Below, in pieces: positions 1 through 64,000 of a DNA stretch of 64,000 nucleotides. The position numbers and the translations under genes were made by a program. Position 1 is the stretch's first letter, and each line of letters starts with the position of its first letter. A model generated the notes under the pieces. It saw only the letters and a program-made list of their open reading frames with translations, ran no database searches and had not been told where the DNA came from. The DNA is taken from assembly GCF_001689125.2 (NCBI RefSeq), contig NZ_CP015405.2, forward strand, positions 5,048,501-5,112,500, in the 5' to 3' direction. Source of the DNA: Blautia pseudococcoides (lineage in GTDB: Bacteria > Bacillota > Clostridia > Lachnospirales > Lachnospiraceae).

Positions 1-1
1 A

Positions 2-394
2 GGCAAATTCGGCAATGTTGCCAAGAGAAGAGTCAACACTATCTTTGACCATGATATCGCTCCCTGGTCCAACATGGTATTGGGTGAAGTCCTCAACGAC
101 AGAGGAAACTGGTCAGGATATCTGCCCCACAGACATCCCCAGCCGGAGACATATTACTTCATGTTTGACCGTCCGGAAGGTTTTGGAGCCAGCTTTGTGG
201 GAGACCAGGTCTTCAAGAGCACAGACGGAAGCTTTTCCGCAATTCCGGGTGGTGAGCTGCATCCCCAGGCAGTGGCTCCGGGATTCCAGATGTACACCTG
301 CTGGATGATCCGCCATATTGAAGGAAATCCATGGCTGCAGACAGACCGCTGTGAGGATGAGCGTTACACCTGGCTGCACGACGCTGCATTTTAA
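2..394 (+). CDS. iolB: 5-deoxy-glucuronate isomerase, 3' part only
   Basis: The reading frame is open from base 2, so only the last 130 residues are present and the start lies upstream of the window. IolB isomerises 5-deoxy-D-glucuronate to 5-dehydro-2-deoxy-D-gluconate in cytosolic myo-inositol breakdown. The visible part is the C-terminal cupin of the KduI/IolB family: a GEV-x-N-x-x-G-x-WS-x-Y stretch, then the metal-site-like PHRHPQPE, then YYFMFDRPEGFG and a late HPQAVAPGFQMYTCWMIRH strand region. It is followed after 49 bp by an alcohol dehydrogenase on the same strand, and iolG and iolE lie downstream, which supports the inositol assignment. Any iolC/iolD genes would be outside the window. 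Confidence 0.85.
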   Translation, partial: GKFGNVAKRRVNTIFDHDIAPWSNMVLGEVLNDRGNWSGYLPHRHPQPETYYFMFDRPEGFGASFVGDQVFKSTDGSFSAIPGGELHPQAVAPGFQMYTCWMIRHIEGNPWLQTDRCEDERYTWLHDAAF

Positions 395-443
395 GCAATC
401 CCATAATAAAAAAATAGAGAATAAGAAAAAGGAGTACACCATT

Positions 444-1595
444 ATGGCAAGAGAATTTATCGTACCGGGTCAGATCATTTCCGGTTCAGGCGCATTAAAT
501 ATGGCAGAGACAGTATTAAAAGGACTTGGAAAGAAAGCCCTTATTGTTACAGATAAAGTGATGATCCAGCTTGGAAACTGTGCAAAAGTTGAGGCAGCGC
601 TGAAAAATCAGGGGGTTGCATATGCGATCTACTCTGAGATCGTAGGCGAGCCTACAGATACCATGATTGAAAATGGCCTGAAATTATACAAAGAGGAAGG
701 CTGTGACTTCCTGGTAGCCCTGGGCGGAGGAAGTCCCATTGATTCCATGAAAGCCATTGGTTCTCTGGTCATAAACGGAGGAAATATTTCTGACTACATG
801 GGCAAAGTGATTGATGTGGAAGTGCCTCCTATGGTAGCGGTCCCCACCACAGCAGGAACCGGTTCTGAAGCTACACAGTTCACGATCATCACAGATACAA
901 AGAAAAATATCAAAATGCTGTTAAAGGGAAAAGTCCTGATGCCAAGCCTGGCCATCATTGACCCGCAGTTCACCATGACCGCACCGCCTAAGATCACAGC
1001 AGCTACAGGCCTGGATGCTTTATGCCACGCAGTGGAGGCCTACACATCCAGAAAAGCACAGACACTTTCCGATACTTTTGCTATGTCAGCAGTAAAACGT
1101 ATCTTCCAATATCTGCCGCCAGCATTCAAGGACGGCAGCAATGAGGAAGCCAGAGTACAGATGTCCGTAGCAGCACTGGAGGCTGGCATTGCATTTAACA
1201 ATGCATCCGTTACCATCATCCACGGAATGAGCCGTCCCATTGGCGCCCTGTTCCATGTTGCACATGGTCTTTCCAATGCCATGCTGTTAAAAGAGTGTCT
1301 GACCTTTGCACTGGAAGGCGCATATGACCGTTTTGCGGAACTGGGACGCGCCGTTGGCGTTGCAGCAGATACGGATTCTGACAAAGAAGCAAGTGAAAAA
1401 TTCCTGGCAGCAGTAGATACTATCACAAAAGAACTGGAAACACCTACACTGGCTGAGTTTGGGATTGATAAAGACGAGTTCTTTAAAGTGATTGATAAGA
1501 TGGCATTTGATGCTATGGACAGCGGAAGTCCACAGAACACTATGAGAGATGTTACTGAGGATGATGTGAAACAGATTTATAGGAATTTGTGGTAA
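444..1595 (+). CDS. iron-containing alcohol dehydrogenase
   Basis: A 383-residue protein of the group III (Fe-type) alcohol dehydrogenase family, the usual length for the family. It shows the nucleotide-binding GGGSPIDSMKAI motif near residue 95 and metal-ligand regions with conserved Asp/His: ATGLDALCHAVEAYTS, HGMSRPIGALFHVAHGLSNAM. An upstream in-frame extension to 318 is unlikely because an AAGGAG ribosome site at 429-434 sits 9 nt before the ATG at 444. It probably reduces or oxidises a small aldehyde/alcohol in the cytosol. Being 49 bp behind iolB, it may handle a C3 aldehyde from inositol breakdown, but the substrate is an inference. A rho-independent terminator follows. Confidence 0.9.
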   Translation: MAREFIVPGQIISGSGALNMAETVLKGLGKKALIVTDKVMIQLGNCAKVEAALKNQGVAYAIYSEIVGEPTDTMIENGLKLYKEEGCDFLVALGGGSPIDSMKAIGSLVINGGNISDYMGKVIDVEVPPMVAVPTTAGTGSEATQFTIITDTKKNIKMLLKGKVLMPSLAIIDPQFTMTAPPKITAATGLDALCHAVEAYTSRKAQTLSDTFAMSAVKRIFQYLPPAFKDGSNEEARVQMSVAALEAGIAFNNASVTIIHGMSRPIGALFHVAHGLSNAMLLKECLTFALEGAYDRFAELGRAVGVAADTDSDKEASEKFLAAVDTITKELETPTLAEFGIDKDEFFKVIDKMAFDAMDSGSPQNTMRDVTEDDVKQIYRNLW

Positions 1596-1610
1596 TCCAA
1601 TAGATATTAT

Positions 1611-1655
1611 GAAGCTCCAGGGACCGGTGGGCGTATCGGTTTCTGGGGCTTTTTT
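1611..1655 (+). terminator. rho-independent terminator after the alcohol dehydrogenase
   Basis: AAGCTCCAG pairs with CTGGGGCTT (one G-U), with an inner ACCG/CGGT stem, and is followed by a run of Ts at 1650-1655. It closes the iolB-adh transcription unit. Confidence 0.75.
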
Positions 1656-1794
1656 GAGGATATAGGTAGAAGGCCGGGGGAGGGAGAAACAGCCCGTCCG
1701 TATTGTAAAAAAACTCCGCCATCACACACAGTATTGTAAGAAACAGCAGAAAATGTTAAAATTAGGACAGAAAAACAAAATGAGGGAATGTGGA

Positions 1795-2730
1795 ATGCGA
1801 AAGCGTAAGAGATGCCTTCTTCTGGCAGTAGTGTGCCTGCTATGTATTGGCGGCTGCGCCGGGAAGGATGTGCAAGAACCGGAGGGGGAGTTTATCATAG
1901 GCGTTGTGACAAAATCCAGAAACAGCGAATACTGGATGTCCGTCAACGCCGGAATGGAGAAGGCTGCCAAAGAGATGAACGTGAAAACAGTTATTCTCTC
2001 CCCGGACACCGAGACGGATAAAAAAATACAAAAGAAAATGATCCGGGACCTGCTGAAGATGAAGGTGAATGCATTGGCTGTGTCCCCCATTGATTCTAAT
2101 GACAATCAGGACTATTATCTGCAGGCTCAAGCACTGGGAATCCCGGTATACTCTTACGATACTCCCATTGCGGATGTGGATGTGCCCTATATTGGCATTG
2201 AAAATGAGAAAGTGGGGTATGAGCTTGCCAAGGCTCTTGCTGAGAAGATGGGGCATAAAGGGAATATTGCCATCATCGCAGGAAGCAGGGAGCAGACGTC
2301 CCACGAAAAAAGGATCGCCGGGTTTGAAAAGTATATGGAGCAGGAACCGGATATGCATATTGAGGTGGAGAAGAGCGGATACAGTAACCTGCGGGTGTCG
2401 GAACAGGAGATGGCGGAGATTCAGAGCAACTATCCGGATCTGGACGGTATTATGACCACCAGCGCGGTCACAGCGCTGGGGCTTGCGGAGGCTACCAAAG
2501 GAAGCGGCATTGCCATAGCCTCTGTGGATGACCAGGAGGATGCCATCCGGGCAGTGGAGGAAGGACGTATCACTGTGCTGGGCGCCCAGTCCGGGTATGA
2601 TATCGGATATGAGACCGTGAAATATATTGTGAATGATAAAAAAGGGGTAAAACAGGACTGGGAAAAGATTTTGGACACACAAATTCTGACCCGGGAAAAC
2701 GTGGAAGATTACCAGAACCTAAAAAAATGA
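1795..2730 (+). CDS. sugar-binding lipoprotein (periplasmic-binding-protein fold, RbsB/XylF type)
   Basis: A 311-residue substrate-binding protein of the Peripla_BP_4 type. From the ATG at 1795 it begins with a lipoprotein signal (MRKRKRC, hydrophobic LLLAVVCLL, lipobox CIGGC), so it should be anchored to the outer face of the membrane. Longer starts at 1753 or 1780 would bury the signal, and a GAGGG lies 8 nt before 1795. The core shows the usual IIGVVTKSRNSEYW start, NALAVSPIDS and GSREQTSHEKRIAGFEKYM. No ABC permease or ATPase gene is nearby. The protein may instead feed the YesM/YesN pair at 6281-9648 as an extracellular sugar sensor, as in other three-component systems; that role is inference. 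Confidence 0.85.
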   Translation: MRKRKRCLLLAVVCLLCIGGCAGKDVQEPEGEFIIGVVTKSRNSEYWMSVNAGMEKAAKEMNVKTVILSPDTETDKKIQKKMIRDLLKMKVNALAVSPIDSNDNQDYYLQAQALGIPVYSYDTPIADVDVPYIGIENEKVGYELAKALAEKMGHKGNIAIIAGSREQTSHEKRIAGFEKYMEQEPDMHIEVEKSGYSNLRVSEQEMAEIQSNYPDLDGIMTTSAVTALGLAEATKGSGIAIASVDDQEDAIRAVEEGRITVLGAQSGYDIGYETVKYIVNDKKGVKQDWEKILDTQILTRENVEDYQNLKK

Positions 2731-2738
2731 CACAAAAA

Positions 2739-2804
2739 TCTAAAAATATTCCCAGTCATAAAGCGGGAGGCGGAGCTGTGCTGAAAAATAGGAATATTTT
2801 TAGA
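2739..2804. promoter_or_regulatory. 14-bp perfect inverted repeat upstream of the GPH transporter
   Basis: TCTAAAAATATTCC at 2739-2752 is repeated as its exact reverse complement at 2791-2804, with a 38-nt spacer, between the lipoprotein gene and the symporter. A GCTAAAAATATTTCC match recurs before the iolE fragment near 9681. It could be a paired operator or a long stem; there is no following T-run, so a terminator is unlikely. Confidence 0.45.
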
Positions 2805-2929
2805 ACCATCTAAGAAAAAACGTAAAAATAAAACTAAGGAATCTAAAATTTCTATTACTAGGATTTTCCCTGCAAAAAGGTAAAATAAAATCATCAAAAG
2901 GATGATTCAAAGAAAGGCAGGGAAATAAA

Positions 2930-4321
2930 ATGGGAAAAGAATTAGCGCAAAAAATAACCGGAGGCAAGCTGTCGTGGGGAACCAGACTGTCTTATGCCAG
3001 CGGTGACGTGGCGTGTAACGTTGTGTTCGGAATGATCGGCACGCTGCTTACTCTGTTCTACACAGATTATGTGGGAATCAGCCCGGCTACTGTAGGTTTG
3101 ATGATGCTGCTGTCAAGGCTTTTTGACGGTGTGTCTGACCTGATCATGGGTGTTATCGTGGAACGTACCAATTCCAAATGGGGAAAATCAAGACCGTGGA
3201 TCCTCTGGATGAGCGTACCCTTCGCATTGTCAGCAGTTTTGTTATTTACAGTACCCCATACCACAGGAATGCTTCAGTTCCTCTATCTGTTCGTAACTTA
3301 TAACTTCTGTACAACAGTCTGTTATACAGCCATCAATCTTCCTTACGGAAGCCTCTCAGCCATGATGACCAGGGTTTCCTCTGAGAGAGATATGCTGAGT
3401 GTTGTGAGAATGGGACTCTCTCCCATCGGTAAGATCATTGCTGCTACCTGTACGCTTCCAATCGTTAAACTATTTGGAAATGACCAGGCAGCATGGGTTA
3501 AGACCATGTCCATCTGGGCAGTGCTGGCACTGATCCTTCTTCTTGTATGTTTCTTCAAATGTGAGGAGACTGTAAGGATTGCAGCCAAAGAAAAAGCGGC
3601 AAAAGTACCTCTTGGAAAAGGATTTGCAGCGCTTTTCAAAAATCAGTATTTCTGGGCAGTTTTAGTATTATGGATGGTACAGAGTGTTTCCTTTAGTATC
3701 TCAGGCACAATCTTACCGTATTACTGTAAATACATATTTGGCAATGATACATGGATGTACAGTGCACTGTTCCTCACAGAGACACTGACACTGGTTGCAG
3801 GCATTTTCTGCTGTACACCGCTGATCCGTAAATTCGGAAAACGGAATATTGCACTTGTAGGCGCCATGATCGCACTGGTCGGTCAGCTTCTGTTCTTCCT
3901 GAATCCATACAGTTTCCCATGGATGGTAATGAGCTGTGTGGCACGTGCCATCGGCCTGGCTCCTCTGAATGCAGTTGTGTTTGGTATGGTTGGTGACGTA
4001 GTGGAATTTGGTCAGTGGAAGACACATATCAGACAGGAAAGCCTTATCTTTGCCGGCGGTTCCATCGGAACAAAGGTAGGGGCAGGATTTGCCTCCGCAG
4101 CCATGACAGGACTTCTCTCTCTGGCAGGATATGTAAGTTCCTCAGTGGGAACAGCAGCGCAGCCGGAAGAAGCGCTTAATATGATCATAAACATTTATAA
4201 GTTCGGCCCGATCCTTATTGCGGCAGTTGCTTTTATCACACTTGCACTGTACAAATTGGATAAGATATACCCGGATATTATGAAGGAGTTAATAGAACGT
4301 GAATCAAGAGGGGAGTTATAA
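2930..4321 (+). CDS. GPH-family sugar:cation symporter (MelB-like)
   Basis: A 463-residue inner-membrane transporter of the glycoside-pentoside-hexuronide:cation symporter family. The N-terminus KLSWGTRLSYASGDVACNVVF and the cytoplasmic loop with RTNSKWGKSRPW (around residue 85) are characteristic, and about twelve hydrophobic segments are visible. A second family signature, GDVVEFGQWKT, lies near residue 350. The ribosome site GGCAGGG precedes the ATG. It is followed 3 bp later by a cytidylate-kinase-like gene and then a Gfo/Idh dehydrogenase, so the cargo is probably a sugar or cyclitol that is then oxidised. The exact substrate cannot be read from the sequence. Confidence 0.88.
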   Translation: MGKELAQKITGGKLSWGTRLSYASGDVACNVVFGMIGTLLTLFYTDYVGISPATVGLMMLLSRLFDGVSDLIMGVIVERTNSKWGKSRPWILWMSVPFALSAVLLFTVPHTTGMLQFLYLFVTYNFCTTVCYTAINLPYGSLSAMMTRVSSERDMLSVVRMGLSPIGKIIAATCTLPIVKLFGNDQAAWVKTMSIWAVLALILLLVCFFKCEETVRIAAKEKAAKVPLGKGFAALFKNQYFWAVLVLWMVQSVSFSISGTILPYYCKYIFGNDTWMYSALFLTETLTLVAGIFCCTPLIRKFGKRNIALVGAMIALVGQLLFFLNPYSFPWMVMSCVARAIGLAPLNAVVFGMVGDVVEFGQWKTHIRQESLIFAGGSIGTKVGAGFASAAMTGLLSLAGYVSSSVGTAAQPEEALNMIINIYKFGPILIAAVAFITLALYKLDKIYPDIMKELIERESRGEL

Positions 4322-4324
4322 AAT

Positions 4325-4936
4325 ATGAAAGAGCGTACATTGATCACAATCAGCCGTCAGTATGGCAGCGGCGGTAAGGAAATCGCAGAACTGCTTGCAA
4401 AAAAGATGGAGACCCGCTGCTATGACAGGCAGATTTTGTATCTGGCAGCGGAAAAACTGGGGGACTCAGACCTGGATATGGACACGATCCTGGATATGTC
4501 TTATAAAATGCCGGACAACAGCATAGGCTCCTTCATGGAGGGTGTGAATTCCCTGGGATATGAGACCATTCCTTCTTATAATAAGATGTACCGGGAACAG
4601 GCCAAAGTTATCCGCAAAATAGCGGAAAAGGAAAGCGCTGTATTTCTGGGAAGATGCGCAGATGTGGTTCTGAAAGATTATCCGGAATGCTACAATTTCT
4701 TCATCTATGCAGATGCCGAATTCAGAAAAGAGAGAGCAAAAGAGTTTTATGGAAATAAATCCATCAAAGAACTGGAAAAAGAGAACAAAACCCGTGAACG
4801 TTATTACAATTACTATACAGGGCAGAAATGGGGAGAACCTCTGAATTATGACCTGATGATCAACACAAGCAGATTTTCCATCCGGAAGGCAGCAGACCTT
4901 ATCTGGGATTATGTGATGAGCAGTCAGGCGGAGTAA
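4325..4936 (+). CDS. cytidylate-kinase-like protein
   Basis: A 203-residue P-loop protein of the Cytidylate_kin2 family, recognised by the N-terminal ISRQYGSGGKEIAELLAKK with the nucleotide-binding GSGGKEI loop, then CYDRQILYLAAEKLG and GRCADVVLKDYPECYNFFIYA. It begins 3 bp after the symporter stop, so the two are probably co-translated. True CMP kinase (cmk) is a different, usually separate gene. Members of this family are often found next to carbohydrate transporters in Lachnospiraceae, and their substrate is not established. A kinase role on a sugar or nucleoside is possible but unproven. Confidence 0.8.
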   Translation: MKERTLITISRQYGSGGKEIAELLAKKMETRCYDRQILYLAAEKLGDSDLDMDTILDMSYKMPDNSIGSFMEGVNSLGYETIPSYNKMYREQAKVIRKIAEKESAVFLGRCADVVLKDYPECYNFFIYADAEFRKERAKEFYGNKSIKELEKENKTRERYYNYYTGQKWGEPLNYDLMINTSRFSIRKAADLIWDYVMSSQAE

Positions 4937-5056
4937 CAGAAAAGAGGCGCAGCTGTTCAGCCGTCATCGTAACAGGCGAAAAGTTAAGCAGAACTGCCTT
5001 TGGCAAATTTCAATATGATTTTTCATTGATCCATATATAGAAAGAGGTAAGTAAAC

Positions 5057-6076
5057 ATGAAGAAAGTAAAAGTAGGCATTGCAGGATTAGGCAGATTAGG
5101 AAAAGTACACGCAAACAATATTGCATTTAAGATTCCAAACGCAGAGCTGACAGCAGCCTGCTCCATTATGCCGGCAGAGCTGGAATACGCAAAAAAGGAG
5201 CTGGGAGTGAAGGAAGTTTACTCTGACTACCGTGAGATGCTGGAAAAAGCAGACATTGATGCAGTAGCGATCGTTACCACAAGCGGTGAGCACTGCTGGC
5301 AGATCGCGGCAGCCCTGGATGCCGGAAAACATGTATTCTCAGACAAACCGCTGGGGGTTACGGTTGAGGAGTGCAGGCTGGCAGAGGAAGCGGTTGAGCG
5401 CCATCCGGAACTGGCATTCTTTTTAGGATTCATGCGCCGTTTTGACCCTTCTTATGCTTACGCAAAGAAGAAAATTGAGGAAGGTGCAATCGGAACTCCA
5501 TACATGGTGAAAGCTACCGGCATTGACCCGGAAGCACTGGTTGAGGGGGCGATCAAATTTGTAGCTACCAGCGGCGGTATCTTCATTGACATGGCGATCC
5601 ATGACATTGACCTGATGAGATGGTTCTTAGGATCTGATCCTGTGGAGGTTTATGCCACAGGAGCTACCTTCAAACATCCGGAATTCAAAGAGGCAGGCGA
5701 TGACGAGACAGGTGTTGCTATGTACCGTTGTGAAAACGGCGCGCTGGGATTTGTACATGTGGGACGTACCGCAGCACACGGCTATCATGTTGAGACAGAG
5801 ATCATTGGAACAGAAGGTTCTCTCCGCATCAGCCCGGTTCCGGAGAAAAACCTGTGCATGATTTACGACAAGAACGGTGCCGTTGTTGAGTGTGTCAGCG
5901 GATTCCCGGAGAGATTCGCAGAGTCTTATCAGTTAGAGATGCAGGAGTTTATCAACTGTGTAGAATCCGGCAGAAAACCGGAAGTGACCGTATATGACGG
6001 AACAAAATCCACCCAGATTGGCTTTGCCACCACAGAGGCATGGAAAAAAGGCGGAATCGTTAAAATTGAATACTGA
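5057..6076 (+). CDS. Gfo/Idh/MocA-family dehydrogenase, inositol 2-dehydrogenase-like
   Basis: A 339-residue NAD(P)-dependent oxidoreductase. It has the N-terminal Rossmann motif GIAGLGRLGKVHANNI, the family E/DKP motif here as DKPLGVTVEE (around residue 98), and the catalytic-region GGIFIDMAIHDIDLMRWFLG (around residue 175) with the conserved D-x-x-x-HD-x-D. It resembles inositol and scyllo-inositol dehydrogenases. It is 120 bp after the kinase-like gene, probably in the same unit, and ends at a strong hairpin. A second homologue at 13445 is a better match for classical IolG, so this one may oxidise a stereoisomer such as scyllo-inositol, or another sugar; that is inference. Confidence 0.82.
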   Translation: MKKVKVGIAGLGRLGKVHANNIAFKIPNAELTAACSIMPAELEYAKKELGVKEVYSDYREMLEKADIDAVAIVTTSGEHCWQIAAALDAGKHVFSDKPLGVTVEECRLAEEAVERHPELAFFLGFMRRFDPSYAYAKKKIEEGAIGTPYMVKATGIDPEALVEGAIKFVATSGGIFIDMAIHDIDLMRWFLGSDPVEVYATGATFKHPEFKEAGDDETGVAMYRCENGALGFVHVGRTAAHGYHVETEIIGTEGSLRISPVPEKNLCMIYDKNGAVVECVSGFPERFAESYQLEMQEFINCVESGRKPEVTVYDGTKSTQIGFATTEAWKKGGIVKIEY

Positions 6077-6117
6077 TCCGTACTCATATTGTTTAGAGGA
6101 AGACCTTTATAAATTTG

Positions 6118-6155
6118 GAAGTGTGCTGTTTTTTTGCAGCACACTTCTGTTATTC
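6118..6155 (+). terminator. hairpin terminator after the Gfo/Idh gene
   Basis: GAAGTGTGCTG at 6118-6128 pairs perfectly with CAGCACACTTC at 6137-6147 around a T-rich loop. The trailing sequence is only moderately T-rich, so it may be a weak terminator or an mRNA-end stabiliser. Confidence 0.6.
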
Positions 6156-6280
6156 CTTAAGAAAAAATCCCTTCGGACAGGAGGCGGATCAGTGCGGAGA
6201 CGTGATTTCTAGTAGGTTCTATGTTATAATGTTCGCATAAGCAACGTGCATCAGCATGTATGGACAGCAAAGGAGAGAGT

Positions 6281-8002
6281 ATGCTGCAAAGTATCAGAAG
6301 TAAGATGCTGCTGGCAATTCTGGCGGTGACTATGGTTACCGCCTGTTCCATCACGGTGGTTTTTTATTTCAAATCGGCAGGTATGATAGAGGAGAATTAT
6401 TCCACAAACCTCTATGGCAGGGTGAAGCAGACGATCACATCCCTGGATGACTCCCTGCAGGAAATTTATTATATCAACATAAAAGCGGCCAGTGATATTA
6501 ATATGATAAAATGCGTAAAAGAATACAGGACATCAGGGGACAATGGGTCGCTGGATGAGATCGCAGAACTTCTCAGAACTTACCGCACGGAATACAAGGA
6601 TCTGAGTTCTCTGTATTTCATTTTTCCGGATGAGAGGATAGCTGTCACATCGGAGGATTATCCTGTTTGTAAAAGGGATATACCGGAGGGAGAGATAGAA
6701 AAGATCCGCCGTGCTGAGGCAAAGGAGGCTGTTCCCATCATGTTTGGAGATATGGTCCATGAAACGGGAAAACAGCTTTCCTGCATCCAGTCAGTGGTTG
6801 ATAAGGATGGCACTGTGCTGGGATATATGCTGGCAAATACAGAGGAGAGGACGCTGTTCTATGAATATCTGGAACCCGTGTATGATGATAAGGTATCCCA
6901 GGCATTGATTCTGGATAAAAATAAAGAAATTGTCACAAGTAAAGATTATGAGAGTGTGGGACAGGTCTATGAAGGGAAAGACCGGCTTCCGGCAGTCAGC
7001 GGCATTGAGAATCAGGATGCAAAGGAAATCCGTATTTTTTACCAGGGGGCATTTTCCAAATGCGGTCTTTACATGGATATCCAGAAGAGCCAGGTCTTGG
7101 GGGATTTAAAGCAGATGCAGATTTTTTTGGTGGCCATTTTCTTTCTCTTTCTTATGATTGGGGGCATTCTTGCCACCTCCATCACGAGAGCCATGTACAA
7201 ACCCATTAAGAATATGACAAATACTGTGGAAAAAGTCAGCAAGGGGGATTTGAGCCTTCGCGTAGATGTGACCACAGAGGATGAGATCGGAACTCTGTGC
7301 AGGGAATTCAATCACATGCTGGATAACCTGGAGGACTTGATCGCCAGAGTGATCGAGGAGGAAAGGCTGAAAAAAGATGCGGAATTGGAAGCACTGCAGT
7401 ATCAGATCACCCCTCATTTTATGTACAACACACTAAATTCCATCAAATACGCTGCCCTGATCAAAGGGGAAAAGGAACTGGGGGCATTGATCGGGGATTT
7501 TGTTGAGCTGCTTCAGGCCAGCATCAATAAAAAAGGAACGTTTATCTCCGTGGCCGATGAACTGCATATTCTGAAGAATTATATTCATTTGCAGGAATTC
7601 CGCTATCAGGGAAGTTTTGACGTGGAGTATGATATTGCCAAGGAAGCCTGCGGATGTTATATTCCGAGACTGATCCTGCAGCCTTTGGTGGAGAACGCCA
7701 TACTCCATGGAATTGATATGAAGGGCGGCAATGGCCGTCTGATCATCCGGGGCAGAGTGGAAGGCACGCGTCTGAACCTGTCTGTCATTGACAACGGACG
7801 GGGAATGACAAAAGAGCAGATAGAGACACTGCTTTGCAGCAAGGCCAAGAAGACTAACGGTCTCAGCGCTATTGGAGTGCCCAATGTGAGGGAGCGCCTG
7901 GAGCTTTATTATGAGGCGGAGGGCGGCATTATATATGAGAGTGGTGAGAACGGGACCACTGCCACTATTTTCCTTCCGGCAAACAGGGAAGTGGATATTT
8001 GA
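6281..8002 (+). CDS. sensor histidine kinase, YesM type
   Basis: A 573-residue membrane kinase. Two transmembrane segments (about 10-31 and 281-300) flank an extracellular sensor region of roughly 250 residues. A HAMP linker follows (about 300-350), then the His_kinase domain with the phosphoacceptor H379 in YQITPHFMYNTLNS, and an ATPase domain with VENAILHG and DNGRGM. I chose the ATG at 6281 because AGGAG lies just upstream; an earlier ATG at 6260 has none. It is 35 bp before its response regulator. YesM/YesN pairs usually sense extracellular carbohydrates and switch on nearby transport and catabolic genes. Confidence 0.92.
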   Translation: MLQSIRSKMLLAILAVTMVTACSITVVFYFKSAGMIEENYSTNLYGRVKQTITSLDDSLQEIYYINIKAASDINMIKCVKEYRTSGDNGSLDEIAELLRTYRTEYKDLSSLYFIFPDERIAVTSEDYPVCKRDIPEGEIEKIRRAEAKEAVPIMFGDMVHETGKQLSCIQSVVDKDGTVLGYMLANTEERTLFYEYLEPVYDDKVSQALILDKNKEIVTSKDYESVGQVYEGKDRLPAVSGIENQDAKEIRIFYQGAFSKCGLYMDIQKSQVLGDLKQMQIFLVAIFFLFLMIGGILATSITRAMYKPIKNMTNTVEKVSKGDLSLRVDVTTEDEIGTLCREFNHMLDNLEDLIARVIEEERLKKDAELEALQYQITPHFMYNTLNSIKYAALIKGEKELGALIGDFVELLQASINKKGTFISVADELHILKNYIHLQEFRYQGSFDVEYDIAKEACGCYIPRLILQPLVENAILHGIDMKGGNGRLIIRGRVEGTRLNLSVIDNGRGMTKEQIETLLCSKAKKTNGLSAIGVPNVRERLELYYEAEGGIIYESGENGTTATIFLPANREVDI

Positions 8003-8037
8003 CAGACAGATAAAATGTGACAAAGGGGAAGATGCCT

Positions 8038-9648
8038 ATGTTTCGTACATTGTTAGTGGATGACGATTTTTTGGTCAGGAGTTATTTGAAAACTCTGGGT
8101 GCCTGGGAAAAAGCGGGGTATGAGGTGGTAAAGGATGTGCAGGACGGCGAGGAGGCGCTGCACATTATGGAGGAAGAGAAGATTGATGTGGTCATCACAG
8201 ACATCTCCATGCCGCTCATGGACGGTATTGAGCTTATACGGCATATCAGAGAAGAAAAGGAAAATATATACATTATGGTACTGAGCTGCCATGATGATTT
8301 CGAGTATGTCAAGGAGGCCATGCGTCTGGGGGCGGATGAGTATATTCTGAAAAACACCCTGGATGAGGACACGCTCTTTGAAATCCTGGAGAAGTCCAGG
8401 CATCAGATAGAGACAAGGCTGGAGAAAAGCAGCCAGCAGGAGCGGACCAGGAAACTGATACGAATGGGAAGCCATACTCTGAAATACCACTTCTTCAACG
8501 GCATCCTCTCCGGTACTTTAAACGGTCAGGAGCGGGAGGAAAAGCGGGCAGAAGCCGGTATCAGAGGGCGTTTTCAGAACAGTGCAGTCATTAATATGTT
8601 CATGCACGAATGGAATGACCAGAACCAGATATGGAGCCCCCTGGAGGCGGAACAGTATTCCCAGAGTTTCCGCCACGGGCTTATGACAGAGATGGAGGAG
8701 CTTCTGCAGGAGGACAGTGATCACGCGGAGATCATTTATCTGGGGGCAGGGATATTCTGCTGTTTTCTGGATATGTCATCCATGCGGAGAAGTTCGGTGA
8801 TGCGCCAGCGCCTGACAAATGTGGCATCTGCTTGTTTCCGATACTGTAAAAAGGAGCCATATCATTTCGGGATCGGCGTGAGCAATATCTGTATCGGGGA
8901 GGAGGGCATCCGTCAGGCATACCAGCAGGCCAGAGAAATGATGAAGCTGAGCTTTTATGATGACAGTGATATCCTCTATTTTGACAATAGGAAAGAAATC
9001 AGTTCACAGATGCCCGCTGCTGCGGAAGAATTGTATGAACGGATAGAAATCCTGAAAGTGGGAAGAAAGCAGGAAGAACTGGCGGAAATGTGGAAGCGGG
9101 TAACAGATGCCTGCAAACGTTCCCATGTGGACGGCAAACTGGTCCTGCAGTGGCTCAAACGTCTGGATAAGAGGGCAGGTCTGGAGCGTAAGGCGGATTT
9201 TTACAGCAATGTGCACAGTATAGATGAACTGTGCAGGATTGCCGATCAATATGGACAGGACTTGTTTGCTGACAAGAAAATGGCCATACCGCCCGGGGTA
9301 TCGGGGGCAGTGCGCCATGCCATTGAATTTATCAACAGCAGCTACAAAAAGCCCATCAGCCTTCAGGATGCAGCAGAGGCTGCCGGAGTCAACCCTGCCT
9401 ATCTAAGTTATCTGTTCAAACAGGAGATGCAGATTGGATTTTCCAATTATCTGCAGGAGTGCAGAATGGAATGCGCAAAAGAACTTCTCTGCACAACCAA
9501 TTATAAAATTAAGGATGTGGCATCAGAGGCGGGATTTAATGATTACCACTATTTTTCCAAAACGTTTAAGAAGCTCAATGACTGCAGCCCGGCGGATTAC
9601 CGCAGGGAGCACCAGCAGCCGCGGAATCAGGGGGGCTTCATTCTCTGA
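8038..9648 (+). CDS. response regulator, YesN type, with AraC DNA-binding domain
   Basis: A 536-residue cytosolic regulator. The receiver domain (1-120) has the acidic cluster VDDD (8-10), phosphoacceptor D55 in VVITDISMPLMDG and the conserved Lys in YILKNTLD. A long helical middle region follows, and the last 100 residues hold two helix-turn-helix motifs of the AraC/XylS family (AAEAAGVNPAYLSYLFKQE and VASEAGFNDYHYFSKTFKK). Start choice: ATG at 8038 follows AAAGGGG by 9 nt; GTG at 8017 and ATG at 8032 are also in frame. Partner of the kinase just upstream. Likely targets are the lipoprotein, symporter and dehydrogenase genes to the left. Confidence 0.92.
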   Translation: MFRTLLVDDDFLVRSYLKTLGAWEKAGYEVVKDVQDGEEALHIMEEEKIDVVITDISMPLMDGIELIRHIREEKENIYIMVLSCHDDFEYVKEAMRLGADEYILKNTLDEDTLFEILEKSRHQIETRLEKSSQQERTRKLIRMGSHTLKYHFFNGILSGTLNGQEREEKRAEAGIRGRFQNSAVINMFMHEWNDQNQIWSPLEAEQYSQSFRHGLMTEMEELLQEDSDHAEIIYLGAGIFCCFLDMSSMRRSSVMRQRLTNVASACFRYCKKEPYHFGIGVSNICIGEEGIRQAYQQAREMMKLSFYDDSDILYFDNRKEISSQMPAAAEELYERIEILKVGRKQEELAEMWKRVTDACKRSHVDGKLVLQWLKRLDKRAGLERKADFYSNVHSIDELCRIADQYGQDLFADKKMAIPPGVSGAVRHAIEFINSSYKKPISLQDAAEAAGVNPAYLSYLFKQEMQIGFSNYLQECRMECAKELLCTTNYKIKDVASEAGFNDYHYFSKTFKKLNDCSPADYRREHQQPRNQGGFIL

Positions 9649-9786
9649 TGTGATGAAAACAACACATGTAAATACAACAAAGCTAAAAATATTTCCGATT
9701 TCAGACATGGTGAATTTCTGGTATCCTTTATTCAAGAACAAAGGAACGGCCCGCTGGGGAGTTTGATAAGTAAAGGAGAATAGATC

Positions 9787-10200
9787 ATGTTTAATAAGGA
9801 AAAAGTAAAATTAGGAATCGCACCGATCGCATGGACCAATGATGACCTTCCCGACCTGGGAAAAGAGAATACCTTTGAGCAGTGTGTCAGCGGGATGGCG
9901 CTGGCAGGCTTCATAGGCTCAGAGGTGGGAAATAAATATCCGAAAGACCCGGAAGTGCTGAAAAAAGCCCTGGAACTCCGCGGCATTGAAATCTGCAACC
10001 AGTGGTTCTCTTCCTTCCTGATCACAAAGCCTTTTGAGGAGGTGGAAAAAGAGTTCCGCGCACAGCTTGCTTTCTTAAAGGCAATGGGTTCCAAGATCAT
10101 CGGCGCGTCCGAGCAGAGCCACAGCGTGCAGGGAATGCAGGACACCCCTATCTTCGGCCATAAATACGTGATGAACGATGAGGAGTTAGATCACAGGTAA
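9787..10200 (+). pseudogene. iolE: truncated copy of iolE
   Basis: The first 133 codons are nearly identical to the intact iolE at 14550; by eye there are about 7 base differences in 399. After the shared GATGAGGAGT the sequence departs (GAGTTAGATCACAGG versus GAGTGGGAGACC) and stops 4 codons later, so the last 165 or so residues of the TIM-barrel enzyme are missing. Upstream sequences differ too, although both copies have good ribosome sites. The product cannot be a functional inosose dehydratase. It follows the YesN gene by 138 bp and is followed by a strong terminator, so the fragment may still be transcribed. Confidence 0.9.
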
Positions 10201-10258
10201 CGATCCGGTAAGACTATCCGGTTACTACAGGCACGGAACCGTTATGATCGTGAAACAA

Positions 10259-10318
10259 AAAGATACTGCCGCAGAACAGGACCTGAAGGGAACTGTTTTG
10301 ACAGCAGTATCTTTTTTT
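10259..10318. terminator. bidirectional terminator between the iolE fragment and the exporter
   Basis: AAAGATACTGC pairs with GCAGTATCTTTTTTT around a loop that has its own short stem (AACAG/CTGTT). T-runs occur on both strands, so it can end transcription from both sides. Confidence 0.75.
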
Positions 10319-10354
10319 GTGGAAACAGACTTGATGAGCCGGCTGTTTTATTTG

Positions 10355-11128
10355 TCAGCTTAAAAATTTTACCCCGACCATGAGCAGCCCCAGAAGAGAC
10401 AGCACTACGCCGGTGACACGGTTAAGGGTTTTTGCAGGTGCTTTGTTTGCGAACAGAGCGGCAACCCTGGCGCCCAGAAAGGTAAACAGGATGCAGAAAA
10501 ACAGTGCGCCTAAATCGGGCAGAGAACCATCAATGAAGAAATGGGAGGCAGCTCCTGTAAATGCGGTGAAAGCCATAATAAATACGCTTGTGCCAACAGC
10601 TGTCTTCAGTTCATAGCCCAGTACGCTTGTGAGAATGAGGAGCATCATCATACCGCCGCCGGCGCCAATGAATCCGCATATAAAACCAATGACAGCTCCG
10701 CACAGAAGGGAATGAATGATTTTTTTCTTCTCACTTTTCTTTTCCTGTGCGCTTTTTTCTGTCATGACAGGGCGTATGATAAATTTAATACCCAGGAGCA
10801 GTGTCATGAATACGGAAAAGCTGCCCATGGTGGTGCCGGGAAGCAGGGATGCAATATAACTTCCAAACAGGGTAAATGCAAGAACAGAGAAAAGCATGAT
10901 GATACCGTGCCGGACATCCAGGTTTCCATGCTTTTTGTAGGTATAGGCTGAGACCGCAGATGCCAGTACATCAGATGCAAGGGCAATTCCCACAGCCTGA
11001 TAGGGGTCAAAATGCAGGAAAGTGATCAGCATGGGGGAAATCACGGCGGCAGCGGAAAGTCCGGCAAGTCCGGTTCCTATACCTGCCCCCATACCTGCAA
11101 GAAGATATACAATTAGTTTCAGAATCAT
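10355..11128 (-). CDS. TauE/SafE-family membrane transporter
   Basis: A 257-residue inner-membrane protein with about eight hydrophobic segments and the family's internal duplication: AGMGAGIGTGLAGLSAAAVISPML at the N-terminus and GAVIGFICGFIGAGGGMMML in the second half, with a charged QEKKSEKKK loop between. TauE/SafE proteins are thought to export sulfite, sulfoacetate or other small organic anions. It lies 1 bp downstream of a MarR-type regulator on the same strand, so the regulator probably controls it. Nothing in the sequence identifies the exported compound. Confidence 0.88.
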   Translation of the reverse strand: MILKLIVYLLAGMGAGIGTGLAGLSAAAVISPMLITFLHFDPYQAVGIALASDVLASAVSAYTYKKHGNLDVRHGIIMLFSVLAFTLFGSYIASLLPGTTMGSFSVFMTLLLGIKFIIRPVMTEKSAQEKKSEKKKIIHSLLCGAVIGFICGFIGAGGGMMMLLILTSVLGYELKTAVGTSVFIMAFTAFTGAASHFFIDGSLPDLGALFFCILFTFLGARVAALFANKAPAKTLNRVTGVVLSLLGLLMVGVKFLS

Positions 11129-11129
11129 A

Positions 11130-11561
11130 TTAAAGTGCCTCCTTAATGTTTTTCGCTATTTGTTGAAACGCCAGTCTGACTTCTTTTTTTCTTTCTTCCG
11201 GGATATCCCGGGTGATCAGGGTAAAAACTTCCTCCTGGGCTTTTTTTAAATCGGCAAGTGCAGTGCCGGCCTCCGCAGTGAGCCGCAGATGTGTGATCCT
11301 TCGGTCCTTTAAATCCGTTGAGGTGGTCAGGTAGTTTTTTTGGACCAGTATCTCTATGGATCTGGAGACGTAAGATTTTGCAATCCCCCGGATATTTACA
11401 ATGTCTCTGGCTGTGTCGAAACCGGGATTGTTGCAGAGGAAGAGGAGGATGTCAGCCTCTGTTTTGGAAATTTCATAGGGGGCTGTGGTTTCGCCTATTA
11501 TCCGTGAATATAGCTGATGGAAAAGCCAGCTTGTTGTTAGAATATCACTTAGTGTGTTCAT
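11130..11561 (-). CDS. MarR-family transcriptional regulator
   Basis: A 143-residue winged-helix protein. The recognition helix region reads TARDIVNIRGIAKSYVSRSIEILVQKN and the wing follows with LTTSTDLKDRRITHLRLT, including the conserved DxRxxxLxLT pattern. Helices at both ends would form the dimer. Immediately upstream is a long perfect inverted repeat that fits an autoregulatory operator. With a 1-bp gap to the TauE/SafE gene, it most likely represses its own operon and responds to the exported compound or to a phenolic or oxidant signal. Confidence 0.9.
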   Translation of the reverse strand: MNTLSDILTTSWLFHQLYSRIIGETTAPYEISKTEADILLFLCNNPGFDTARDIVNIRGIAKSYVSRSIEILVQKNYLTTSTDLKDRRITHLRLTAEAGTALADLKKAQEEVFTLITRDIPEERKKEVRLAFQQIAKNIKEAL

Positions 11562-11597
11562 TGGTACCTCCTGTTTGAAAAGAGTGGTGGAAGGCTT

Positions 11598-11642
11598 GTA
11601 TAATAGTTCTATATAAAACTGTTCTTTATAGAACTATTATAC
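11598..11642. promoter_or_regulatory. MarR operator candidate, 16-bp perfect inverted repeat
   Basis: GTATAATAGTTCTATA at 11598-11613 and its exact complement at 11627-11642 are separated by 13 nt. The centre contains GTTCTTTATAGAAC, a compact MarR-sized palindrome. It lies 36 bp upstream of the marR start and includes TATAAT-like sequence on both strands. Confidence 0.7.
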
Positions 11643-11700
11643 AGAAAATAATGCCCATGTCAATAAGAAAGCAATTCCCATCTGAGAATGCGGATATCTC

Positions 11701-11759
11701 TTGCACATTCTGCAAGGGGATTATATAATAAGCATAGACATTGCGTGCCCAGGAACGCA
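11701..11759 (+). promoter_or_regulatory. promoter and operator of the lacI-type gene
   Basis: TTGCAC at 11701-11706 and TATAAT at 11724-11729 are separated by 17 bp, a near-ideal promoter. Just past the expected start point is TGCGTGCCCAGGAACGCA (11742-11759), which fits the palindrome TGCGTGCCCGGGCACGCA at 16 of 18 positions. Two further copies flank the iolG promoter. This suggests autoregulation by a roadblock. Confidence 0.7.
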
Positions 11760-11788
11760 CACAGGGAGGCGCGCGAAAAGGAGACAGT

Positions 11789-12847
11789 ATGGGAGTGACA
11801 ATACGGCAGATAGCGGAGGCGGCCGGAGTCTCACGGGGAACTGTGGACCGGGCGCTTAACAACCGGGGCAGGATCAAGCCGGAAGTGGCTGCGCGGATCC
11901 GACAGATCGCAGAGGAGATGGGGTATAAGCCCAACCAGCTTGGACGGGCCCTTTCCATGAGTAAAAATAATATTAAAATAGGGGTGATCCTTCAAGCGGC
12001 GGAGACACCTTTTATGCAGTGCGTCCTGGAAGGCATTGAGCGGGCGAAGGAAGAGGTGGACAGCCTGGGCGGCACGGTCATTCTATGTAAAATTCCTCAT
12101 ATAAGCTGCAGCGATACCATAGATGCTATGGAGTATATGAGAAAGGAAGGGGTCAGCGCCATCGCCATGGTGCCTATTGAGGAGGAAGAGATCAAGGCGC
12201 ATATCAACCTTTTTGTAGAGGAATACCAGATTCCCATCGTGACCTTTAACTCTGATATGGAGGATACCAGGCGGCTTTGTTTTGTGGGACAGAATGCTTT
12301 TCAGTGCGGACGTGCCGCTGCCGGTCTGATGGGGGAACTGGTGGGGGGCTGCGGAAAAGTAGCTGTCATATCCGGATATAGTTCTAATCCCTCTCTGAGT
12401 AACCGTGTCCTTGGTTTCGATTCCGAGCTGAAGGTGAAATACCCGGATATTGAGCTGGTGGGACCGGAATATTGCTTTGAGGACAATCACCTGGCAGGAC
12501 AGGCAACAGAAAAAATTTTGAAAGAAAATCCGGATTTAAAAGGAATTTATATGACCTCCCACGGTGAGGAGGGTGTGTGCCGGATGCTTTCAAAATATGG
12601 CAGGGCAGGTACGGTTAAGATGATCGCCAATGATTTTATGGGAAAAAACTATGAACTGATGCGGGAGGGAAGTATCCATTTCCTGATCGGACAGGATGCC
12701 CAGATCCAGGGATATGAGCCTGTCATGATCCTTTTCCGGCTTCTCTTTAATGGGGAACAGCCTAAAGGAGAGCTGCAGTATACGGAGATTTTCATCAGGA
12801 ATGAGTATACCATACCGGAAGATATGGATTGCTGCGGCATACAGTAG
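11789..12847 (+). CDS. LacI-family transcriptional regulator
   Basis: A 352-residue regulator. The N-terminal helix-turn-helix reads TIRQIAEAAGVSRGTVDRALNNRG with the hinge YKPNQLGRALS, followed by a sugar-binding periplasmic-type domain (IKIGVILQAAETPFMQCVLEGIERAKEE onward). ATG at 11789 follows AAAAGGAG by 6 nt; the in-frame extension to 11741 would overlap the operator. The RGTVDRALN form is common in LacI proteins controlling inositol or ribose-like sugars. Three copies of one palindrome, one here and two at the iolG promoter, make iolG-iolE its likely target, with an inositol derivative as inducer (inference). Confidence 0.92.
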   Translation: MGVTIRQIAEAAGVSRGTVDRALNNRGRIKPEVAARIRQIAEEMGYKPNQLGRALSMSKNNIKIGVILQAAETPFMQCVLEGIERAKEEVDSLGGTVILCKIPHISCSDTIDAMEYMRKEGVSAIAMVPIEEEEIKAHINLFVEEYQIPIVTFNSDMEDTRRLCFVGQNAFQCGRAAAGLMGELVGGCGKVAVISGYSSNPSLSNRVLGFDSELKVKYPDIELVGPEYCFEDNHLAGQATEKILKENPDLKGIYMTSHGEEGVCRMLSKYGRAGTVKMIANDFMGKNYELMREGSIHFLIGQDAQIQGYEPVMILFRLLFNGEQPKGELQYTEIFIRNEYTIPEDMDCCGIQ

Positions 12848-12848
12848 A

Positions 12849-13175
12849 GAGTTGTATCACTGGCAGCCAGGCGGGGCAGAGATCACAGACTGCGCCCATG
12901 AAGGTCCGAAATGATCACAGATCCCTGGGATGGGCTGGGGGTGTATGTGAGTGAGGATGCTAAGAAGTGGGAAAGATGTTCCAATATATTGAAGACTCCG
13001 GGTATCCGCAAAGACGGCGGCGTGCCGGGAGCACATGTACAGCGCGGAGGATATGATTTCAGAAAACCGCAGAAACCGCAGTTCTATCCAGACAGCTGAA
13101 CTTCTTGTGCGGGATGGAGAACTGGTCTGTGAGCGGGATCAGGTGGAAATAGATTTGGAAGATGCGGAGATTTAA
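12849..13175 (+). pseudogene. remnant of a glycoside-hydrolase-like (five-bladed propeller) gene
   Basis: Three short pieces in different frames line up in order. LYHWQPGGAEITDCAHEGP begins at 12855, MITDPWDGLGVYVSEDAKKW at 12911, and RSSIQTAELLVRDGELVCERD from about 13070 to a TAA at 13173. These resemble successive blades of a GH43/GH32-like beta-propeller hydrolase, in which HEGP and ITDPWDGLGVY-SED segments are typical. Internal deletions and frame changes have removed most of the protein. It directly follows the LacI stop, so an intact gene once probably belonged to the same sugar operon. The exact family is uncertain. Confidence 0.6.
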
Positions 13176-13189
13176 AGAGAATATAGTTT

Positions 13190-13217
13190 GTAACAGTTCG
13201 GCTTGTCCTACTGTTAC
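13190..13217. repeat. GTAACAGT/ACTGTTAC intergenic hairpin
   Basis: GTAACAGT at 13190-13197 pairs perfectly with ACTGTTAC at 13210-13217. Related AACAGT-type hairpins occur in other intergenic gaps of this window (15494-15520, 30989-31015, 32207-32239). Confidence 0.5.
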
Positions 13218-13233
13218 TATAGTTTAAGGATTT

Positions 13234-13289
13234 GCACTCCGGGATAGATGGCTTATTTTATATCAGCTGTCCATCCGGAGTGTTTTTTT
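13234..13289 (+). terminator. rho-independent terminator after the glycosidase remnant
   Basis: CACTCCGG pairs with CCGGAGTG, extended by GATGG/CCATC with small bulges, and is followed by seven Ts (13283-13289). Confidence 0.8.
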
Positions 13290-13317
13290 GGTAAAATTGA
13301 ATAGAAATATTATGGTA

Positions 13318-13398
13318 AAATTGTACAATTTCCCGGGTTGCGTTTTCGGGCACGCAGTGCTATTATAACATTATCAGCAATGCGTGTTCGGGCACACG
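13318..13398 (+). promoter_or_regulatory. iolG promoter with two LacI-type operators
   Basis: TTGCGT (13338-13343) and TATTAT (13361-13366) are 17 bp apart. Operator B, TGCGTTTTCGGGCACGCA (13339-13356), covers the -35. Operator C, TGCGTGTTCGGGCACACG (13381-13398), lies just past the start point. Their centres are 42 bp apart, four helical turns. Both match the palindrome found before the lacI gene. A separate perfect 14-bp palindrome, AAATTGTACAATTT, sits at 13318-13331. Confidence 0.7.
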
Positions 13399-13444
13399 AA
13401 AAGAACACATAAATAAATCTCAAAGTATAAAGGAGAAGAAAGAA

Positions 13445-14455
13445 ATGGTAAAAGTAGGTATAATCGGAGCAGGCAGAATCGGAAGAGTACATATCACAAG
13501 CATCAGCACAAGAGTAAAAGATGCTGTTATCAAAACAGTTGCAGACCCGTTTTTAAATGATGAGACAGCAGCATGGGCTAAGAGCATGGGTGTGGAGCAT
13601 ACAACAAAAGATTACAAAGAAATCATCAATGACCCGGAAATTGACGCTGTGTTGATCTGTTCCTCCACAGACACACATTCTCCAATCTCCCTGGAAGCCA
13701 TCAAAGCAGGAAAACATGTTTTTTGTGAAAAACCAATTGACCATGATGTAGATAAGATCAAAGAAGTGATCGAAGCCCTGGAAGGAACCAACCTTAAATA
13801 CCAGGTAGGATTTAACAGAAGATTTGACCATAACTTTGAGGCCGTTCAGCAGGCTGTCGCAGCAGGCAAAGTCGGCAAACCGGAGATCATCAAGATCACT
13901 TCCCGCGACCCGGAACCGCCCAGTATTGACTATGTAAAAGTTTCCGGAGGCATGTTCCTGGATATGACGATCCATGATTTCGATATGGTACGTTTTCTGG
14001 CCGGCTGTGATGCCACAGAGGTTTATGTACAGGGTGCCAACCTGGTTGACCCGGCTATCGGAGAAGCAGGGGATGTGGATACAGCAGTTATCACCTTACA
14101 GATGGAAAACGGCGCTATCGCTGTTATTGACAACTGCAGAAAGGCTGTTTACGGATATGACCAGAGAGCAGAAGTATTCGGCTCTGAGGGAATGGTTGCA
14201 GTCAGCAATGACAGCCAGTCTAACGCAGTGATCAGCAACGCTGACGGTGTGACAGGAGAGAAGCCGATGTTCTTCTTCCTGGAGAGATACATGGACGCAT
14301 ACGGAAAAGAGATCGGAGCATTTATTGATGCCATCGTTAATGACAAAGAAACGCCTCTGAATGTTATGGATGGACTGAAACCGGTGCTTATGGGACTGGC
14401 TGCAAAGAAATCCTGTGAGGAGCACAGACCGGTTAAGATTTCTGAGATCATGTAA
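13445..14455 (+). CDS. iolG: myo-inositol 2-dehydrogenase
   Basis: A 336-residue Gfo/Idh/MocA oxidoreductase that oxidises myo-inositol to 2-keto-myo-inositol with NAD+. Visible signatures are the Rossmann motif VGIIGAGRIGRVHITSI, CEKPIDHDVDKI (EKP near residue 97), VGFNRRFDHNF, and the active-site region GGMFLDMTIHDFDMVRF with the conserved D-x-x-x-HD-x-D. Length matches IolG. AAGGAGAAGAA precedes the ATG. It is followed by iolE 94 bp later, past a small hairpin. Two LacI-type operators flank its promoter. Together with IolE it performs the first two inositol steps. Confidence 0.9.
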   Translation: MVKVGIIGAGRIGRVHITSISTRVKDAVIKTVADPFLNDETAAWAKSMGVEHTTKDYKEIINDPEIDAVLICSSTDTHSPISLEAIKAGKHVFCEKPIDHDVDKIKEVIEALEGTNLKYQVGFNRRFDHNFEAVQQAVAAGKVGKPEIIKITSRDPEPPSIDYVKVSGGMFLDMTIHDFDMVRFLAGCDATEVYVQGANLVDPAIGEAGDVDTAVITLQMENGAIAVIDNCRKAVYGYDQRAEVFGSEGMVAVSNDSQSNAVISNADGVTGEKPMFFFLERYMDAYGKEIGAFIDAIVNDKETPLNVMDGLKPVLMGLAAKKSCEEHRPVKISEIM

Positions 14456-14483
14456 TTAAGAGCAGCATACTACAGATTTCCCT

Positions 14484-14505
14484 CCGGCTGTCAAAAGACA
14501 GCCGG
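14484..14505 (+). promoter_or_regulatory. intercistronic hairpin between iolG and iolE
   Basis: CCGGCTGTC, AAAA loop, GACAGCCGG: a perfect 9-bp stem with no T-run. It is more likely an mRNA-processing or stability element than a terminator, because iolE has no evident promoter of its own. Confidence 0.5.
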
Positions 14506-14549
14506 GCGGGCTGCAAATATCCCTTTTGACAAAGACAGGAGAGCAGATC

Positions 14550-15449
14550 ATGTTTAATAAAGAAAAAGTAAAATTAGGTATTGCACCGATCGCATGGACC
14601 AATGATGACCTTCCCGACCTGGGAAAAGAGAATACCTTTGAGCAGTGTGTCAGCGAGATGGCGCTGGCAGGCTTCACAGGCTCAGAGGTGGGAAATAAAT
14701 ATCCGAAAGACCCGGAAGTGCTGAAAAAAGCCCTGAAACTCCGCGGCATTGAAATCTGCAACCAGTGGTTCTCTTCCTTCCTGATCACAAAGCCTTTTGA
14801 GGAGGTGGAAAAAGAGTTCCGCGCACAGCTTGCTTTCTTAAAGGCAATGGGTTCCAAGATCATCGGCGCGTCCGAGCAGAGCCACAGCGTGCAGGGAATG
14901 CAGGACACCCCTATCTTCGGCCATAAATACGTGATGAACGATGAGGAGTGGGAGACCTTCTGCACAGGAATGAACAAGCTTGGCAGGATCGCAAAAGAAG
15001 AGTACGGGATCAGTCTGACATTCCATCACCACATGGGGACAGTGGTACAGGACCCGGACGAGGTGGAGCGCATGATGGCGAATACAGACCCGGAATATGT
15101 GAGTCTGTTATTTGATACCGGTCATTTCACCTACTGCGGGGCAGACCCTCTGGAGATGGTGAAGAAATACGTGGGCAGGATCAAACACGTACATTTAAAA
15201 GATATCCGTCCGGAAGTGGTGGAAAAAGTAAAGAAAGAGAATTTAAGCTTCCTGGAAGGCGTGCGCCTTGGAGCCTTCACCGTACCGGGTGACGGCTGCA
15301 TAGACTTTGAGCCGATCTTCAAAGTGCTGGAAGATGCAGGATATGAAGGCTATATGCTGGTGGAGGCAGAGCAGGACCCTGCAAAGGCCAACCCGCTGGA
15401 ATATGCCGTGAAGGCAAGAAGATTCATTGCCGAAAAGACCGGTTTATAA
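14550..15449 (+). CDS. iolE: myo-inosose-2 dehydratase
   Basis: A 299-residue TIM-barrel enzyme of the xylose-isomerase-like superfamily, which dehydrates 2-keto-myo-inositol. The family opening [17 protein letters not shown] is clear. Metal-site segments follow: SLTFHHHMGTVVQ, SLLFDTGHFTYCG, IKHVHLKDIRPEV and GYMLVEAEQDP. Length is that of IolE. ATG at 14550 has AGGAGAG 10 nt before it; a TTG at 14526 is in frame but less likely. The first 133 codons also exist as a truncated duplicate at 9787. It ends at a strong terminator and is probably co-transcribed with iolG. Confidence 0.92.
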   Translation: MFNKEKVKLGIAPIAWTNDDLPDLGKENTFEQCVSEMALAGFTGSEVGNKYPKDPEVLKKALKLRGIEICNQWFSSFLITKPFEEVEKEFRAQLAFLKAMGSKIIGASEQSHSVQGMQDTPIFGHKYVMNDEEWETFCTGMNKLGRIAKEEYGISLTFHHHMGTVVQDPDEVERMMANTDPEYVSLLFDTGHFTYCGADPLEMVKKYVGRIKHVHLKDIRPEVVEKVKKENLSFLEGVRLGAFTVPGDGCIDFEPIFKVLEDAGYEGYMLVEAEQDPAKANPLEYAVKARRFIAEKTGL

Positions 15450-15493
15450 AAATAGTTACCTCTGAATGAAAATGGAATATATTGAAAACAACC

Positions 15494-15520
15494 GTAACTG
15501 TGAATCTGCGGAACAGTTAC
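15494..15520. repeat. GTAACTGT/ACAGTTAC hairpin
   Basis: A perfect 8-bp inverted repeat with an 11-nt spacer, directly before the terminator of iolE. It belongs to the same loosely conserved hairpin group as 13190-13217. Confidence 0.45.
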
Positions 15521-15572
15521 AAACAGCCAAAGGCATCGGTTCCTGATGGAGCCGGTGCCTTTGGCTGTTTTT
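15521..15572. terminator. terminator between iolE and the convergent deoR-type gene
   Basis: AAACAGCCAAAGGCATCGG pairs with CCGGTGCCTTTGGCTGTTTTT, a long stem with a T-run on the plus strand. Confidence 0.85.
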
Positions 15573-15616
15573 CGCCTTTGGTGCTATGGCAGGAATGGAG
15601 ACGTTACGCTTAAGAT

Positions 15617-16378
15617 TCATGCCAGGTGGACAGAAATCCCGTATTCCCTGCAGTAATCCTGATATTCCACGGTAAGCGCCTGGTCTGTGATCACATGCTG
15701 TACTTCATTTAAACGGCAGTAAGTCATCAGAGCGAATTTCCCGAATTTTGTATGGTCAGAAAGCAGATAACGTGTCCGGCTGTTCTGGATGACCGCTTTT
15801 TTAACGGCATATTCCCCAGCGGAGGCATTGGTCAGGCCGTTTTCAATGGTGACACCTGTGGATGCCATAAACGCTTTGGTGATATTAAAGGTGCGCAGAT
15901 ATCCCGGAATCTCACTTCCCACAAAGGAGAGCGTGTCCCTGTTTAGTATGCCGGGCAGGGAGATGACTTGCAGATTGGGGTATGGAACCGCGCGGATAAA
16001 AATCTGCAGGCTGTTTGTGATGATGGTGCAGTTCAGGTGTGACAGGCAGTCTACCATATTCAGGCAGGTGGTACCTGTGTCAATATAAATCACATCTCCG
16101 TTCTCGACAAAGGATGCGGCTTTTTTTGATATGGCGTCCTTCTCCGCACTCAGAACCGTGTGGCGCTGTTCATAGGGCAGCAGCCTTGTATCAGAGGGCT
16201 GCTGTGTGCTGACCACACCGCCGTATACCTTTTCTGCAGTTCCCTTTTTTACAAGATCGTCAATATCCCTTCGTATGGTGTTCTTGGATACATTGAATTT
16301 TTCACACAGGGTATCCAGAGATACGGATTTTTCCTGTTCAATGAAAGCCTCTATTAAATCAATTCGTTTTGTGCGCAT
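15617..16378 (-). CDS. DeoR-family transcriptional regulator
   Basis: A 253-residue regulator of the DeoR/GlpR type. The N-terminal winged helix (LIEAFIEQEKSVSLDTLCEKFNVSKNTIRRDIDDLVKKG) carries the family signature with RRDIDDL. The C-terminal sugar-phosphate-sensing domain has DVIYIDTGTTCLNMVDCL and, near the end, LLSDHTKFGKFAL. It is divergent from the OFA transporter and aldolase genes. TTTTGGGTA and TACCCAAAA sites in the shared 233-bp intergenic region overlap the promoters of both sides. It could be an IolR-like repressor that responds to a phosphorylated inositol intermediate, the aldolase substrate; that is inference. Confidence 0.9.
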   Translation of the reverse strand: MRTKRIDLIEAFIEQEKSVSLDTLCEKFNVSKNTIRRDIDDLVKKGTAEKVYGGVVSTQQPSDTRLLPYEQRHTVLSAEKDAISKKAASFVENGDVIYIDTGTTCLNMVDCLSHLNCTIITNSLQIFIRAVPYPNLQVISLPGILNRDTLSFVGSEIPGYLRTFNITKAFMASTGVTIENGLTNASAGEYAVKKAVIQNSRTRYLLSDHTKFGKFALMTYCRLNEVQHVITDQALTVEYQDYCREYGISVHLA

Positions 16379-16464
16379 AATCTTATCCTTTCAGCATCCC
16401 CTTGGGAAAACCACATCCCGGGACAATTACTTTTTTCCATGGAATCTGATATAAGTATAGTATA

Positions 16465-16550
16465 TTTTGGGTAAGTTGTGAAGAGATAAATGAAAAAGAT
16501 GCAAAATATAATCAAAATCTATTGACTAAATACCCAAAAGGTGCTATTTT
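16465..16550. promoter_or_regulatory. divergent promoter region with candidate DeoR operators
   Basis: TTTTGGGTA at 16465-16473 and its exact inverted copy TACCCAAAA at 16531-16539. The second lies between TTGACT (16522-16527) and TATTTT (16545-16550), which have 17-bp spacing before the OFA gene. The first overlaps a TATACT -10 of the deoR-type gene on the minus strand. The same pair recurs before the gene remnants at 20327-20384. Confidence 0.6.
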
Positions 16551-16611
16551 AAATACAAAGAGATAACCAAAACATAATAAAAAGTTTATCAAAAGAGGAA
16601 GGGAAGCTATT

Positions 16612-17856
16612 ATGACAGGAAAAGCAAATTCTAAAACAAAATACCTGATTCTCATATTTGGTGCCTTTGCAGTATTTTTTACAGGGTATCCCCATATCTG
16701 GTCCATCTACCAGCCATATGCCATGGAGCTGACCGGCTGGAGCCAGAGTCAGGCATCTATGTGTTTCTATCTGTATTTTGTCACATTTGTACTGGGTAAT
16801 ATTTTCGGCGGCCGTATTCAGGATAAATACAGTCCCAGGATAGCAGTGATCTTCGGAGGCGGTATTTTCACAGTGAGTGTTCTGCTCTGTGCGCTGGCGC
16901 TCCGTCCGTCACCAATGATGATGTATTTTACATACGGAATTCTGCAGGGATTTGGACAGGGTATGATTTATACCACCATCATCTCCACCGCGCAGAAATG
17001 GTTTCCGGGAAGGACCGGATTCGCGTCAGGCGTCATTGTGACTGCCAACGGCTTGTTCGGATTTTTTATGGCACCATTTTCAAGAGCACTGCTCTCGGGT
17101 CAGGGAATTAAAGTGACATTTCTTGTGATCGGTGCTATGATAGGCATCTCCTGGATATTTGCAAGTATTTTTATTAAAAATCCGGATAGTTTACATAAGA
17201 CAGGGGAACATGAAGTCCACAGATTTGAGGGAAAACAGTATTCCTCCATGGAGATGATCAAGACCAAAAAGTTCTATTTCCTTCTGGCAACCATGCTGTT
17301 CGGCCTGATCCCATACCTTATTTTATCCCCCCTTTCCCAAACTGTTCAGATGGATAGGGGAATCGCATCAACCGTGGCAGTGGCAGCAGTTATGGCAGGC
17401 TCAGTATTCAATGCGGGTACACGCCTGGCACTCCCCACAGCAGCAGATAAAGTGGGCAGGATCATTTGTCTGAAAGTGGTTCTGGCGGTGGCAGCGGCAG
17501 CCATGGTGCTGCTGGTCATAGCTCCGGCAGCAGTCACAACCGTCTGCGTGGTATTGGTATATGCATGTTATGGCGGTATTATGGGCAGCTTCCCGTCGCT
17601 GACAAGCAACATATTCGGCATGGCACATTCCGGTGAAAATTACGGATACGTTATGCTGGGTATCGCAGTTGCCACACTGGGAGCCCCTGCGATCACAAAC
17701 ACAGTTCTCGGACAGGGATATGACATCAACGTGGTATTTGTCATCGGGGCTGTCTGCGCGGCAATTTCCTTCCTGTTCCTGCTTCTTCTGGAGAGGGAAA
17801 TGAAAAGGGAGAAATCAGAGGTTGTGGCAATGGGAACGAAAAGTTTTGCGAAATGA
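16612..17856 (+). CDS. OFA-family MFS transporter
   Basis: A 414-residue major facilitator of the oxalate/formate antiporter family with twelve hydrophobic segments. Visible are the first helix ILIFGAFAVFFTGYPHIWSIYQPYA, the loop GGRIQDKYSPR, GILQGFGQGMIYTT and STAQKWFPGRTGFASG, typical of OFA proteins. OFA members exchange small carboxylates or import other organic acids. It is 30 bp before an aldolase and opposite a DeoR-type regulator, so it may move an inositol-pathway compound or acid end product. A decayed paralogue lies at 18856. Substrate unknown. Confidence 0.88.
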   Translation: MTGKANSKTKYLILIFGAFAVFFTGYPHIWSIYQPYAMELTGWSQSQASMCFYLYFVTFVLGNIFGGRIQDKYSPRIAVIFGGGIFTVSVLLCALALRPSPMMMYFTYGILQGFGQGMIYTTIISTAQKWFPGRTGFASGVIVTANGLFGFFMAPFSRALLSGQGIKVTFLVIGAMIGISWIFASIFIKNPDSLHKTGEHEVHRFEGKQYSSMEMIKTKKFYFLLATMLFGLIPYLILSPLSQTVQMDRGIASTVAVAAVMAGSVFNAGTRLALPTAADKVGRIICLKVVLAVAAAAMVLLVIAPAAVTTVCVVLVYACYGGIMGSFPSLTSNIFGMAHSGENYGYVMLGIAVATLGAPAITNTVLGQGYDINVVFVIGAVCAAISFLFLLLLEREMKREKSEVVAMGTKSFAK

Positions 17857-17886
17857 ATTTATTGATATAAAGGAGAGGAAAAAATT

Positions 17887-18735
17887 ATGGCACTGGTAAA
17901 AATGAAAACATTACTGGAAAATGCAGCAAAAAACAACAGAGGATGCGGTGCATTCAGCGTAGGCAATATGGAAATGGTAAAAGGAGCTGTCCGTGCGGCT
18001 GAGGAGCTTGACACTCCCATCATCCTGCAGATCGCGGAAGTCCGTCTGAAACACTCCCCTCTTGATCTGATGGGACCCATGATGGTGCAGGCAGCCAAAT
18101 CTGCAAAGGTGGATGTTGCGGTGCATCTGGATCACGGCCTTACCTTTGAGACTGTGCAGAGAGCTTTGGAACTGGGCTTCACCTCTGTGATGCTGGATGC
18201 CTCCACACTTCCTTTTGAAGAAAATATTGCAGACACCAAAAAGGTTGTGGAGCTGGCTGCAAAATACGGTGCGACCGTGGAGGCAGAGCTTGGCCTGGTA
18301 GGCGGCAGCGAGGACGGAAGCTGCGACCACGGCATTCGCTGTACAGACCCGGATGATGCCAAAGTATTCGCGGAGCAGACCGGTATCGACGCTCTCGCGG
18401 TGGCCATCGGAAATGCACACGGAAATTATCCGTCAGCCCCAAAGCTGGCCTTTGACGTGCTGGAACAGATTCACAATAAAGTGGATATCCCTCTGGTACT
18501 TCACGGAGGCAGCGGCATCACGGATTCTGATTTCCAGAAGGCTGTCTCTCTTGGGATCAAGAAAGTAAATATTGCAACAGCAAGTTTCAACTGTCTGACA
18601 AAGAAGGTGGAAGAGTACATTGCCACAGAGGGAAAACACAATTACTTTGACTTGAATGAAGCGATGGTACAGGGAACATATGAGAATGTGAAACGTCACA
18701 TTCTGGTATTCAACACACCGTACCGGGCACAGTAA
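17887..18735 (+). CDS. class II aldolase, IolJ/fructose-bisphosphate-aldolase-like
   Basis: A 282-residue zinc-dependent ketose-bisphosphate aldolase. Metal and active-site segments are VAVHLDHGLTFE (His-x-Asp-His), VEAELGLVGGSEDG, AVAIGNAHGNYPS and IPLVLHGGSGI, followed by the phosphate-binding VNIATASF. In inositol breakdown, IolJ splits 6-phospho-5-dehydro-2-deoxy-D-gluconate to glycerone phosphate and malonic semialdehyde. The position beside iolG/iolE and the short length relative to glycolytic FBA favour that role, but a fructose- or tagatose-bisphosphate aldolase cannot be excluded. AGGAGAGG precedes the ATG, and it is co-transcribed with the OFA transporter. Confidence 0.82.
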   Translation: MALVKMKTLLENAAKNNRGCGAFSVGNMEMVKGAVRAAEELDTPIILQIAEVRLKHSPLDLMGPMMVQAAKSAKVDVAVHLDHGLTFETVQRALELGFTSVMLDASTLPFEENIADTKKVVELAAKYGATVEAELGLVGGSEDGSCDHGIRCTDPDDAKVFAEQTGIDALAVAIGNAHGNYPSAPKLAFDVLEQIHNKVDIPLVLHGGSGITDSDFQKAVSLGIKKVNIATASFNCLTKKVEEYIATEGKHNYFDLNEAMVQGTYENVKRHILVFNTPYRAQ

Positions 18736-18758
18736 GGGAAGTATATAGAAAATAAAGC

Positions 18759-18793
18759 ACCGGATAACAGTGTAAGCTGTTGTCCGGTATTTT
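18759..18793 (+). terminator. hairpin terminator after the aldolase
   Basis: ACCGGATAACAG pairs with CTGTTGTCCGGT around TGTAAG and is followed by ATTTTA. The T-run is short, so strength is uncertain. Confidence 0.6.
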
Positions 18794-18855
18794 AAAACAT
18801 TAACGGGGAAATGGTGGTTTACATAAAAAGGGGAAAGACTTGTGAGGGAGATATT

Positions 18856-19109
18856 GTGAAAGAGAATAAAACCGGTGTAAAGACAAAATATCTGATACTG
18901 ATATTTGGTGCCTTTGCCATATTTTTTACAGGGTATCCGCATATTGGGTCCATATATCAGCCATATGCCATCTGGGGGGAGGTATGGATATCAATGTGGT
19001 ATTTGCCATAGGTTCCCTGTGCGGCGGGGCGGCACTTGTATTTTTACTGCTGCTGGAGCGGGAGTTAAAAAGAGAGGCGGCTGTACAGACGCAGCCTGGA
19101 ATAGAATAA
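18856..19109 (+). pseudogene. OFA transporter with most of the middle deleted
   Basis: From a GTG at 18856 the first ~40 codons match the N-terminus of the intact transporter (KTKYLILIFGAFAIFFTGYPHIGSIYQPYA). After CAGCCATATGCCAT the sequence jumps to the family's C-terminus in another frame (MDINVVFAIGSLCGGAALVFLLLLERELKRE), ending at TAA 19107. About 320-330 residues are missing and the frame is shifted, so it cannot encode a transporter. It differs enough from 16612-17856 to be the relic of a paralogue rather than a recent duplicate. Confidence 0.85.
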
Positions 19110-19132
19110 ACACAGAGGAAAAGGTCCGGTTT

Positions 19133-19296
19133 TGATATGATACCTCCTAAGTAGACAAGGTAAATAACCAAAATCTACTTAGGGGGTAATTTTTATGCCA
19201 AAATCAAAACATTCTACTGAATTCCCAGCTAAAGTTTCACAAGAATATCCAGATGGCAAAGGGTCAGAAACGGTCTACTTGACAGGGGGCATATCA
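19133..19296 (+). mobile_element. internally deleted IS3-type element (MITE-like)
   Basis: The ends are 24-bp imperfect inverted repeats, 18 of 24 matching: TGATATGATACC...AAGTAGAC on the left, and on the right the complement TGATATGCCCCC...AAGTAGAC. TTT flanks both sides, a possible 3-bp target duplication. Inside, an ATG at 19195 opens with MPKSKHSTEFPAKVSQEYPDGKGS, the start of an IS3-family OrfA transposase, which then runs straight into the right end. An internal copy of the terminal motif at 19172-19190 forms a hairpin with the left end. The element touches the stop codon of the AraC gene. Confidence 0.7.
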
Positions 19297-19297
19297 T

Positions 19298-20191
19298 TTA
19301 TGCTCCGGGCCTTTTTTGTGCTCTGTATTCTTTAGGGGTCATATTTGTATACTCCCGAAAGACTTTATTAAAGTAAGAAGGGGAGGAAAAGCCCACAAAT
19401 TCAGAAATCTTATTGATGCTCAGATTAGAGGTTATGAGCATTTTTTTTGCGTTGTCGATCCTGATCTGTATGATGGCTTTGTTTGGGGTGATACCGTATT
19501 CTTTTTTCAGGCAGCGTATGATATGGACCGGGTGGAAGTTAAAATAATCGGCAATGCTTTCCAGGGTGAGCTGTGTGTGAAAGTTCTGCAGTATGTATTC
19601 CATAATATTGGCAGCCAGCAGTTCCGAGGAATTTCTCTGGGGCTGGAAAACCTGCACAAAGCTCAGCAGCCTGAAGAAAAGCTCCTGGCACTCCAGGGGG
19701 GATAAAGGGGCCTGATCCTGGGTCTCCTTCTGCTGGTATTTGTCTATATTGGCTGAAATCAATTTTGAAAATATGGATGTGAATTCACTGCTTTCCATGG
19801 GTGTCATTTTTTTATATAAGGGAAGGGTGAGGGTGCTTTTCCGGTCTGTATAGGTACTCAGGGATTTCCGTTCTTCTTTCACCAGATGGAATTCACCGGC
19901 GTATTGATAATTTCCCACACTTCTGAAATGAAGCCAGTCAAATTTAGTCTTTTCCGCCACTTTTTTGTGGCCGTAATGGGTGGAGTCCGGTTTTAAGATA
20001 AGCAGTTCATTTTCCCGGAGATGATAAGCAGCATCTCCGTCCGTAATATAAAGTTCCCCGTATTCAATAAAAATCAAATCAAAGATACCGATATTGCTTC
20101 TTCTGCCGTGTGCGTCTCCGGGACGGTAAAGCGCAGACCCGGCAATAATGAAATGGGGGTAAGGGGGAGTAGAAAAGTTCACATATTCCAT
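19298..20191 (-). CDS. AraC-family transcriptional regulator
   Basis: A 297-residue regulator. The N-terminal ~150 residues form a cupin-like ligand pocket (DLIFIEYGELYITDGDAAYHLRENELLILKPDSTHYG). The last 100 carry two helix-turn-helix motifs (ESIADYFNFHPVHIIRCLKKE and ISEFVGFSSPSYFNKVFREYTNMTPKEYR). This layout is typical of regulators of plant-glycan or sugar operons. It diverges from the solute-binding-protein leader and truncated GH127 gene, which were probably its targets before they decayed. An IS fragment lies directly after the stop. Confidence 0.92.
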   Translation of the reverse strand: MEYVNFSTPPYPHFIIAGSALYRPGDAHGRRSNIGIFDLIFIEYGELYITDGDAAYHLRENELLILKPDSTHYGHKKVAEKTKFDWLHFRSVGNYQYAGEFHLVKEERKSLSTYTDRKSTLTLPLYKKMTPMESSEFTSIFSKLISANIDKYQQKETQDQAPLSPLECQELFFRLLSFVQVFQPQRNSSELLAANIMEYILQNFHTQLTLESIADYFNFHPVHIIRCLKKEYGITPNKAIIQIRIDNAKKMLITSNLSINKISEFVGFSSPSYFNKVFREYTNMTPKEYRAQKRPGA

Positions 20192-20326
20192 GGCGGCCTC
20201 CTATCAAATATGTTTATATTTTACTATAATTATAAATGAATATTTGTTGTAAATCAACGATTAAAGAAAAATATTGCATGATGATGTGTTGAATTATTAC
20301 AATTTTATGCTGTTAATATTTTACTA

Positions 20327-20384
20327 TTTTGGGTAAAGAATATGAATTTACTTATAGAAAAAGCTTTTGTATAATATACCCAAG
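20327..20384 (+). promoter_or_regulatory. promoter with DeoR-like sites, upstream of the lost solute-binding protein
   Basis: TTTACT (20347-20352) and TATAAT (20370-20375) have 17-bp spacing. TTTTGGGTA (20327-20335) and TACCCAAG (20377-20384) bracket them, the same inverted pair as beside the deoR-type gene at 16465-16539. Confidence 0.55.
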
Positions 20385-20465
20385 ATATCGGTCCGATACA
20401 ACGTAAAACACATCAAAATGCATAATGGGGCAGACAAAAGGGGTCTGCATCCGAGGAGGAAAATT

Positions 20466-20528
20466 ATGAAAGCAGGAAAAATGAAAAAATGGGCAGCTCT
20501 TTCTATGACATCGCTTATGGCAGTTTAG
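20466..20528 (+). pseudogene. leader fragment of a solute-binding protein, ending in TAG
   Basis: GAGGAGG then ATG starts a 20-codon peptide with a basic then hydrophobic signal-like sequence (MKAGKMKKWAALSMTSLMAV) and a TAG at 20526. The promoter and ribosome site are strong. The body of the gene is gone and the sequence continues in the same frame into GH127 codons, so this is a deletion junction between two former neighbours. Confidence 0.65.
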
Positions 20529-22013
20529 AAGCAGTGGTCCAGCGCCAGGATCGGAGATTTGCTGTACTGTATCCAGTGGTATTGTGAGCAGGGAGAGAAG
20601 GAGCATATCCATACAGAGGGTGTTTCGTTTGACATCCATGCACTGGTGCAGATGCTCCGTGAGCAGGCGCTTGACTGGGCTGATATATTTGAGAATTTTC
20701 CATTTACCAGGCCCGCGGGTTATTACTATAACTGGGATAAGGAGTACAGCCATTTTTCATGGGAGGATTACCATGACACCATGAAATACCACGCCAATCA
20801 TATTGTAAATGTGACCATGGGATTTAAATATCCGGCAATGCTGTCTTATTTCTTTGAAGACAGGGATTATGAGGCAATTTCCCTAGCAGGAATGGAGAAT
20901 GCCCGGAAATATCACGGGGTAGCAAGCGGCGCTGTAAACGGAGATGAGCATTTAAGCGGAAATAACCCTTCCCAGGGCGCGGAACTCTGCTCCGTGGTGG
21001 AGTACATGTTCAGCCTTCAGACCATGCTGGAAGCCTTCGGCCTTCCAGGATTTGCGGATCAAATGGAGCGGCTGGCTTACAATGCGCTGCCTGCCACCAT
21101 CACAGAGGATTTTATGGCCCATCAGTATGTACAGCAGGCAAACCAGGTGCTGGTCAGCTGGGCCAAACGATGCTGGTTCAATAATAATGAGGAGTCCAAC
21201 ATGTTTGGGCTGGAGCCGAATTTTGGCTGCTGCACAGCAAATATGCATCAGGGCTGGCCGAAGTTCGTGAAGAGCCTGTGGTACAGAGCGGAGGATCTGG
21301 GATTGGTTTCCATGGTATTTGCCCCATGCAGGCTGGAGACAGAGGCAGAGGGAAGAAAGGTATGCATCAGGGAGGAGACAGAATATCCTTTCAAAGATAA
21401 AATTACATTCCACGTGGAGGAAGCCTCCCATGAAAACCTGGAATTCCGCATCAGAATTCCCCAGTGGTGCAGCACCTATAAACTATACAAAAACGAAACT
21501 TGCATAAAAGAAGAGGATCACAGAGAAAAGACAGGAGTCATAATGCCTGTGTGCAGAGGGCTTAAGACAGGTGATGTGATCCGGGCAGAGTTTTCCATGG
21601 ACATTGAAAGATCCTATTGGTTCCATAACAGCATGGCAGTGGAAAGAGGTCCCCTGGTGTATGCCCTGGACATGAAAGAAAGATGGAAAACAGTAAAAGA
21701 GGTAGCCGGAGTCAGGGATTATGAGGTTTATCCGGAAAGTGCCTGGAATTATGCATTGGAAGAAAGTCCGGCTTTTGAAGTCAGCATAAACCCAGTGGGA
21801 GAAACACCTTTTTCAAAAGCGCATCCTCCGGTGAAGCTGAAAACTAAAGGGCGGCGGCTAGACGCCTGGGAACTGGAAGCAAACAGCGCGGGAATCCTTC
21901 CAACCAGTCCCGTACGTCCGGACGGTGAGGAGGAAGAGATTGGTTTGATCCCTTATGGCTGCACAAAACTGAGAGTCAGTCAATTTCCATGGTACATAAA
22001 CGAGGACAGATAA
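20529..22013 (+). pseudogene. N-truncated GH127 (beta-L-arabinofuranosidase-like) glycosidase
   Basis: The open frame of 495 codons (a TTG at 20559 would give 484 residues) matches the C-terminal part of the GH127/DUF1680 family, whose members are usually around 640 residues. The family's zinc/nucleophile region is intact: GAELCSVVEY supplies the Glu-x-Cys ligand pair and GLEPNFGCCTANMHQGWP the Cys-Cys pair that includes the nucleophile. The first ~150-200 residues of the (alpha/alpha)6 barrel are missing, replaced by a solute-binding-protein leader and an in-frame TAG. Such enzymes release L-arabinofuranose or related sugars from plant glycans. Activity is unlikely without the missing part. 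Confidence 0.8.
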
Positions 22014-22041
22014 ATGCACCTGGAGGGGAAACTAAAATACT

Positions 22042-22152
22042 ATGCAGGGAAGGTCCTCAGACGACCGGGACGGTATGGAATACTCTGCAGGGGGCAGCGG
22101 AATCCGTCTTACCTTAAATTCTTATATGACAGCAGCAGCCTATGGGCTATAA
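22042..22152 (+). pseudogene. short C-terminal gene fragment, unidentified
   Basis: An ATG at 22042 opens 36 codons ending in GIRLTLNSYMTAAAYGL. It reads like the conserved tail of a larger protein rather than a free peptide, and it follows the truncated GH127 gene directly. I do not recognise the family. It may be another piece of the eroded operon or a chance frame. Confidence 0.3.
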
Positions 22153-22155
22153 AAC

Positions 22156-22200
22156 AAGGCTGAGGGAACGCATCACCTGCGTTCCCCCAGCCTTATTTTT
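22156..22200. terminator. bidirectional terminator
   Basis: AAGGCTGAGGGAACGC pairs with GCGTTCCCCCAGCCTT and continues into ATTTTT. It overlaps the stop codon of the minus-strand DUF3783 gene and separates the convergent units. Confidence 0.8.
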
Positions 22201-22594
22201 CCTCTTCTCTATCCATAAAATCTCTGTGTTCTTCCTCCAGCTCTTTTACAAGATGAGCAAATGTCCAGAAGCAGTTCTGGGATGTGAGGACTGCTTTTAA
22301 GGCAACGGACGGAAGTTCTCCGTTCTTCATCATACGAAGAAGGTGGTTCAGGTTATCGTCAGTGAAATTACACATAACCATAACATCCACAGGAATAGAA
22401 GGAAGGTTTTCCAGCATGGATATTTTCCGCGGAGGAAAGCCTTTAATTTTCGCCAGATATCCCACTGTCTGCAGTACATTTTGTGGGAGTATGGGAGAAA
22501 AATCAAATCCCATACGGCGTGCCGCTTTTTCCAAAACTTTTCCCTTTTCCGTCTGCCCATTGTTATAGTATAAAATATTGGGTCTGCGAATCAT
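22193..22594 (-). CDS. DUF3783 domain-containing protein
   Basis: A 133-residue soluble protein found in Lachnospiraceae and related Clostridia. It opens RRPNILYYNNGQ and has the DVMVMCNFTDDNLNHLLRMMKNGELPSVALKAVLTSQN segment typical of DUF3783, with an acidic, Arg-rich tail. The function of the family is not known. The gene stands alone between a shared terminator and a 244-bp gap that it shares with the divergent Crp/Fnr-type regulator; that gap holds no other gene that I can see. Confidence 0.75.
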   Translation of the reverse strand: MIRRPNILYYNNGQTEKGKVLEKAARRMGFDFSPILPQNVLQTVGYLAKIKGFPPRKISMLENLPSIPVDVMVMCNFTDDNLNHLLRMMKNGELPSVALKAVLTSQNCFWTFAHLVKELEEEHRDFMDREEEK

Positions 22595-22838
22595 AACAAT
22601 CCCTCCAGGCAGTTTTCATAATTTCATCATATACTATATGTTATGAATTTTCAACGGGGTTCTTACATCTTTCGTAAATATTAATGAAGTGGGGAACGAA
22701 GCTGGCTGCCAAAGGAGCATAGCAGACACCCCCGCCAGCCCGTCCCCTTTCAATTCAAAGTGACAAATTACCTAATTTACGAACCCACCCAAAAATGATA
22801 AAATAAAACAAGCAAACAAAAAGGTGGAATAACACAAA

Positions 22839-23510
22839 ATGGACCAACTGGGGAATTATGAAAAAATATTAACACACAGCTGCCTGTTCAGACAAAAAAA
22901 TAAAGAAGAACTCAAAAAACTTTGCAGTCTCCTCGGAGGAAGGATACAAGACTACGGTAAAGGACAACTACTCCTGCACGAGGGCGACACTGTGGGACAG
23001 TTAGGCATTGTTCTGGAAGGGGAGGTGCGCATTGTGCGCATTGATATGGAGGGAAATGAAAGACTCTTCCAGAAACTGGTCCCCTCCTATATGCTTGGCG
23101 CAGATGTTGTCTGCACTCCCACCCGGCAAAGTCCCTATTCGGCCTACGGCAGCCAGGATGCAAAAGTCTGGTATTTTGACTGGATGCCGGGTCATGAAAA
23201 ATGGGAGGAGGAGCTGGAACGCAGGCTGATGGAGTTCATAGCCAATGAAAACGTAAGGAAGTTTTACAGAATTGATATTCTCTCCACCAAAAGTGTGAGA
23301 ATGAGAGTATTAAAATACCTGCGCATTCAATGCCGCAAAAGAGGCAGTGATACCGTGGAGATCCCCTATTCCAGGGAGGAAATGGCAAACTATCTCTGCG
23401 TAAACCGCAGTGTTCTGTCCGATGAGCTGGGTAGAATGCAGGAGGAAGGGCTGATCACGTTCCGCAAGAACCGCTTTACACTTTGCGAAGGAGTTTCTTC
23501 CTATAAATAA
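22839..23510 (+). CDS. Crp/Fnr-family transcriptional regulator
   Basis: A 223-residue regulator with an N-terminal cyclic-nucleotide-binding-like beta barrel (GKGQLLLHEGDTVGQLGIVLEGEVRIVR) and a C-terminal winged helix (VEIPYSREEMANYLCVNRSVLSDELGRMQEEGLITF). The barrel has no N-terminal Cys cluster of the Fnr kind, so an oxygen-sensing iron-sulfur centre is unlikely. An AAGGTGG ribosome site precedes the ATG. It has no operon partner, and the ligand and targets are unknown. It may respond to redox, as several Clostridial members do, but nothing visible shows that. Confidence 0.88.
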   Translation: MDQLGNYEKILTHSCLFRQKNKEELKKLCSLLGGRIQDYGKGQLLLHEGDTVGQLGIVLEGEVRIVRIDMEGNERLFQKLVPSYMLGADVVCTPTRQSPYSAYGSQDAKVWYFDWMPGHEKWEEELERRLMEFIANENVRKFYRIDILSTKSVRMRVLKYLRIQCRKRGSDTVEIPYSREEMANYLCVNRSVLSDELGRMQEEGLITFRKNRFTLCEGVSSYK

Positions 23511-23662
23511 TAGGCGAAAAAACAAACTGTGAAAATATATAAGAAACAGGAAAGAAACCTGTCTTTATCAGTGAAAAAATACAATGAAATTCATCTGCTG
23601 CATTTTTACATGGTAAAGTAATAACAAGAAGAAGCTTTAAAATCCCATGATTTGGTGAAGTA

Positions 23663-23793
23663 TTGACAGTTGTGTCCGCATTAGAGTATACTTAACACAG
23701 TATAATTTTTGACTTTGGGACTGTAAATGGAGGTTACTGTCCATGAGGCTCCTGCTTTGCAGGGCTGTGACCAGTGACCGATTTAGAATATGA
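23663..23793 (+). promoter_or_regulatory. promoter and leader with a 16-codon upstream ORF
   Basis: TTGACA (23663-23668) and TATACT (23687-23692) are 18 bp apart. In the ~100-nt leader, TGGAGG precedes by 9 nt an ATG at 23743 that encodes MRLLLCRAVTSDRFRI and stops at 23791-23793, inside the ribosome site of the regulator. The leader also folds with GGTTACTG/CAGTGACC and CCTGC/GCAGG stems. Translational coupling is possible. Confidence 0.4.
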
Positions 23794-23803
23794 GGGATGA
23801 ATT

Positions 23804-26668
23804 GTGGCGAACATCAGTGTACATCTTTTGGGAAGGCCTTATGTAGAGGTAGACGGAGAACGTGTGAATTTTCCGTATAAGAAAGCAGAGGGTTTTTTCT
23901 ATTACCTCTGTGTGAAGAAGACAGCTACAAGGGAAGAGATCATATACGTGCTTTGGGGTGCGGACAATGAGAATGTGGGCAGAAAGAACCTGAGAGAAGC
24001 GGTTTACCAGATCAAAAAACTGCTGGGCAAAGAAATTCTGGTGACAGCAGGCCATACCAGTATCTCTCTGAATCCGGAGTGTATGCCCGATATTGACTGG
24101 GACCATATCAGTGCGGAGAACATTCTGGAAAACGAGGAAGAGGGATTTCTCTCCCATTTTATGATAAAAAACAGCTACGAATACGAAGAGTGGATCACCT
24201 CCATGCAGGAGCAGTACAATCAGGCCTTTATAAAATGTGCCAGGGAAAAGCTGTACGACGCAGATGCCACAAAAGATGTGGATCTGATTCAAAAGTACAG
24301 CAATATTCTGCTGAAGCATGATCCCTACAATGAAAAGCTGTACTATGAGATTATGGACATCTATGCGGTGAATGGAAACTATAATATGGCGATCAAGCTG
24401 TATTACGATTTGGAGAAGGTTCTGGCTGATGAACTGGGTGTGGAGCCGTCCCCGGAGATCAAGGAACTGTTTCACCGCATTTTTAATGTAAAAGGTAATA
24501 CCACTGTGGAAGCCGCTGGCTGGAATGCTCCTTTTTTGGGCAGGACTTCTGAAATATACCAGGTCAGCGAGTGTATTGTGGGCACAGGGAAAAGCCGCCA
24601 TCCTCAATGTGTGGCGATCAACGGGGAGGACGGAGTGGGAAAATCAGCCCTTCTTGATAAGGCAAAGAAGATGGTACGGGGTTATCAGATGATCCCTCTG
24701 TATGCTGCCTGCTACAGGGAGGAGTCCGAATTTTTCCTGCGTCCCTGGAATGATATCTTCTGGGAGGTGGAGCAATGCGTGGAAAACGGGCTGCTGGAGC
24801 GCTCCATCACAAAGGAGGAGCAGGCACAGCTTGACCGCTTCTTCAAAGGCAGTATTCTGGGGGATGAGAAACCCCTTGGAAGACTCACATATCAGCTTAT
24901 GGAGAAGGCCATTTTGGATATGTTCCGCAAAATTGTGGAGAAGCATAAGGTAGTGCTGTTTTTTGATGATATCCAGTGGATGGATACCATGAGCTTCCAG
25001 CTGTTGAACAGGATCTTGCTGACCCTTGGGACAGAAAGGATCCTGCTCATGTGTACCTATAACCAGAACAATGATGTGGAGGTTATGGAATCGCTGGAGA
25101 AACTGATGAAAAAGGATTATCTTCATGTGATCTCTTTGAACCCTTTTACGGAGGAGGAGACCATGGAGCTGCTTCGCAAGTATCTGCCTGAACTCAATGG
25201 GGATGAGCAGAAACAGAAAAGCATTTACCAGATGACGGATGGAAATGCATTTTTCCTGATGGAGCTGGTCAGTCTCATAAAAGAAAAAGGATATACCCTG
25301 GAAAAATCCCAGAAGACCAACAATGTGATAAAAGCCCGGCTCGCAGGTCTGCCGGAAACGGAAAATGAAGTGCTGGACTGCATGAGCATGTTTCCGGAAA
25401 AGATCAGTATTGAGGAGATAGAGCTTCTGCTGCCAAAGATGGACAGGCTGACGCTGGTCCGCATTTTGGAAAAACTGCAGGAGCGCCATTTGATCAAAGA
25501 AATCCTTGTTGGCTGGAATGTCTACTATAAATTTGAGCATCAGGTATTCCGCCAGTTTATCTACGAGCGCCAGAGCGAGGGCAAGAAACGCATGTATCAT
25601 CAAATGCTGGCTGAGTATTATGAGTCAAAGGCTGAGGGGAAGAAAAATTTTGGGTATCTTCCAATGACGATCCACCACTATGAGAAGTGCCATAATATGG
25701 TGAAAGCGTATCAATATAAGATTAAATATCTGAAAGAGTATTATACGATTGTCAATGAAAACTTTCCTGTACTTCATTGGGAGATGGAATATGGCGACGA
25801 CAACTATGGAGTGACCTTTGAGGCAAATGAACTGTTAGAATTGGCCCAAAAGGTGATCCAGTTTGACGAGGATTCTCATCAGCTGCAGGAAATGAAAAAG
25901 GAAATGTATTATATCAAGGGCCGTTTTGACATTGCTGTAGGAGATTACGCGTCCGGCATCCGCAATATTGAGGAGAGTATGAAACTGGCTGAGATGCTGG
26001 AGGATAAAAAGTCTCTTCTGAATAATTTCAAGCAGATGATTTTTTACGGGATTCAGGTGGAGGACCTGGAGCTGGTAAAAAAATACGTGGATGAAGGCCT
26101 GTCCCTGATAAATGTACAGGAACCGGATGAAAGGGGGGCCTTTATGAGGCTGAAAGGCTGGTACCTGCTCCATGAAGGCAGATATGAGGAGTCCCGCCAG
26201 ACTCTGACAGAGGCTCGCCAGATATTTGAGGATTACAGCGGAAGAGATTCCCGCTATATTATGAGCATTGCGGCATGTTATAACTATATCGGGGATGCCT
26301 GCCGTGCTACCGGTGACTACCAGTCAGCCCTGTCCTACTATAAAATTGCCATAGAAAAGGGAACCGGCAAGGTGGTCACAAACGGACTGGGGCAGTTCTA
26401 TTCCAATGCTGGCCAGATTTATTATATTCTGGGAAAGACAAAAGCAGCCCGGGAGTATCTGGAACAGGCCATCGCTTGTTTTGAAAGACACGGATATTAC
26501 TGGGGACTTGAGAGGGCTGAGGCATATATGGCACTTGTCCTTCTGGATCAGGGAGAGACAGAGCAGGCAAAAAGCCATTACAAAAAGGGGGTACAGCTCT
26601 CGGAAAAAATGAATAATCCGACCACGGTGAAAGTTTTGAAGGAGATCAAGAATAAAGCGGGATTCTGA
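23804..26668 (+). CDS. SARP/AfsR-like transcriptional regulator (wHTH-BTAD-ATPase-TPR)
   Basis: A 954-residue regulator starting at GTG 23804, 6 nt after GAGGGA. Domains in order: an OmpR-like winged helix (about 1-95) and a bacterial transcriptional activation domain (about 96-230; YNEKLYYEIMDIYAVNGNYNMAIKLYYDLEKVL...GVEPSPEIKEL). Then comes a STAND-type ATPase with Walker A GEDGVGKS (274-281) and Walker B VVLFFDDIQWMD near 387, and finally C-terminal TPR repeats (about 680-950). Such proteins are mostly known from actinobacteria, where they activate by binding direct repeats near the -35. Exactly such repeats stand in the next promoter, before hutH, 140 bp downstream. It is therefore the likely activator of the hutH operon. 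Confidence 0.88.
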   Translation: MANISVHLLGRPYVEVDGERVNFPYKKAEGFFYYLCVKKTATREEIIYVLWGADNENVGRKNLREAVYQIKKLLGKEILVTAGHTSISLNPECMPDIDWDHISAENILENEEEGFLSHFMIKNSYEYEEWITSMQEQYNQAFIKCAREKLYDADATKDVDLIQKYSNILLKHDPYNEKLYYEIMDIYAVNGNYNMAIKLYYDLEKVLADELGVEPSPEIKELFHRIFNVKGNTTVEAAGWNAPFLGRTSEIYQVSECIVGTGKSRHPQCVAINGEDGVGKSALLDKAKKMVRGYQMIPLYAACYREESEFFLRPWNDIFWEVEQCVENGLLERSITKEEQAQLDRFFKGSILGDEKPLGRLTYQLMEKAILDMFRKIVEKHKVVLFFDDIQWMDTMSFQLLNRILLTLGTERILLMCTYNQNNDVEVMESLEKLMKKDYLHVISLNPFTEEETMELLRKYLPELNGDEQKQKSIYQMTDGNAFFLMELVSLIKEKGYTLEKSQKTNNVIKARLAGLPETENEVLDCMSMFPEKISIEEIELLLPKMDRLTLVRILEKLQERHLIKEILVGWNVYYKFEHQVFRQFIYERQSEGKKRMYHQMLAEYYESKAEGKKNFGYLPMTIHHYEKCHNMVKAYQYKIKYLKEYYTIVNENFPVLHWEMEYGDDNYGVTFEANELLELAQKVIQFDEDSHQLQEMKKEMYYIKGRFDIAVGDYASGIRNIEESMKLAEMLEDKKSLLNNFKQMIFYGIQVEDLELVKKYVDEGLSLINVQEPDERGAFMRLKGWYLLHEGRYEESRQTLTEARQIFEDYSGRDSRYIMSIAACYNYIGDACRATGDYQSALSYYKIAIEKGTGKVVTNGLGQFYSNAGQIYYILGKTKAAREYLEQAIACFERHGYYWGLERAEAYMALVLLDQGETEQAKSHYKKGVQLSEKMNNPTTVKVLKEIKNKAGF

Positions 26669-26765
26669 TAAAAGGTTCCCGCTATAAAAAAATATTTTAA
26701 TTTAGCCTGATAATACGAAAAAATATTGTTCGTCAATGACGGAAGAATGACCGCGACACGAGGAA

Positions 26766-26852
26766 TTTGACGATGAAAGAGAATTGTCAGATAATTTCGT
26801 TTGTGGAATTTGACATTTATTGACGCTTTTTTGACACAGGGGTCTGTATAAT
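26766..26852 (+). promoter_or_regulatory. hutH promoter with helically phased TTGAC repeats (SARP site candidate)
   Basis: TTGAC occurs at 26810-26814, 26820-26824 and 26831-26835, spaced 10 and 11 bp. A further GAATTTGAC at 26764-26772 exactly repeats 26807-26815 at a distance of 43 bp. A consensus TATAAT lies at 26847-26852, with no -35 at normal distance (CGCTTT there). This is the layout of SARP-activated promoters. Confidence 0.65.
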
Positions 26853-26886
26853 TGCACTATAAAATATAAGGAAAAGAGGGTGCGAT

Positions 26887-28422
26887 ATGAGCAACATTGT
26901 AATTACTGGTAAAGACCTCACACTGGAACAGATTGCTTTAATTTGTCGTGAGAATGCAAAAATTGAGTTGGCCGAGGAGGCAAAACAGAACATTATCGAG
27001 TCAAGAAAAGTGGTGGATGATCTTGTTGCGGAAGAGAAGGTTGTCTATGGGATCACAACCGGGTTCGGTAAATTCAGCGATGTTGTAATTTCTCAGGACC
27101 AGTGCAAGGCTCTTCAGAAAAACCTGATCATCACCCATGCGGTTGGTGCTGGTGATCCGTTCCCCGTTGATGTTGCAAGAGGTATTATGCTGCTTAGGAT
27201 CAACAACCTGGTCAAAGGGTTTTCAGGCATTCGTCTGGAAACTGTTCAGACTATGGTTGATATGCTGAATAAAGGTGTTACTGCGTTTATCCCGGAGAAA
27301 GGTTCCCTTGGAGCTTCCGGAGACCTGGCACCGTTGTCTCATATGGTTCTGCCTATGCTGGGCCTGGGTATGGCTTACTATGAAGGAGAACTCCTTCCGG
27401 GTGCAGAGGCTATGAAGCGTGCAGGCATTCCGACCATTGAACTGTCCGCAAAAGAAGGACTGGCTCTGAACAATGGTACACAGGCTATGACAAGCGCTGG
27501 TTCTCTGGCACTGCACGACGCACTGCAGCTTCTGAAGGTTGCGGATATTGCGGATTCTCTGTGCTTCGAGGCTCAGAATGGAGTTGTGAGCGCTCTGGAT
27601 CACCGTCTGCATGATGTACGTCCTCATTCAGGACAGCTTGCGACAGCCAGAAACCTGCTGAGACTTCTGGACGGCAGCAAGAACACTACACGCCAGGGCG
27701 AAATCCGCGTACAGGATGCTTATTCCCTGCGTTGTTCACCGCAGATCCACGGCGCAAGCAAGGATGCAGTGAATTATGTACTTGACCATGTAAATATTGA
27801 GATCAACTCTGTAACAGATAACCCGATCATCTTTAAAGAAGATAAGAACGGAATCTCCGGCGGTAACTTCCACGGACAGCCTATGGCATTAAGCTTTGAC
27901 TTCCTGGGAATCGCAGTTTCCGAGCTGGCTAACGTTTCTGAGAGACGTATTGAGCGTCTGGTCAACCCGGCATACAGTGAACTGCCTGCCTTTTTAACAC
28001 CTCACGGCGGCGTCTGCTCCGGATTCATGATCGTGCAGTATTCTGCAGCAGCATTAGTTTCCGAGAATAAAGTTCTTGCACATCCGGCATCTGTTGACAG
28101 TATCCCGTCATCCGCCGGTCAGGAAGACCACGTATCTATGGGTACGATCGCTGCCAGAAAAGCAGGAGAGATCGCAAAGAATGTAAGACGTGTTCTGGCT
28201 ATGGAACTTATGGTTGCATGCCAGGGTATTGATATGCGCGGCAATAAAGGCCTGGGCAAAGGAACACAGGCTGCTTATGACTTAGTCCGCAAACAGGTTG
28301 CCACATTAGATGAGGACCGTGAATTATATGGTGATATCAACTACTGTGAAGAAATTATTAAGGATGGCTCTCTCGTCAAAGCGGTAGAGGAGGCCCTTGG
28401 CGGAGCTATAGAAACAAAATAA
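26887..28422 (+). CDS. hutH: histidine ammonia-lyase
   Basis: A 511-residue cytosolic enzyme of the aromatic amino acid lyase family that deaminates L-histidine to trans-urocanate and ammonia without cofactor. The self-made MIO electrophile comes from A143-S144-G145 in GSLGASGDLAPLSHM. Other signatures are VYGITTGFGKFSD near residue 53, NNGTQAMTS, and SVTDNPI...SGGNFHGQP near 310. Length is normal. AAAGAGGG precedes the ATG. No hutU, hutI or hutG follows; instead an NhaC-type antiporter is co-transcribed 50 bp later. Unless those genes are elsewhere, urocanate would be the end product. Confidence 0.93.
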   Translation: MSNIVITGKDLTLEQIALICRENAKIELAEEAKQNIIESRKVVDDLVAEEKVVYGITTGFGKFSDVVISQDQCKALQKNLIITHAVGAGDPFPVDVARGIMLLRINNLVKGFSGIRLETVQTMVDMLNKGVTAFIPEKGSLGASGDLAPLSHMVLPMLGLGMAYYEGELLPGAEAMKRAGIPTIELSAKEGLALNNGTQAMTSAGSLALHDALQLLKVADIADSLCFEAQNGVVSALDHRLHDVRPHSGQLATARNLLRLLDGSKNTTRQGEIRVQDAYSLRCSPQIHGASKDAVNYVLDHVNIEINSVTDNPIIFKEDKNGISGGNFHGQPMALSFDFLGIAVSELANVSERRIERLVNPAYSELPAFLTPHGGVCSGFMIVQYSAAALVSENKVLAHPASVDSIPSSAGQEDHVSMGTIAARKAGEIAKNVRRVLAMELMVACQGIDMRGNKGLGKGTQAAYDLVRKQVATLDEDRELYGDINYCEEIIKDGSLVKAVEEALGGAIETK

Positions 28423-28472
28423 ATTCTTAAACTGTCCTGCAAAAATAATTTAAGAAAAGAGGGTAAGTTTTA

Positions 28473-30011
28473 ATGGGAAAAAAAGAAAAGAAAGAACGTA
28501 CGGTTCGCCTTCCTAATTTTATCGAGGCAATTATTCCAATCGTTGTCATGATGGCACTCATGCTTTATGGCTTCGTAGGAGGAAGCGGATACAGCGATGC
28601 CCATATGCCGTTACTGGTATCTATCGTAGTGGCTTGTATCATCGGCTGTCTCTGCGGACACAGCTTTTCCGACATGTTAGCTGGTATGTTGGACAGACTG
28701 AGTGCTACAATGGAAGCCATACTGATTCTTTGTACAGTTGGTATTCTCGTGGCATCTTTCATTATGTCCGGTACAATTCCGGCCCTGATCTATTACGGCC
28801 TGGATTTACTGACACCTAAGCTTTTCCTGCCGATCGGCTGTATTATGTGTGCTGTTGTTGGTCTGGCATGTGGTTCTTCCTGGACGGCTACCGCTACCAT
28901 TGGTATTGCTTTTTTAGGTATTGGCGCAGGCCTTGGTATTAATCCTGCCATTACAGCCGGTATGATCATCTCCGGCGCATACGTGGGAGACAAATTCTCA
29001 CCACTGTCCGATACTACAAACCTGGCAGCAGCAGTTTCAGAGACGGGACTATTTGACCACGTTACGGCCATGGTCTCGACCACCGGGCCAACGTTTGTGA
29101 TCGCCCTGATCTTATATACGATCATGGGCCTGAATATTGATACATCAGGATTCGATGCCTCTGTTGCAACAGATTTACAGGCAGCACTGGCAGAAGGCTT
29201 TAATTTAAGTCCGGTTCTGCTGCTTCCTATTGTTGTGATCGTGGTTGTTTGTATCATGAAGGTACCGGGACTGGTTGGTATTTCAATCTCTGTTGGATGC
29301 GGTGTTCTGTTTGCAGCAATTTTCCAGGGTGTGCACAGCTTAGGAGAACTGTTTGACATTCTGCATTATGGTACAACATTTGAATCAACCAACGATCTGG
29401 CCAACGACTTGCTGAGCAGGGGAGGTATGGACCACCAGATGTGGACCATCAATCTGATCTTGCTGGCTGTAGCCTACGGCGGTGCTTTAGAGCGCTGCGG
29501 ATGTGTGGATACACTGTTCGGAGGTCTGAAGAAGAGACTTCACTCTGTGGGAAGTCTGATTCTTGCCACACTTCTGACATCCTTATTCTGCGATGCTACC
29601 ATGTGTGACCAGTTCCTGGGAATTGGTGTGCCGGCTCCGCTTTATGTGGACAAATATGATGAGATGGGTCTGGGACGAAATATGTTGTCCAGGACATTGG
29701 AGGACTGTGGTACTCTGTGGGCAGTTATGTTCCCGTGGACGGGCTGCGGCGCTTACCAGATGGGCGTTCTGGGAGTGCATCCGTTCATGTACTTCCCATT
29801 TGCATTCGTTAACTTGTTAAACCCGATTCTTGCGGCGATTCTGGCGTTCCTGGGACGCAATATCTTCTGGGCTGACGGTGCGTATACCAATATTTTTGGA
29901 AAGACAACCATGCGCAAACCGGCAGCAGCTCCAGCAGATAAGCATGAGCTGGCAGTGAAGAATCTTGAAGCTATGCGTGCAGCAGGTAAAGCACCGAGAG
30001 CACAGGCATAA
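28473..30011 (+). CDS. NhaC-family antiporter
   Basis: A 512-residue membrane protein with about twelve hydrophobic segments and NhaC-family signatures: GSSWTATATIGIAFLGIGAGLG, ISGAYVGDKFSPLSDTTNLAAAV, and CDQFLGIGVPAPLYVDKYDEMGLGRN in the second half. The family includes Na+/H+ antiporters and malate-2H+/lactate-Na+ exchangers. It is 50 bp behind hutH and has its own AAAGAGGG ribosome site. An exchanger for histidine and urocanate, or a proton/sodium exchanger that balances ammonia release, would fit the context; both are inference. Confidence 0.85.
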   Translation: MGKKEKKERTVRLPNFIEAIIPIVVMMALMLYGFVGGSGYSDAHMPLLVSIVVACIIGCLCGHSFSDMLAGMLDRLSATMEAILILCTVGILVASFIMSGTIPALIYYGLDLLTPKLFLPIGCIMCAVVGLACGSSWTATATIGIAFLGIGAGLGINPAITAGMIISGAYVGDKFSPLSDTTNLAAAVSETGLFDHVTAMVSTTGPTFVIALILYTIMGLNIDTSGFDASVATDLQAALAEGFNLSPVLLLPIVVIVVVCIMKVPGLVGISISVGCGVLFAAIFQGVHSLGELFDILHYGTTFESTNDLANDLLSRGGMDHQMWTINLILLAVAYGGALERCGCVDTLFGGLKKRLHSVGSLILATLLTSLFCDATMCDQFLGIGVPAPLYVDKYDEMGLGRNMLSRTLEDCGTLWAVMFPWTGCGAYQMGVLGVHPFMYFPFAFVNLLNPILAAILAFLGRNIFWADGAYTNIFGKTTMRKPAAAPADKHELAVKNLEAMRAAGKAPRAQA

Positions 30012-30047
30012 ACATGATGTCTATTGTTTTTTGAAAGGAGTATCATA

Positions 30048-30530
30048 GTGAGCGTTGAGCATCTTCCCTGGGACTCATTAGAAGGACCGATATATTATGC
30101 AAGGGATTTGAAACCACGTAAACCGTGGGTGACATATGGCTGCTGGATCTTATCCGCCGCCCTGATCATCGGCGGTATTATCACGCCTTACCGCGTGGCT
30201 GCTGTATTTGGTGTGTTGTACATACTGACACTGTTGATGAAAAAGGATACAGTCATTACCGAGAGGGGACTGGAAATTTTTTATCAGATGAGGATTACCA
30301 CACACTATGATTTTTGGAGCTGGAAAGAGATCGTTTCGGTGATCCGTGAGGACAGAAAGCATCCGGAACTGATAGCGCTCCATTTTGGCAGGGGCAATAG
30401 AAGCAAGCGCTTGTTTTTCACAAAGGCAGATGCAAAACAGATTATGGTACTGGCCAGAAAGAAGAATTCCAGAGCTGTGGTGGCGGATGCTGACACACGG
30501 CAGATGGCTGGCTACAAGAAAAAGAAATAG
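30048..30530 (+). CDS. small membrane protein of unknown function (YcxB-like fold possible)
   Basis: A 160-residue protein read from GTG 30048, 7 nt after AAAGGAG; an upstream TTG at 30024 has no ribosome site. Two adjacent transmembrane segments (about 32-70) are followed by a soluble part with DTVITERGLEIFYQMRITTHYDFWSWKEIVSVIRED, the pattern of bacterial PH-like/YcxB-type domains. It ends in a lysine-rich tail. It is 36 bp behind the antiporter, so it is the third gene of the hutH unit and may modulate it. I do not recognise a specific family. Confidence 0.7.
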   Translation: MSVEHLPWDSLEGPIYYARDLKPRKPWVTYGCWILSAALIIGGIITPYRVAAVFGVLYILTLLMKKDTVITERGLEIFYQMRITTHYDFWSWKEIVSVIREDRKHPELIALHFGRGNRSKRLFFTKADAKQIMVLARKKNSRAVVADADTRQMAGYKKKK

Positions 30531-30591
30531 TTACTTAGAATATGTCTAGGAAATCTGTTTTATGTATATGGGTTTCCAAATTATAAGGAAG

Positions 30592-30668
30592 GGAAAGTAA
30601 ACTCCTCTTACTTTCCCGGATGAAGAGGCTGCGCACTTATGAGTTTTGTAAGTGCGCAGTCTCTTCTT
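30592..30668 (+). terminator. two consecutive hairpins closing the hutH operon
   Basis: GGGAAAGTAA/TTACTTTCCC at 30592-30617, then GAAGAGGCTGCGCACTTA pairing with TAAGTGCGCAGTCTCTTC up to 30667. The second has a long stem but only a short T stretch. Confidence 0.65.
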
Positions 30669-30790
30669 AACAATATTTAGTAATGGATAAATTGGACAAA
30701 AAAAGACTGGATTTATGAATGAATATGTGATAAAATCAGTGTAATTCAGGAGATAACTGGAGAAGCTGATTATAGGAGGTATATAATATT

Positions 30791-30949
30791 ATGAAAAAAT
30801 ATGTATGTGAACCATGCGGATATGAATATGACCCTGAGGTAGGAGATCCTGAGAACGGGATCGCACCGGGAACTTCTTTTGATGACCTTCCGGAAGACTG
30901 GGTATGCCCAATCTGCGGTATGGGAAAAGAAGTATTTGTAGAAGCTTAA
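30791..30949 (+). CDS. rubredoxin
   Basis: A 52-residue redox protein. The single iron would be held by two knuckles, CEPCG at residues 6-10 and CPICG at 39-43, with the usual [29 protein letters not shown] core. Length is exactly that of a classical rubredoxin. AGGAGG lies 10 nt before the ATG. It carries single electrons in anaerobic oxidative-stress or sulfur metabolism. It stands alone with its own terminator, next to the sulfur/redox genes. Confidence 0.95.
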
Positions 30950-30959
30950 ATGAAGTAGG

Positions 30960-30990
30960 AAGGGCTGCCGCTGAAAACGGCAGCCTTTCG
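30960..30990 (+). terminator. rubredoxin terminator
   Basis: AAGGGCTGCCG, loop CTGAAAA, CGGCAGCCTTT; a perfect stem with a short T-run. Confidence 0.75.
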
Positions 30991-31135
30991 TAACAGTTCA
31001 GCCTTCTTCCACTGTCCGCGAGGCGTTGCCTTGCAATTGCAAGGCAATCCCGAGGCAGCCTCGCGCCAGACTGCGGTTTGTGCAGTCTGTGTGCATGCTT
31101 TTGTTGCTGTGAAGCCGGAGGGCTGAATAGTAACG
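30989..31135. repeat. complex palindromic intergenic element
   Basis: About 147 bp bounded by CGTAACAGTTCAGCC and the imperfect inverse GGCTGAATAGTAACG. Inside are a perfect 22-bp palindrome at 31026-31047 (TTGCCTTGCA...), flanking GCGAGGC (31018-31024) and GCCTCGC (31058-31064), and CAGACTGC/GCAGTCTG (31067-31089). It lies between convergent genes and has no coding frame. It resembles a dispersed non-coding repeat. Confidence 0.55.
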
Positions 31136-31146
31136 CCTTTCCGTGT

Positions 31147-32070
31147 TCAGCGGTCAACTAACTGTCCTCCGGGCAGTTTTTTTATTTCTTCCACATCATT
31201 GTAACTGCTCACGATCTCCTTCAGACGGATAATGGAATCGGTCAGGTATTTGTCCTTGTGGTATACAAAGGAAAAGTCCCTGTTCCATTCTTTGTGAGGA
31301 CCGGTGAATACATGGATCTCCTGGTTCTGGATCTCCTTTTCCAACAGACGGATGGAGATAACAGCCATACAGTTGTTGATCTGTATGGCATTTTTTATGG
31401 AATCAGGGGTGCTCTCCTCAAAGACTGTGTGGATATCAAGGCCGTGGCGGACAATGAAATTTTCAAACAGCTCTCTTGTGCCGCTGCCGGGCTCTCTCTT
31501 TACAAAATCGTGTCCGTTCAGCTCATTGATAAATAAGGTATGACGGCCATAAAAAAGATGGTCTTGGCCGCATGCAAGCACAAGCATGTCATCTATAAGG
31601 GGAATGCTGACCAGATCGCGGCTTTTGACCCTGCCCTCCACGATGCCCACATCCAGTTCCATGTTCAGAAGCTTCTGTTCTATGATCTGCGTATTATTCA
31701 TATAAGAATAAATATCAAGGTCCGGCTGTTCCTTTTTCAGGTCCCGGACTACTTTAGAGAGGATACCGCTGCCAAGGGTAATGGTGCCGCCGATGCGGAT
31801 CTTCTCCCGCCGGTTTTCCTTTCGCATGCTCTCCTCAAGGCTTTCAAACTGTGTGACAAGCTGTTTGGCAGTGATATAGAGGGTTTTGCCGTCCTCTGTG
31901 ATATATAGTTTTTTAGAGAGACGTTCAAAGAGCAGGGTCCCATAGTGTTCCTCCAGTTCCCGGATAGCCTGGCTGACGGAGGGCTGGGTGATGAAAAGCT
32001 GTTCCGCGGCCAGGCTCATCTTTCCCGCCTCTGCTACAGCCAGAAATATTTTCAGATGTCGGATTGTCAT
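31147..32070 (-). CDS. LysR-family transcriptional regulator
   Basis: A 307-residue regulator with an N-terminal winged helix (HLKIFLAVAEAGKMSLAAEQLFITQPSVSQAIRELEEHYG) and a C-terminal effector-binding domain (IRIGGTITLGSGILSKVV...VGIVEGRV). It is divergent from the flavoprotein and siroheme-protein genes, which it most likely controls. A T-N11-A type palindrome, ATAGGTAAAACCTAT, lies 17 bp upstream of its start. It resembles CysL/CysB-like activators, so a sulfur compound is a plausible effector (inference). Confidence 0.9.
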   Translation of the reverse strand: MTIRHLKIFLAVAEAGKMSLAAEQLFITQPSVSQAIRELEEHYGTLLFERLSKKLYITEDGKTLYITAKQLVTQFESLEESMRKENRREKIRIGGTITLGSGILSKVVRDLKKEQPDLDIYSYMNNTQIIEQKLLNMELDVGIVEGRVKSRDLVSIPLIDDMLVLACGQDHLFYGRHTLFINELNGHDFVKREPGSGTRELFENFIVRHGLDIHTVFEESTPDSIKNAIQINNCMAVISIRLLEKEIQNQEIHVFTGPHKEWNRDFSFVYHKDKYLTDSIIRLKEIVSSYNDVEEIKKLPGGQLVDR

Positions 32071-32087
32071 AACGAATCTCCTTTATC

Positions 32088-32102
32088 ATAGGTAAAACCT
32101 AT
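32088..32102. promoter_or_regulatory. LysR-box candidate
   Basis: ATAGGTAAAACCTAT is a perfect interrupted palindrome just upstream of the lysR-type start in the 269-bp divergent region. The rest of that region holds a hairpin (GCGAACAGT/ACTGTTCGC at 32207-32239) and no gene. Confidence 0.55.
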
Positions 32103-32206
32103 TAATTATATAATATTATATTACTTTTCTTATACATGTACAAGTGCTATACTGGATATAAAGCTAAGGAAAATAATTCCTGCTGCTGATCGCACAACAC
32201 TATCCC

Positions 32207-32239
32207 GCGAACAGTAACGAATCCTTGGTCACTGTTCGC
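32207..32239. repeat. GCGAACAGT/ACTGTTCGC hairpin in the flavoprotein leader
   Basis: A perfect 9-bp inverted repeat with a 15-nt spacer, about 100 nt before the flavoprotein start. It shares the AACAGT/ACTGTT core with other intergenic hairpins of this window. Confidence 0.5.
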
Positions 32240-32339
32240 AGGCAGGTCTGCAGATCCTAACGATTTCGGAACGGTAACGGAGACGGGAGCAGGGACCGGA
32301 TAACATGAAAAGCAAATTTGAGAAAAGAAGGTATGGGCT

Positions 32340-33974
32340 ATGAAGGTATTGATCATCGGCGGTGTAGCCGCAGGTACAAAGGTAGCAGCAAAACTGAAAA
32401 GAGAAAGCAGAGAAACAGAAGTTCTGATTCTGACCAAGAGTGAAGACATATCTTATGCAGGATGCGGGCTTCCTTATTATGTAGGGGATGTCATTCATGA
32501 GAGAAGCCAGTTGATCGTCAACACACCTCAGAAATTTGCAAAACTGACAGGAGCAGAAGTTGAGACAAGTATTGAGGTGACAGGGCTTGACCGTGAGGGC
32601 AGAAAGGTAACTGCAAAAGACCTGAAATCCGGTGAGACAAAAGAATATACATATGATAAACTGGTAATAGCAACAGGTGCGTCTCCGGTTGTACCGCCCC
32701 TTCCGGGACTGGATATGAAAAATGTATTTCTTATGAGAACTCCTGATGATGCGGAAGCGCTCAGAAAAGCAGCGGAGTCGGGGGAAATTAAGCGAGCAGT
32801 GATCGCAGGCGGTGGATTTATCGGTCTGGAAGTTGCAGAGAATCTTCAGAGCCGCGGTATCCGCACTACAGTTCTGGATATGCTCCCTCACATTATGCCG
32901 GGATTTGATCCGGAGATGGCAGAGTTTGTGGAGAATCATCTGGCAGACCAGGGGATCATGACACTTCTGGATACAAAGCTAGAGGGTGTGGAAGGCAGCG
33001 GAACGGTTGAGAAGGTTAAAACATCCAGAAGAGCCATCAAAGCCGACGCTCTGGTACTCTCCCTTGGTATCCGTGCAAATACCGCATTCCTGGCTGATAC
33101 AGGCATTGAGCTTGCACCGAACAGGACCGTTCTGGTAGATGACCATATGAGGACCAATGATGAGAATATTTACGCTCTCGGGGACTGCTCCATGATCACT
33201 AACCGCATGACACATGCCAGGGCATGGTCACCTATGGGTTCCTCAGCCAACATTGAGGGCAGGATCGCGGCACAGAATATTGCCGGTGCGGATGTTTCCT
33301 ATCCCGGTGTTCTGGGAACAGGTGTGGTAAAACTGCCGGGTCTGAATGCGGGGCGTACAGGACTTACAGAGCAGGCGGCAAAGGATGTGGGACACGATGT
33401 GGTTTCCGTTGTGGCTGTAGTGGATGACAAGGCTCATTATTATCCGGGAGCGGGTTCTTTCCTGGTTAAGATGATTGGGGATAAAACAACAGGTGAGTTC
33501 CTGGGGATCCAGGTTCTTGGAAAAGGCGCTGTGGATAAGATGGTGGATATTGCTGTAGCGGCACTGAGTCTGAAGGCCACGGTGCAGCAGCTGGAGCATC
33601 TGGATTTTGCTTACGCACCGCCATTCTCAACTGCCATCCATCCGTTTGCACACTGCATCAATATTCTTCTGAACAAGATGTCCGGTTCGTTCGAGACCTT
33701 TACTCCGGTTGAGTTTGCAGAGGGAATGGCAGAAGGTTATAAGGTGATTGACGCTTCCCTGAAACCAACCCTGGAAGGTGTGGAGTTCATGAACCTGGAG
33801 GAAGTTGACGGAGAAGTGGAAGGCCACAGCAAGGATGAGAAAATGCTTCTGGTATGTGCAAAAGGAAAGAGGGCATACATGCTGCAGAACCGCCTGAAAT
33901 CTTATGGGTATACCAATACAAAGGTTCTGGAAGGCGGAAGTACCTTTAACGGGGAAGATTTGACGGAAGACTGA
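32340..33974 (+). CDS. CoA-disulfide/persulfide reductase-like flavoprotein with C-terminal rhodanese-like domain
   Basis: A 544-residue FAD/NAD(P)H oxidoreductase. It has FAD-binding IIGGVAAGTKVAAKLKRE at the N-terminus, the single active-site Cys C42 in SYAGCGLPYYVGD typical of CoA-disulfide reductases, a second GGGFIGLEVAENL nucleotide site, and GDCSMITN. The last ~60 residues look like a shortened rhodanese domain with a candidate catalytic Cys C506 (LLVCAKGKRA). Members reduce CoA disulfide, CoA persulfide or polysulfide. It is 77 bp before a siroheme-type protein and opposite a LysR regulator, so sulfur-compound reduction is the probable job. Confidence 0.85.
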   Translation: MKVLIIGGVAAGTKVAAKLKRESRETEVLILTKSEDISYAGCGLPYYVGDVIHERSQLIVNTPQKFAKLTGAEVETSIEVTGLDREGRKVTAKDLKSGETKEYTYDKLVIATGASPVVPPLPGLDMKNVFLMRTPDDAEALRKAAESGEIKRAVIAGGGFIGLEVAENLQSRGIRTTVLDMLPHIMPGFDPEMAEFVENHLADQGIMTLLDTKLEGVEGSGTVEKVKTSRRAIKADALVLSLGIRANTAFLADTGIELAPNRTVLVDDHMRTNDENIYALGDCSMITNRMTHARAWSPMGSSANIEGRIAAQNIAGADVSYPGVLGTGVVKLPGLNAGRTGLTEQAAKDVGHDVVSVVAVVDDKAHYYPGAGSFLVKMIGDKTTGEFLGIQVLGKGAVDKMVDIAVAALSLKATVQQLEHLDFAYAPPFSTAIHPFAHCINILLNKMSGSFETFTPVEFAEGMAEGYKVIDASLKPTLEGVEFMNLEEVDGEVEGHSKDEKMLLVCAKGKRAYMLQNRLKSYGYTNTKVLEGGSTFNGEDLTED

Positions 33975-34051
33975 CAAAATGAGCAAGATTAACAACAGGA
34001 TCGCACAGGACAGGCAAGGCCATAAAAGATAAAAAGTTGGAGGAAATTAAA

Positions 34052-35005
34052 ATGGCAACATTAACAGTGAGCAAGGACGATGAAAAAAGAGTAAAAGCCC
34101 TGGGCTTTTTGAGCAACAAGGGAACGGACAATTTTTCCGCCAGGATTATCACAAAAAACGGAAAGATCACAGCAGAACAGCAGATTTGTATTGGGGAGGC
34201 AGCAAAGCTGTACGGCAACGGTGCAGTTACATATACCACACGTCTTACTATTGAAGTACAGGGAGTTCCCTATGAGAAGATTGACGAGTTCCGTGCCTAT
34301 ATCCAGAAATGCGGGCTGGACACAGGCGGTACCGGTTCCAAAGTGCGCCCTGTGGTTTCCTGTAAAGGAACTACCTGCCAGTATGGTCTTTTAGATTCCT
34401 TTGGTCTTTCAGAGGAGATCCATGATGAGTTTTATACAAATTGGCATGATGTAAAACTGCCTCATAAATTCAAAATCGCTGTGGGCGGATGTCCAAACAA
34501 CTGCGTAAAGCCGAACCTGAATGACCTGGGTATCGTTGGTCAGCTCATTCCAAACTATGATGAGGATATGTGCAGCGGATGTAAAAAGTGCGGAGTTGTG
34601 AAAGCCTGTCCTATTGATGCCGTAAAGTTAGTTGACGGCGTTATGGAACTTGACAGGGACAAATGTATCAATTGCGGACGCTGTATCGGCACCTGTCATT
34701 TTGATGCTATCGAGGACGGTACTTATGGTTATAAGATTTACCTGGGCGGTAGATGGGGAAAGAAAATTGCCATTGGTAAGCCTATGAGCAAAATTTTCAC
34801 AACTAAAGAAGAGCTTATGAGCTTGATTGAGAAAACACTGCTTCTGTACAGGGAACAGGGTAAGACAGGAGAGCGTTTTTCAGATACCATTGAGCGTCTT
34901 GGATTTGAGAATGTGGAAGCGCAGCTTATCTCCGATGAGATCCTGGAGAGGAAAGAGGAAATCCTTTCCGCCAAGCTTCATGAGGTGGGCGGAGCTACCT
35001 GCTAA
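34052..35005 (+). CDS. sulfite-reductase-like siroheme/4Fe-4S protein with ferredoxin domain
   Basis: A 317-residue cytosolic protein of the nitrite/sulfite reductase superfamily, similar in layout to the anaerobic sulfite reductase C subunit. The siroheme-[4Fe-4S] ligands would be C104/C109 and C147/C151 (GGCPNNC). The first pair is C-x4-C, against the usual C-x5-C. Then come two ferredoxin-type clusters, CSGCKKCGVVKACP (174-186) and CINCGRCIGTCH (205-215). TGGAGG precedes ATG 34052. It is co-transcribed with the flavoprotein, which may pass electrons to it. Sulfite or a related oxyanion is the likely substrate. Confidence 0.8.
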   Translation: MATLTVSKDDEKRVKALGFLSNKGTDNFSARIITKNGKITAEQQICIGEAAKLYGNGAVTYTTRLTIEVQGVPYEKIDEFRAYIQKCGLDTGGTGSKVRPVVSCKGTTCQYGLLDSFGLSEEIHDEFYTNWHDVKLPHKFKIAVGGCPNNCVKPNLNDLGIVGQLIPNYDEDMCSGCKKCGVVKACPIDAVKLVDGVMELDRDKCINCGRCIGTCHFDAIEDGTYGYKIYLGGRWGKKIAIGKPMSKIFTTKEELMSLIEKTLLLYREQGKTGERFSDTIERLGFENVEAQLISDEILERKEEILSAKLHEVGGATC

Positions 35006-35098
35006 TAAGGAGAGTCTGACATAAACTGTGAATAGTGATAACTGTTTTTTGCATTGACAAAAGAATTATGGATTGCTATGATTAATAGCAAAGAAACA

Positions 35099-35131
35099 AA
35101 GAGGGTATCTTTTACAGACACCCTCTTTTTT
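35099..35131 (+). terminator. terminator after the siroheme protein gene
   Basis: AGAGGGT pairs with ACCCTCT across a short loop and is followed by TTTTT. It ends the sulfur unit upstream of dapF. Confidence 0.75.
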
Positions 35132-35215
35132 CTCTGCGGACCGGATATGGAATTATGCTGTCCGGAGGAAAAGAAAAAGGAGAACACAGGATACAAAGCA
35201 AAGGAGGCAGCGGTG

Positions 35216-36049
35216 ATGAAATTTACAAAGATGCAGGGAATCGGCAATGATTATGTGTATGTAAACTGTTTTCAGGAGACAGTGGAAGATCCGTCTGAAG
35301 CGGCAAGAAAGGTCAGTGACCGGCATTTCGGCATTGGATCTGACGGGTTGATTCTGATCAAACCTTCAGAGAATGCGGATTTTGAGATGGAGATGTATAA
35401 CGCGGACGGCAGCCAGGGTGCTATGTGCGGCAACGGCATCCGCTGTGTGGCAAAATATGTGTACGACTACGGACTGACGGATAAGACAAGGATCAGTGTG
35501 GATACCAAAAGCGGAATCAAATATCTGGATCTGACTGTGAAAAACGGCAGGGTGGCCCAGGTGAAAGTGAATATGGGAAAGCCGGAGTTTTACACGGAAA
35601 ATATTCCCATGAAGCATAAAAAAGAAAAAGTCATCCGGGAGCCTCTGGCTGTCGATCAGCAGGTCTACGAGGTGACTGCGGTTTCCATGGGAAATCCCCA
35701 TGCAGTTGTGTTCATGGATGATGTAAAAGGGCTGGATATTAAAGAGATCGGCCCGTATTTTGAGAAACACCAGGCATTTCCTGAGGGAGTCAACACAGAG
35801 TTTGTCCGGGTCCTGGATGAGAAGACCGTGGAGATGCGGGTTTGGGAGAGAGGCAGCGGGGAGACCCTGGCCTGCGGAACCGGAGCCTGTGCAGTGGCGG
35901 CGGCCTGTGTGATGAACGGATATACAGAGGAGGAGGTAACGGTAAAACTGCTGGGCGGCGACCTGAAGATTTTCTGGGACAGGAAAGAGAATACCATTTA
36001 CATGACAGGTCCGGCGGAAGTGGTTTTTGACGGTACGATTGAACTATGA
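35216..36049 (+). CDS. dapF: diaminopimelate epimerase
   Basis: A 277-residue enzyme that converts LL- to meso-diaminopimelate for lysine and peptidoglycan synthesis. Both catalytic cysteines are in their motifs: NADGSQGAMCGNGIRC (about residue 73) and GSGETLACGTGACA (about residue 221). The opening MKFTKMQGIGNDYVYVN is typical. AAGGAGG ends 8 nt before ATG 35216; the open frame extends upstream to 35054 through the previous terminator, so that longer start is wrong. It overlaps the next gene by 4 bp (ATGA). Confidence 0.95.
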   Translation: MKFTKMQGIGNDYVYVNCFQETVEDPSEAARKVSDRHFGIGSDGLILIKPSENADFEMEMYNADGSQGAMCGNGIRCVAKYVYDYGLTDKTRISVDTKSGIKYLDLTVKNGRVAQVKVNMGKPEFYTENIPMKHKKEKVIREPLAVDQQVYEVTAVSMGNPHAVVFMDDVKGLDIKEIGPYFEKHQAFPEGVNTEFVRVLDEKTVEMRVWERGSGETLACGTGACAVAAACVMNGYTEEEVTVKLLGGDLKIFWDRKENTIYMTGPAEVVFDGTIEL

Positions 36050-37404
36050 GATTTAGCATGACAACAGAGGACAAGCGGTTCTACAGAAATGTGCTGAGCC
36101 TTGTCATGCCTATGGCACTTCAAAACCTGATCAACGTGGGGGTTACATCCACGGACGTTATCATGCTGGGAAGAGTGGGAGAGACTGCCCTTTCCGGCGT
36201 TTCCCTGGCTAACCAGGTGTATTTTATATTGTCCCTGATCTTCTTCGGGCTTACCTCAGGGGCTTGTGTGCTGACTGCCCAGTATTGGGGAAAACATGAT
36301 ACCAGAACCATTGAGAAGGTTATGGGCATGTCTTTTCGGATCGCCATTTTGTCTGCTGCAGTATTTACGGCGCTGGCTGTGTGTGTGCCGGACCTGCTGA
36401 TGCGGATCTTTACCTCAGATGAGGCGATCATTGCGGAGGGCGTGAGTTATCTGCGGATCGTGGCATTTTCATACATACTTGCAGCGTTTACCAATGTATA
36501 TCTGAACATAATCAGAAGTATTGAGCGTGTGGTCATCGCCACGGTGGTGTACGCCACATCCCTGTCTGTGAATATTATACTGAATGCAATATTTATCTTC
36601 GGCCTTTTTGGGGCGCCGGCTCTTGGGGCAGCAGGTGCGGCTATCGGCACGCTCTGCGCCAGGGCTGTGGAGGTTATCATTGTGGTATATTATGCGCGGA
36701 AGAAAAATGATGTGGTCCTCATACGCATCAAAGACATGTTTAAGAGATATAAATGGCTGGAAAAGGATTTTTTCGTGTATGCGTTTCCGGTGCTTCTCAA
36801 CGAATTTGCCTGGGGCGCGGGTATGGCTGCAATCTCCTCCATTGTGGGGCATCTGGGCAGCGCCTCTGTGGCGGCGCATTCCGTGGCACAGGTGTGCAGA
36901 CAGTTGTCCATGGTCATTGCCTTTGGTATCTCCAACGCAACGGCCATCATGATAGGCAAGGCGATCGGAGAGAAGAAAGAGGAGCTTGCCAGGGACTATG
37001 GAAACCGGTTTGCCAAGTTGTCCCTCTTGTTTGGGGCAGCGGGAGGTATCCTGATCCTGATCATCTCGCCCTTTGTGTGCAATATGCTGAAACTGACGCC
37101 TCTGGCAAAATCCTATCTTCAGGTCATGATGGTGATCATGTCCTACTATGTGGTGGGGCAGTCCTTTAACTCTACTTTAGTGGTGGGCGTGTTCAGAGCC
37201 GGGGGAGATACCATGTTCGGGCTGTTTTTGGATGTGGGGATCATGTGGCTCTGCTCTATTTTTGCTGCGGCTGTGGCAGCCTTTGTGATACATGTGCCCA
37301 TGCCATGGGTTTACATAATATTGTGCAGCGATGAGGTGATAAAAGTGCCGTTTTCCTGGAAACGGTATAAAAGTTATAAATGGCTTAATAATATTACGCG
37401 GTAG
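36046..37404 (+). CDS. MATE-family efflux transporter
   Basis: A 452-residue inner-membrane exporter with twelve hydrophobic segments in two related halves. The first opens LVMPMALQNLINVGVTSTDVIMLGRVGETALSGVSLANQ, and the second begins near residue 245 with FPVLLNEFAWGAGMAAISSIVGHLGSASVAAHSVAQ. MATE proteins expel drugs or metabolites in exchange for Na+ or H+. The start codon overlaps the dapF stop (ATGA), so the two are translationally coupled, although no functional link is obvious. Substrate unknown. Confidence 0.92.
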   Translation: MRFSMTTEDKRFYRNVLSLVMPMALQNLINVGVTSTDVIMLGRVGETALSGVSLANQVYFILSLIFFGLTSGACVLTAQYWGKHDTRTIEKVMGMSFRIAILSAAVFTALAVCVPDLLMRIFTSDEAIIAEGVSYLRIVAFSYILAAFTNVYLNIIRSIERVVIATVVYATSLSVNIILNAIFIFGLFGAPALGAAGAAIGTLCARAVEVIIVVYYARKKNDVVLIRIKDMFKRYKWLEKDFFVYAFPVLLNEFAWGAGMAAISSIVGHLGSASVAAHSVAQVCRQLSMVIAFGISNATAIMIGKAIGEKKEELARDYGNRFAKLSLLFGAAGGILILIISPFVCNMLKLTPLAKSYLQVMMVIMSYYVVGQSFNSTLVVGVFRAGGDTMFGLFLDVGIMWLCSIFAAAVAAFVIHVPMPWVYIILCSDEVIKVPFSWKRYKSYKWLNNITR

Positions 37405-37586
37405 AAAATGCAGAGGCCACAGGGCTTTGGTGGGGATATTGGATTAAATTCGTCAAGAATTTGTGCAATATTCCCACTTCCATTTCAAAGAGAAACATGA
37501 TATACTTTGTGATACAAAATCTGGTAATAACAAAACAATAAAATAATAAGTGACACAAGATGTAGTGCTGCAATGAGGAGAAGGCA

Positions 37587-39722
37587 ATGATTTATGTAAT
37601 TAAGAAAGACGGAACAAAAGAAGAATTTGACGTACAGAAAATAGTCAGAGCAGTCAATAAATCCGCGGAAAGAATTATGTACAGCTTTACAGAGCAGGAG
37701 ATTGACTTTCTGTGCAGATACGCCACAGATAAGGCAGAGTCCCTGGGAAAGGACCAAATCACCATCCAGGGGATGCACAATATCGTGGAGGGAGCACTGG
37801 AGCAAGTGAATCCTGCAGTTGCCAAGAGCTACCGGGATTACAGAAATTATAAGCATGATTTTATCCACATGATGGACGAGGTGTATACCAAAAGCCAGTC
37901 TATCCGTTATATCGGTGACAAGAGCAATGCCAATACGGACAGTGCTTTGGTTGCGACCAAGAGGAGCCTGATCTTTAATGAACTGAACAAGGAATTGTAC
38001 CGGAAATTCTTCATGAACCGCAATGAGCTGCAGGCATGTAAGGACGGCTATATTTACATTCATGACCAGTCCGCAAGGCTGGATACCATGAACTGCTGTC
38101 TTTTTGACGTGGCAAATGTGCTGAGGGGCGGATTTGAGATGGGGAATGTGTGGTACAACGAACCGAAGACACTGGACACCGCTTTTGATGTTATGGGAGA
38201 TATTATTCTGAGTACAGCTGCCCAGCAGTACGGCGGTTTTACTGTGCCCGAGGTGGATAAGATACTTGCCCCTTATGCAGAGAAAAGCTACACAAAATAC
38301 AGAGAAGAATTTTTAAAATATGTGGACCCGGAGTGGGAACACGCGCTGGAGAAAGCGGAAACGTACGCATATGACAAGGTACAGCGGGATTTTGATCAGG
38401 GATGGCAGGGTATTGAGTACAAGCTCAATACCGTGGGTTCCTCCAGAGGAGATTACCCATTTGTGACAGTGACGCTGGGACTGGGAACCAAGCGGTTTGA
38501 AAAGATGTGCAGTATTTCCCTTCTCAATGTACATAAAGAGGGACAGGGAAAAGCAGGCCACAGGAAACCGGTGCTGTTTCCGAAGATTGTCTTTTTATAT
38601 GATGAGGAGATCCACGGGGAGGGCGGCACCAGTGAGGATGTGTTCGAGGCCGGTATTGCGTGCTCAGCCAAAACCATGTATCCGGACTGGCTGTCCATGA
38701 GCGGGAAAGGCTATATTTCCAGTATGTACAAAAAGTATAAAAAGGTGATCAGCCCCATGGGATGCCGCGCCTTTTTAAGCCCCTGGTATGAGCGGGGCGG
38801 TATGACACCTGCGGATGACCGGGATGTGCCCGTGTTTGTGGGAAGGTTCAATGTGGGGGCTGTCAGCCTGCATCTGCCCATGATCCTGGCAAAGGCCAGA
38901 GCGGAGAACCGTGATTTTTATGAGGTGCTTGACTTCTACCTGGAAATGATCCGCCAGCTTCATATCAGAACTTATGACTATCTGGGGGAGATGAAGGCAT
39001 CCACCAATCCGCTGGCATACTGTGAGGGCGGATTTTACGGAGGCAGTCTAAAGCCCTCTGACAAGATAAAACCCCTTCTGAGACCTATGACAGCCTCCTT
39101 TGGCATCACTGCCCTCAACGAGCTGCAGGAGCTGTACAACGGAAAGTCCATCCGGGAGGACGGTGCCTTTGCCCTGGAGGTCCTTCAGTATATCAACAAT
39201 AAGGTGAGCCAGTTCAAGGAGGAGGACGGCAATCTGTACGCGATCTACGGCACCCCGGCAGAGAGCCTGTGCGGTCTGCAGGTGGAACAGTTCAGAAAGA
39301 TGTACGGCATTGTGGAGGGCGTGTCGGACCGCCCCTATGTCAGCAACAGTTTCCACTGCCATGTGACAGAGGAGATCACCCCCATTGAGAAGCAGGACTG
39401 TGAGGGCCGTTTCTGGGAGCTGTGCAACGGCGGCAAGATCCAGTATGTGCGCTATCCCATCGGGTACAATACAGACGCGATCCGGGCGCTGGTGAGAAGA
39501 GCCATGACGCTGGGATATTATGAGGGTGTGAATCTCTCCCTGGCTTACTGTGATGACTGCGGCCATGAGGAGCTGGAGATGGATGTGTGCCCGATCTGCG
39601 GGTCCACAAACCTGACTAAGATTGACAGGATGAACGGGTATCTGTCGTACAGCCGTGTACATGGTGATACCAGGCTGAACACTGCCAAGATGGCGGAAAT
39701 CGCAGAGCGCAGATCCATGTAA
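37587..39722 (+). CDS. nrdD: anaerobic ribonucleoside-triphosphate reductase
   Basis: A 711-residue class III reductase that makes deoxynucleotides without oxygen. It has an N-terminal ATP-cone (MIYVIKKDGTKEEFDVQKIVRAV), a glycyl-radical barrel, a C-terminal zinc site with CDDCG and CPICG, and the radical-loop end SRVHGDTRLNTAKMAEIAERRSM, where the Gly of RVHGD is the candidate radical residue. GAGGAGAAGG precedes the ATG. No nrdG activase is adjacent. The 182-bp leader holds a weak NrdR-box-like ACACAAGATGTAGTGC (37553-37568), but its expected partner box is not convincing. Confidence 0.95.
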   Translation: MIYVIKKDGTKEEFDVQKIVRAVNKSAERIMYSFTEQEIDFLCRYATDKAESLGKDQITIQGMHNIVEGALEQVNPAVAKSYRDYRNYKHDFIHMMDEVYTKSQSIRYIGDKSNANTDSALVATKRSLIFNELNKELYRKFFMNRNELQACKDGYIYIHDQSARLDTMNCCLFDVANVLRGGFEMGNVWYNEPKTLDTAFDVMGDIILSTAAQQYGGFTVPEVDKILAPYAEKSYTKYREEFLKYVDPEWEHALEKAETYAYDKVQRDFDQGWQGIEYKLNTVGSSRGDYPFVTVTLGLGTKRFEKMCSISLLNVHKEGQGKAGHRKPVLFPKIVFLYDEEIHGEGGTSEDVFEAGIACSAKTMYPDWLSMSGKGYISSMYKKYKKVISPMGCRAFLSPWYERGGMTPADDRDVPVFVGRFNVGAVSLHLPMILAKARAENRDFYEVLDFYLEMIRQLHIRTYDYLGEMKASTNPLAYCEGGFYGGSLKPSDKIKPLLRPMTASFGITALNELQELYNGKSIREDGAFALEVLQYINNKVSQFKEEDGNLYAIYGTPAESLCGLQVEQFRKMYGIVEGVSDRPYVSNSFHCHVTEEITPIEKQDCEGRFWELCNGGKIQYVRYPIGYNTDAIRALVRRAMTLGYYEGVNLSLAYCDDCGHEELEMDVCPICGSTNLTKIDRMNGYLSYSRVHGDTRLNTAKMAEIAERRSM

Positions 39723-39747
39723 AGCACAGAGATGACGGACAAGGATA

Positions 39748-39776
39748 AGGCTGCCCTTTTGGGGCGGCCTTTTGTG
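39748..39776 (+). terminator. nrdD terminator
   Basis: AAGGCTGCCC, TTTT loop, GGGGCGGCCTTTT; a strong GC stem and T-run. Confidence 0.8.
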
Positions 39777-39906
39777 TGGTTTTTTGAGGTTTTGTGATGT
39801 TTTTCCATTCCCTTTTTTTTAGAAGTGTGGTACGATTAATTCGATTTCGTTTTGTGCGGAAATCGGGAAAAGAGTAAGACACAGGGGAGAGAAAGGACGA
39901 AACAAC

Positions 39907-41199
39907 ATGAACTCTTATAATTATTTACTGGACCTGGCGCTTATATTACTGAGCACCAAGGTTTTTGGACTTCTTACCAGGAAAGTCAGGATGCCTCAGG
40001 TGGTGGGCGCCCTGCTTGCGGGACTGCTTTTGGGGCCGGCCTGTTTTGGGATACTGAAGCAGACGGAGTTTATCCACGAGGTGTCGGAGATTGGTGTTAT
40101 TGTGCTGATGTTCTGCGCAGGCCTGGAGACAGATATTGATGAGCTGAAAAGGAGCGGCAAGGCCTCTTTTGTCATTGCCCTTTTAGGTGTGCTGGTTCCG
40201 CTTGCGGGAGGATTTGGTGTAGCCTGGTTCTTCAACCGTCCGGGCATGATAGCATCCAATGCGTCAGCAAGTATTATGCTGCAGAACATTTTTATCGGTG
40301 TCATTCTGACAGCGACCAGTGTGAGCATATCTGTGGAAACCTTAAAAGAGATGGGTAAATTAAACACCAAGGCAGGAAATGCCATTCTGGGCGCTGCCAT
40401 TATTGATGATGTGCTGGGTATTATCGCATTGACCGTCATCACAAGCCTGGCGGATTCCAGCGTGAATGTGGTGGTTGTATTTGCAAAAATCGTGGGATTC
40501 TTCGTGTTTGTAGGCGTTGGAGGCTATGTGCTTCACATTATCTTTAAAAAGTGGGTGAAGGGTTATGAGAGGGACCTGCAGCGGTTCGTCATCATCTCCT
40601 TTGTTATCTGTCTGCTCTTTTCCTATTGTGCAGAGAAATTTTTCGGAGTCGCAGACATTACAGGGGCATTTTTTGCAGGTCTGATCATCACCAAGACAAC
40701 GCACACCAATTACATTGCAAGACGGTTTGGGATTTTGTCATATATACTGCTGTCACCGGTGTTTTTTGCCAGCATTGGTATTCAGGTGGAGCTTCCGGAT
40801 ATGAGCCCCATGATCATCACGTTCGCAGTGGTTCTGGTTATTGTGGCAGTGCTCACAAAGATCGTGGGCTGCGGTGTGGGCGCTAAAGTCTGTCAGTATA
40901 AGAACAAGGACTGTGTCCGCATCGGCATGGGCATGGTATCCAGAGGCGAGGTGGCCCTCATTGTTGCCGCAAAGGGCAATGCAGTAGGTCTGATGTCCTC
41001 CGCCCTTCTGGGGCCGATCGTGGTGGTGGTAGTTATCACAACGATCATTTCACCTATTCTGCTCAAGATGACCTTCAGTGAGAAGAGCGGCAAGGCAGAA
41101 TATCAGGAGAATGAATACGCAAAACATATAGAAGAAGCCCAGGAGGCTGGAAAAAGTGATGCGTCCCGTTACGTGGGCGGGAAGCAGCAGGGAAAATAG
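39907..41199 (+). CDS. CPA2-family cation:proton antiporter
   Basis: A 430-residue inner-membrane antiporter of the KefB/NapA type. It has about twelve hydrophobic segments, the helix-4/5 region LTATSVSISVETLKEMGKL...GNAILGAAIIDDVLGIIAL with the conserved paired acidic residues (DD), and RIGMGMVSRGEVALIVA near the end. There is no C-terminal RCK/KTN domain, and the tail is short, charged and soluble. It exchanges Na+ or K+ for H+. The feo genes follow 21 bp later, so the three may be co-transcribed. Confidence 0.9.
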   Translation: MNSYNYLLDLALILLSTKVFGLLTRKVRMPQVVGALLAGLLLGPACFGILKQTEFIHEVSEIGVIVLMFCAGLETDIDELKRSGKASFVIALLGVLVPLAGGFGVAWFFNRPGMIASNASASIMLQNIFIGVILTATSVSISVETLKEMGKLNTKAGNAILGAAIIDDVLGIIALTVITSLADSSVNVVVVFAKIVGFFVFVGVGGYVLHIIFKKWVKGYERDLQRFVIISFVICLLFSYCAEKFFGVADITGAFFAGLIITKTTHTNYIARRFGILSYILLSPVFFASIGIQVELPDMSPMIITFAVVLVIVAVLTKIVGCGVGAKVCQYKNKDCVRIGMGMVSRGEVALIVAAKGNAVGLMSSALLGPIVVVVVITTIISPILLKMTFSEKSGKAEYQENEYAKHIEEAQEAGKSDASRYVGGKQQGK

Positions 41200-41220
41200 A
41201 AACGGAAGGAAGTACAACAG

Positions 41221-41448
41221 ATGAAGCTGAATCAGGCGGATATATTGCGGAATTACCGCATAACCAGCGTTCAGGAGCAGGAAAAAATCCAGCGGCGGCT
41301 GGAGGCACTGGGAATTCTGGAGGGAACAAAGGTAGTAGTCCTGAACAGAAAGCACAATGGTTCCACTATTATCAAGGTGAGAGGGACCAGATGGGCGCTT
41401 GGCAATGAGATCGCGGAGGGAATAGAAGTGGAGGAGCTTGGAGGATGA
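41221..41448 (+). CDS. feoA: ferrous iron transport protein A
   Basis: A 75-residue SH3-like protein of the FeoA family. After an N-terminal helix come the typical RRLEALGILEGTKVVVLNRKHNGSTIIKVRGTRWALGNEIAEGIEV strands. It acts on the cytoplasmic side of FeoB in Fe2+ uptake. Its stop overlaps the feoB start by 4 bp (ATGA). Confidence 0.92.
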   Translation: MKLNQADILRNYRITSVQEQEKIQRRLEALGILEGTKVVVLNRKHNGSTIIKVRGTRWALGNEIAEGIEVEELGG

Positions 41449-43433
41449 AAGAGGAAATTCGCGTAGGCTTTGCAGGCAATCCAAACTGCGGCAAGACCAC
41501 TTTATTTAACGCATATACAGGGGCAAACCTGAAGGTTGCCAACTGGCCGGGTGTCACGGTTGAGAAAAAAGAGGGGGAGACATCCTATAAAGGGCAGAAG
41601 ATGAGGCTGATCGACCTGCCCGGCATTTACAGTCTGACCTCCTACTCTATGGAGGAGATGGTATCCCGGAAGGTTATTCTGGGCGGTGAGGTGGATGTGA
41701 TCGTAAATGTTGTGGACGCCTCCGCTCTGGAAAGGAATCTGTACCTGACTCTGCAGCTTCTGGAGCTGGGTAAACCGGTTATCCTGGCTCTTAATATGAT
41801 GGATATTGTGGAGGAGCGGGGAATGGAGCTGGACCTTCACAGACTTCCGGAAATGCTGGGCAATATTCCGGTGGTACCTGTGTCTGCCAGAAAAAGGAGC
41901 GGCCTGGATGTACTTCTGCACGCAGTCAAGCATCATTATGAGGAGCCTGTGGCTGACCCGGTTGTCACATACAGTCCGGATATTGAGAGAAAGATCCTGG
42001 AAGTGTCCAAGCGTATTGCAGCGGAACATCCTGACAGTGAAAATATCCGCTGGCACAGTATAAAGATCCTGGAAAATGATGAGCAGATATTCAAGGAGCA
42101 TCCCATTGATGTGTCTGACCTGATCGACAGGGATTATGAAAAACAGATTATTAATCAGAAATATGAATATATAGAGTCAGTTCTGGAAGAATGTGTTTTC
42201 TATAAGGGAAACAGGGAATCCCTGACAGAGAAATCGGACAGGGTTTTGACCCATCCCGTCTGGGGAGTTCCGGTATTCCTGGGAATTATGGCCATGGTGT
42301 TTTTTCTCACATTTACAGTGGGAGATGCAGTTAAGGGATTGTTTGAATCCTGGATGGATCTGGCCTTTACTGTGGCAAGAAACACGCTGGAAAACCTGGG
42401 GACTGCGGACTGGCTCGTCTCGCTGATGGTGGACGGCATCATGACTGGTGTAGGCGGTATCCTGACCTTTCTGCCTAATATCTTTATCCTGTTTCTGGCT
42501 CTGGCCTTTCTGGAGGACAGCGGCTATATGGCACGTGTAGCCTATGTCATGGACGGGATTATGGGAAGGGTGGGACTTTCCGGCAAGGCGTTTCTTCCCA
42601 TGGTGCTGGGCTTTGGGTGTACGGTTCCCGCTGTCATGGCATCCCGGACGCTGGAAAACCAGGAGGACAGGAAGAAGACCATACTTCTGACACCGTTTAT
42701 GTCCTGTTCGGCAAGGCTGCCTATTTACGTTCTGTTTGCGGATATGTTCTTCGGAAAGTTTGCCATGATCGCAGCTTTTTCCCTCTATGCTCTGGGACTT
42801 CTGATGGCCATAGCCATAGCGCTGGTTATAGGAAAGGTGTGGAAGAGCAGTGAGAAGGCAACCCTTCTGATCGAACTTCCTGATTATAAAATACCTAATG
42901 CCAGGACGATCCGGATATATGTATGGGAAAAGGTGAAAGATTATCTGACAAAAGCAGGTACAACCATTTTTGTCGCCTCTATTGTTATCTGGTTTATTTT
43001 AAATTACGGTATCCATGGCATGACCGCGGATGTGACACAGAGCTTTGGCGCCCAGATTGGAAAAGTGGTGGCACCGCTGCTGGTTCCTGCGGGTCTGGGT
43101 ACATGGCAGATCGTGGTGGCGCTGATCTCAGGCCTGTCTGCCAAAGAGGTGGTAATATCCAGTTTTTCCGTGCTCTACGGTGTGAACAACGTAAACTCCG
43201 TCCAGGGTATGGCAGTGCTCAGCGCTTCCCTGGGTACTGTGGGGTTCGGCGCGCTGAATGCCTACTCCCTGATGGTGTTCTGTCTGCTGTATACACCGTG
43301 TGTGGCTACACTGGCCACGATCAAGAGGGAAACGAGGTCTTGGGCCTGGACTTTAAAAATGGTGTTGTTTCAGCTTATACTGGCATACGCGGCATCTGTG
43401 CTGGTATTCCAGGTGGGAAGTTTGTTCCTGTAG
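41445..43433 (+). CDS. feoB: ferrous iron transport protein B
   Basis: A 662-residue membrane GTPase/permease for Fe2+. The G domain shows G1 GNPNCGKTT, G2 VANWPGVTVEKKEG, G3 DLPGIYSL and G4 NMMD. After an insert of about 130 residues, the permease half has paired Gate motifs with conserved Cys (GFGCTVPAVMASRTLENQEDR and FCLLYTPCVATLATIKRE). It is translationally coupled to feoA and followed by a Cys-rich membrane peptide. Ferrous iron import suits an anaerobe. Confidence 0.95.
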   Translation: MKEEIRVGFAGNPNCGKTTLFNAYTGANLKVANWPGVTVEKKEGETSYKGQKMRLIDLPGIYSLTSYSMEEMVSRKVILGGEVDVIVNVVDASALERNLYLTLQLLELGKPVILALNMMDIVEERGMELDLHRLPEMLGNIPVVPVSARKRSGLDVLLHAVKHHYEEPVADPVVTYSPDIERKILEVSKRIAAEHPDSENIRWHSIKILENDEQIFKEHPIDVSDLIDRDYEKQIINQKYEYIESVLEECVFYKGNRESLTEKSDRVLTHPVWGVPVFLGIMAMVFFLTFTVGDAVKGLFESWMDLAFTVARNTLENLGTADWLVSLMVDGIMTGVGGILTFLPNIFILFLALAFLEDSGYMARVAYVMDGIMGRVGLSGKAFLPMVLGFGCTVPAVMASRTLENQEDRKKTILLTPFMSCSARLPIYVLFADMFFGKFAMIAAFSLYALGLLMAIAIALVIGKVWKSSEKATLLIELPDYKIPNARTIRIYVWEKVKDYLTKAGTTIFVASIVIWFILNYGIHGMTADVTQSFGAQIGKVVAPLLVPAGLGTWQIVVALISGLSAKEVVISSFSVLYGVNNVNSVQGMAVLSASLGTVGFGALNAYSLMVFCLLYTPCVATLATIKRETRSWAWTLKMVLFQLILAYAASVLVFQVGSLFL

Positions 43434-43533
43434 TACTAGTGACAATCGTTTAAGGATCATATATAGTGGGGGTGCTGTATCGGGCTTCGCAGGGAGCTTT
43501 TGGGTGCGGCACCTCCTTTGAATAGGAGGAAAT

Positions 43534-43701
43534 ATGGCAGTTACCATTATACTTGCTGCTGCGGTGTCAGCCTATGCCGGGTTTGTGATCCGAAAAAAGG
43601 TGAAAGATATAAAAAAAGGTAAATTCTGCAGCTGCAGCGGCAGTTGTTCGGACTGCGGCAGAGGCTGCGGGGGACCAAAAAAGAAGGTGGATGCGTCATG
43701 A
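43534..43701 (+). CDS. FeoB-associated Cys-rich membrane protein
   Basis: A 55-residue peptide. It has an N-terminal transmembrane segment (AVTIILAAAVSAYAGFVI), a basic linker and a cluster of six cysteines (FCSCSGSCSDCGRGCGGPKKK). This is the layout of the small proteins often placed after feoB in Firmicutes, where they may take the role of FeoC. AGGAGGA precedes the ATG. It lies 100 bp behind feoB, and its stop overlaps the next start (ATGA). Confidence 0.85.
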   Translation: MAVTIILAAAVSAYAGFVIRKKVKDIKKGKFCSCSGSCSDCGRGCGGPKKKVDAS

Positions 43702-45476
43702 AGATCATGCTTATGGCAGTAAATGCCAAATATATACATTCTAATCTGGCGGTGTACAGCCTGCAGTCTTATGCGGCCGGGCATGGGATCCGGGCAGATA
43801 TTGCAGAGTATACTATTAATCAGCAGAAGGATGAGATCCTGCGGGGTGTATACAGGCAGAAACCGGATGTACTTTGTGTATCTTGCTATATCTGGAACAT
43901 TTCCTATGTAAAAGAGCTTATGGGAGATGTGAAAAAGATTCTGCCGGATACGGATATCTGGGTGGGCGGACCGGAGGTTTCTTTTGATGCGGAGACATTT
44001 TTAAAGGGCTGTCCCTGGGCCTGCGGTGTTATGTGCGGGGAGGGGGAGGAGACTTTTCTGGAACTGGCCTCCCATTATGTGCAGCAGACAGGGAGCATGG
44101 AAGACATTCAGGGGATTGTTTACAGACAGGGCGAAGACATGGTAAAGACTGACCAAAGGCCTATCATGGATATGGACAAACTGGTATTTCCTTATGGGGA
44201 TATGTCCTTGTTCTCCCATAAGATCATCTACTACGAGAGCAGCCGAGGCTGTCCTTTTTCCTGCAGCTACTGTCTGTCCTCCATTGATAAAAAGCTGCGG
44301 TTCCGCAGCCTGGACCTGGTACTTGATGAACTGCAGTTTTTCCTGGATCAAAGGGTGCCTCAGGTGAAATTCGTGGACCGTACATTCAACTGTAAAAAAG
44401 AACATGCCATGGCTGTCTGGACATACATCAGGGACCATGACAACGGGGTAACAAACTTCCACTTTGAGATCGCTGCTGATTTGCTGACAGAGGAAGAAAC
44501 AAGTCTGATCTCCACTATGCGGCCCGGACTGATCCAGCTTGAGACCGGGGTGCAGTCCACCAATGAAAAGACTATCCGGGAAATACGGAGAAAGACCAGT
44601 TTTGATAAAATTGAGGAGACTGTAAAGAAAGTGCAGAAGGGGCAGAATGTGCATCAGCATCTGGATTTGATCGCAGGCCTTCCTTTTGAGGATTACAAAA
44701 GCTTCTGCCAATCCTTTGATCAGGTTTACAGCCTCAGGCCCCAGCAGCTTCAGCTTGGGTTTCTGAAGGTATTAAAAGGCTCTTATATGTATGAGAAGGC
44801 AGAGGCGTACGGATGTGTCTATCAGGAGACAGAACCCTATGAAGTCCTGAGGACCGACTGGATTTCCTATGGGGATATTTTGAAATTAAAAGGTGTGGAG
44901 GAGATGGTGGAGGTTTATTATAACAGCAGCCAGTTTATCCGCACAGTGACAGCTATGGAAGAGCTGTTTGCAGATGCCTTTTCCATGTATGAGGCTCTGG
45001 CAGCGTTTTATGATGAAAAGGGATACCGGGGAATTTCCCACACGCGTATCCGGAGGTATGAAATACTTCTGGAATATCTGGAGGAGAGGCAGCAGGTGGA
45101 TATGGCGTATTTCCGGGAACTGATGCTGTTTGACCTGTATGCCAGGGAAAACCTGAAGACTAGGCCTGCCTGGGCAAGTGACATGGCGCCCTATAAGAAA
45201 AAAGTACTGGAGTTCTACAAAAAAGAGGAGGAAGCCCCGGTTCTCCTTGGGGACTACAAAGGATATCAGGCCAGGCAGACCATGAAAATGACCCATCTGG
45301 AAGTTTTCCACTACGATATAATGCGCGTTAGTGAGAAGCGTGCCTGCATTGGGCGAACGGCGGATGGCGATGAAGCGTTGCCTGCAAGAGGGGAGTTCCC
45401 GGTACTTTTTGATTACCAGAAACGGAACCCGCTGACCTATGATGCCGCCATGTACGCGGCTGACCTGCAGCTATAA
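43698..45476 (+). CDS. B12-binding radical SAM protein (DUF4080)
   Basis: A 592-residue protein. The N-terminal Rossmann-like cobalamin-binding domain (MKIMLMAVNAKYIHSNLAVYSL...) lacks a D-x-H-x-x-G lower-axial ligand motif that I can see. The radical SAM core has the cluster motif SSRGCPFSCSYCLSS (CxxxCxxC, near residue 185). The C-terminal ~200 residues correspond to DUF4080. The reaction is not known; methylation or another radical step on a nucleic acid or small molecule is possible. ATG 43698 overlaps the preceding stop. The longer in-frame start at 43644 lies inside the Cys-rich gene and is unlikely. Confidence 0.85.
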   Translation: MKIMLMAVNAKYIHSNLAVYSLQSYAAGHGIRADIAEYTINQQKDEILRGVYRQKPDVLCVSCYIWNISYVKELMGDVKKILPDTDIWVGGPEVSFDAETFLKGCPWACGVMCGEGEETFLELASHYVQQTGSMEDIQGIVYRQGEDMVKTDQRPIMDMDKLVFPYGDMSLFSHKIIYYESSRGCPFSCSYCLSSIDKKLRFRSLDLVLDELQFFLDQRVPQVKFVDRTFNCKKEHAMAVWTYIRDHDNGVTNFHFEIAADLLTEEETSLISTMRPGLIQLETGVQSTNEKTIREIRRKTSFDKIEETVKKVQKGQNVHQHLDLIAGLPFEDYKSFCQSFDQVYSLRPQQLQLGFLKVLKGSYMYEKAEAYGCVYQETEPYEVLRTDWISYGDILKLKGVEEMVEVYYNSSQFIRTVTAMEELFADAFSMYEALAAFYDEKGYRGISHTRIRRYEILLEYLEERQQVDMAYFRELMLFDLYARENLKTRPAWASDMAPYKKKVLEFYKKEEEAPVLLGDYKGYQARQTMKMTHLEVFHYDIMRVSEKRACIGRTADGDEALPARGEFPVLFDYQKRNPLTYDAAMYAADLQL

Positions 45477-45554
45477 ATGGGGACCGGGCCAGGCGTGGAC
45501 AGCAACGGTAAATGTTTTGCCGGGAAAAGGCTTTTAAAAATTAAGGAGATGACC

Positions 45555-46205
45555 ATGACAAAAAGGACAAAAGAGATACTTGATAAACTGGATGAAGTCT
45601 ATACAACAGAATATAAATGTTATCTGAACCATGAAAATCCGGGCCAGCTTCTGATAGCTACCATGTTAAGCGCCCAGTGTACAGATGCCAGGGTTAATAT
45701 AGTGACAAAGGATTTATTTAAAAAGTACCCGGATATGCAGGCATTTGCCCATGCGGACCTGAAGGAGCTGGAGCAGGATATTAAGCCCACAGGATTCTAT
45801 CACAACAAGGCAAAGAATATTATAGGATGTGCGCAGATGGTCTGTGAAAAATACGGCGGTGAGGTGCCGGGCACCCTGGAGGAGCTGACACTGCTTCCGG
45901 GAGTGGGGCGTAAGACCGCCAATGTCATCCGGGGAAATATTTTTCATGAGCCCAGTGTTGTGGTGGATACCCATGTAAAACGGATCTCCAAACGCCTGGG
46001 ATTCACAAAAGAGGAGGACCCCGAAAAGATTGAGTTGGATCTTATGAAGGTTCTGCCAAAAGAACACTGGATTCTCTATAATATACAGATCATCACCTTT
46101 GGACGGCAGATCTGCTTTGCCAGAAGTCCAAAATGTGAGGATTGTTTTTTGACAGATTACTGTAAAGAATATAAAGAACGACAAAAAAAGAAAAGGAAAA
46201 AGTAA
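45555..46205 (+). CDS. nth: endonuclease III
   Basis: A 216-residue base-excision repair glycosylase/AP lyase. It has the helix-hairpin-helix LPGVGRKTANV with the catalytic Lys, the catalytic Asp in VVVDTHVKRIS, and the C-terminal iron-sulfur loop C-x6-C-x2-C-x5-C (CFARSPKCEDCFLTDYC). AAGGAG ends 6 nt before ATG 45555; the frame is open from 45477, but the extension is unlike the family. It heads a run of five same-strand genes. Confidence 0.95.
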   Translation: MTKRTKEILDKLDEVYTTEYKCYLNHENPGQLLIATMLSAQCTDARVNIVTKDLFKKYPDMQAFAHADLKELEQDIKPTGFYHNKAKNIIGCAQMVCEKYGGEVPGTLEELTLLPGVGRKTANVIRGNIFHEPSVVVDTHVKRISKRLGFTKEEDPEKIELDLMKVLPKEHWILYNIQIITFGRQICFARSPKCEDCFLTDYCKEYKERQKKKRKK

Positions 46206-46271
46206 CAGAGCAGCAGGTCTGAACAATAACGGTCCGGACACTTACTGAGCAGTTACAGGGGTATTAAGGAT

Positions 46272-46982
46272 ATGGATGCATATATAGCTCTGGACCTGGA
46301 GACTACGGGCTTGTCACCCAAATCAGACAGAATCCTGGAAATAGGCGCTGCCAGGGTGGTGAATGGAATTGTGGAGGAAAGATGCAGCACACTCATTGAT
46401 CCAAGAATGGAGATTCCGGAAAAGGTCACAGAACTGACGGGAATCACTGAGGATATGGTGGTGGGGATGCCGGAAATAAAAGATGTGGTGGCAGGTCTTG
46501 TTGCCTTCTGCGGTGACCTGCCGCTTTTGGGGCATAATATTATGTTTGACTACAGGTTTGTAAAGCACAGCGCAGTCAACAGCGGCCTTACCTTTGAGGC
46601 GGAGGGAATGGATACTCTGAAAATTTCCAGAGCGCTGCTTGCCGACCTTCCAAGCCGCAGCCTGCAGAGTCTCCGCTTACACTATGGGATTCCCCAGGAG
46701 AATGCCCACAGGGCACTGGACGACGCACTGACAACACACCTTCTGTATCAGAGGCTGAAACGTGAGTACGGCGAAGACAATGCAGAGCTATTTACACCCA
46801 AAAAACTGAATTACAAAGTTAAAAAGCAGGGACCTGCCACACAGGCACAAAAACGCCACTTGCAGGAATTAGTAAAATATCATAGAATAGAGCTTAGCAT
46901 GGATGTGGAGAGCCTGACTAAAAATGAAGCCTCCAGACTGATAGATACGATTTTAGGGTGTTATGGAAAGATTATGAGGTGA
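46272..46982 (+). CDS. DEDDh 3'-5' exonuclease (DnaQ/PolC-epsilon type)
   Basis: A 236-residue exonuclease. The Exo I motif is ALDLETTGLSP (D8/E10 region), Exo II GHNIMFDYRFV, and Exo III AHRALDDALTTHLLYQ with the His and Asp of the DEDDh set. The extra C-terminal ~60 residues (QAQKRHLQELVKYHRI...LTKNEASRLIDTILG) look like a small helical domain. It probably trims 3' ends in DNA repair. It lies 66 bp after nth, consistent with a repair cluster. Confidence 0.9.
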   Translation: MDAYIALDLETTGLSPKSDRILEIGAARVVNGIVEERCSTLIDPRMEIPEKVTELTGITEDMVVGMPEIKDVVAGLVAFCGDLPLLGHNIMFDYRFVKHSAVNSGLTFEAEGMDTLKISRALLADLPSRSLQSLRLHYGIPQENAHRALDDALTTHLLYQRLKREYGEDNAELFTPKKLNYKVKKQGPATQAQKRHLQELVKYHRIELSMDVESLTKNEASRLIDTILGCYGKIMR

Positions 46983-46989
46983 AATGACA

Positions 46990-47097
46990 ATGATGAATAT
47001 GAATAATAAAAAAGTAAAACGCGTGGTTGCAGGTATTGTGGCAGGGATTCTGGTTCTGGCTATGGTTCTTCCCATGGCATTGTCCTTTTTAAACTGA
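46990..47097 (+). CDS. small single-pass membrane peptide
   Basis: A 35-residue peptide: basic N-terminus with MNNKKVKRVVAG, then one hydrophobic span (IVAGILVLAMVLPMALSFL) ending in Asn. It starts 7 nt after the exonuclease stop and ends 21 nt before the AIR-synthase-like start, tightly inside the operon. The tight fit and membrane-like composition support translation, although the ribosome site is weak. Function unknown; it could be a tether or a translational coupler. Confidence 0.55.
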   Translation: MMNMNNKKVKRVVAGIVAGILVLAMVLPMALSFLN

Positions 47098-47118
47098 CAG
47101 ACAGAGAGGACAGGGAAC

Positions 47119-48108
47119 ATGAAGATAGGAAAATTACCGGAACCGGTGTTGATCCGTTCCGTTTTAAAAGAAGTACAGCATAGAAGGCCGGAGGTCCTGG
47201 TCGGACCGGCAGTGGGACAGGACTGTGCGGTTTTGGAGCCGGCAAAAGGAGATGTGCTGGTATTCTCCTCTGACCCCATCACCGGGACCGTAAAGGATAT
47301 CGGAAGCCACAGCGTGCATATCACAGCCAATGATCTGGCAGCTTCCGGGGCAGAGCCTCTGGGGATCATGGTGACGATACTTTTGACACCGGAGACAGAG
47401 GAAACACAGTTAAAAGAGATGATGCGGGGGCTGGAGGCAGCCTGTGAACAGTTGAATATTGAGGTTATGGGAGGGCACACGGAGATCACAGATGTGGTGA
47501 AGCAGCCCCTTATTTCCATAACAGGTGTGGGCAGAATTCCCAAAGAAGAGGTTTTGACCACCTCTGCGGCAATGCCCGGCCAGGATGTTGTCATAACAAA
47601 ATGGATCGGACTGGAAGGTACTTCCATTGCTGCAAAAGAGAAAGAAGAAACTCTGCTGGAGCGTTTTGCCCCTTCTTTTGTGGAGACGGCGAAAAGGTTT
47701 GACCAGTATCTTTCCGTGGTGCCCGAGGCCAGAGTGGCAAAATCCTGGGGCGTTTCTGCCATGCATGACATTACAGAGGGCGGCGTGTTCGGTGCGCTCT
47801 GGGAGATGGGCAGCGGTTCCGGCACGGGTCTTGATATTGATCTGAAGAAGATACCCATCCGGCAGGAGACTGTGGAGGTGTGTGAGGTGCTGGGGCTGAA
47901 CCCTTATATCCTCATGTCCAGCGGTTCCATGCTGATAACCACAGATGACGGGTTTGGTCTGGTCAGAAAGCTGGAGCAGGCGGGAATTCATGCAGCAGTG
48001 GTGGGAAAAGTCACGGACAGCAATGACAGGATCCTGAGAAATGGTGAGGATACCAGATATCTGGATAAACCCCAGAGTGACGAGCTTTATAAAATATATC
48101 TTGGATAA
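47119..48108 (+). CDS. AIR synthase-related (HypE/PurM-fold) protein
   Basis: A 329-residue ATP-binding protein of the PurM/HypE/SelD superfamily. Visible are GPAVGQDCAVLEP near residue 30, FSSDPITGTVKDIGSHSVHITANDLAASGAEPLGI (the Asp/Asn metal region) and MHDITEGGVFGALWEMG near residue 220. It has no C-terminal Cys of HypE and no hydrogenase maturation genes around it, so it is not evidently HypE. Stand-alone homologues are common in Clostridia; some are annotated as thiamine-monophosphate-kinase-like. Substrate unknown. Confidence 0.8.
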   Translation: MKIGKLPEPVLIRSVLKEVQHRRPEVLVGPAVGQDCAVLEPAKGDVLVFSSDPITGTVKDIGSHSVHITANDLAASGAEPLGIMVTILLTPETEETQLKEMMRGLEAACEQLNIEVMGGHTEITDVVKQPLISITGVGRIPKEEVLTTSAAMPGQDVVITKWIGLEGTSIAAKEKEETLLERFAPSFVETAKRFDQYLSVVPEARVAKSWGVSAMHDITEGGVFGALWEMGSGSGTGLDIDLKKIPIRQETVEVCEVLGLNPYILMSSGSMLITTDDGFGLVRKLEQAGIHAAVVGKVTDSNDRILRNGEDTRYLDKPQSDELYKIYLG

Positions 48109-48161
48109 AAGTCCGCAGACGGACCGGAAAGAGTCCGGGCGGAAAAAGAGGCGAAACAATT

Positions 48162-48665
48162 ATGGCAAAACTTAACATTGTACTTTTCGAGCCGGAGATT
48201 CCGGCAAATACAGGAAATATCGGGAGAACCTGTGTTGCCACAGGCACCAGGCTGCATTTGATCGAGCCTTTGGGGTTTATGCTGAATGAAAAGTCGATCA
48301 AACGCGCAGGAATGGACTACTGGAAGGACCTGGATGTGACCACCTACATGAATTATGAGGATTTCCTGGAGCGCAATCCGGGTGCCAAAATATACATGGC
48401 AACAACAAAAGGCCCTCAGACTTATGTGGATGTCCAGTATGAGGAGGACTGTTACATTATGTTCGGCAAAGAGAGTGCCGGGATTCCTGAGGAGATCCTT
48501 CTGGAAAACCAGGAGACAGCCATCCGTATCCCTATGATTGGAAATATCCGTTCTCTGAATCTGGCTAATTCCGTGGCTATCGTACTCTATGAGGCGCTGC
48601 GGCAGAACCATTTTGACCATATGCAGATGGAGGGACATCTGACGAAATACGACTGGAAACAATAG
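48162..48665 (+). CDS. trmL: tRNA (cytidine(34)-2'-O)-methyltransferase
   Basis: A 167-residue SPOUT-class enzyme that methylates the wobble ribose of tRNA-Leu. Its knot motifs are clear: NIVLFEPEIPANTGNIGRTC at the start, YIMFGKESAGIPEEIL and IPMIGNIRSLNLANSVAIVLYEALRQ. Length is typical. It is the last gene of the nth cluster and ends at a bidirectional terminator. Confidence 0.93.
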   Translation: MAKLNIVLFEPEIPANTGNIGRTCVATGTRLHLIEPLGFMLNEKSIKRAGMDYWKDLDVTTYMNYEDFLERNPGAKIYMATTKGPQTYVDVQYEEDCYIMFGKESAGIPEEILLENQETAIRIPMIGNIRSLNLANSVAIVLYEALRQNHFDHMQMEGHLTKYDWKQ

Positions 48666-48678
48666 AAGGCATAAAAAT

Positions 48679-48730
48679 AACAGGCAGCCCAAATCAGTAT
48701 GATCCACTGTATTTGGCTGCCTGTTGTTTT
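48679..48730. terminator. bidirectional terminator between trmL and the sensor kinase
   Basis: AACAGGCAGCC pairs with GGCTGCCTGTT, with AAAT/ATTT extending the stem toward the loop, followed by TGTTTTTAG. It separates two convergent units. Confidence 0.8.
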
Positions 48731-50151
48731 TAGCTTTTGTTTTCGGTTCCTTTAGAAAGAGTGAAGATAAATTCCGTTCCCACGCCCTCTGTGCTTATGA
48801 CATTGATATGCTGGTTATGGGAATTGATGATCTCTTTGACAATGGATAGTCCAAGTCCGGTGCCTTTTCTGTCCTTGCCTCTTGAGGGGTCGGTTTTGTA
48901 GAAGCGGTCCCAGATTTTCGGAAGGCTGCTTTTGGGGATACCACAGCCGGAGTCCTTTACAGAGACAAATACAGTCTCATGTTTGATAGTGGTTTCCACC
49001 TTGATGACGGAATCTGCGGGGCTGAATTTGATGGCATTGTCAATGAGGTTATAAAGGACCTGCTGGATCTTGCCCATGTCTGCGGAAACATACAGGGTCT
49101 GGCCTGTGAGCAGCAGTTCAACGGAAATGCGCTTTTCCCGGCAGGTGCCCTCAAAGGCGGCAGCAGTGGTCTTGATGGTATTGTTGATATCAAAGTTCGT
49201 ATAGTCCAGCATCCTACCTTTTTCGTCCATGTCGTTCAGGGTGAGAAGACTCTGGGTCAGTTTGTAGAGGCGGTCTGTCTCGTACACCACAATGTTCAGA
49301 TATTTGGTCTGGAGTTCTGGGGGGATAGTGCCGTCCAGGATGGCCTCCGTATAGCCTTTGATGGAAGTCAGAGGGGAGCGGAAGTCATGCGAAACATTGG
49401 AGACGAATTTCCGCTGGTATTCTCCTGTCTTGTCAAGCTCATCGGACATATAATTCAGAGTCAGGGCAAGATAGCCCATCTCATCCCTGGTGTATACCGG
49501 GATATTGTGTTTCAGGTTACCTGAGGCGAACTGGTCCGCTCCCGCAATGATTTTCTTCAGGGGACGATAGACCATGAAGGAGAATACAGCCAGCATCAAA
49601 AGCATGACCAGAAAAATGATCAGGATCAGAATGTAAATAATATTCATGACATCATTTTCCTGCTCCTGCAGAATGGACATGGGCAGATGCATGGCAACAT
49701 AGCCCTGAATGGACATTTTCCAGGTGACAGGCACCATGACGCTGAGATGGTCCTCCTCAAACTGGCTGTAAAATCTGCCGATCTGATAATAGGAGCCGCT
49801 GGAATGTCCGGGGTTGAAATGCTCTATGATCTTTTTTTCCTCCGCGGAAAAATCATCGGAGGTATTCAGAAGGATTTCACCATTGGGACTGATGAGCCAG
49901 ATCTCCGCGTCCTGATAGATGGACAGGGTTTTCAGATTCATGGCGACACTGTCCAGGGAGGCCTGTTCCTGATAATATTTGGAGGCTCTGTTTTCCGCTA
50001 TGGAGGCAGCCTCCCGGTATAAATCTCCGCTGTAGACATCTTCCAGGTGGTTTTCCACCATGGAGGGGCCTATCATGGAAACCGCAAAGAATCCCATGAA
50101 CCCCAGGATCAGGAAAAATGCCACGAACTTGATATAAAGCGATTTTTTCAT
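48730..50151 (-). CDS. sensor histidine kinase, ResE/WalK-like
   Basis: A 473-residue membrane kinase with transmembrane segments at about 9-28 and 170-195, an extracellular sensor of roughly 140 residues, and a HAMP linker. The phosphoacceptor H255 lies in FVSNVSHDFRSPLTSIKGY. The ATPase domain has LYNLIDNAIKFSP, VKDSGCGIPKSSLPKIWDRFY and GTGLGLSIVKEI. The start overlaps the response-regulator stop by 4 bp, so the pair is co-translated. Its position beside mutS2 gives no hint of the signal. An envelope stress or cell-wall role would be typical, but it is inference. Confidence 0.92.
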   Translation of the reverse strand: MKKSLYIKFVAFFLILGFMGFFAVSMIGPSMVENHLEDVYSGDLYREAASIAENRASKYYQEQASLDSVAMNLKTLSIYQDAEIWLISPNGEILLNTSDDFSAEEKKIIEHFNPGHSSGSYYQIGRFYSQFEEDHLSVMVPVTWKMSIQGYVAMHLPMSILQEQENDVMNIIYILILIIFLVMLLMLAVFSFMVYRPLKKIIAGADQFASGNLKHNIPVYTRDEMGYLALTLNYMSDELDKTGEYQRKFVSNVSHDFRSPLTSIKGYTEAILDGTIPPELQTKYLNIVVYETDRLYKLTQSLLTLNDMDEKGRMLDYTNFDINNTIKTTAAAFEGTCREKRISVELLLTGQTLYVSADMGKIQQVLYNLIDNAIKFSPADSVIKVETTIKHETVFVSVKDSGCGIPKSSLPKIWDRFYKTDPSRGKDRKGTGLGLSIVKEIINSHNQHINVISTEGVGTEFIFTLSKGTENKS

Positions 50152-50852
50152 CCGTTTTTGACCTCGAATTTATAGCCAATACCCCATACGGTGCTGATGG
50201 ACCAGGCGGGGTGGTCCTTTATTTTTTCTCTCAGACGTTTGATATGTACGTCCACGGTTCTTGTGTCTCCGATATATTCATATCCCCAGATGTGGTCCAA
50301 AAGCTGTTCTCTTGTGAAGACCTGATTGGGGGAAGCAGCCAGAAAGTAGAGAAGCTCCAGTTCCTTTGGCGGCATATCCACCTGTTTTCCGTAGTACACA
50401 ACAGAATAGTTGGTCAGATTGATGGCCAGATCTGGATATTCCACATATTTGCCGGAAGGCTGGTTTCCGGGAGCCACGGTGGGCTGGTAGCGGCGGAGAA
50501 CGGCTTTCACCCTTGCCACCAGTTCCTTAGAGTCAAAAGGCTTGATCATATAATCATCCGCGCCCAGCTCCAGTCCCAGCACCTTGTCAAAAATCTCCCC
50601 TTTGGCGGAGAGCATGATGATGGGAACATTGGATTTGTGACGGATCTCCCTGCAGACCTGATAGCCGTCCATGCCCGGAAGCATTAAATCAAGCAGGATG
50701 AGGTTGGGGCCAAAGGAGGCGAAGGCCTTCAGAGCCTCCTCCCCGTCATTGACGATCATGGTGTCAAAGCATTCTTTGGTGAGGTACAGAGAGATAAGCT
50801 CTGCAATATTGTTGTCATCATCAACGATCAGTATTTTCTGTTTCGCAGCCAT
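50148..50852 (-). CDS. response regulator, OmpR/PhoB family
   Basis: A 234-residue regulator. The receiver domain has VDDDNN (10-14), phosphoacceptor D55 in LILLDLMLPGMDGYQ and the conserved Lys in DDYMIKPFDSKEL. The C-terminal winged helix has PPKELELLYFLAASPNQVFTREQLLDHIWGYEYIGDTRTVDVHIKRLREKI. It is upstream of and coupled to its kinase, and 17 bp downstream of mutS2 on the same strand, so it may be read partly from the mutS2 promoter. Confidence 0.94.
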   Translation of the reverse strand: MAAKQKILIVDDDNNIAELISLYLTKECFDTMIVNDGEEALKAFASFGPNLILLDLMLPGMDGYQVCREIRHKSNVPIIMLSAKGEIFDKVLGLELGADDYMIKPFDSKELVARVKAVLRRYQPTVAPGNQPSGKYVEYPDLAINLTNYSVVYYGKQVDMPPKELELLYFLAASPNQVFTREQLLDHIWGYEYIGDTRTVDVHIKRLREKIKDHPAWSISTVWGIGYKFEVKNG

Positions 50853-50869
50853 TATATACCCCCTATGGT

Positions 50870-53248
50870 TTATTTCTTGAATTCTACTATGGTGACTCCG
50901 GCATCCCCTTCGCCGAATTCAGCCAGATGATAGTCTTTTACATATTTCAGGCGTTTCAGGTAGTTGTGTATCCCCTTCCTCAGGGCACCTGTGCCTTTTC
51001 CGTGGACAACGCGGACGCTGTTTAAGTGCGCCAGATATGCGTCATCCAGATATTTGTCCAGCTCTGCCACAGCCTCGTCCACGGTTTTGCCCAGCAGATT
51101 GATTTCTGTGCTGACAGAGGCGGATTTGTTCATTTTTATCTTGCCGGCTCCTGTTTTGGAAAGTGCCGGGCCTGTGATGACCGGTTCATCCAGGAGCTGC
51201 AGGTCGGAAATGTGTACCTTGGAGCGCAGGATGCCCATTTGTACAAAGAGCATTCCTTTGGCATCGGGTTTGGAGCTTACGGTTCCTTTAATATTCATAC
51301 TCAGTACCTTGACGGAGTCGCCCAAAGATAAATCCTGGGGGCGGAGTGTGGAGGTCTTCTTAGGAGGTGTTTTAAGGGCAACCTTTTTACCTGCGGAATC
51401 CATTTTTTTGCGCAGTTCGGAACGTCTCTGCTCCAGTTCTTTGGCGGAGAGGGTTTCTTTACCTGCCTTGTTGAAAACTTTCATGGTCTGGTCTGCGTAC
51501 TCCTTGGCCTCCCGCAGTACACGGTGTGCTTCCTCGTTGGCCTGGGCAAGGATCCGCTCTTTTCGCTGTTCCAGTTTGTCCTGTTTTTCTTCAAGCTGTG
51601 CCTTCAGGGCTTTGATCTCTTCTTTGTAGGAAGCGATTTCCTCCCGTTCCGTTTCAATTGTTATGCGGCTCTGCTCCAGGCTGGTCAGCACATCTTCAAA
51701 GGATTCATCCTCCTGGCTGATCTGCTCTTTGGCACGGTCAATAATATGTTCCGGCAGTCCAAGTTTGCCGGAGATGGCGAAGGCATTACTCTTTCCGGGA
51801 ACACCTATGAGCAGACGGTATGTGGGACGCAGGGTCTCCACGTCAAACTCACAGGATGCGTTCTCCACACCGGGGGTGGAGAGGGCATAAACCTTCAGCT
51901 CACTGTAATGGGTAGTTGCCATAACACGCACGCCCCGCTCATGCAGGGAGGAGAGGATGGCGATCGCCAGAGCAGCGCCCTCTGTAGGGTCTGTTCCGGC
52001 ACCCAGCTCGTCAAAGAGCACCAGGGAATCTTTGTCTGCCTTCTCAATAAAGCGCACTACATTGGTCATGTGGGAGGAGAAGGTACTGAGGCTCTGTTCA
52101 ATGCTCTGCTCATCTCCGATATCTGCGTAGACTTCCTTAAAAACGCTGAGGCGGGAGTTGTCAAAGGCTGGTATGTGAAGGCCTGACTGCCCCATCAGGG
52201 TCAAAAGCCCAACTGTTTTTAAGGATACGGTTTTACCGCCTGTGTTGGGGCCTGTGACTACCAGCAGATCAAAAGATTGGCCCAGGCGCACGTCGATGGG
52301 GACCACCTGGTGCTTTTCAATGAGCGGATGGCGGGCTTTTTTTATGTCTATGATCCCATCCCGGTTGAAGACGGGTTCTGAGGCGTTCTGGGATTTCGCC
52401 AGCAGGGCGCGGGCAAAGATGAAATCCAGTTCCACCATGATTTTCAGGTTGTCGCCGATAAGTTCCAGATTTTCGGCAGCTAATTCGCTTAAGTTTGACA
52501 GCACGATCTCTATTTCCTGCTGTTCCTTGATCTCCAGTTCCCGCAGGTCATTGTTTAATTTTACTACAGCCATTGGTTCTACAAAAATAGTGGAGCCGGT
52601 GGAGGACTGGTCATGGATCATACCAGGTACCTGGCCTTTGTGCTCTGCTTTTACAGGGATACAGTAGCGGCCATTCCGCATGGTGATCACCGCATCTTGC
52701 AAATAAGAGCGGGAGCCGCCGTTCACAATGGAAGTAAGCTGGCTGTGTATTTTGTCGTTGGCGTTTTTCATGGAGCGCCGCACCTGGCGGAGTCCCGGAC
52801 TTGCGTCGTCGGCGATCTCCTCCTCGGAGAGGATACAGCGCCTTATCTCTGCAGACAGGGGAGTCAGGGGCTGAAGTACCTCAAACATGCTGTCCAGGGA
52901 GTCTGTGCGGTCATCCTCGTTTTCCTTTCTGGAGTATGCTTTTGCCCGGTTTGTATTTTCCAGCAGGGAGCAGACAGCCAGCAGTTCGCCGGCGCCCAGG
53001 GTACTTCCCACTTCCAGGCGCTTTAAGGAGCCGCGGACATCCTTTACCCCGCCGAAAGACAGGCTGCCTTTCTGATAGACCCGGGCCAGGGCATCTGCAG
53101 TTTCCTGCTGCATCACTTCTATTTTTCCGATTTCATCCAGCGGAGCCAATTCCCGGCACAGGGCCTTTCCCATGGAACATGTGGCAAAGCTCTCCAGTTG
53201 TTCTATGATTTTGTGATACTCAAGAGTTTTTAATGCTTTTTCATTCAT
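50870..53248 (-). CDS. mutS2: MutS2 family protein
   Basis: A 792-residue ATPase. The MutS-like core has Walker A GPNTGGKTVSLKT and Walker B LVLFDELGAGTDP with ATTHYSELK. A long coiled coil rich in Glu/Lys follows (about 510-620), then a KOW-like segment and the C-terminal Smr nuclease domain (INLLGKTVDEAVAELDKYL...VRVVHGKGTGALRKGIHNYL). MutS2 suppresses recombination and, in Bacillus, also splits collided ribosomes. I set the start at the ATG complementing 53248, because the 21-residue extension to 53311 has no family resemblance and AAGGTG precedes the shorter start. Confidence 0.93.
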   Translation of the reverse strand: MNEKALKTLEYHKIIEQLESFATCSMGKALCRELAPLDEIGKIEVMQQETADALARVYQKGSLSFGGVKDVRGSLKRLEVGSTLGAGELLAVCSLLENTNRAKAYSRKENEDDRTDSLDSMFEVLQPLTPLSAEIRRCILSEEEIADDASPGLRQVRRSMKNANDKIHSQLTSIVNGGSRSYLQDAVITMRNGRYCIPVKAEHKGQVPGMIHDQSSTGSTIFVEPMAVVKLNNDLRELEIKEQQEIEIVLSNLSELAAENLELIGDNLKIMVELDFIFARALLAKSQNASEPVFNRDGIIDIKKARHPLIEKHQVVPIDVRLGQSFDLLVVTGPNTGGKTVSLKTVGLLTLMGQSGLHIPAFDNSRLSVFKEVYADIGDEQSIEQSLSTFSSHMTNVVRFIEKADKDSLVLFDELGAGTDPTEGAALAIAILSSLHERGVRVMATTHYSELKVYALSTPGVENASCEFDVETLRPTYRLLIGVPGKSNAFAISGKLGLPEHIIDRAKEQISQEDESFEDVLTSLEQSRITIETEREEIASYKEEIKALKAQLEEKQDKLEQRKERILAQANEEAHRVLREAKEYADQTMKVFNKAGKETLSAKELEQRRSELRKKMDSAGKKVALKTPPKKTSTLRPQDLSLGDSVKVLSMNIKGTVSSKPDAKGMLFVQMGILRSKVHISDLQLLDEPVITGPALSKTGAGKIKMNKSASVSTEINLLGKTVDEAVAELDKYLDDAYLAHLNSVRVVHGKGTGALRKGIHNYLKRLKYVKDYHLAEFGEGDAGVTIVEFKK

Positions 53249-53470
53249 AAATTTCACCTTTTTTAGTATATCATTGATATGTCCGGTTCTGTGATGGCAT
53301 ACTATGGCCATGATACAGATATTCTTATTCTAACGCAAAATTGCTGGAAAGGAAAGGTGCATTTTATGAGTAGGAGAAATAATTTTCTCCTTCTTCACAA
53401 ATTGTTCATATCTGTCTGATAAAATAATTAAAAGTTATTGCATCTTTTACAGAGCGGCAGGAGATGTGTT

Positions 53471-54814
53471 ATGGATGATGAAAAAAAAGAAGATTTAAGG
53501 CACGGGGATGAAAAGCAGGAACAGGACAGTATAACAGATAATTATGAGTTTCTGAAAGAGACAATCAAAGAGCGCCCTATTGATAAAAAAAAGCTGGCCA
53601 GGCACGCCGGCTTTCTTGCAGCCGGAGGGGTTCTTTTTGGCCTTGCGGCGGCGCTGACATTTGCCTATGTGGAACCTAAAATAGAGAAAAACATGCAGCG
53701 CAAAGAGGTTCCTTATGTAAATATTCCGGGGGACGAAGAGCCCGGGACCCAGGAGGAAACGTCTTCTGAGGACAACGGGCAGGCGGAGCAGCAGACGGGA
53801 GACAATACAGGGGAGGACAGTCAGGCAGCCCAGGCGGAGTCCAGGGAGATGACCCTGGATGATTACGAGAACATGTATACAGAGATCCTGAAACAGGCGG
53901 AAGAGCCTAAGAAAGCCATGGTGACGGTGATTGGCAGCAAAAAGGACGAGGACTGGTTTCAGACGCCTTATGAGAACCAGATATCAGGTCTGATCGTGGC
54001 GGATAACGGGCAGGAGATGTTTATACTCACAGAATACAGGATCGTGGAGAATGTGGACCGGATCCAAGTGGTATTTTGTGACGGAAGCATGGTGGATGCC
54101 AGATTCCAGAAAGCGGATAAAAATACAGGTTTCACCATCCTGAAGGTTCCTGTGTCCGATATCCCGGCGGAGACAAAGGAAAGGATCATAACCGCACCTC
54201 TCGGAAATTCCTACGGATTAAATCAGGGGGAACCTGTTATTGCAATTGGAAGCCCGATGGGGTATAGTGATTCTATAGCTTATGGGGTGGTGACTTCCAC
54301 CGCCAATTCTGTGTCAAAAGTGGACGCGGAGTACGGTATCCTCACAACGGATATTGTGGGGAGCGGAGACGGAAGCGGTATTCTGGTGAATCTGAAGGGA
54401 GAGGTTGTGGGTGTCATAGCCCAGTCCTTTGCCAAGGCGGACACAAAAAATATCATTACCGGTTTGTCCATTTCCCAGACGAAGGATCTGATCGAAAATC
54501 TGTCCAACAATAAGGATATTATCTATATGGGCGTCACGGGCCAGACCATCACCACAGAGATCTCTGAGAAAAAAGGCATTCCCAAAGGCGTTTTTGTGGA
54601 AGGCGTGGAGGTGGATTCACCGGCAATGCAGGCGGATATCCGGAATGCGGATGTGATCGTGGAGGTCAACAAAGAAAAGGTGGAGACAGTCAAAGGCTAT
54701 CAGCAGCAGCTTAAATCCTGCAAAGCCGGTTCTGTCATAGAAGTCAAGGCAATGCGCCAGGGAACAGAAGGCTATGTGGAGGTCACTTTTGAAGTGACTC
54801 TGGGGGCATTATAA
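53471..54814 (+). CDS. HtrA/DegP-like membrane protein with a degenerate protease site
   Basis: A 447-residue protein: charged cytoplasmic N-terminus, one transmembrane segment (about 47-66), an acidic Gln/Glu-rich linker (about 85-130), a trypsin-like domain (about 145-345) and a PDZ domain (about 350-440; VFVEGVEVDSPAMQADIRNADVIVEVN). The catalytic His position (usual NHVV) reads EYRIV with R190. The Asp position (usual TDLAVLKV) reads TGFTILKV with G220. The Ser position (usual GNSGGPL) reads GDGSGIL with G301. All three are lost, so it is probably a binding or scaffold protein, not a protease. AGGAG precedes ATG 53471. Confidence 0.85.
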   Translation: MDDEKKEDLRHGDEKQEQDSITDNYEFLKETIKERPIDKKKLARHAGFLAAGGVLFGLAAALTFAYVEPKIEKNMQRKEVPYVNIPGDEEPGTQEETSSEDNGQAEQQTGDNTGEDSQAAQAESREMTLDDYENMYTEILKQAEEPKKAMVTVIGSKKDEDWFQTPYENQISGLIVADNGQEMFILTEYRIVENVDRIQVVFCDGSMVDARFQKADKNTGFTILKVPVSDIPAETKERIITAPLGNSYGLNQGEPVIAIGSPMGYSDSIAYGVVTSTANSVSKVDAEYGILTTDIVGSGDGSGILVNLKGEVVGVIAQSFAKADTKNIITGLSISQTKDLIENLSNNKDIIYMGVTGQTITTEISEKKGIPKGVFVEGVEVDSPAMQADIRNADVIVEVNKEKVETVKGYQQQLKSCKAGSVIEVKAMRQGTEGYVEVTFEVTLGAL

Positions 54815-54889
54815 AAAGAAAGGATTCTGTGTGAAACAGACACACAGAACCGGCGGCGGAGTGCATTTGACCGCGCCGGTGGTTGAAAT

Positions 54890-55840
54890 ATGAGATTTAT
54901 CAATGAACTGCACGAAGGCGAAAAGTTAGCGGGGATTTATCTGTGCAAACACAAGCAGCCGGCAGTCACAAAAAACGGAAAACCCTACGAAAATGTGATT
55001 TTACAGGACAAGACAGGCACCATTGATGCTAAAATATGGGATCCTAATTCTCTTGGGATTGATGATTTCGGTACATTGGACTATGTGGATGTTGTTGGTG
55101 ATGTTACCAGCTTCCAGGGCGCTCTGCAGGTGAGCATCAAACGTGCCCGCAAAGCATCGGAGGGAGAGTATGAACCGGGAAATTATCTTCCGGTCAGCGA
55201 CAAAAGTGTGGAGGCCATGTATGGGGAACTCCTGAATTTTGTAAGCAAAGTGAAGAATATCTATCTCTCCCGTCTTCTGCACAGCTTTTTTGCCGAGGAT
55301 GAGGCCTTTATCAAGTTATTTAAGGGGAACTCCGCCGCGAAGACTGTGCATCATGGATTTATCGGAGGACTTTTGGAGCACACGCTGAGTGTAGTGAAGC
55401 TCTGCAGTTATTACTGCAGTACATATCCGATTCTGAAGGAGGACCTGCTGATCGCAGCGGCAATGCTCCATGATATCGGCAAGACAAAAGAACTCAGCCC
55501 GTTTCCTATGAACGATTATACGGATGACGGACAGCTTTTGGGACATATTATGATGGGGGCGGAAATGATCCATGATAAAGCCCGCGAAATCCCGGGATTT
55601 CCGGAAAAACTGGAAAGTGAGCTGAAGCATTGTATACTGGCCCACCACGGAGAGCTGGAATACGGGTCACCCAAGAAGCCTGCCCTTGCTGAGGCCATGG
55701 CGTTGAATCTTGCGGACAATACGGATGCCAAGATGGAGACCCTGACGGAAATCTTCCGCGCAGCAGGAGATAGTAAGGAATGGCTGGGTTATAATCGGCT
55801 GTTTGAGTCAAATTTGAGAAAGACCGGATGTGAAGAGTAA
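54890..55840 (+). CDS. yhaM: 3'-5' exoribonuclease YhaM family
   Basis: A 316-residue enzyme with an N-terminal OB fold (LAGIYLCKHKQPAVTKNGKPYENVILQDKTGTIDAKIWD) and a C-terminal HD domain with HHGFIGGLLEHTLSV, MLHDIGKTKEL and ILAHHGELEYGSP holding the metal-binding His/Asp set. YhaM trims RNA and single-stranded DNA from the 3' end with Mn2+. It is 75 bp after the HtrA-like gene; the gap holds two small hairpins and no T-run. Confidence 0.9.
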   Translation: MRFINELHEGEKLAGIYLCKHKQPAVTKNGKPYENVILQDKTGTIDAKIWDPNSLGIDDFGTLDYVDVVGDVTSFQGALQVSIKRARKASEGEYEPGNYLPVSDKSVEAMYGELLNFVSKVKNIYLSRLLHSFFAEDEAFIKLFKGNSAAKTVHHGFIGGLLEHTLSVVKLCSYYCSTYPILKEDLLIAAAMLHDIGKTKELSPFPMNDYTDDGQLLGHIMMGAEMIHDKAREIPGFPEKLESELKHCILAHHGELEYGSPKKPALAEAMALNLADNTDAKMETLTEIFRAAGDSKEWLGYNRLFESNLRKTGCEE

Positions 55841-55873
55841 GGGGAAGAGAATATTTTCTGACCTCGCGAGGCA

Positions 55874-55902
55874 GCCGGGCAGACTGTAACTATCTGCCCG
55901 GC
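55874..55902. repeat. perfect 10-bp GC-rich hairpin
   Basis: GCCGGGCAGA/TCTGCCCGGC around CTGTAACTA, preceded by CTCGCGAGGCA. Parts (CGAGGCAGCC, CAGACTG) also occur in the element at 30989-31135. Confidence 0.5.
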
Positions 55903-55911
55903 AATCATTAT

Positions 55912-55956
55912 AAGGGGAGCGGCAGAATGCCATTAGGCAGAAGCCACTCCCTTTTT
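55912..55956 (+). terminator. terminator after yhaM
   Basis: AAGGGGAGCGGC pairs with GCCACTCCCTT and is followed by TTTTT. Confidence 0.7.
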
Positions 55957-56075
55957 GGGCCGGAGTGGGTTTGAAAATTGTTTTTGGCAAGAGGTGCGTT
56001 ACACTATGTCGGAATAAAGATTCAGACATGCTTTGATACAGGCAGTGGAATGTATCCGGATGGAAGGAAGCAGAG

Positions 56076-57440
56076 ATGGAATTTAAGAAGAATGATATTG
56101 TCACAGTAAAAATAGAAGATATGAGCCATGACGGTTCCGGAATCGGTAAAGCGGACGGGTATACGCTTTTTATTAAAGATGCGGTGATTGGGGATGAAGT
56201 GGAAGCAAAGATCATGAAGACAAAAAAGAATTATGGATTTGCCCGTCTCATGAATGTACTTGTCCCGTCCCCTGACCGGACAGAACCCAAATGTCCAAAG
56301 GCCAGAGCGTGCGGCGGATGCCAGCTTCAGTTTCTCAGCTATGAAAAACAGCTGGAGTTCAAGAAAAACAAGGTAGACGGAAATCTTCGCCATATCGGGG
56401 GATTTCAGGATTTTGCCATTGAAAAAGTAATGGGTATGGACGAGCCGTGGCGTTACAGAAATAAGGCGCAGTTTCCCTTTGGGAAAGATAAGGACGGTAA
56501 GATCGTCACAGGGTTTTATGCCGGCAGGACCCATGCCATTATTCCAAACAGGAATTGTTATCTGGGGGTAAAAGAAAATGAGGAGATACTGAATCGTATC
56601 ATTGCATATATGGAAGAAAACCACGTGGAGCCGTACAATGAGGAGACAGGGAAAGGCCTTGTCCGTCATGCGCTGATCCGTTATGGTTTTACTACAAAAG
56701 AAATTATGGTATGTCTGATCATCAATGGGGAGCGCCTTCCGAAAAAGGAGCGGTTGGTCGAAAAGCTTACACAGGTTCAGGGGATGACAAGTATTACGGC
56801 GAATGTGAATAAAAAGCGGAGCAATGTGATCTTAGGGGATAAGATCATTCCGCTGTGGGGGCAGAAATATATCACGGATTATATCGGTAATGTAAAATAT
56901 CAGATTTCCCCCCTTTCTTTTTACCAGGTCAATCCCGTGCAGACTGTGAAACTGTATGAGACGGCACTGGAATATGCAGGCCTTACGGGGAAAGAGACAG
57001 TTTGGGATCTGTACTGCGGTATTGGAACCATCTCTTTGTTTTTGGCGCAGAGAGCAAAGCAGGTGAATGGCGTTGAGATAGTACCTGCTGCTATAGAGGA
57101 TGCCAAGAAGAATGCAGAGCTGAATGGGATAGAGAATGCGGCGTTTTATGTGGGCAAGGCAGAGGAAGTCCTGCCAAAGAAGTACAAAGAAGAAGGAATC
57201 TATGCCGATGTGATTGTGGTTGACCCACCCAGAAAAGGGTGCGATGAGGAACTGCTGTCAACTATGCTGGACATGAAACCGGAGAGGATCGTGTATGTGA
57301 GCTGCGATTCCTCTACACTGGCAAGGGATTTGAAGATCTTGTGCGGTGAGGGGTATGCGTTGGAGAGGGTGGCAGTTTGTGATATGTTTCCGGCTGGGGT
57401 GCATGTGGAAACCGCCGTGTTGCTGGTGCGGAAACCTTGA
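56076..57440 (+). CDS. 23S rRNA (uracil-C5)-methyltransferase, RlmD/RlmCD type
   Basis: A 454-residue enzyme. The N-terminal TRAM domain (VTVKIEDMSHDGSGIGKADGYTLFIKDAVIGDEVEAKI) is followed by an iron-sulfur cysteine set (CPKARACGGC, and later NRNCYLG). The SAM-dependent domain has DLYCGIGTISLFLA, VVDPPRKGCDEEL and the catalytic Cys in VSCDSSTLARDL. In Firmicutes such enzymes methylate U747 and/or U1939 of 23S rRNA; which of these cannot be told here. GGAAGG lies before the ATG. It marks the end of the core-gene block. Confidence 0.9.
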   Translation: MEFKKNDIVTVKIEDMSHDGSGIGKADGYTLFIKDAVIGDEVEAKIMKTKKNYGFARLMNVLVPSPDRTEPKCPKARACGGCQLQFLSYEKQLEFKKNKVDGNLRHIGGFQDFAIEKVMGMDEPWRYRNKAQFPFGKDKDGKIVTGFYAGRTHAIIPNRNCYLGVKENEEILNRIIAYMEENHVEPYNEETGKGLVRHALIRYGFTTKEIMVCLIINGERLPKKERLVEKLTQVQGMTSITANVNKKRSNVILGDKIIPLWGQKYITDYIGNVKYQISPLSFYQVNPVQTVKLYETALEYAGLTGKETVWDLYCGIGTISLFLAQRAKQVNGVEIVPAAIEDAKKNAELNGIENAAFYVGKAEEVLPKKYKEEGIYADVIVVDPPRKGCDEELLSTMLDMKPERIVYVSCDSSTLARDLKILCGEGYALERVAVCDMFPAGVHVETAVLLVRKP

Positions 57441-57760
57441 TTCTAGGCGGGTTTGCGGGAGTATTTGGGGAAAATGGAGTTGTGTTTTTAAAGGAATAGA
57501 GATGGATAAGTTTCCATCTGGGTGGGGACGGGGATAACGCCGGATAGTTTGAAAATGAGGGTTTTGTCGGGTAAAAGATACAATCCGGCAAAACTCTTAC
57601 TATTTGGCAAAAGTGGATACTATCCGGCAAAAGATATATTTCGTGGCAAAAATGAAAAATACTGAAACATTCTTCTGCTCATGTTATACTTATGGAATTA
57701 AATCGTAAAGAAATCAATTTAAGATGCCAGATTTTTAACAAAAGACAGGGGGCTTTAGGG
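57441..57760. repeat. intergenic region with five phased GGCAAAA repeats
   Basis: No gene is visible in this gap. GG(T/C)AAAA occurs at 57570, 57587, 57606, 57626 and 57645, steps of 17, 19, 20 and 19 bp. Several copies lie in a longer unit of the form ATCCGGCAAAAGATACTAT. GCCGGATAGTTT near 57540 is an inverse relative. A promoter-like TTATACTTATGG follows at about 57685. Confidence 0.55.
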
Positions 57761-58186
57761 ATGAAAGTAAAATTAGGCGTCATTTTGGATGCGATTGAGA
57801 TGGCTGATGATAACTATACATATTTTTTGGATTTAGAAACAGGAGAAAGTGTGTTCCTTGCAGATGAACTGATTACTGGTTTGGATAATGAGGGGTTGGA
57901 AGATGAAATTGAAGAAAACCCGGAACGCTATTTAAGGCTTCCTACGAAATTTGAGATTCACGAATACCATATCATGGAAGAATTTATCTGGACTTTAAAA
58001 GGTGAAAAGGCAGATAAACTGGAATGTGCCATACGAGGGCGTGGAGCGTTCAGGAGATTTAAGGATATGGTAGACAGAATGGGGATTTCACAGCAGTGGT
58101 ATGATTTTCAGGCAGAGTATTACAGGAAACTGGCAACCCAGTGGTGTCGGGAGCAGGGGCTGGAGTATGAGGAGGAGAGCCTGTGA
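57761..58186 (+). CDS. UPF0158-family hypothetical protein
   Basis: A 141-residue acidic soluble protein. The pattern KVKLGVILDAIEMADDNYTYFLDLETGESVFLADE, then NPERYLRLPTKFEIHEYHIMEEFI and a late GRGAFRRFKDMVDRMGISQQWYDFQAEYYRKLA, matches UPF0158 proteins, whose function is unknown. I chose ATG 57761 (AGGGGG 8 nt upstream) over an open extension to 57692. Its last codons overlap the next frame (GTGA). Confidence 0.75.
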   Translation: MKVKLGVILDAIEMADDNYTYFLDLETGESVFLADELITGLDNEGLEDEIEENPERYLRLPTKFEIHEYHIMEEFIWTLKGEKADKLECAIRGRGAFRRFKDMVDRMGISQQWYDFQAEYYRKLATQWCREQGLEYEEESL

Positions 58187-58574
58187 AGATTAGGTTTGCG
58201 GAAAAATCAGACATTGAAATTCTTTCTACATATGATAAACACATCAGGATAACGGAACTGGAATCTTCCGTATCGCTTGGTCGGGTAATCGTAGCAGAAG
58301 ATAACGAAACACTTATAGGCTGGTTGCGATGGAATCTGTTCTGGGATAACACGCCGTTTATGAATATGCTGTTTATACTTGACCAGCATCGTAGTTGTGG
58401 CTATGGAAGAAAAATGGTTGCTTATTGGGAAAACAAATGAAGACTAAGGGGTATGATTTAGTCATGACATCTTCTTTGTCGAATGAAGCGGCACAGCATT
58501 TTTATCGTAAATTGAACTATATGGATTCAGGTGCAATCCTGTTGCCCGAAGAACCCCTGGAAATAATTTTTTAA
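58183..58574 (+). pseudogene. GNAT acetyltransferase split by a frameshift
   Basis: The first frame (58183-58440, GTG start overlapping the previous stop) encodes the N-terminal half through the acetyl-CoA loop (LDQHRSCGYGRKMVAYWENK). The C-terminal half continues in another frame from an ATG at 58437 (MKTKGYDLVMTSSLSNEAAQHFYRKLNYMDSG...) to TAA 58572-58574. The two frames overlap as ATGA. Together they make one ordinary GNAT domain of about 130 residues, so a single-base slip has most likely inactivated it. Coupled translation of two half-domains is a remote alternative. Confidence 0.75.
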
Positions 58575-58631
58575 AGAAGCTATAGGTTGAAGTTATTATT
58601 TTTATTCAAGATATGGAAGGCAGGTAGACCC

Positions 58632-59069
58632 ATGATAAGGTATGTAACAAAGAACGATGAAGGTCAAATACTGTCCATGATGGAACTGGTAAAAGATGAT
58701 TTTGCCGGGTATAAAGAAAAGGAATTTTTAGAAGCAGTATACAATGCTATCAGCAATGATGAAGCAATTATGGAAGAAAAAGACGGGAGAATAGCGGGAT
58801 TGCTTATGTGCTCAAAGAAAGAAAAAGAGCTTTCTTTTCTTGCCGTACACCCTGAGTATCGAAAGAACAGTATTGCGAAAAGATTGATTGAGAAAATGAC
58901 AGAGTGGTTTGCTGTGGGAGATATTATTTCTGTAGTTACATTTCGGGAGGGCGACCCGAAAGGGATACCTGCCAGAGCCTGTTATCATTCTTGTGGATTT
59001 GTGGATGATGAAAAATTGACTGTATTTGATTATCCTTGCCAGAAAATGATTCTCAAGATTTGCCATTAA
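58632..59069 (+). CDS. GNAT-family N-acetyltransferase
   Basis: A 145-residue acetyl-CoA-dependent transferase. The N-terminus MIRYVTKNDEGQILSMMELV is typical, the acetyl-CoA site is AVHPEYRKNSIAKRLIEKM (Arg-x-x-x-x-Ala form) and the C-terminal strand holds ARACYHSCGFVDDEKLTVFDYP. Substrate unknown. The upstream frame from 58587 is an unsupported extension. It sits in a series of small accessory genes read in one direction. Confidence 0.85.
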   Translation: MIRYVTKNDEGQILSMMELVKDDFAGYKEKEFLEAVYNAISNDEAIMEEKDGRIAGLLMCSKKEKELSFLAVHPEYRKNSIAKRLIEKMTEWFAVGDIISVVTFREGDPKGIPARACYHSCGFVDDEKLTVFDYPCQKMILKICH

Positions 59070-59089
59070 AGTGATGGAGGAAGTTTATT

Positions 59090-59653
59090 TTGAAGGATTT
59101 TATAAGAGATAACCTCTGCTTCTCCCTTTGCGGCTTGAACTGCGGATTGTGTCCTATGAAGCTGGACGTACATTGTCCGGGCTGCGGAGGCGGAGAGGGA
59201 AACCAGTCCTGTAAAATAGCCAGGTGTAGTATCCAACATGGTAAGATAGAATACTGCAGTCAATGTCATGAGTTTCCGTGTGATAAATATGGGAGGGCAG
59301 ATGAGTATGATATTTTTATCACACACAGGAATTGGAAGCAGGATTTTGAAAAAATGAAGGTTATGGGTATAGAAGCCTATAATTCCGATCAACTGCAGAA
59401 GCTGGAAATATGGAAGCTTCTGTTGGAAGGCTATAATGATGGCAGAAGAAAAAGCTTCTTTTGTCTGGCGGTCAATCTCCTGGATTTAGAAGATTTGAAA
59501 ACTGTGGTAGGGCATCTTGTGGAAGAAAAACAGTTGGAAAGTTTTACGCTGAAAGAAAAGTCAGCTTTTGCGGTAAAGCAACTCCAGTCCATAGCAGAGC
59601 AGCGGGGCGTAGTGCTAAAATGGAATAAGAAACCCTCAAAAACGAAGAAATGA
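59090..59653 (+). CDS. DUF3795 cysteine-rich protein
   Basis: A 187-residue soluble protein read from TTG 59090, with GGAGGA 7 nt upstream. The N-terminal part is rich in paired cysteines: CGLNCGLCPMKLDVHCPGCGGGEGNQSCKIARCSIQHGKIEYCSQCHEFPCDKY, the DUF3795 pattern, probably a zinc site. The C-terminal half is helical and basic at its end. The function of the family is not known; it is common in Clostridia. Confidence 0.8.
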   Translation: MKDFIRDNLCFSLCGLNCGLCPMKLDVHCPGCGGGEGNQSCKIARCSIQHGKIEYCSQCHEFPCDKYGRADEYDIFITHRNWKQDFEKMKVMGIEAYNSDQLQKLEIWKLLLEGYNDGRRKSFFCLAVNLLDLEDLKTVVGHLVEEKQLESFTLKEKSAFAVKQLQSIAEQRGVVLKWNKKPSKTKK

Positions 59654-59775
59654 CTCTTGTAAAATGCTGGTCTATCATTTAAACTATTCTTATCTGACAT
59701 CACAGTTCTTAAATCACATTGTTCGGGAGCTCCCCGGTATATTTCATCCATACAAAACGCAAAGGAGAAATTAGT

Positions 59776-59943
59776 ATGACATTTGGATTTATTGATTTTG
59801 CAAAAGAGGTATTAGAGGCTTCGGACAGGCCATTATCCTTAGAGGAGATGTGGGCGGCGGGATGTAAACGGGGGCTTGACGGGAAGCTGGGTTCCTCCGG
59901 AAAGACACCTGTCCGCACTGTGAAGGGAGATTATTTGCTATGA
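59776..59943 (+). pseudogene. truncated HARE-HTH (winged-helix) gene
   Basis: ATG 59776 follows AAAGGAG. The 55 residues (MTFGFIDFAKEVLEASDRPLSLEEMWAAGC...LGSSGKTPVRTV) match the start of HARE-HTH domains found on restriction-type or regulatory proteins of several hundred residues. The frame then ends abruptly after KGDYLL at the start of the Xre gene, so most of the protein has been lost at a junction near 59930. A complete short HTH protein is less likely because the domain itself is cut. Confidence 0.65.
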
Positions 59944-60173
59944 TTGCGTTCTACAAGTTATGGGATAAAATGAACCGAATGGGTATTCGCAAGAAAGATT
60001 TAAAAGATAAAAAAATCATAAGTGCAGCCACAATCAATAAAATGAACAATAATGAAATTGTCACCACAGAAACATTAGATAAGCTCTGTGAATATCTCAA
60101 GTGTCAGCCAGATGAAATTCTGGAATACATTCCAAATACCCCAGCAGAGGAAACTTCACCTAATGAAGAATAG
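59940..60173 (+). CDS. small Xre/Cro-type transcriptional regulator
   Basis: A 77-residue single-domain helix-turn-helix protein of the YozG/HipB-like kind: YKLWDKMNRMGIRKKDLKDKKIISAATINKMNNNEIVTTETLDKLCEYLKCQPDEILEYI. The start overlaps the preceding stop (ATGA). Such regulators are frequent on prophages and conjugative elements. It stands at the edge of the phage remnants and may be cargo from one. Confidence 0.85.
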   Translation: MIAFYKLWDKMNRMGIRKKDLKDKKIISAATINKMNNNEIVTTETLDKLCEYLKCQPDEILEYIPNTPAEETSPNEE

Positions 60174-60184
60174 GCACAGCCAAA

Positions 60185-60498
60185 TCACGGCTGCGCCTTA
60201 CCATAAAGTGTCAAATCTTCTTTATAGCCCTCAAATACATCAACCCGTGTAATATCGTATAAAATACCTTTATACCTTATAACTTGGGTTGTCTTTATGT
60301 CTGTCCGGTAACTAATTTGAAACAGTACGTTTTCATTTGTTTTAGTGGAAATTCCCGTCACAACTTCCTGCCCGGACAGTTGACGGAAATAAGCCCATAC
60401 AACGGCAACGGGCACAAGAGTTTTAATCATGTTTCCTTTTTGTCTTTCGTATATTGGTACTCACAGATTTCTATTTTCTTATCTTTTAATTTCATCAT
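60185..60498 (-). pseudogene. phage head-closure (head-tail adaptor) gene, frameshifted
   Basis: The 81-residue frame ending at 60185 has the SPP1 gp16-like pattern (ISYRTDIKTTQVIRYKGILYDITRVDVFEGYKEDLTLYG). Its missing N-terminus (MMKLKDKKIEICEYQYTKDKK) lies in another frame from 60498 and runs into TGA where the two meet, as expected if one base was lost in the A-run there. The start overlaps the terminase stop (ATGATG). Inactive phage remnant. Confidence 0.65.
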
Positions 60499-61411
60499 AT
60501 CGCCCCCGTATATTCGCTGTAATGCTCATAAAGTCCAACGTAACAATCAAGCAGTGCCGCCGCACCGTCAATGCGCTGTTTTGGTGACTGATTTTTTACA
60601 GGTACAATATTTCCGTTCCGGTCAGTCTGTACGCCTGTATTCGTCAAGCACCATTTCAAAATAGGATTATTATTATAATTGACTTTGTGCGCTTTTAGGT
60701 CTGCGCCTAACATCTGCATAGGCAGAGAAAGCGTTTTTGCGCCCTGTATACAGCGCACCATGTTAAAACCCTGCATTTGCATTTCTTCCACAAAATAACG
60801 GGCACTGTAGCTGTCATAATAAATCCACGCCGGAAAAAGTTCATACTGCTGAACCATTTCAACAAACCATGCGGTAACATCCCCATAGTTAATAGAATTA
60901 CCGTTGCACAGTCGCAACAAGCCCCGCTCAAACCATTTATCATAGGGTGTTTTATCTTGTTGTACACGCTCCTGTAAGTTATCAGAGGGCAGCCAGTACA
61001 TTTGCCGGATATATTTCTTGTCACTGTTCCGGTGCATGAACAGCAGGCTTGCACAAGTCAAATCGGTTGTAATGGACAGGTCAGCACCGCCGATACAGTA
61101 TGCTCCTTTAAAATCAGCCAGGTCAAAGCATTCCGTATTGTTGATAGCGTCAAAAGACAGCCATGCCGTTTTACCGTTTCCCGAATATTAAATTCCTTGC
61201 ACAGAACCCCGCTTAATTCGTTCGGATTCTGCTTTGCCCGTTCAACCTTGATTTGCAGGTCATCCAGTTTTTTAATACGCCCTAATGACGGATTGGCTTT
61301 ATACCATGCGGCGGGATCCGTCCACTCATCCCGCTTGTCAAGTTCATATAGAACGGGCAAAAAGGTATCGTCAGATATAACGCCGTCTGCAACACCGCAA
61401 GCGTGGTTCAC
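60495..61411 (-). pseudogene. phage terminase large subunit, truncated and frameshifted
   Basis: Two frames join into one terminase: 61411-61058 (ISDDTFLPVLYELDKRDEWTDPAAWYKANPSLG...FNIRET) and 61061-60495 (LTCASLLFMHRN...ERGLLRLCNGNSINYGDVTAWFVE...KQRIDGAAALLDCYVGLYEHY). Near 61180 a lost G turns an expected RETGKTAWLSFDAIN into RETVKRHGCLL. The C-terminal nuclease domain is largely present; the N-terminal ATPase (Walker) domain is gone, cut at about 61411 where recombinase codons begin on the other strand. Confidence 0.8.
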
Positions 61412-62333
61412 AGGACGAGAGTCGGAATATTTCAGAAAACAGCACCTGGGGGATCCGCAAGCGGTTTGAGATTGGGCAGCATAAGATGAGTACCAAGAGG
61501 TTCCTTGGTTATGATGCAGATGAGAATGGAAAACTGGTTGTAAATAAACAGCAGGCGAAGATTGTGAAGCGGATTTTTATGGAGTTCCTCTGGGGGAAGA
61601 CTACCGATTATATTAAACGAATTTTGGGGAGGGAGGGTGTGATAAATTGGGATGGCGGAACAAAATGGCAGTCCACGACAATTGGCAGTATGCTGGAGAA
61701 TGAAAAGTATAAAGGGGACACGCTCTTGCAGAAAAGCTACACGGTGGACTTTCTGACGAAGAAGCGGGTGCAGAATGAGGGGGAAATCCAGCAGTATTAT
61801 ATTGAGGATGACCATGAGGCGATTATTGATCCTTGGATTTGGGAATGTGTGCAGTTGGAGATGAAGAGAAGGGAGCGGTATCTGGAGGAGCATAATATTA
61901 CTCGATTTTCCCAAAATACGGAGGCGAATCCACTTTCCAGCAAGATTATCTGTGGGGAATGTAACAGGGCTTTTGCGAGGAAGGGATGGCGGACGCCAAG
62001 CGGAGACCGGAAAGTGTGGCAGTGCAGTGAACGGTATAAGGTGAAAGGTGTGCTGGGATGTGGAAATCGGCATATTTATGAGGAAACATTGATTGAGATT
62101 TACCTGATTGCTTGGAACAGACTGTTGGAGTGTAGGGATATGCTGGTGTCGGATTGGAAGGAGAAGATTTGCTGGCAAGATTTCGGGCGATGGATTTTAT
62201 GGAGATTACTAAGGATACACAGCCGATAAAGGAGCTGGATATTGATTTGATGCTTCGGACGGTGGATTATATTAAGGTGTATGAGAATGGAACGGTTGTG
62301 ACAGTGTTCTTGGATGGGACGGAAATTGAATGA
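61411..62333 (+). pseudogene. large serine recombinase, N-truncated and frameshifted
   Basis: The frame is open from about 61411 (QDESRNISENSTWGIRKRF) and contains the Recombinase domain (KRFLGYDADENGKLVVNKQQAKIVKRIF...WQSTTIGSMLENEKYKGDTLLQKSY) and the zinc-ribbon (CGECNRAFARKGWR...WQCSERYKVKGVLGCGN). The catalytic resolvase domain with its Ser is missing. Near 62175 the frame shifts: LARFRAMDFMEITKDTQPIKELDIDLMLRTVDY continues in another frame to TGA 62331. It is a dead integrase, joined head to head with the terminase remnant. Confidence 0.8.
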
Positions 62334-62416
62334 GAAAGTAACTAATAGTTATTTTGTTATTTAAATATTGAAAATGGACAACACATACATTTTATATCTG
62401 TTTAAAAAGTTAATGT

Positions 62417-62438
62417 ATTTGTGGAATAATCCACAAAT
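62417..62438. promoter_or_regulatory. palindrome upstream of the AbiE-type operon
   Basis: ATTTGTGG, AATAAT, CCACAAAT forms a perfect interrupted palindrome 80 bp before abiEi. A half-site TATCCACTT lies at about 62475, between TTGATA (62470-62475) and TAAAAT (62493-62498). AbiEi antitoxins repress their own operon through inverted repeats, so these are operator candidates. Confidence 0.5.
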
Positions 62439-62518
62439 AAAAAGAAGTTTTAAAATAGGCACGAACAAGTTGATATATCCACTTAATTATGCTAAAATTA
62501 AAACGAGGTGAATTTCAC

Positions 62519-63274
62519 ATGAAATATTATGAACAGTTAATGGAACAGAGAGTTTTTGACTATAAGGATTTATCGGAAATTATAAGCGAGAATCAAAATA
62601 CTATATCTTCATTGCTAAGGGATTACATTCGCAAGCACTATATTGAACAGATTAGAAAAGGACTTTACGTTGTGGTTAGCATGGAAACAGGTGCTCCGGC
62701 AGCAAATAGGTTTGAGATAGGAAGTCATATTTTAGAAGGTGGGTATATTTCCCACCATAGTGCGTTTGAGTATTTTGGACTTACAAATCAAATGATGTTT
62801 ACTGTACAGGTGTCTGGAAAAGGGCGTTTTCGACCATTTTCTTTTGATGGATATGAATATCAGTCTTTTCGTGAGCGGATTAAAGAGGGAGTTCTTCAGA
62901 AAGAAAATGGAATTAGAGTGACTGATGTGGAGCGAACGGTATTAGATTCTATCAATGATTTAGAAAAGGTTGGGGGCCTGGCAGAATTGTGCCAATGCCT
63001 ACAGATGATACCGTTTCTTGATGAGGAAAAGTTGTTGTGGTATATGGAACAATATGGGAAACAGTTTTTGTATCAGAAAGCAGGGTTTCTATTGGAGCAC
63101 TTAAAGACCGATTTAAAGCTATCGGATTGCTTTTTTAATAAATGCCGTGAATACATGGGAAAGAGCAAACGTTATTTTTCAGATACAATGGATCGTAAAG
63201 TGCTCAGGTATTCCCCTTCTTGGCAGCTATATGTTCCCAAGGACTTTATGCGTATGGCAGAATTGGAGGAATAA
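62519..63274 (+). CDS. AbiEi-type antitoxin / transcriptional regulator
   Basis: A 251-residue protein of the type IV toxin-antitoxin antitoxin family. It has an N-terminal winged helix (YKDLSEIISENQNTISSLLRDYIRKHYIEQIRKGLYVV) and a C-terminal domain with GSHILEGGYISHHSAFEYFGLTNQ and VTDVERTVLDSINDLEKVGG. GAGGTG ends 8 nt before ATG 62519; a longer start at 62489 is less likely. It is followed at once by the nucleotidyltransferase toxin. In the AbiE system this protein represses the operon and counteracts the toxin, giving abortive phage defence. Confidence 0.88.
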   Translation: MKYYEQLMEQRVFDYKDLSEIISENQNTISSLLRDYIRKHYIEQIRKGLYVVVSMETGAPAANRFEIGSHILEGGYISHHSAFEYFGLTNQMMFTVQVSGKGRFRPFSFDGYEYQSFRERIKEGVLQKENGIRVTDVERTVLDSINDLEKVGGLAELCQCLQMIPFLDEEKLLWYMEQYGKQFLYQKAGFLLEHLKTDLKLSDCFFNKCREYMGKSKRYFSDTMDRKVLRYSPSWQLYVPKDFMRMAELEE

Positions 63275-63275
63275 A

Positions 63276-64000
63276 TTGCAACTAACGAGAAAAGAATTAA
63301 ACAAAATTGCAAGGGAACAGGGTTTTGTCCGTGATACCTTAGAGAAGGTATACCGATTGCAGGATATTCTTGTATTTATGAATTCACATCCTCTTATGAA
63401 AGAACGTTTGGCATTAAAAGGAGGCACAGCAATCAACCTGACTGTGTTTAACTTGCCAAGGTTGTCAGTGGATATTGATTTAGATTATTCTGTAGACATA
63501 GACAGGGAAGGGATGCTTGAAGAGAGAAAAATAATCGCACAAGACTTAGAAAAATATATGTTTTCACAGAGATATGAACAAAGTCCTAAATCAAAGAGCA
63601 GACATTCTCTAGAAAGTTATATTTATGTATACACAAATACAGCCGGAGTTCGTGATAACATAAAGATAGAAATAAATTATTCTATGAGGACTCATGTCTT
63701 GCCGTTGGTACAAAGGGAAGTTGTTACGAATGGAATTTTAGAAAAAAACAGAATTCTAGCAGTTGCCGGAATAGAGTTATTTGGCAGTAAAATCAAAGCG
63801 TTGTTGGACAGAGCTGCAGCAAGAGATTTGTATGATGTTAGCAATATGATTAAATATGGTTTGTTTGATAATGGAGAGACAGACTTGTTAAGAAAATGTA
63901 CTCTATTTTATATGGCAGTGGGGAATGACGAAGTTCCAGAAATGATAGACATAGATAAGATTGATGATATTACTTTTCGTAAAATACATACAGATTTGCT
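63276..64000 (+). CDS. AbiEii-type nucleotidyltransferase toxin, 3' end outside the window
   Basis: The frame is open from TTG 63276 (GGAGGA 5 nt upstream, inside the antitoxin gene) to the window edge, 241 codons so far. The nucleotidyltransferase signature is LALKGGTAINLTVFNLPRLSVDIDLDYS, with GG and D-x-D-x-D metal residues, followed by NIKIEINYSMRTHVLP and KIKALLDRAAARDLYDVSNM, all typical of the AbiEii/AbiGii (DUF1814) family. It begins 1 nt after the antitoxin stop. AbiEii toxins block growth by transferring nucleotides, probably to tRNA. The C-terminus cannot be judged here. Confidence 0.88.
   Translation, partial: MQLTRKELNKIAREQGFVRDTLEKVYRLQDILVFMNSHPLMKERLALKGGTAINLTVFNLPRLSVDIDLDYSVDIDREGMLEERKIIAQDLEKYMFSQRYEQSPKSKSRHSLESYIYVYTNTAGVRDNIKIEINYSMRTHVLPLVQREVVTNGILEKNRILAVAGIELFGSKIKALLDRAAARDLYDVSNMIKYGLFDNGETDLLRKCTLFYMAVGNDEVPEMIDIDKIDDITFRKIHTDL

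Follow-up and report, generated by a model that had tools for sequence, protein, structure and literature searches.

HutC and HutP are hut regulators that exert pathway-specific control over hutH. For Clostridium, the available part of PMC6615313 lists sigma-54 HiaR for hiaL-hyp-hutH. In the accessible portion of a further report (PMC13320830), Blautia coccoides is described as forming glutamate and acetate, but no imidazole propionate, from 13C-histidine and as growing on urocanate; in Otoolea symbiosa, hutHUI transcription is reportedly inhibited by glutamate. Neither "regulator" nor "transcription factor" occurs in that paper's main text as far as it is available. For SARPs, the accessible text of PMC4393881 gives as a rule a direct-repeat spacing of 11 bp, with the 3' copy lying 8 bp before the -10 element and the 5' copy across the -35 region. 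A literature search, mostly without full texts, found no published description of a BTAD regulator for hut genes.

Here we analyzed a 64,000-nucleotide stretch of Blautia pseudococcoides contig NZ_CP015405.2 (the window), in which a large BTAD regulator gene precedes hutH. We consider it quite likely that this protein, acting in the manner of a SARP, activates a hut regulon that is split over two sites and serves histidine fermentation, and that the NhaC-type protein encoded after hutH imports histidine. What the sequences show are the genes, their families, and the sequence, spacing and conservation of the proposed operator; binding, the direction of control, the inducer, the extent of the operons and transport are what we infer. 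The features of the locus, in window positions, are:

23663..23692, + strand, promoter-like pair TTGACA-18-TATACT 5' of the regulator gene (consensus scan, 11/12)
23804..26668, + strand, large SARP-type regulator (BTAD_W), 954 aa (ORF; Pfam and NCBIfam profiles, AfsR-chain profile match, structure model)
26820..26837, + strand, proposed operator, TTGACGC and TTGACAC with a period of 11 bp (repeat scans, conservation)
26847..26852, + strand, hutH promoter, -10 element TATAAT (promoter scans)
26887..28422, + strand, hutH, histidine ammonia-lyase, 511 aa (TIGR01225, MIO triad, 1gkm alignment)
28473..30011, + strand, NhaC-type transporter, probable histidine permease, 512 aa (TIGR00931, PF03553, conserved slot after hutH)
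30024..30530, + strand, small membrane-associated bPH_7 protein, 168 aa, start codon uncertain (PF20794)

The regulator and its gene neighborhood

The gene order of the original prediction (regulator, hutH, NhaC-type gene, small membrane protein) was confirmed, with all four ORFs on the + strand. The regulator consists of a winged-helix-like N-terminal part, a BTAD at about residues 128-226 (PF03704, 49.5 bits against a Pfam cut-off of 22.1), a STAND/AAA ATPase spanning about 243-409 and on (AAA_16, 53 bits against 32.6) and a TPR half at about 590-954 (TPR_12, 57.7 bits against 30.1). Its profile matches the AfsR chains 8k60, 8jke and 8hvr (E 5.2e-7 for 8k60), while its score against the AfsR equivalog NF053617 is 44.2 for a cut-off of 1430; by sequence, the protein is a relative of AfsR and not AfsR itself. 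A structure model built from an alignment of 75 sequences reached a mean pLDDT of 85.2 (a first fold with 7 sequences only gave a poor model), and its top Foldseek match was the STAND-TPR chain 6mfv. Residues 1-110, modeled at a pLDDT of about 80-93, have the elements expected for a winged helix, with three strands, three helices and a pair of strands. PF00486, the OmpR-type winged-helix DNA-binding domain, was absent among the regulator's Pfam matches at E <= 0.001, and the fold searches, whose rows were mostly TPR and ATPase matches, returned no solved-structure row for the N-terminal domain. A protein search gave a homolog labelled [Clostridium] symbiosum, with 52% identity across 75% of the query. 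Several repeat scans detected no SARP-type repeat before the regulator gene, and the promoter-like pair located there is weak, since sites of its class (11/12) number 22 in the window against 13.2 expected.

The hutH product scored 655.9 bits against TIGR01225 (cut-off 539.15, NCBIfam profile search) and carries the Ala-Ser-Gly MIO triad within GSLGASGDLA. Its motifs for the HAL pocket residues (Tyr53, His83, Asn195, Arg283, Phe329 and Glu414 in P. putida HAL numbering) align with P. putida HAL 1gkm. The 168-aa protein belongs to bPH_7 (PF20794, 190.4 bits against a Pfam cut-off of 25), and a homolog lies 3' of the NhaC gene in loci L039, L043 and L235 and none does in L040. Searches for tRNA, Rfam and plasmid features gave no matches.

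A regulator homolog precedes window-type hutH in 20 of 20 genus genomes (for two of these regulators the BTAD profile itself has no match on that contig), and since the arrangement is kept in all 20 it is not a product of chance. Regulator and hutH also adjoin hutU-hutI in four genomes of other genera (L041, L042, L043 and G378), with nhaC present at two of these loci. The genus has 38 large BTAD regulators, and for 33 of them a HAL-family gene is no more than 7 kb away. Counted from the lyase side, in bit-score classes that leave out a 54.5-bit fragment, a large BTAD match within 16 kb was found for 21 of 23 HutH-class PF00221 genes (>600 bits), the two exceptions having a stretch of regulator upstream, for only 8 of 27 genes at 500-600 bits and for 8 of 11 at 380-500 bits. 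A universal BTAD-HAL pairing was rejected on the latter two counts. A BTAD_W-like regulator on contig 33 of G439 has no HAL gene within the 15 kb examined.

The transporter matches PF03553 and narrowly passes the TIGR00931 (NhaC) cut-off (393.3 against 370), a family name that does not test substrate; against the ArcD-type exchanger model NF052307 it scored 375.3, below the cut-off of 650, and a PDB search gave no match. The slot 3' of window-type hutH varies over the 20 loci, holding NhaC in 8, another transporter-like ORF in 11 and a contig end in 1; one of the 11, as well as the ORF at L041, combines PF03553 with PF13726. The S. aureus protein SAUSA300_0846, annotated as NhaC-type, is reported as a histidine transporter in the available part of PMC10817146. 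We therefore consider two readings of this protein. It is probably a histidine permease, as the changing slot and the S. aureus report suggest; that it is instead an ordinary sodium/proton antiporter balancing pH or sodium during histidine fermentation, within an otherwise correct regulon, appears unlikely, even with the NhaC cut-off passed.

A repeat shared by the hutH and hutU promoters

A direct repeat, TWGACGYTTTTTWGAC, with a period of 11 bp is common to the hutH and hutU promoters and ends 8-9 nt before the -10 element. At hutH, the TATAAT lies 9 nt past the second heptamer with no -35 element at 16-18 nt, and a third heptamer, TTGACAT, starts at 26810. In their layout, the repeats of both promoters match the published SARP operator geometry. 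Allowing up to one mismatch, the pattern occurs at two sites only in its own genome, one before hutH and the other before hutU.

Across the 20 genus genomes, the hutH operator is 97% identical, against 60% in the flank. There are 34 exact sites in these genomes, 17 before hutH and 14 before hutU matches, while the remaining three are those of G031, upstream of an intact hutU, of G002, upstream of a partial hutU ORF, and of G012, at a contig end; at least 32 of the 34 are thus before hutH or an intact hutU. Every window-type hutH gene in the 20 genomes has a site (17 exact, 3 with one mismatch), a count that is partly by construction because the pattern was derived from these promoters. The 8-9 nt spacing to the -10 element and the 11-bp period held at 33 of 33 sites, with three spacings read by eye where the script had picked an earlier TATAAT. 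Promoters fetched after the pattern was set (hutH and hutU of G378, hutU of G439) all carry the repeats, the G378 hutH promoter having a poor -10, TAGACT. No repeat was found at L045, a hutH-hutU locus without a BTAD gene in the examined stretch.

With up to one mismatch, the pattern has 43 matches in the genus against 65 for a reversed control, so that the total is uninformative and the position of the sites is what informs; six one-mismatch sites fall outside hutH and hutU promoters. A site is missing at 10 of the genus's 24 hutU matches; by our classification three of these are HutU_A-type genes, three are copies next to cluster C and four sit at contig ends. Across the order, exact sites do not rise above background, being found in 7 of 295 genomes, with 11 matches for the reversed control. 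Operator geometry and conservation together uphold the proposal that a SARP/AfsR-like regulator is paired with, and probably controls, hutH and the NhaC-type gene.

Paralogous regulator-lyase clusters

Among the HAL proteins, HAL_A comes closest to the window's hutH product (64.8% identity), yet BTAD_A, at 24.5% identity, is the most divergent of the four regulators, and a diversification of the two sets of paralogs in step is not supported. The lyase of cluster C, outside the window, scores 512.1 bits with Treponema ergothionase 6s7j against 251.4 for the next chain and has GSVGEAD in place of the MIO triad; it is probably an ergothionase-type, HAL-like enzyme without MIO.

A blind scan (7-mers with 6 of 7 positions identical, 11-bp period, -10 present) picked out the promoters of hutH, cluster C and cluster D, plus a single weak pair upstream of BTAD_A; at hutU its match was a different, chance-like pair, and HAL_A and cluster B gave none. 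In a T-first version, the rule had no match in 13 further stretches, which included those of HAL_A and B. A loosened rule, set after reading HAL_A and B by eye and thus post hoc for all clusters, matched 5 of 6 own promoters, B solely with a relaxed -10; its chance rate is 3-11% per promoter in Markov samples, it has 14 matches in the window on both strands, and it also matches unrelated promoters. It is suggestive, not proven, that the other BTAD-HAL clusters carry their own, different repeats at the same spacing. We give an even chance to a broader scheme in which Blautia and a few relatives possess a family of large-SARP activators that has expanded. Each would be tied, through its own NRAYR-N6-NRAYR variant, to a separate catabolic operon of the HAL-superfamily or molybdenum-hydroxylase kind, and each would sense an imidazole or betaine substrate of its own: histidine, probably ergothioneine, and further compounds acted on by MIO-less lyases. 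If true, gut Firmicutes would use SARPs as a class of catabolic regulators, whose recognition code could be solved by paralog comparison.

These comparisons also bear on the possibility that another regulator reads the hut repeat, the BTAD protein having other targets. The operator is assigned from sequence, and between the regulator gene and the hutU operon lie 2.3-2.9 Mb, according to the direction taken, which leaves room for such a reader; the SARP-like geometry, the differing cluster repeats at the same spacing (post hoc rule), the repeat-free L045 locus and the background level across the order make it distinctly improbable.

Histidine catabolism and comparison with known systems

The genome searched, one contig of 5.13 Mb, contains six full-length PF00221 (HAL-family) genes plus one fragment and three urocanase matches. 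Scores exceed the cut-offs for hutU (434.9 against 375), hutI (450.9 against 298.15) and ftcD (425.6 against 221.25), for an FTCD_C gene (Pfam, 230.4 against 24.5) and, in the methylaspartate route, for GlmS, GlmL, GlmE, MAL and CitF; CitE and FchA score below cut-off, and a 90-aa protein has no NCBIfam match. The genes hutU-hutI-ftcD-fchA, with methylaspartate genes downstream, lie at 2.197-2.210 Mb. Going by these matches, a complete hut and methylaspartate pathway is encoded. PF00890 has 23 matches, 20 of them short; the three that span most of the model were read as NadB-like, fumarate-reductase-like (213.6 against 285.45 for flavocytochrome c) and HI0933-like, and none of these three was recognized as UrdA-like.

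The description of hutH as "lone" consequently holds inside the window and fails genome-wide, given the six full-length PF00221 genes, hutU, hutI and ftcD. The original prediction had further proposed a dead-end module in which histidine yields urocanate plus ammonia and NhaC swaps histidine for urocanate, supplying makers of imidazole propionate; the window gene order fits this, as does a transporter score near, though below, the ArcD exchanger cut-off, but the reading fails in all three parts and is now extremely improbable because the complete pathway is present and the hutU promoter shares the operator (the very outcome named beforehand as refuting), with no UrdA-like protein recognized among the long PF00890 matches and B. 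coccoides described, in the accessible part of PMC13320830, as consuming urocanate and making no imidazole propionate.

Under the split-regulon model, the winged helix and BTAD would bind the two direct repeats, and the regulator would recruit RNA polymerase to promoters without a normally spaced -35 element. The STAND ATPase and TPR half would sense the inducer, most likely histidine or urocanate. Two distant operons, hutH-nhaC-bPH in the window and hutU-hutI-ftcD-fchA, would be switched on, and the methylaspartate genes downstream of fchA are probably in the same regulon. Histidine imported by NhaC would be converted to urocanate by HutH and then to glutamate via HutU, HutI and FtcD, with glutamate fermented by the methylaspartate route. 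The 954-aa protein is thereby a named candidate hut regulator with two promoter sites, and hut control gains interest from the competition between histidine-fermenting gut bacteria and imidazole-propionate makers.

MalT, one of the STAND-type inducer-sensing activators, has a C-terminal LuxR-type HTH, whereas the DNA-binding part of the present regulator would be N-terminal, with the BTAD. Pathway-specific control of hutH is a likeness to HutC, HutP and HiaR, which differ in belonging to unrelated protein families and using other kinds of operator. The enzymes and route are those of the oxidative histidine pathway of B. coccoides and O. symbiosa, to the extent that PMC13320830 is available. 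The several paralog-operator pairs provide material for questions of sensing by the TPR half and DNA choice by the BTAD. In architecture the regulator resembles the large SARPs of Streptomyces (AfsR, PolY, RslR3), which according to the accessible text of PMC10972967 combine a BTAD with nucleotide-binding and TPR parts in about 1000 residues, and which share the 11-bp direct-repeat operator before the -10 element (PMC4393881, available part), at 8-9 nt here. The AfsR box, given in the same portion of PMC10972967 as CGTT(T/C)ATCG, is unlike the present repeat. The present regulator also differs in residing in a Firmicute beside a catabolic operon, and would extend large SARPs, best known from antibiotic clusters, to amino-acid catabolism in Firmicutes.

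Layout and relatives of the hutH block

The original prediction, in which a SARP/AfsR-like regulator controlled hutH and nhaC and histidine would stop at urocanate were hutU, hutI and hutG missing from the genome, is probably right in its regulatory half and wrong in its metabolic half. To it we add the proposal that a SARP-type regulator controls a hut regulon divided between two sites, whose candidate operator the genome carries only twice, and a wider pairing of large SARP-type regulators with operons of the HAL family (PF00221 genes, HutH and relatives). The genes and their placement had been described correctly:

23804-26668, + strand: 954-aa BTAD-ATPase-TPR regulator (ORF and domain profiles) with a putative N-terminal wHTH, hereafter BTAD
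26887-28422, + strand: hutH (ORF and profile)
28473-30011, + strand: NhaC-type transporter (ORF and profile)
30024-30530, + strand: bPH_7 protein (ORF and profile)

Gaps of 50 nt (hutH-nhaC) and 12 nt (nhaC-bPH) make a single hutH-nhaC-bPH operon likely. The window hutH exceeds the HutH equivalog cut-off, retains the MIO triad and HAL pocket motifs, and has Blautia records as its nearest named relatives (92-94%), which makes Blautia the probable genus.

Gene order was compared in the nine nearest of 80 hutH loci (L-numbers denote fetched loci, G-numbers genomes). A Blautia MAG (L039) has BTAD-HutH-NhaC-bPH, L040 has BTAD-HutH-NhaC, and in L038 BTAD-HutH precedes a different ORF. BTAD-HutH is divergent from HutI-HutU in Clostridium transplantifaecale (L041) and Clostridium sp. 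(L042). The [Clostridium] aminophilum locus (L043) has HutI-HutU divergent from BTAD, behind which come hutH, placed there by the homology search, then NhaC and bPH. No regulator of this kind occurs within the stretch examined of L044, L045 or L046. Another genus (G378) has bPH, NhaC, HutH and BTAD divergent from HutU-HutI. Since regulator and hutH adjoin HutU-HutI in relatives, the window block looks like one piece of a hut cluster whose parts lie at separate sites in Blautia.

Behind window-type hutH (20 loci) lies NhaC in 8, another transporter-like ORF in 11 and a contig end in 1. A domain scan of one of the 11 (L123) and of the L041 ORF gave PF03553 plus PF13726; the other ten were classed by N-terminal likeness. 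S. aureus SAUSA300_0846, annotated as NhaC-type, is reported to carry histidine (PMC10817146). Together with the conserved transporter slot, this analogy makes histidine permease the likeliest role of the window protein.

Upstream of the regulator, and divergent from it, is a gene for a 133-aa protein (22193-22594, - strand); proteins with an N-terminus similar by eye are encoded at the corresponding position in L039, L205 and L210. At 31147-35005 a LysR regulator and a CoA-disulfide-reductase-like protein are divergently encoded; the latter has a rhodanese match at its C-terminus and is followed by a sulfite/nitrite-reductase-like Fe-S protein; the LysR and CoA-disulfide-reductase-like pair also lies downstream of the block in L040.

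Histidine degradation in the genome

Profile searches of the genome (one contig, 5,128,746 bases) found hutU, hutI, ftcD and an FTCD_C protein outside the window; genes for citrate-lyase-like subunits, GlmS, GlmL, GlmE and methylaspartate ammonia-lyase lie downstream of them in the same orientation. No UrdA-like enzyme (urocanate reductase, the first step to imidazole propionate) was recognised among the three PF00890 matches that span most of the model (23 matches, the other 20 short). PMC13320830 reports that B. coccoides can grow on urocanate and converts labelled histidine to glutamate and acetate without forming imidazole propionate. A dead end at urocanate is therefore rejected.

Two hutU copies (L018:11481-13523 and L020:15863-17905) encode identical 680-aa proteins, and the candidate operator discussed below is present only at the copy before hutI. 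Cluster A, a further BTAD-linked locus (L016:10475-17455), holds a second HutH-class gene (HAL_A), its own HutU (HutU_A, 58.6% to the main HutU), a BaiCD-like flavin oxidoreductase and a Gate-domain membrane protein; it is a candidate for another imidazole pathway.

Large BTAD regulators and the HAL family

The 20 genomes of the genus set hold 52 BTAD matches, 38 of them in frames of at least 600 aa. A PF00221 gene lies within 7 kb of 33 of the 38 large regulators versus 0 of the 14 small ones. Of the five exceptions, one is window-like and cut by a contig end, one is D-type beside its own molybdenum hydroxylase, and three adjoin a molybdenum hydroxylase, an NhaC-like gene being present as well at two of the three. 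In other genomes of the genus, L208, L209 and L211 pair a large BTAD regulator with a molybdenum hydroxylase and lack a HAL gene; the NhaC-like gene in L208 and L209 is 39% identical to the window's. Our genome carries six full-length HAL-family genes and one fragment; all five loci that hold full-length ones also have a large BTAD gene (5 of 7 BTAD matches). In the 500-600-bit class, however, 19 of 27 HAL-family genes lack a large BTAD within 16 kb.

A second HAL-family group lacks the Ala-Ser-Gly triad, with GSVGY or GSVGEAD-like sequences instead. It comprises four of our six full-length genes (loci L019, L021, L022) and all 23 further ORFs checked (L139-L145, L214-L217, L220-L225, L237). 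Many adjoin BCCT, MTTB or AcnX genes, and the group may be betaine or trimethylamine lyases mislabelled as histidine ammonia-lyases. In cluster C (L021:6493-13381) the lyase, at 512 bits to 6s7j, is a probable ergothionase; its neighbours include a molybdenum hydroxylase and a transporter of the BCCT family. PMC13405746, having run BLAST with a Burkholderia query, regards ergothionase as confined to few genera. A 107-aa HAL fragment lies beside a BCCT gene at C1:3113231-3115221 (L023, on the genome's contig); in G009 (L221) the gene beside this BCCT neighbour is complete.

A candidate operator at hutH and hutU

The hutH and hutU promoters of this genome share TWGACGYTTTTTWGAC. At hutH the elements are:

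26820, + strand: candidate operator half 1, TTGACGC
26831, + strand: candidate operator half 2, TTGACAC, 11 bp from half 1
26847, + strand: -10 TATAAT, 9 nt after the end of TTGACAC

With at most one mismatch, the pattern occurs twice in the genome, before hutH and before hutU, and its reversed control (the pattern reversed, counted as background) once. Across 20 hutH promoters the 16-bp motif is 97% identical, versus 60% in the flank.

The genus set holds 43 sites at this threshold, 34 of them exact, against a summed reversed control of 65, so that site position is informative and site number is not. Exact sites lie before window-type hutH (17), before hutU matches (14) and at three other places: before an intact hutU (G031), before a partial hutU ORF (G002) and at a contig end (G012), where the leader resembles that of hutU, the gene itself not being seen. 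Three of the nine one-mismatch sites precede hutH and six lie elsewhere. All 20 window-type hutH promoters carry a site (at most one mismatch), and the three HAL_A-type hutH genes of the set carry none. Ten of 24 hutU matches (a count that leaves out G031) have no site either; by our own classing, three are HutU_A-type, three are copies adjacent to cluster C and four sit at contig ends. Order-wide, exact sites occur in 7 of 295 genomes, two of them of the genus, against 11 reversed-control matches by our count.

A rule loosened after the sequences were seen (NRAYR-N6-NRAYR-N8..10 plus a -10) matches five of six promoters in our genome, with these repeat cores:

hutH: TGACG/TGACA
hutU: AGACG/AGACT
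HAL_A (cluster A): TGACG/TGACA
cluster C: CAACG/CAACG
cluster D: TAACA/CAACA

Fetched orthologous promoters match in 1/1 (A), 5/5 (C), 3/3 (D) and 3/3 (E) cases. Among hut promoters retrieved once the pattern had been fixed, those of G378 hutU, G378 hutH (with a weak -10) and G439 hutU carry the repeats under this looser rule, and the L045 hut promoter does not; G331, the same assembly as L042, was left out of this count. The paralogue promoters suggest, short of proof, one recognition code with variants.

A consensus promoter scan listed no normally spaced -35 for the TATAAT at 26847, as expected of an activator-dependent promoter. The SARP-type regulator would control the split hut regulon through the repeat at the hutH and hutU promoters. 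For SARPs, PMC4393881 gives as the rule direct repeats 11 bp apart, with the 3' repeat 8 bp before the -10 and the 5' repeat over the -35.
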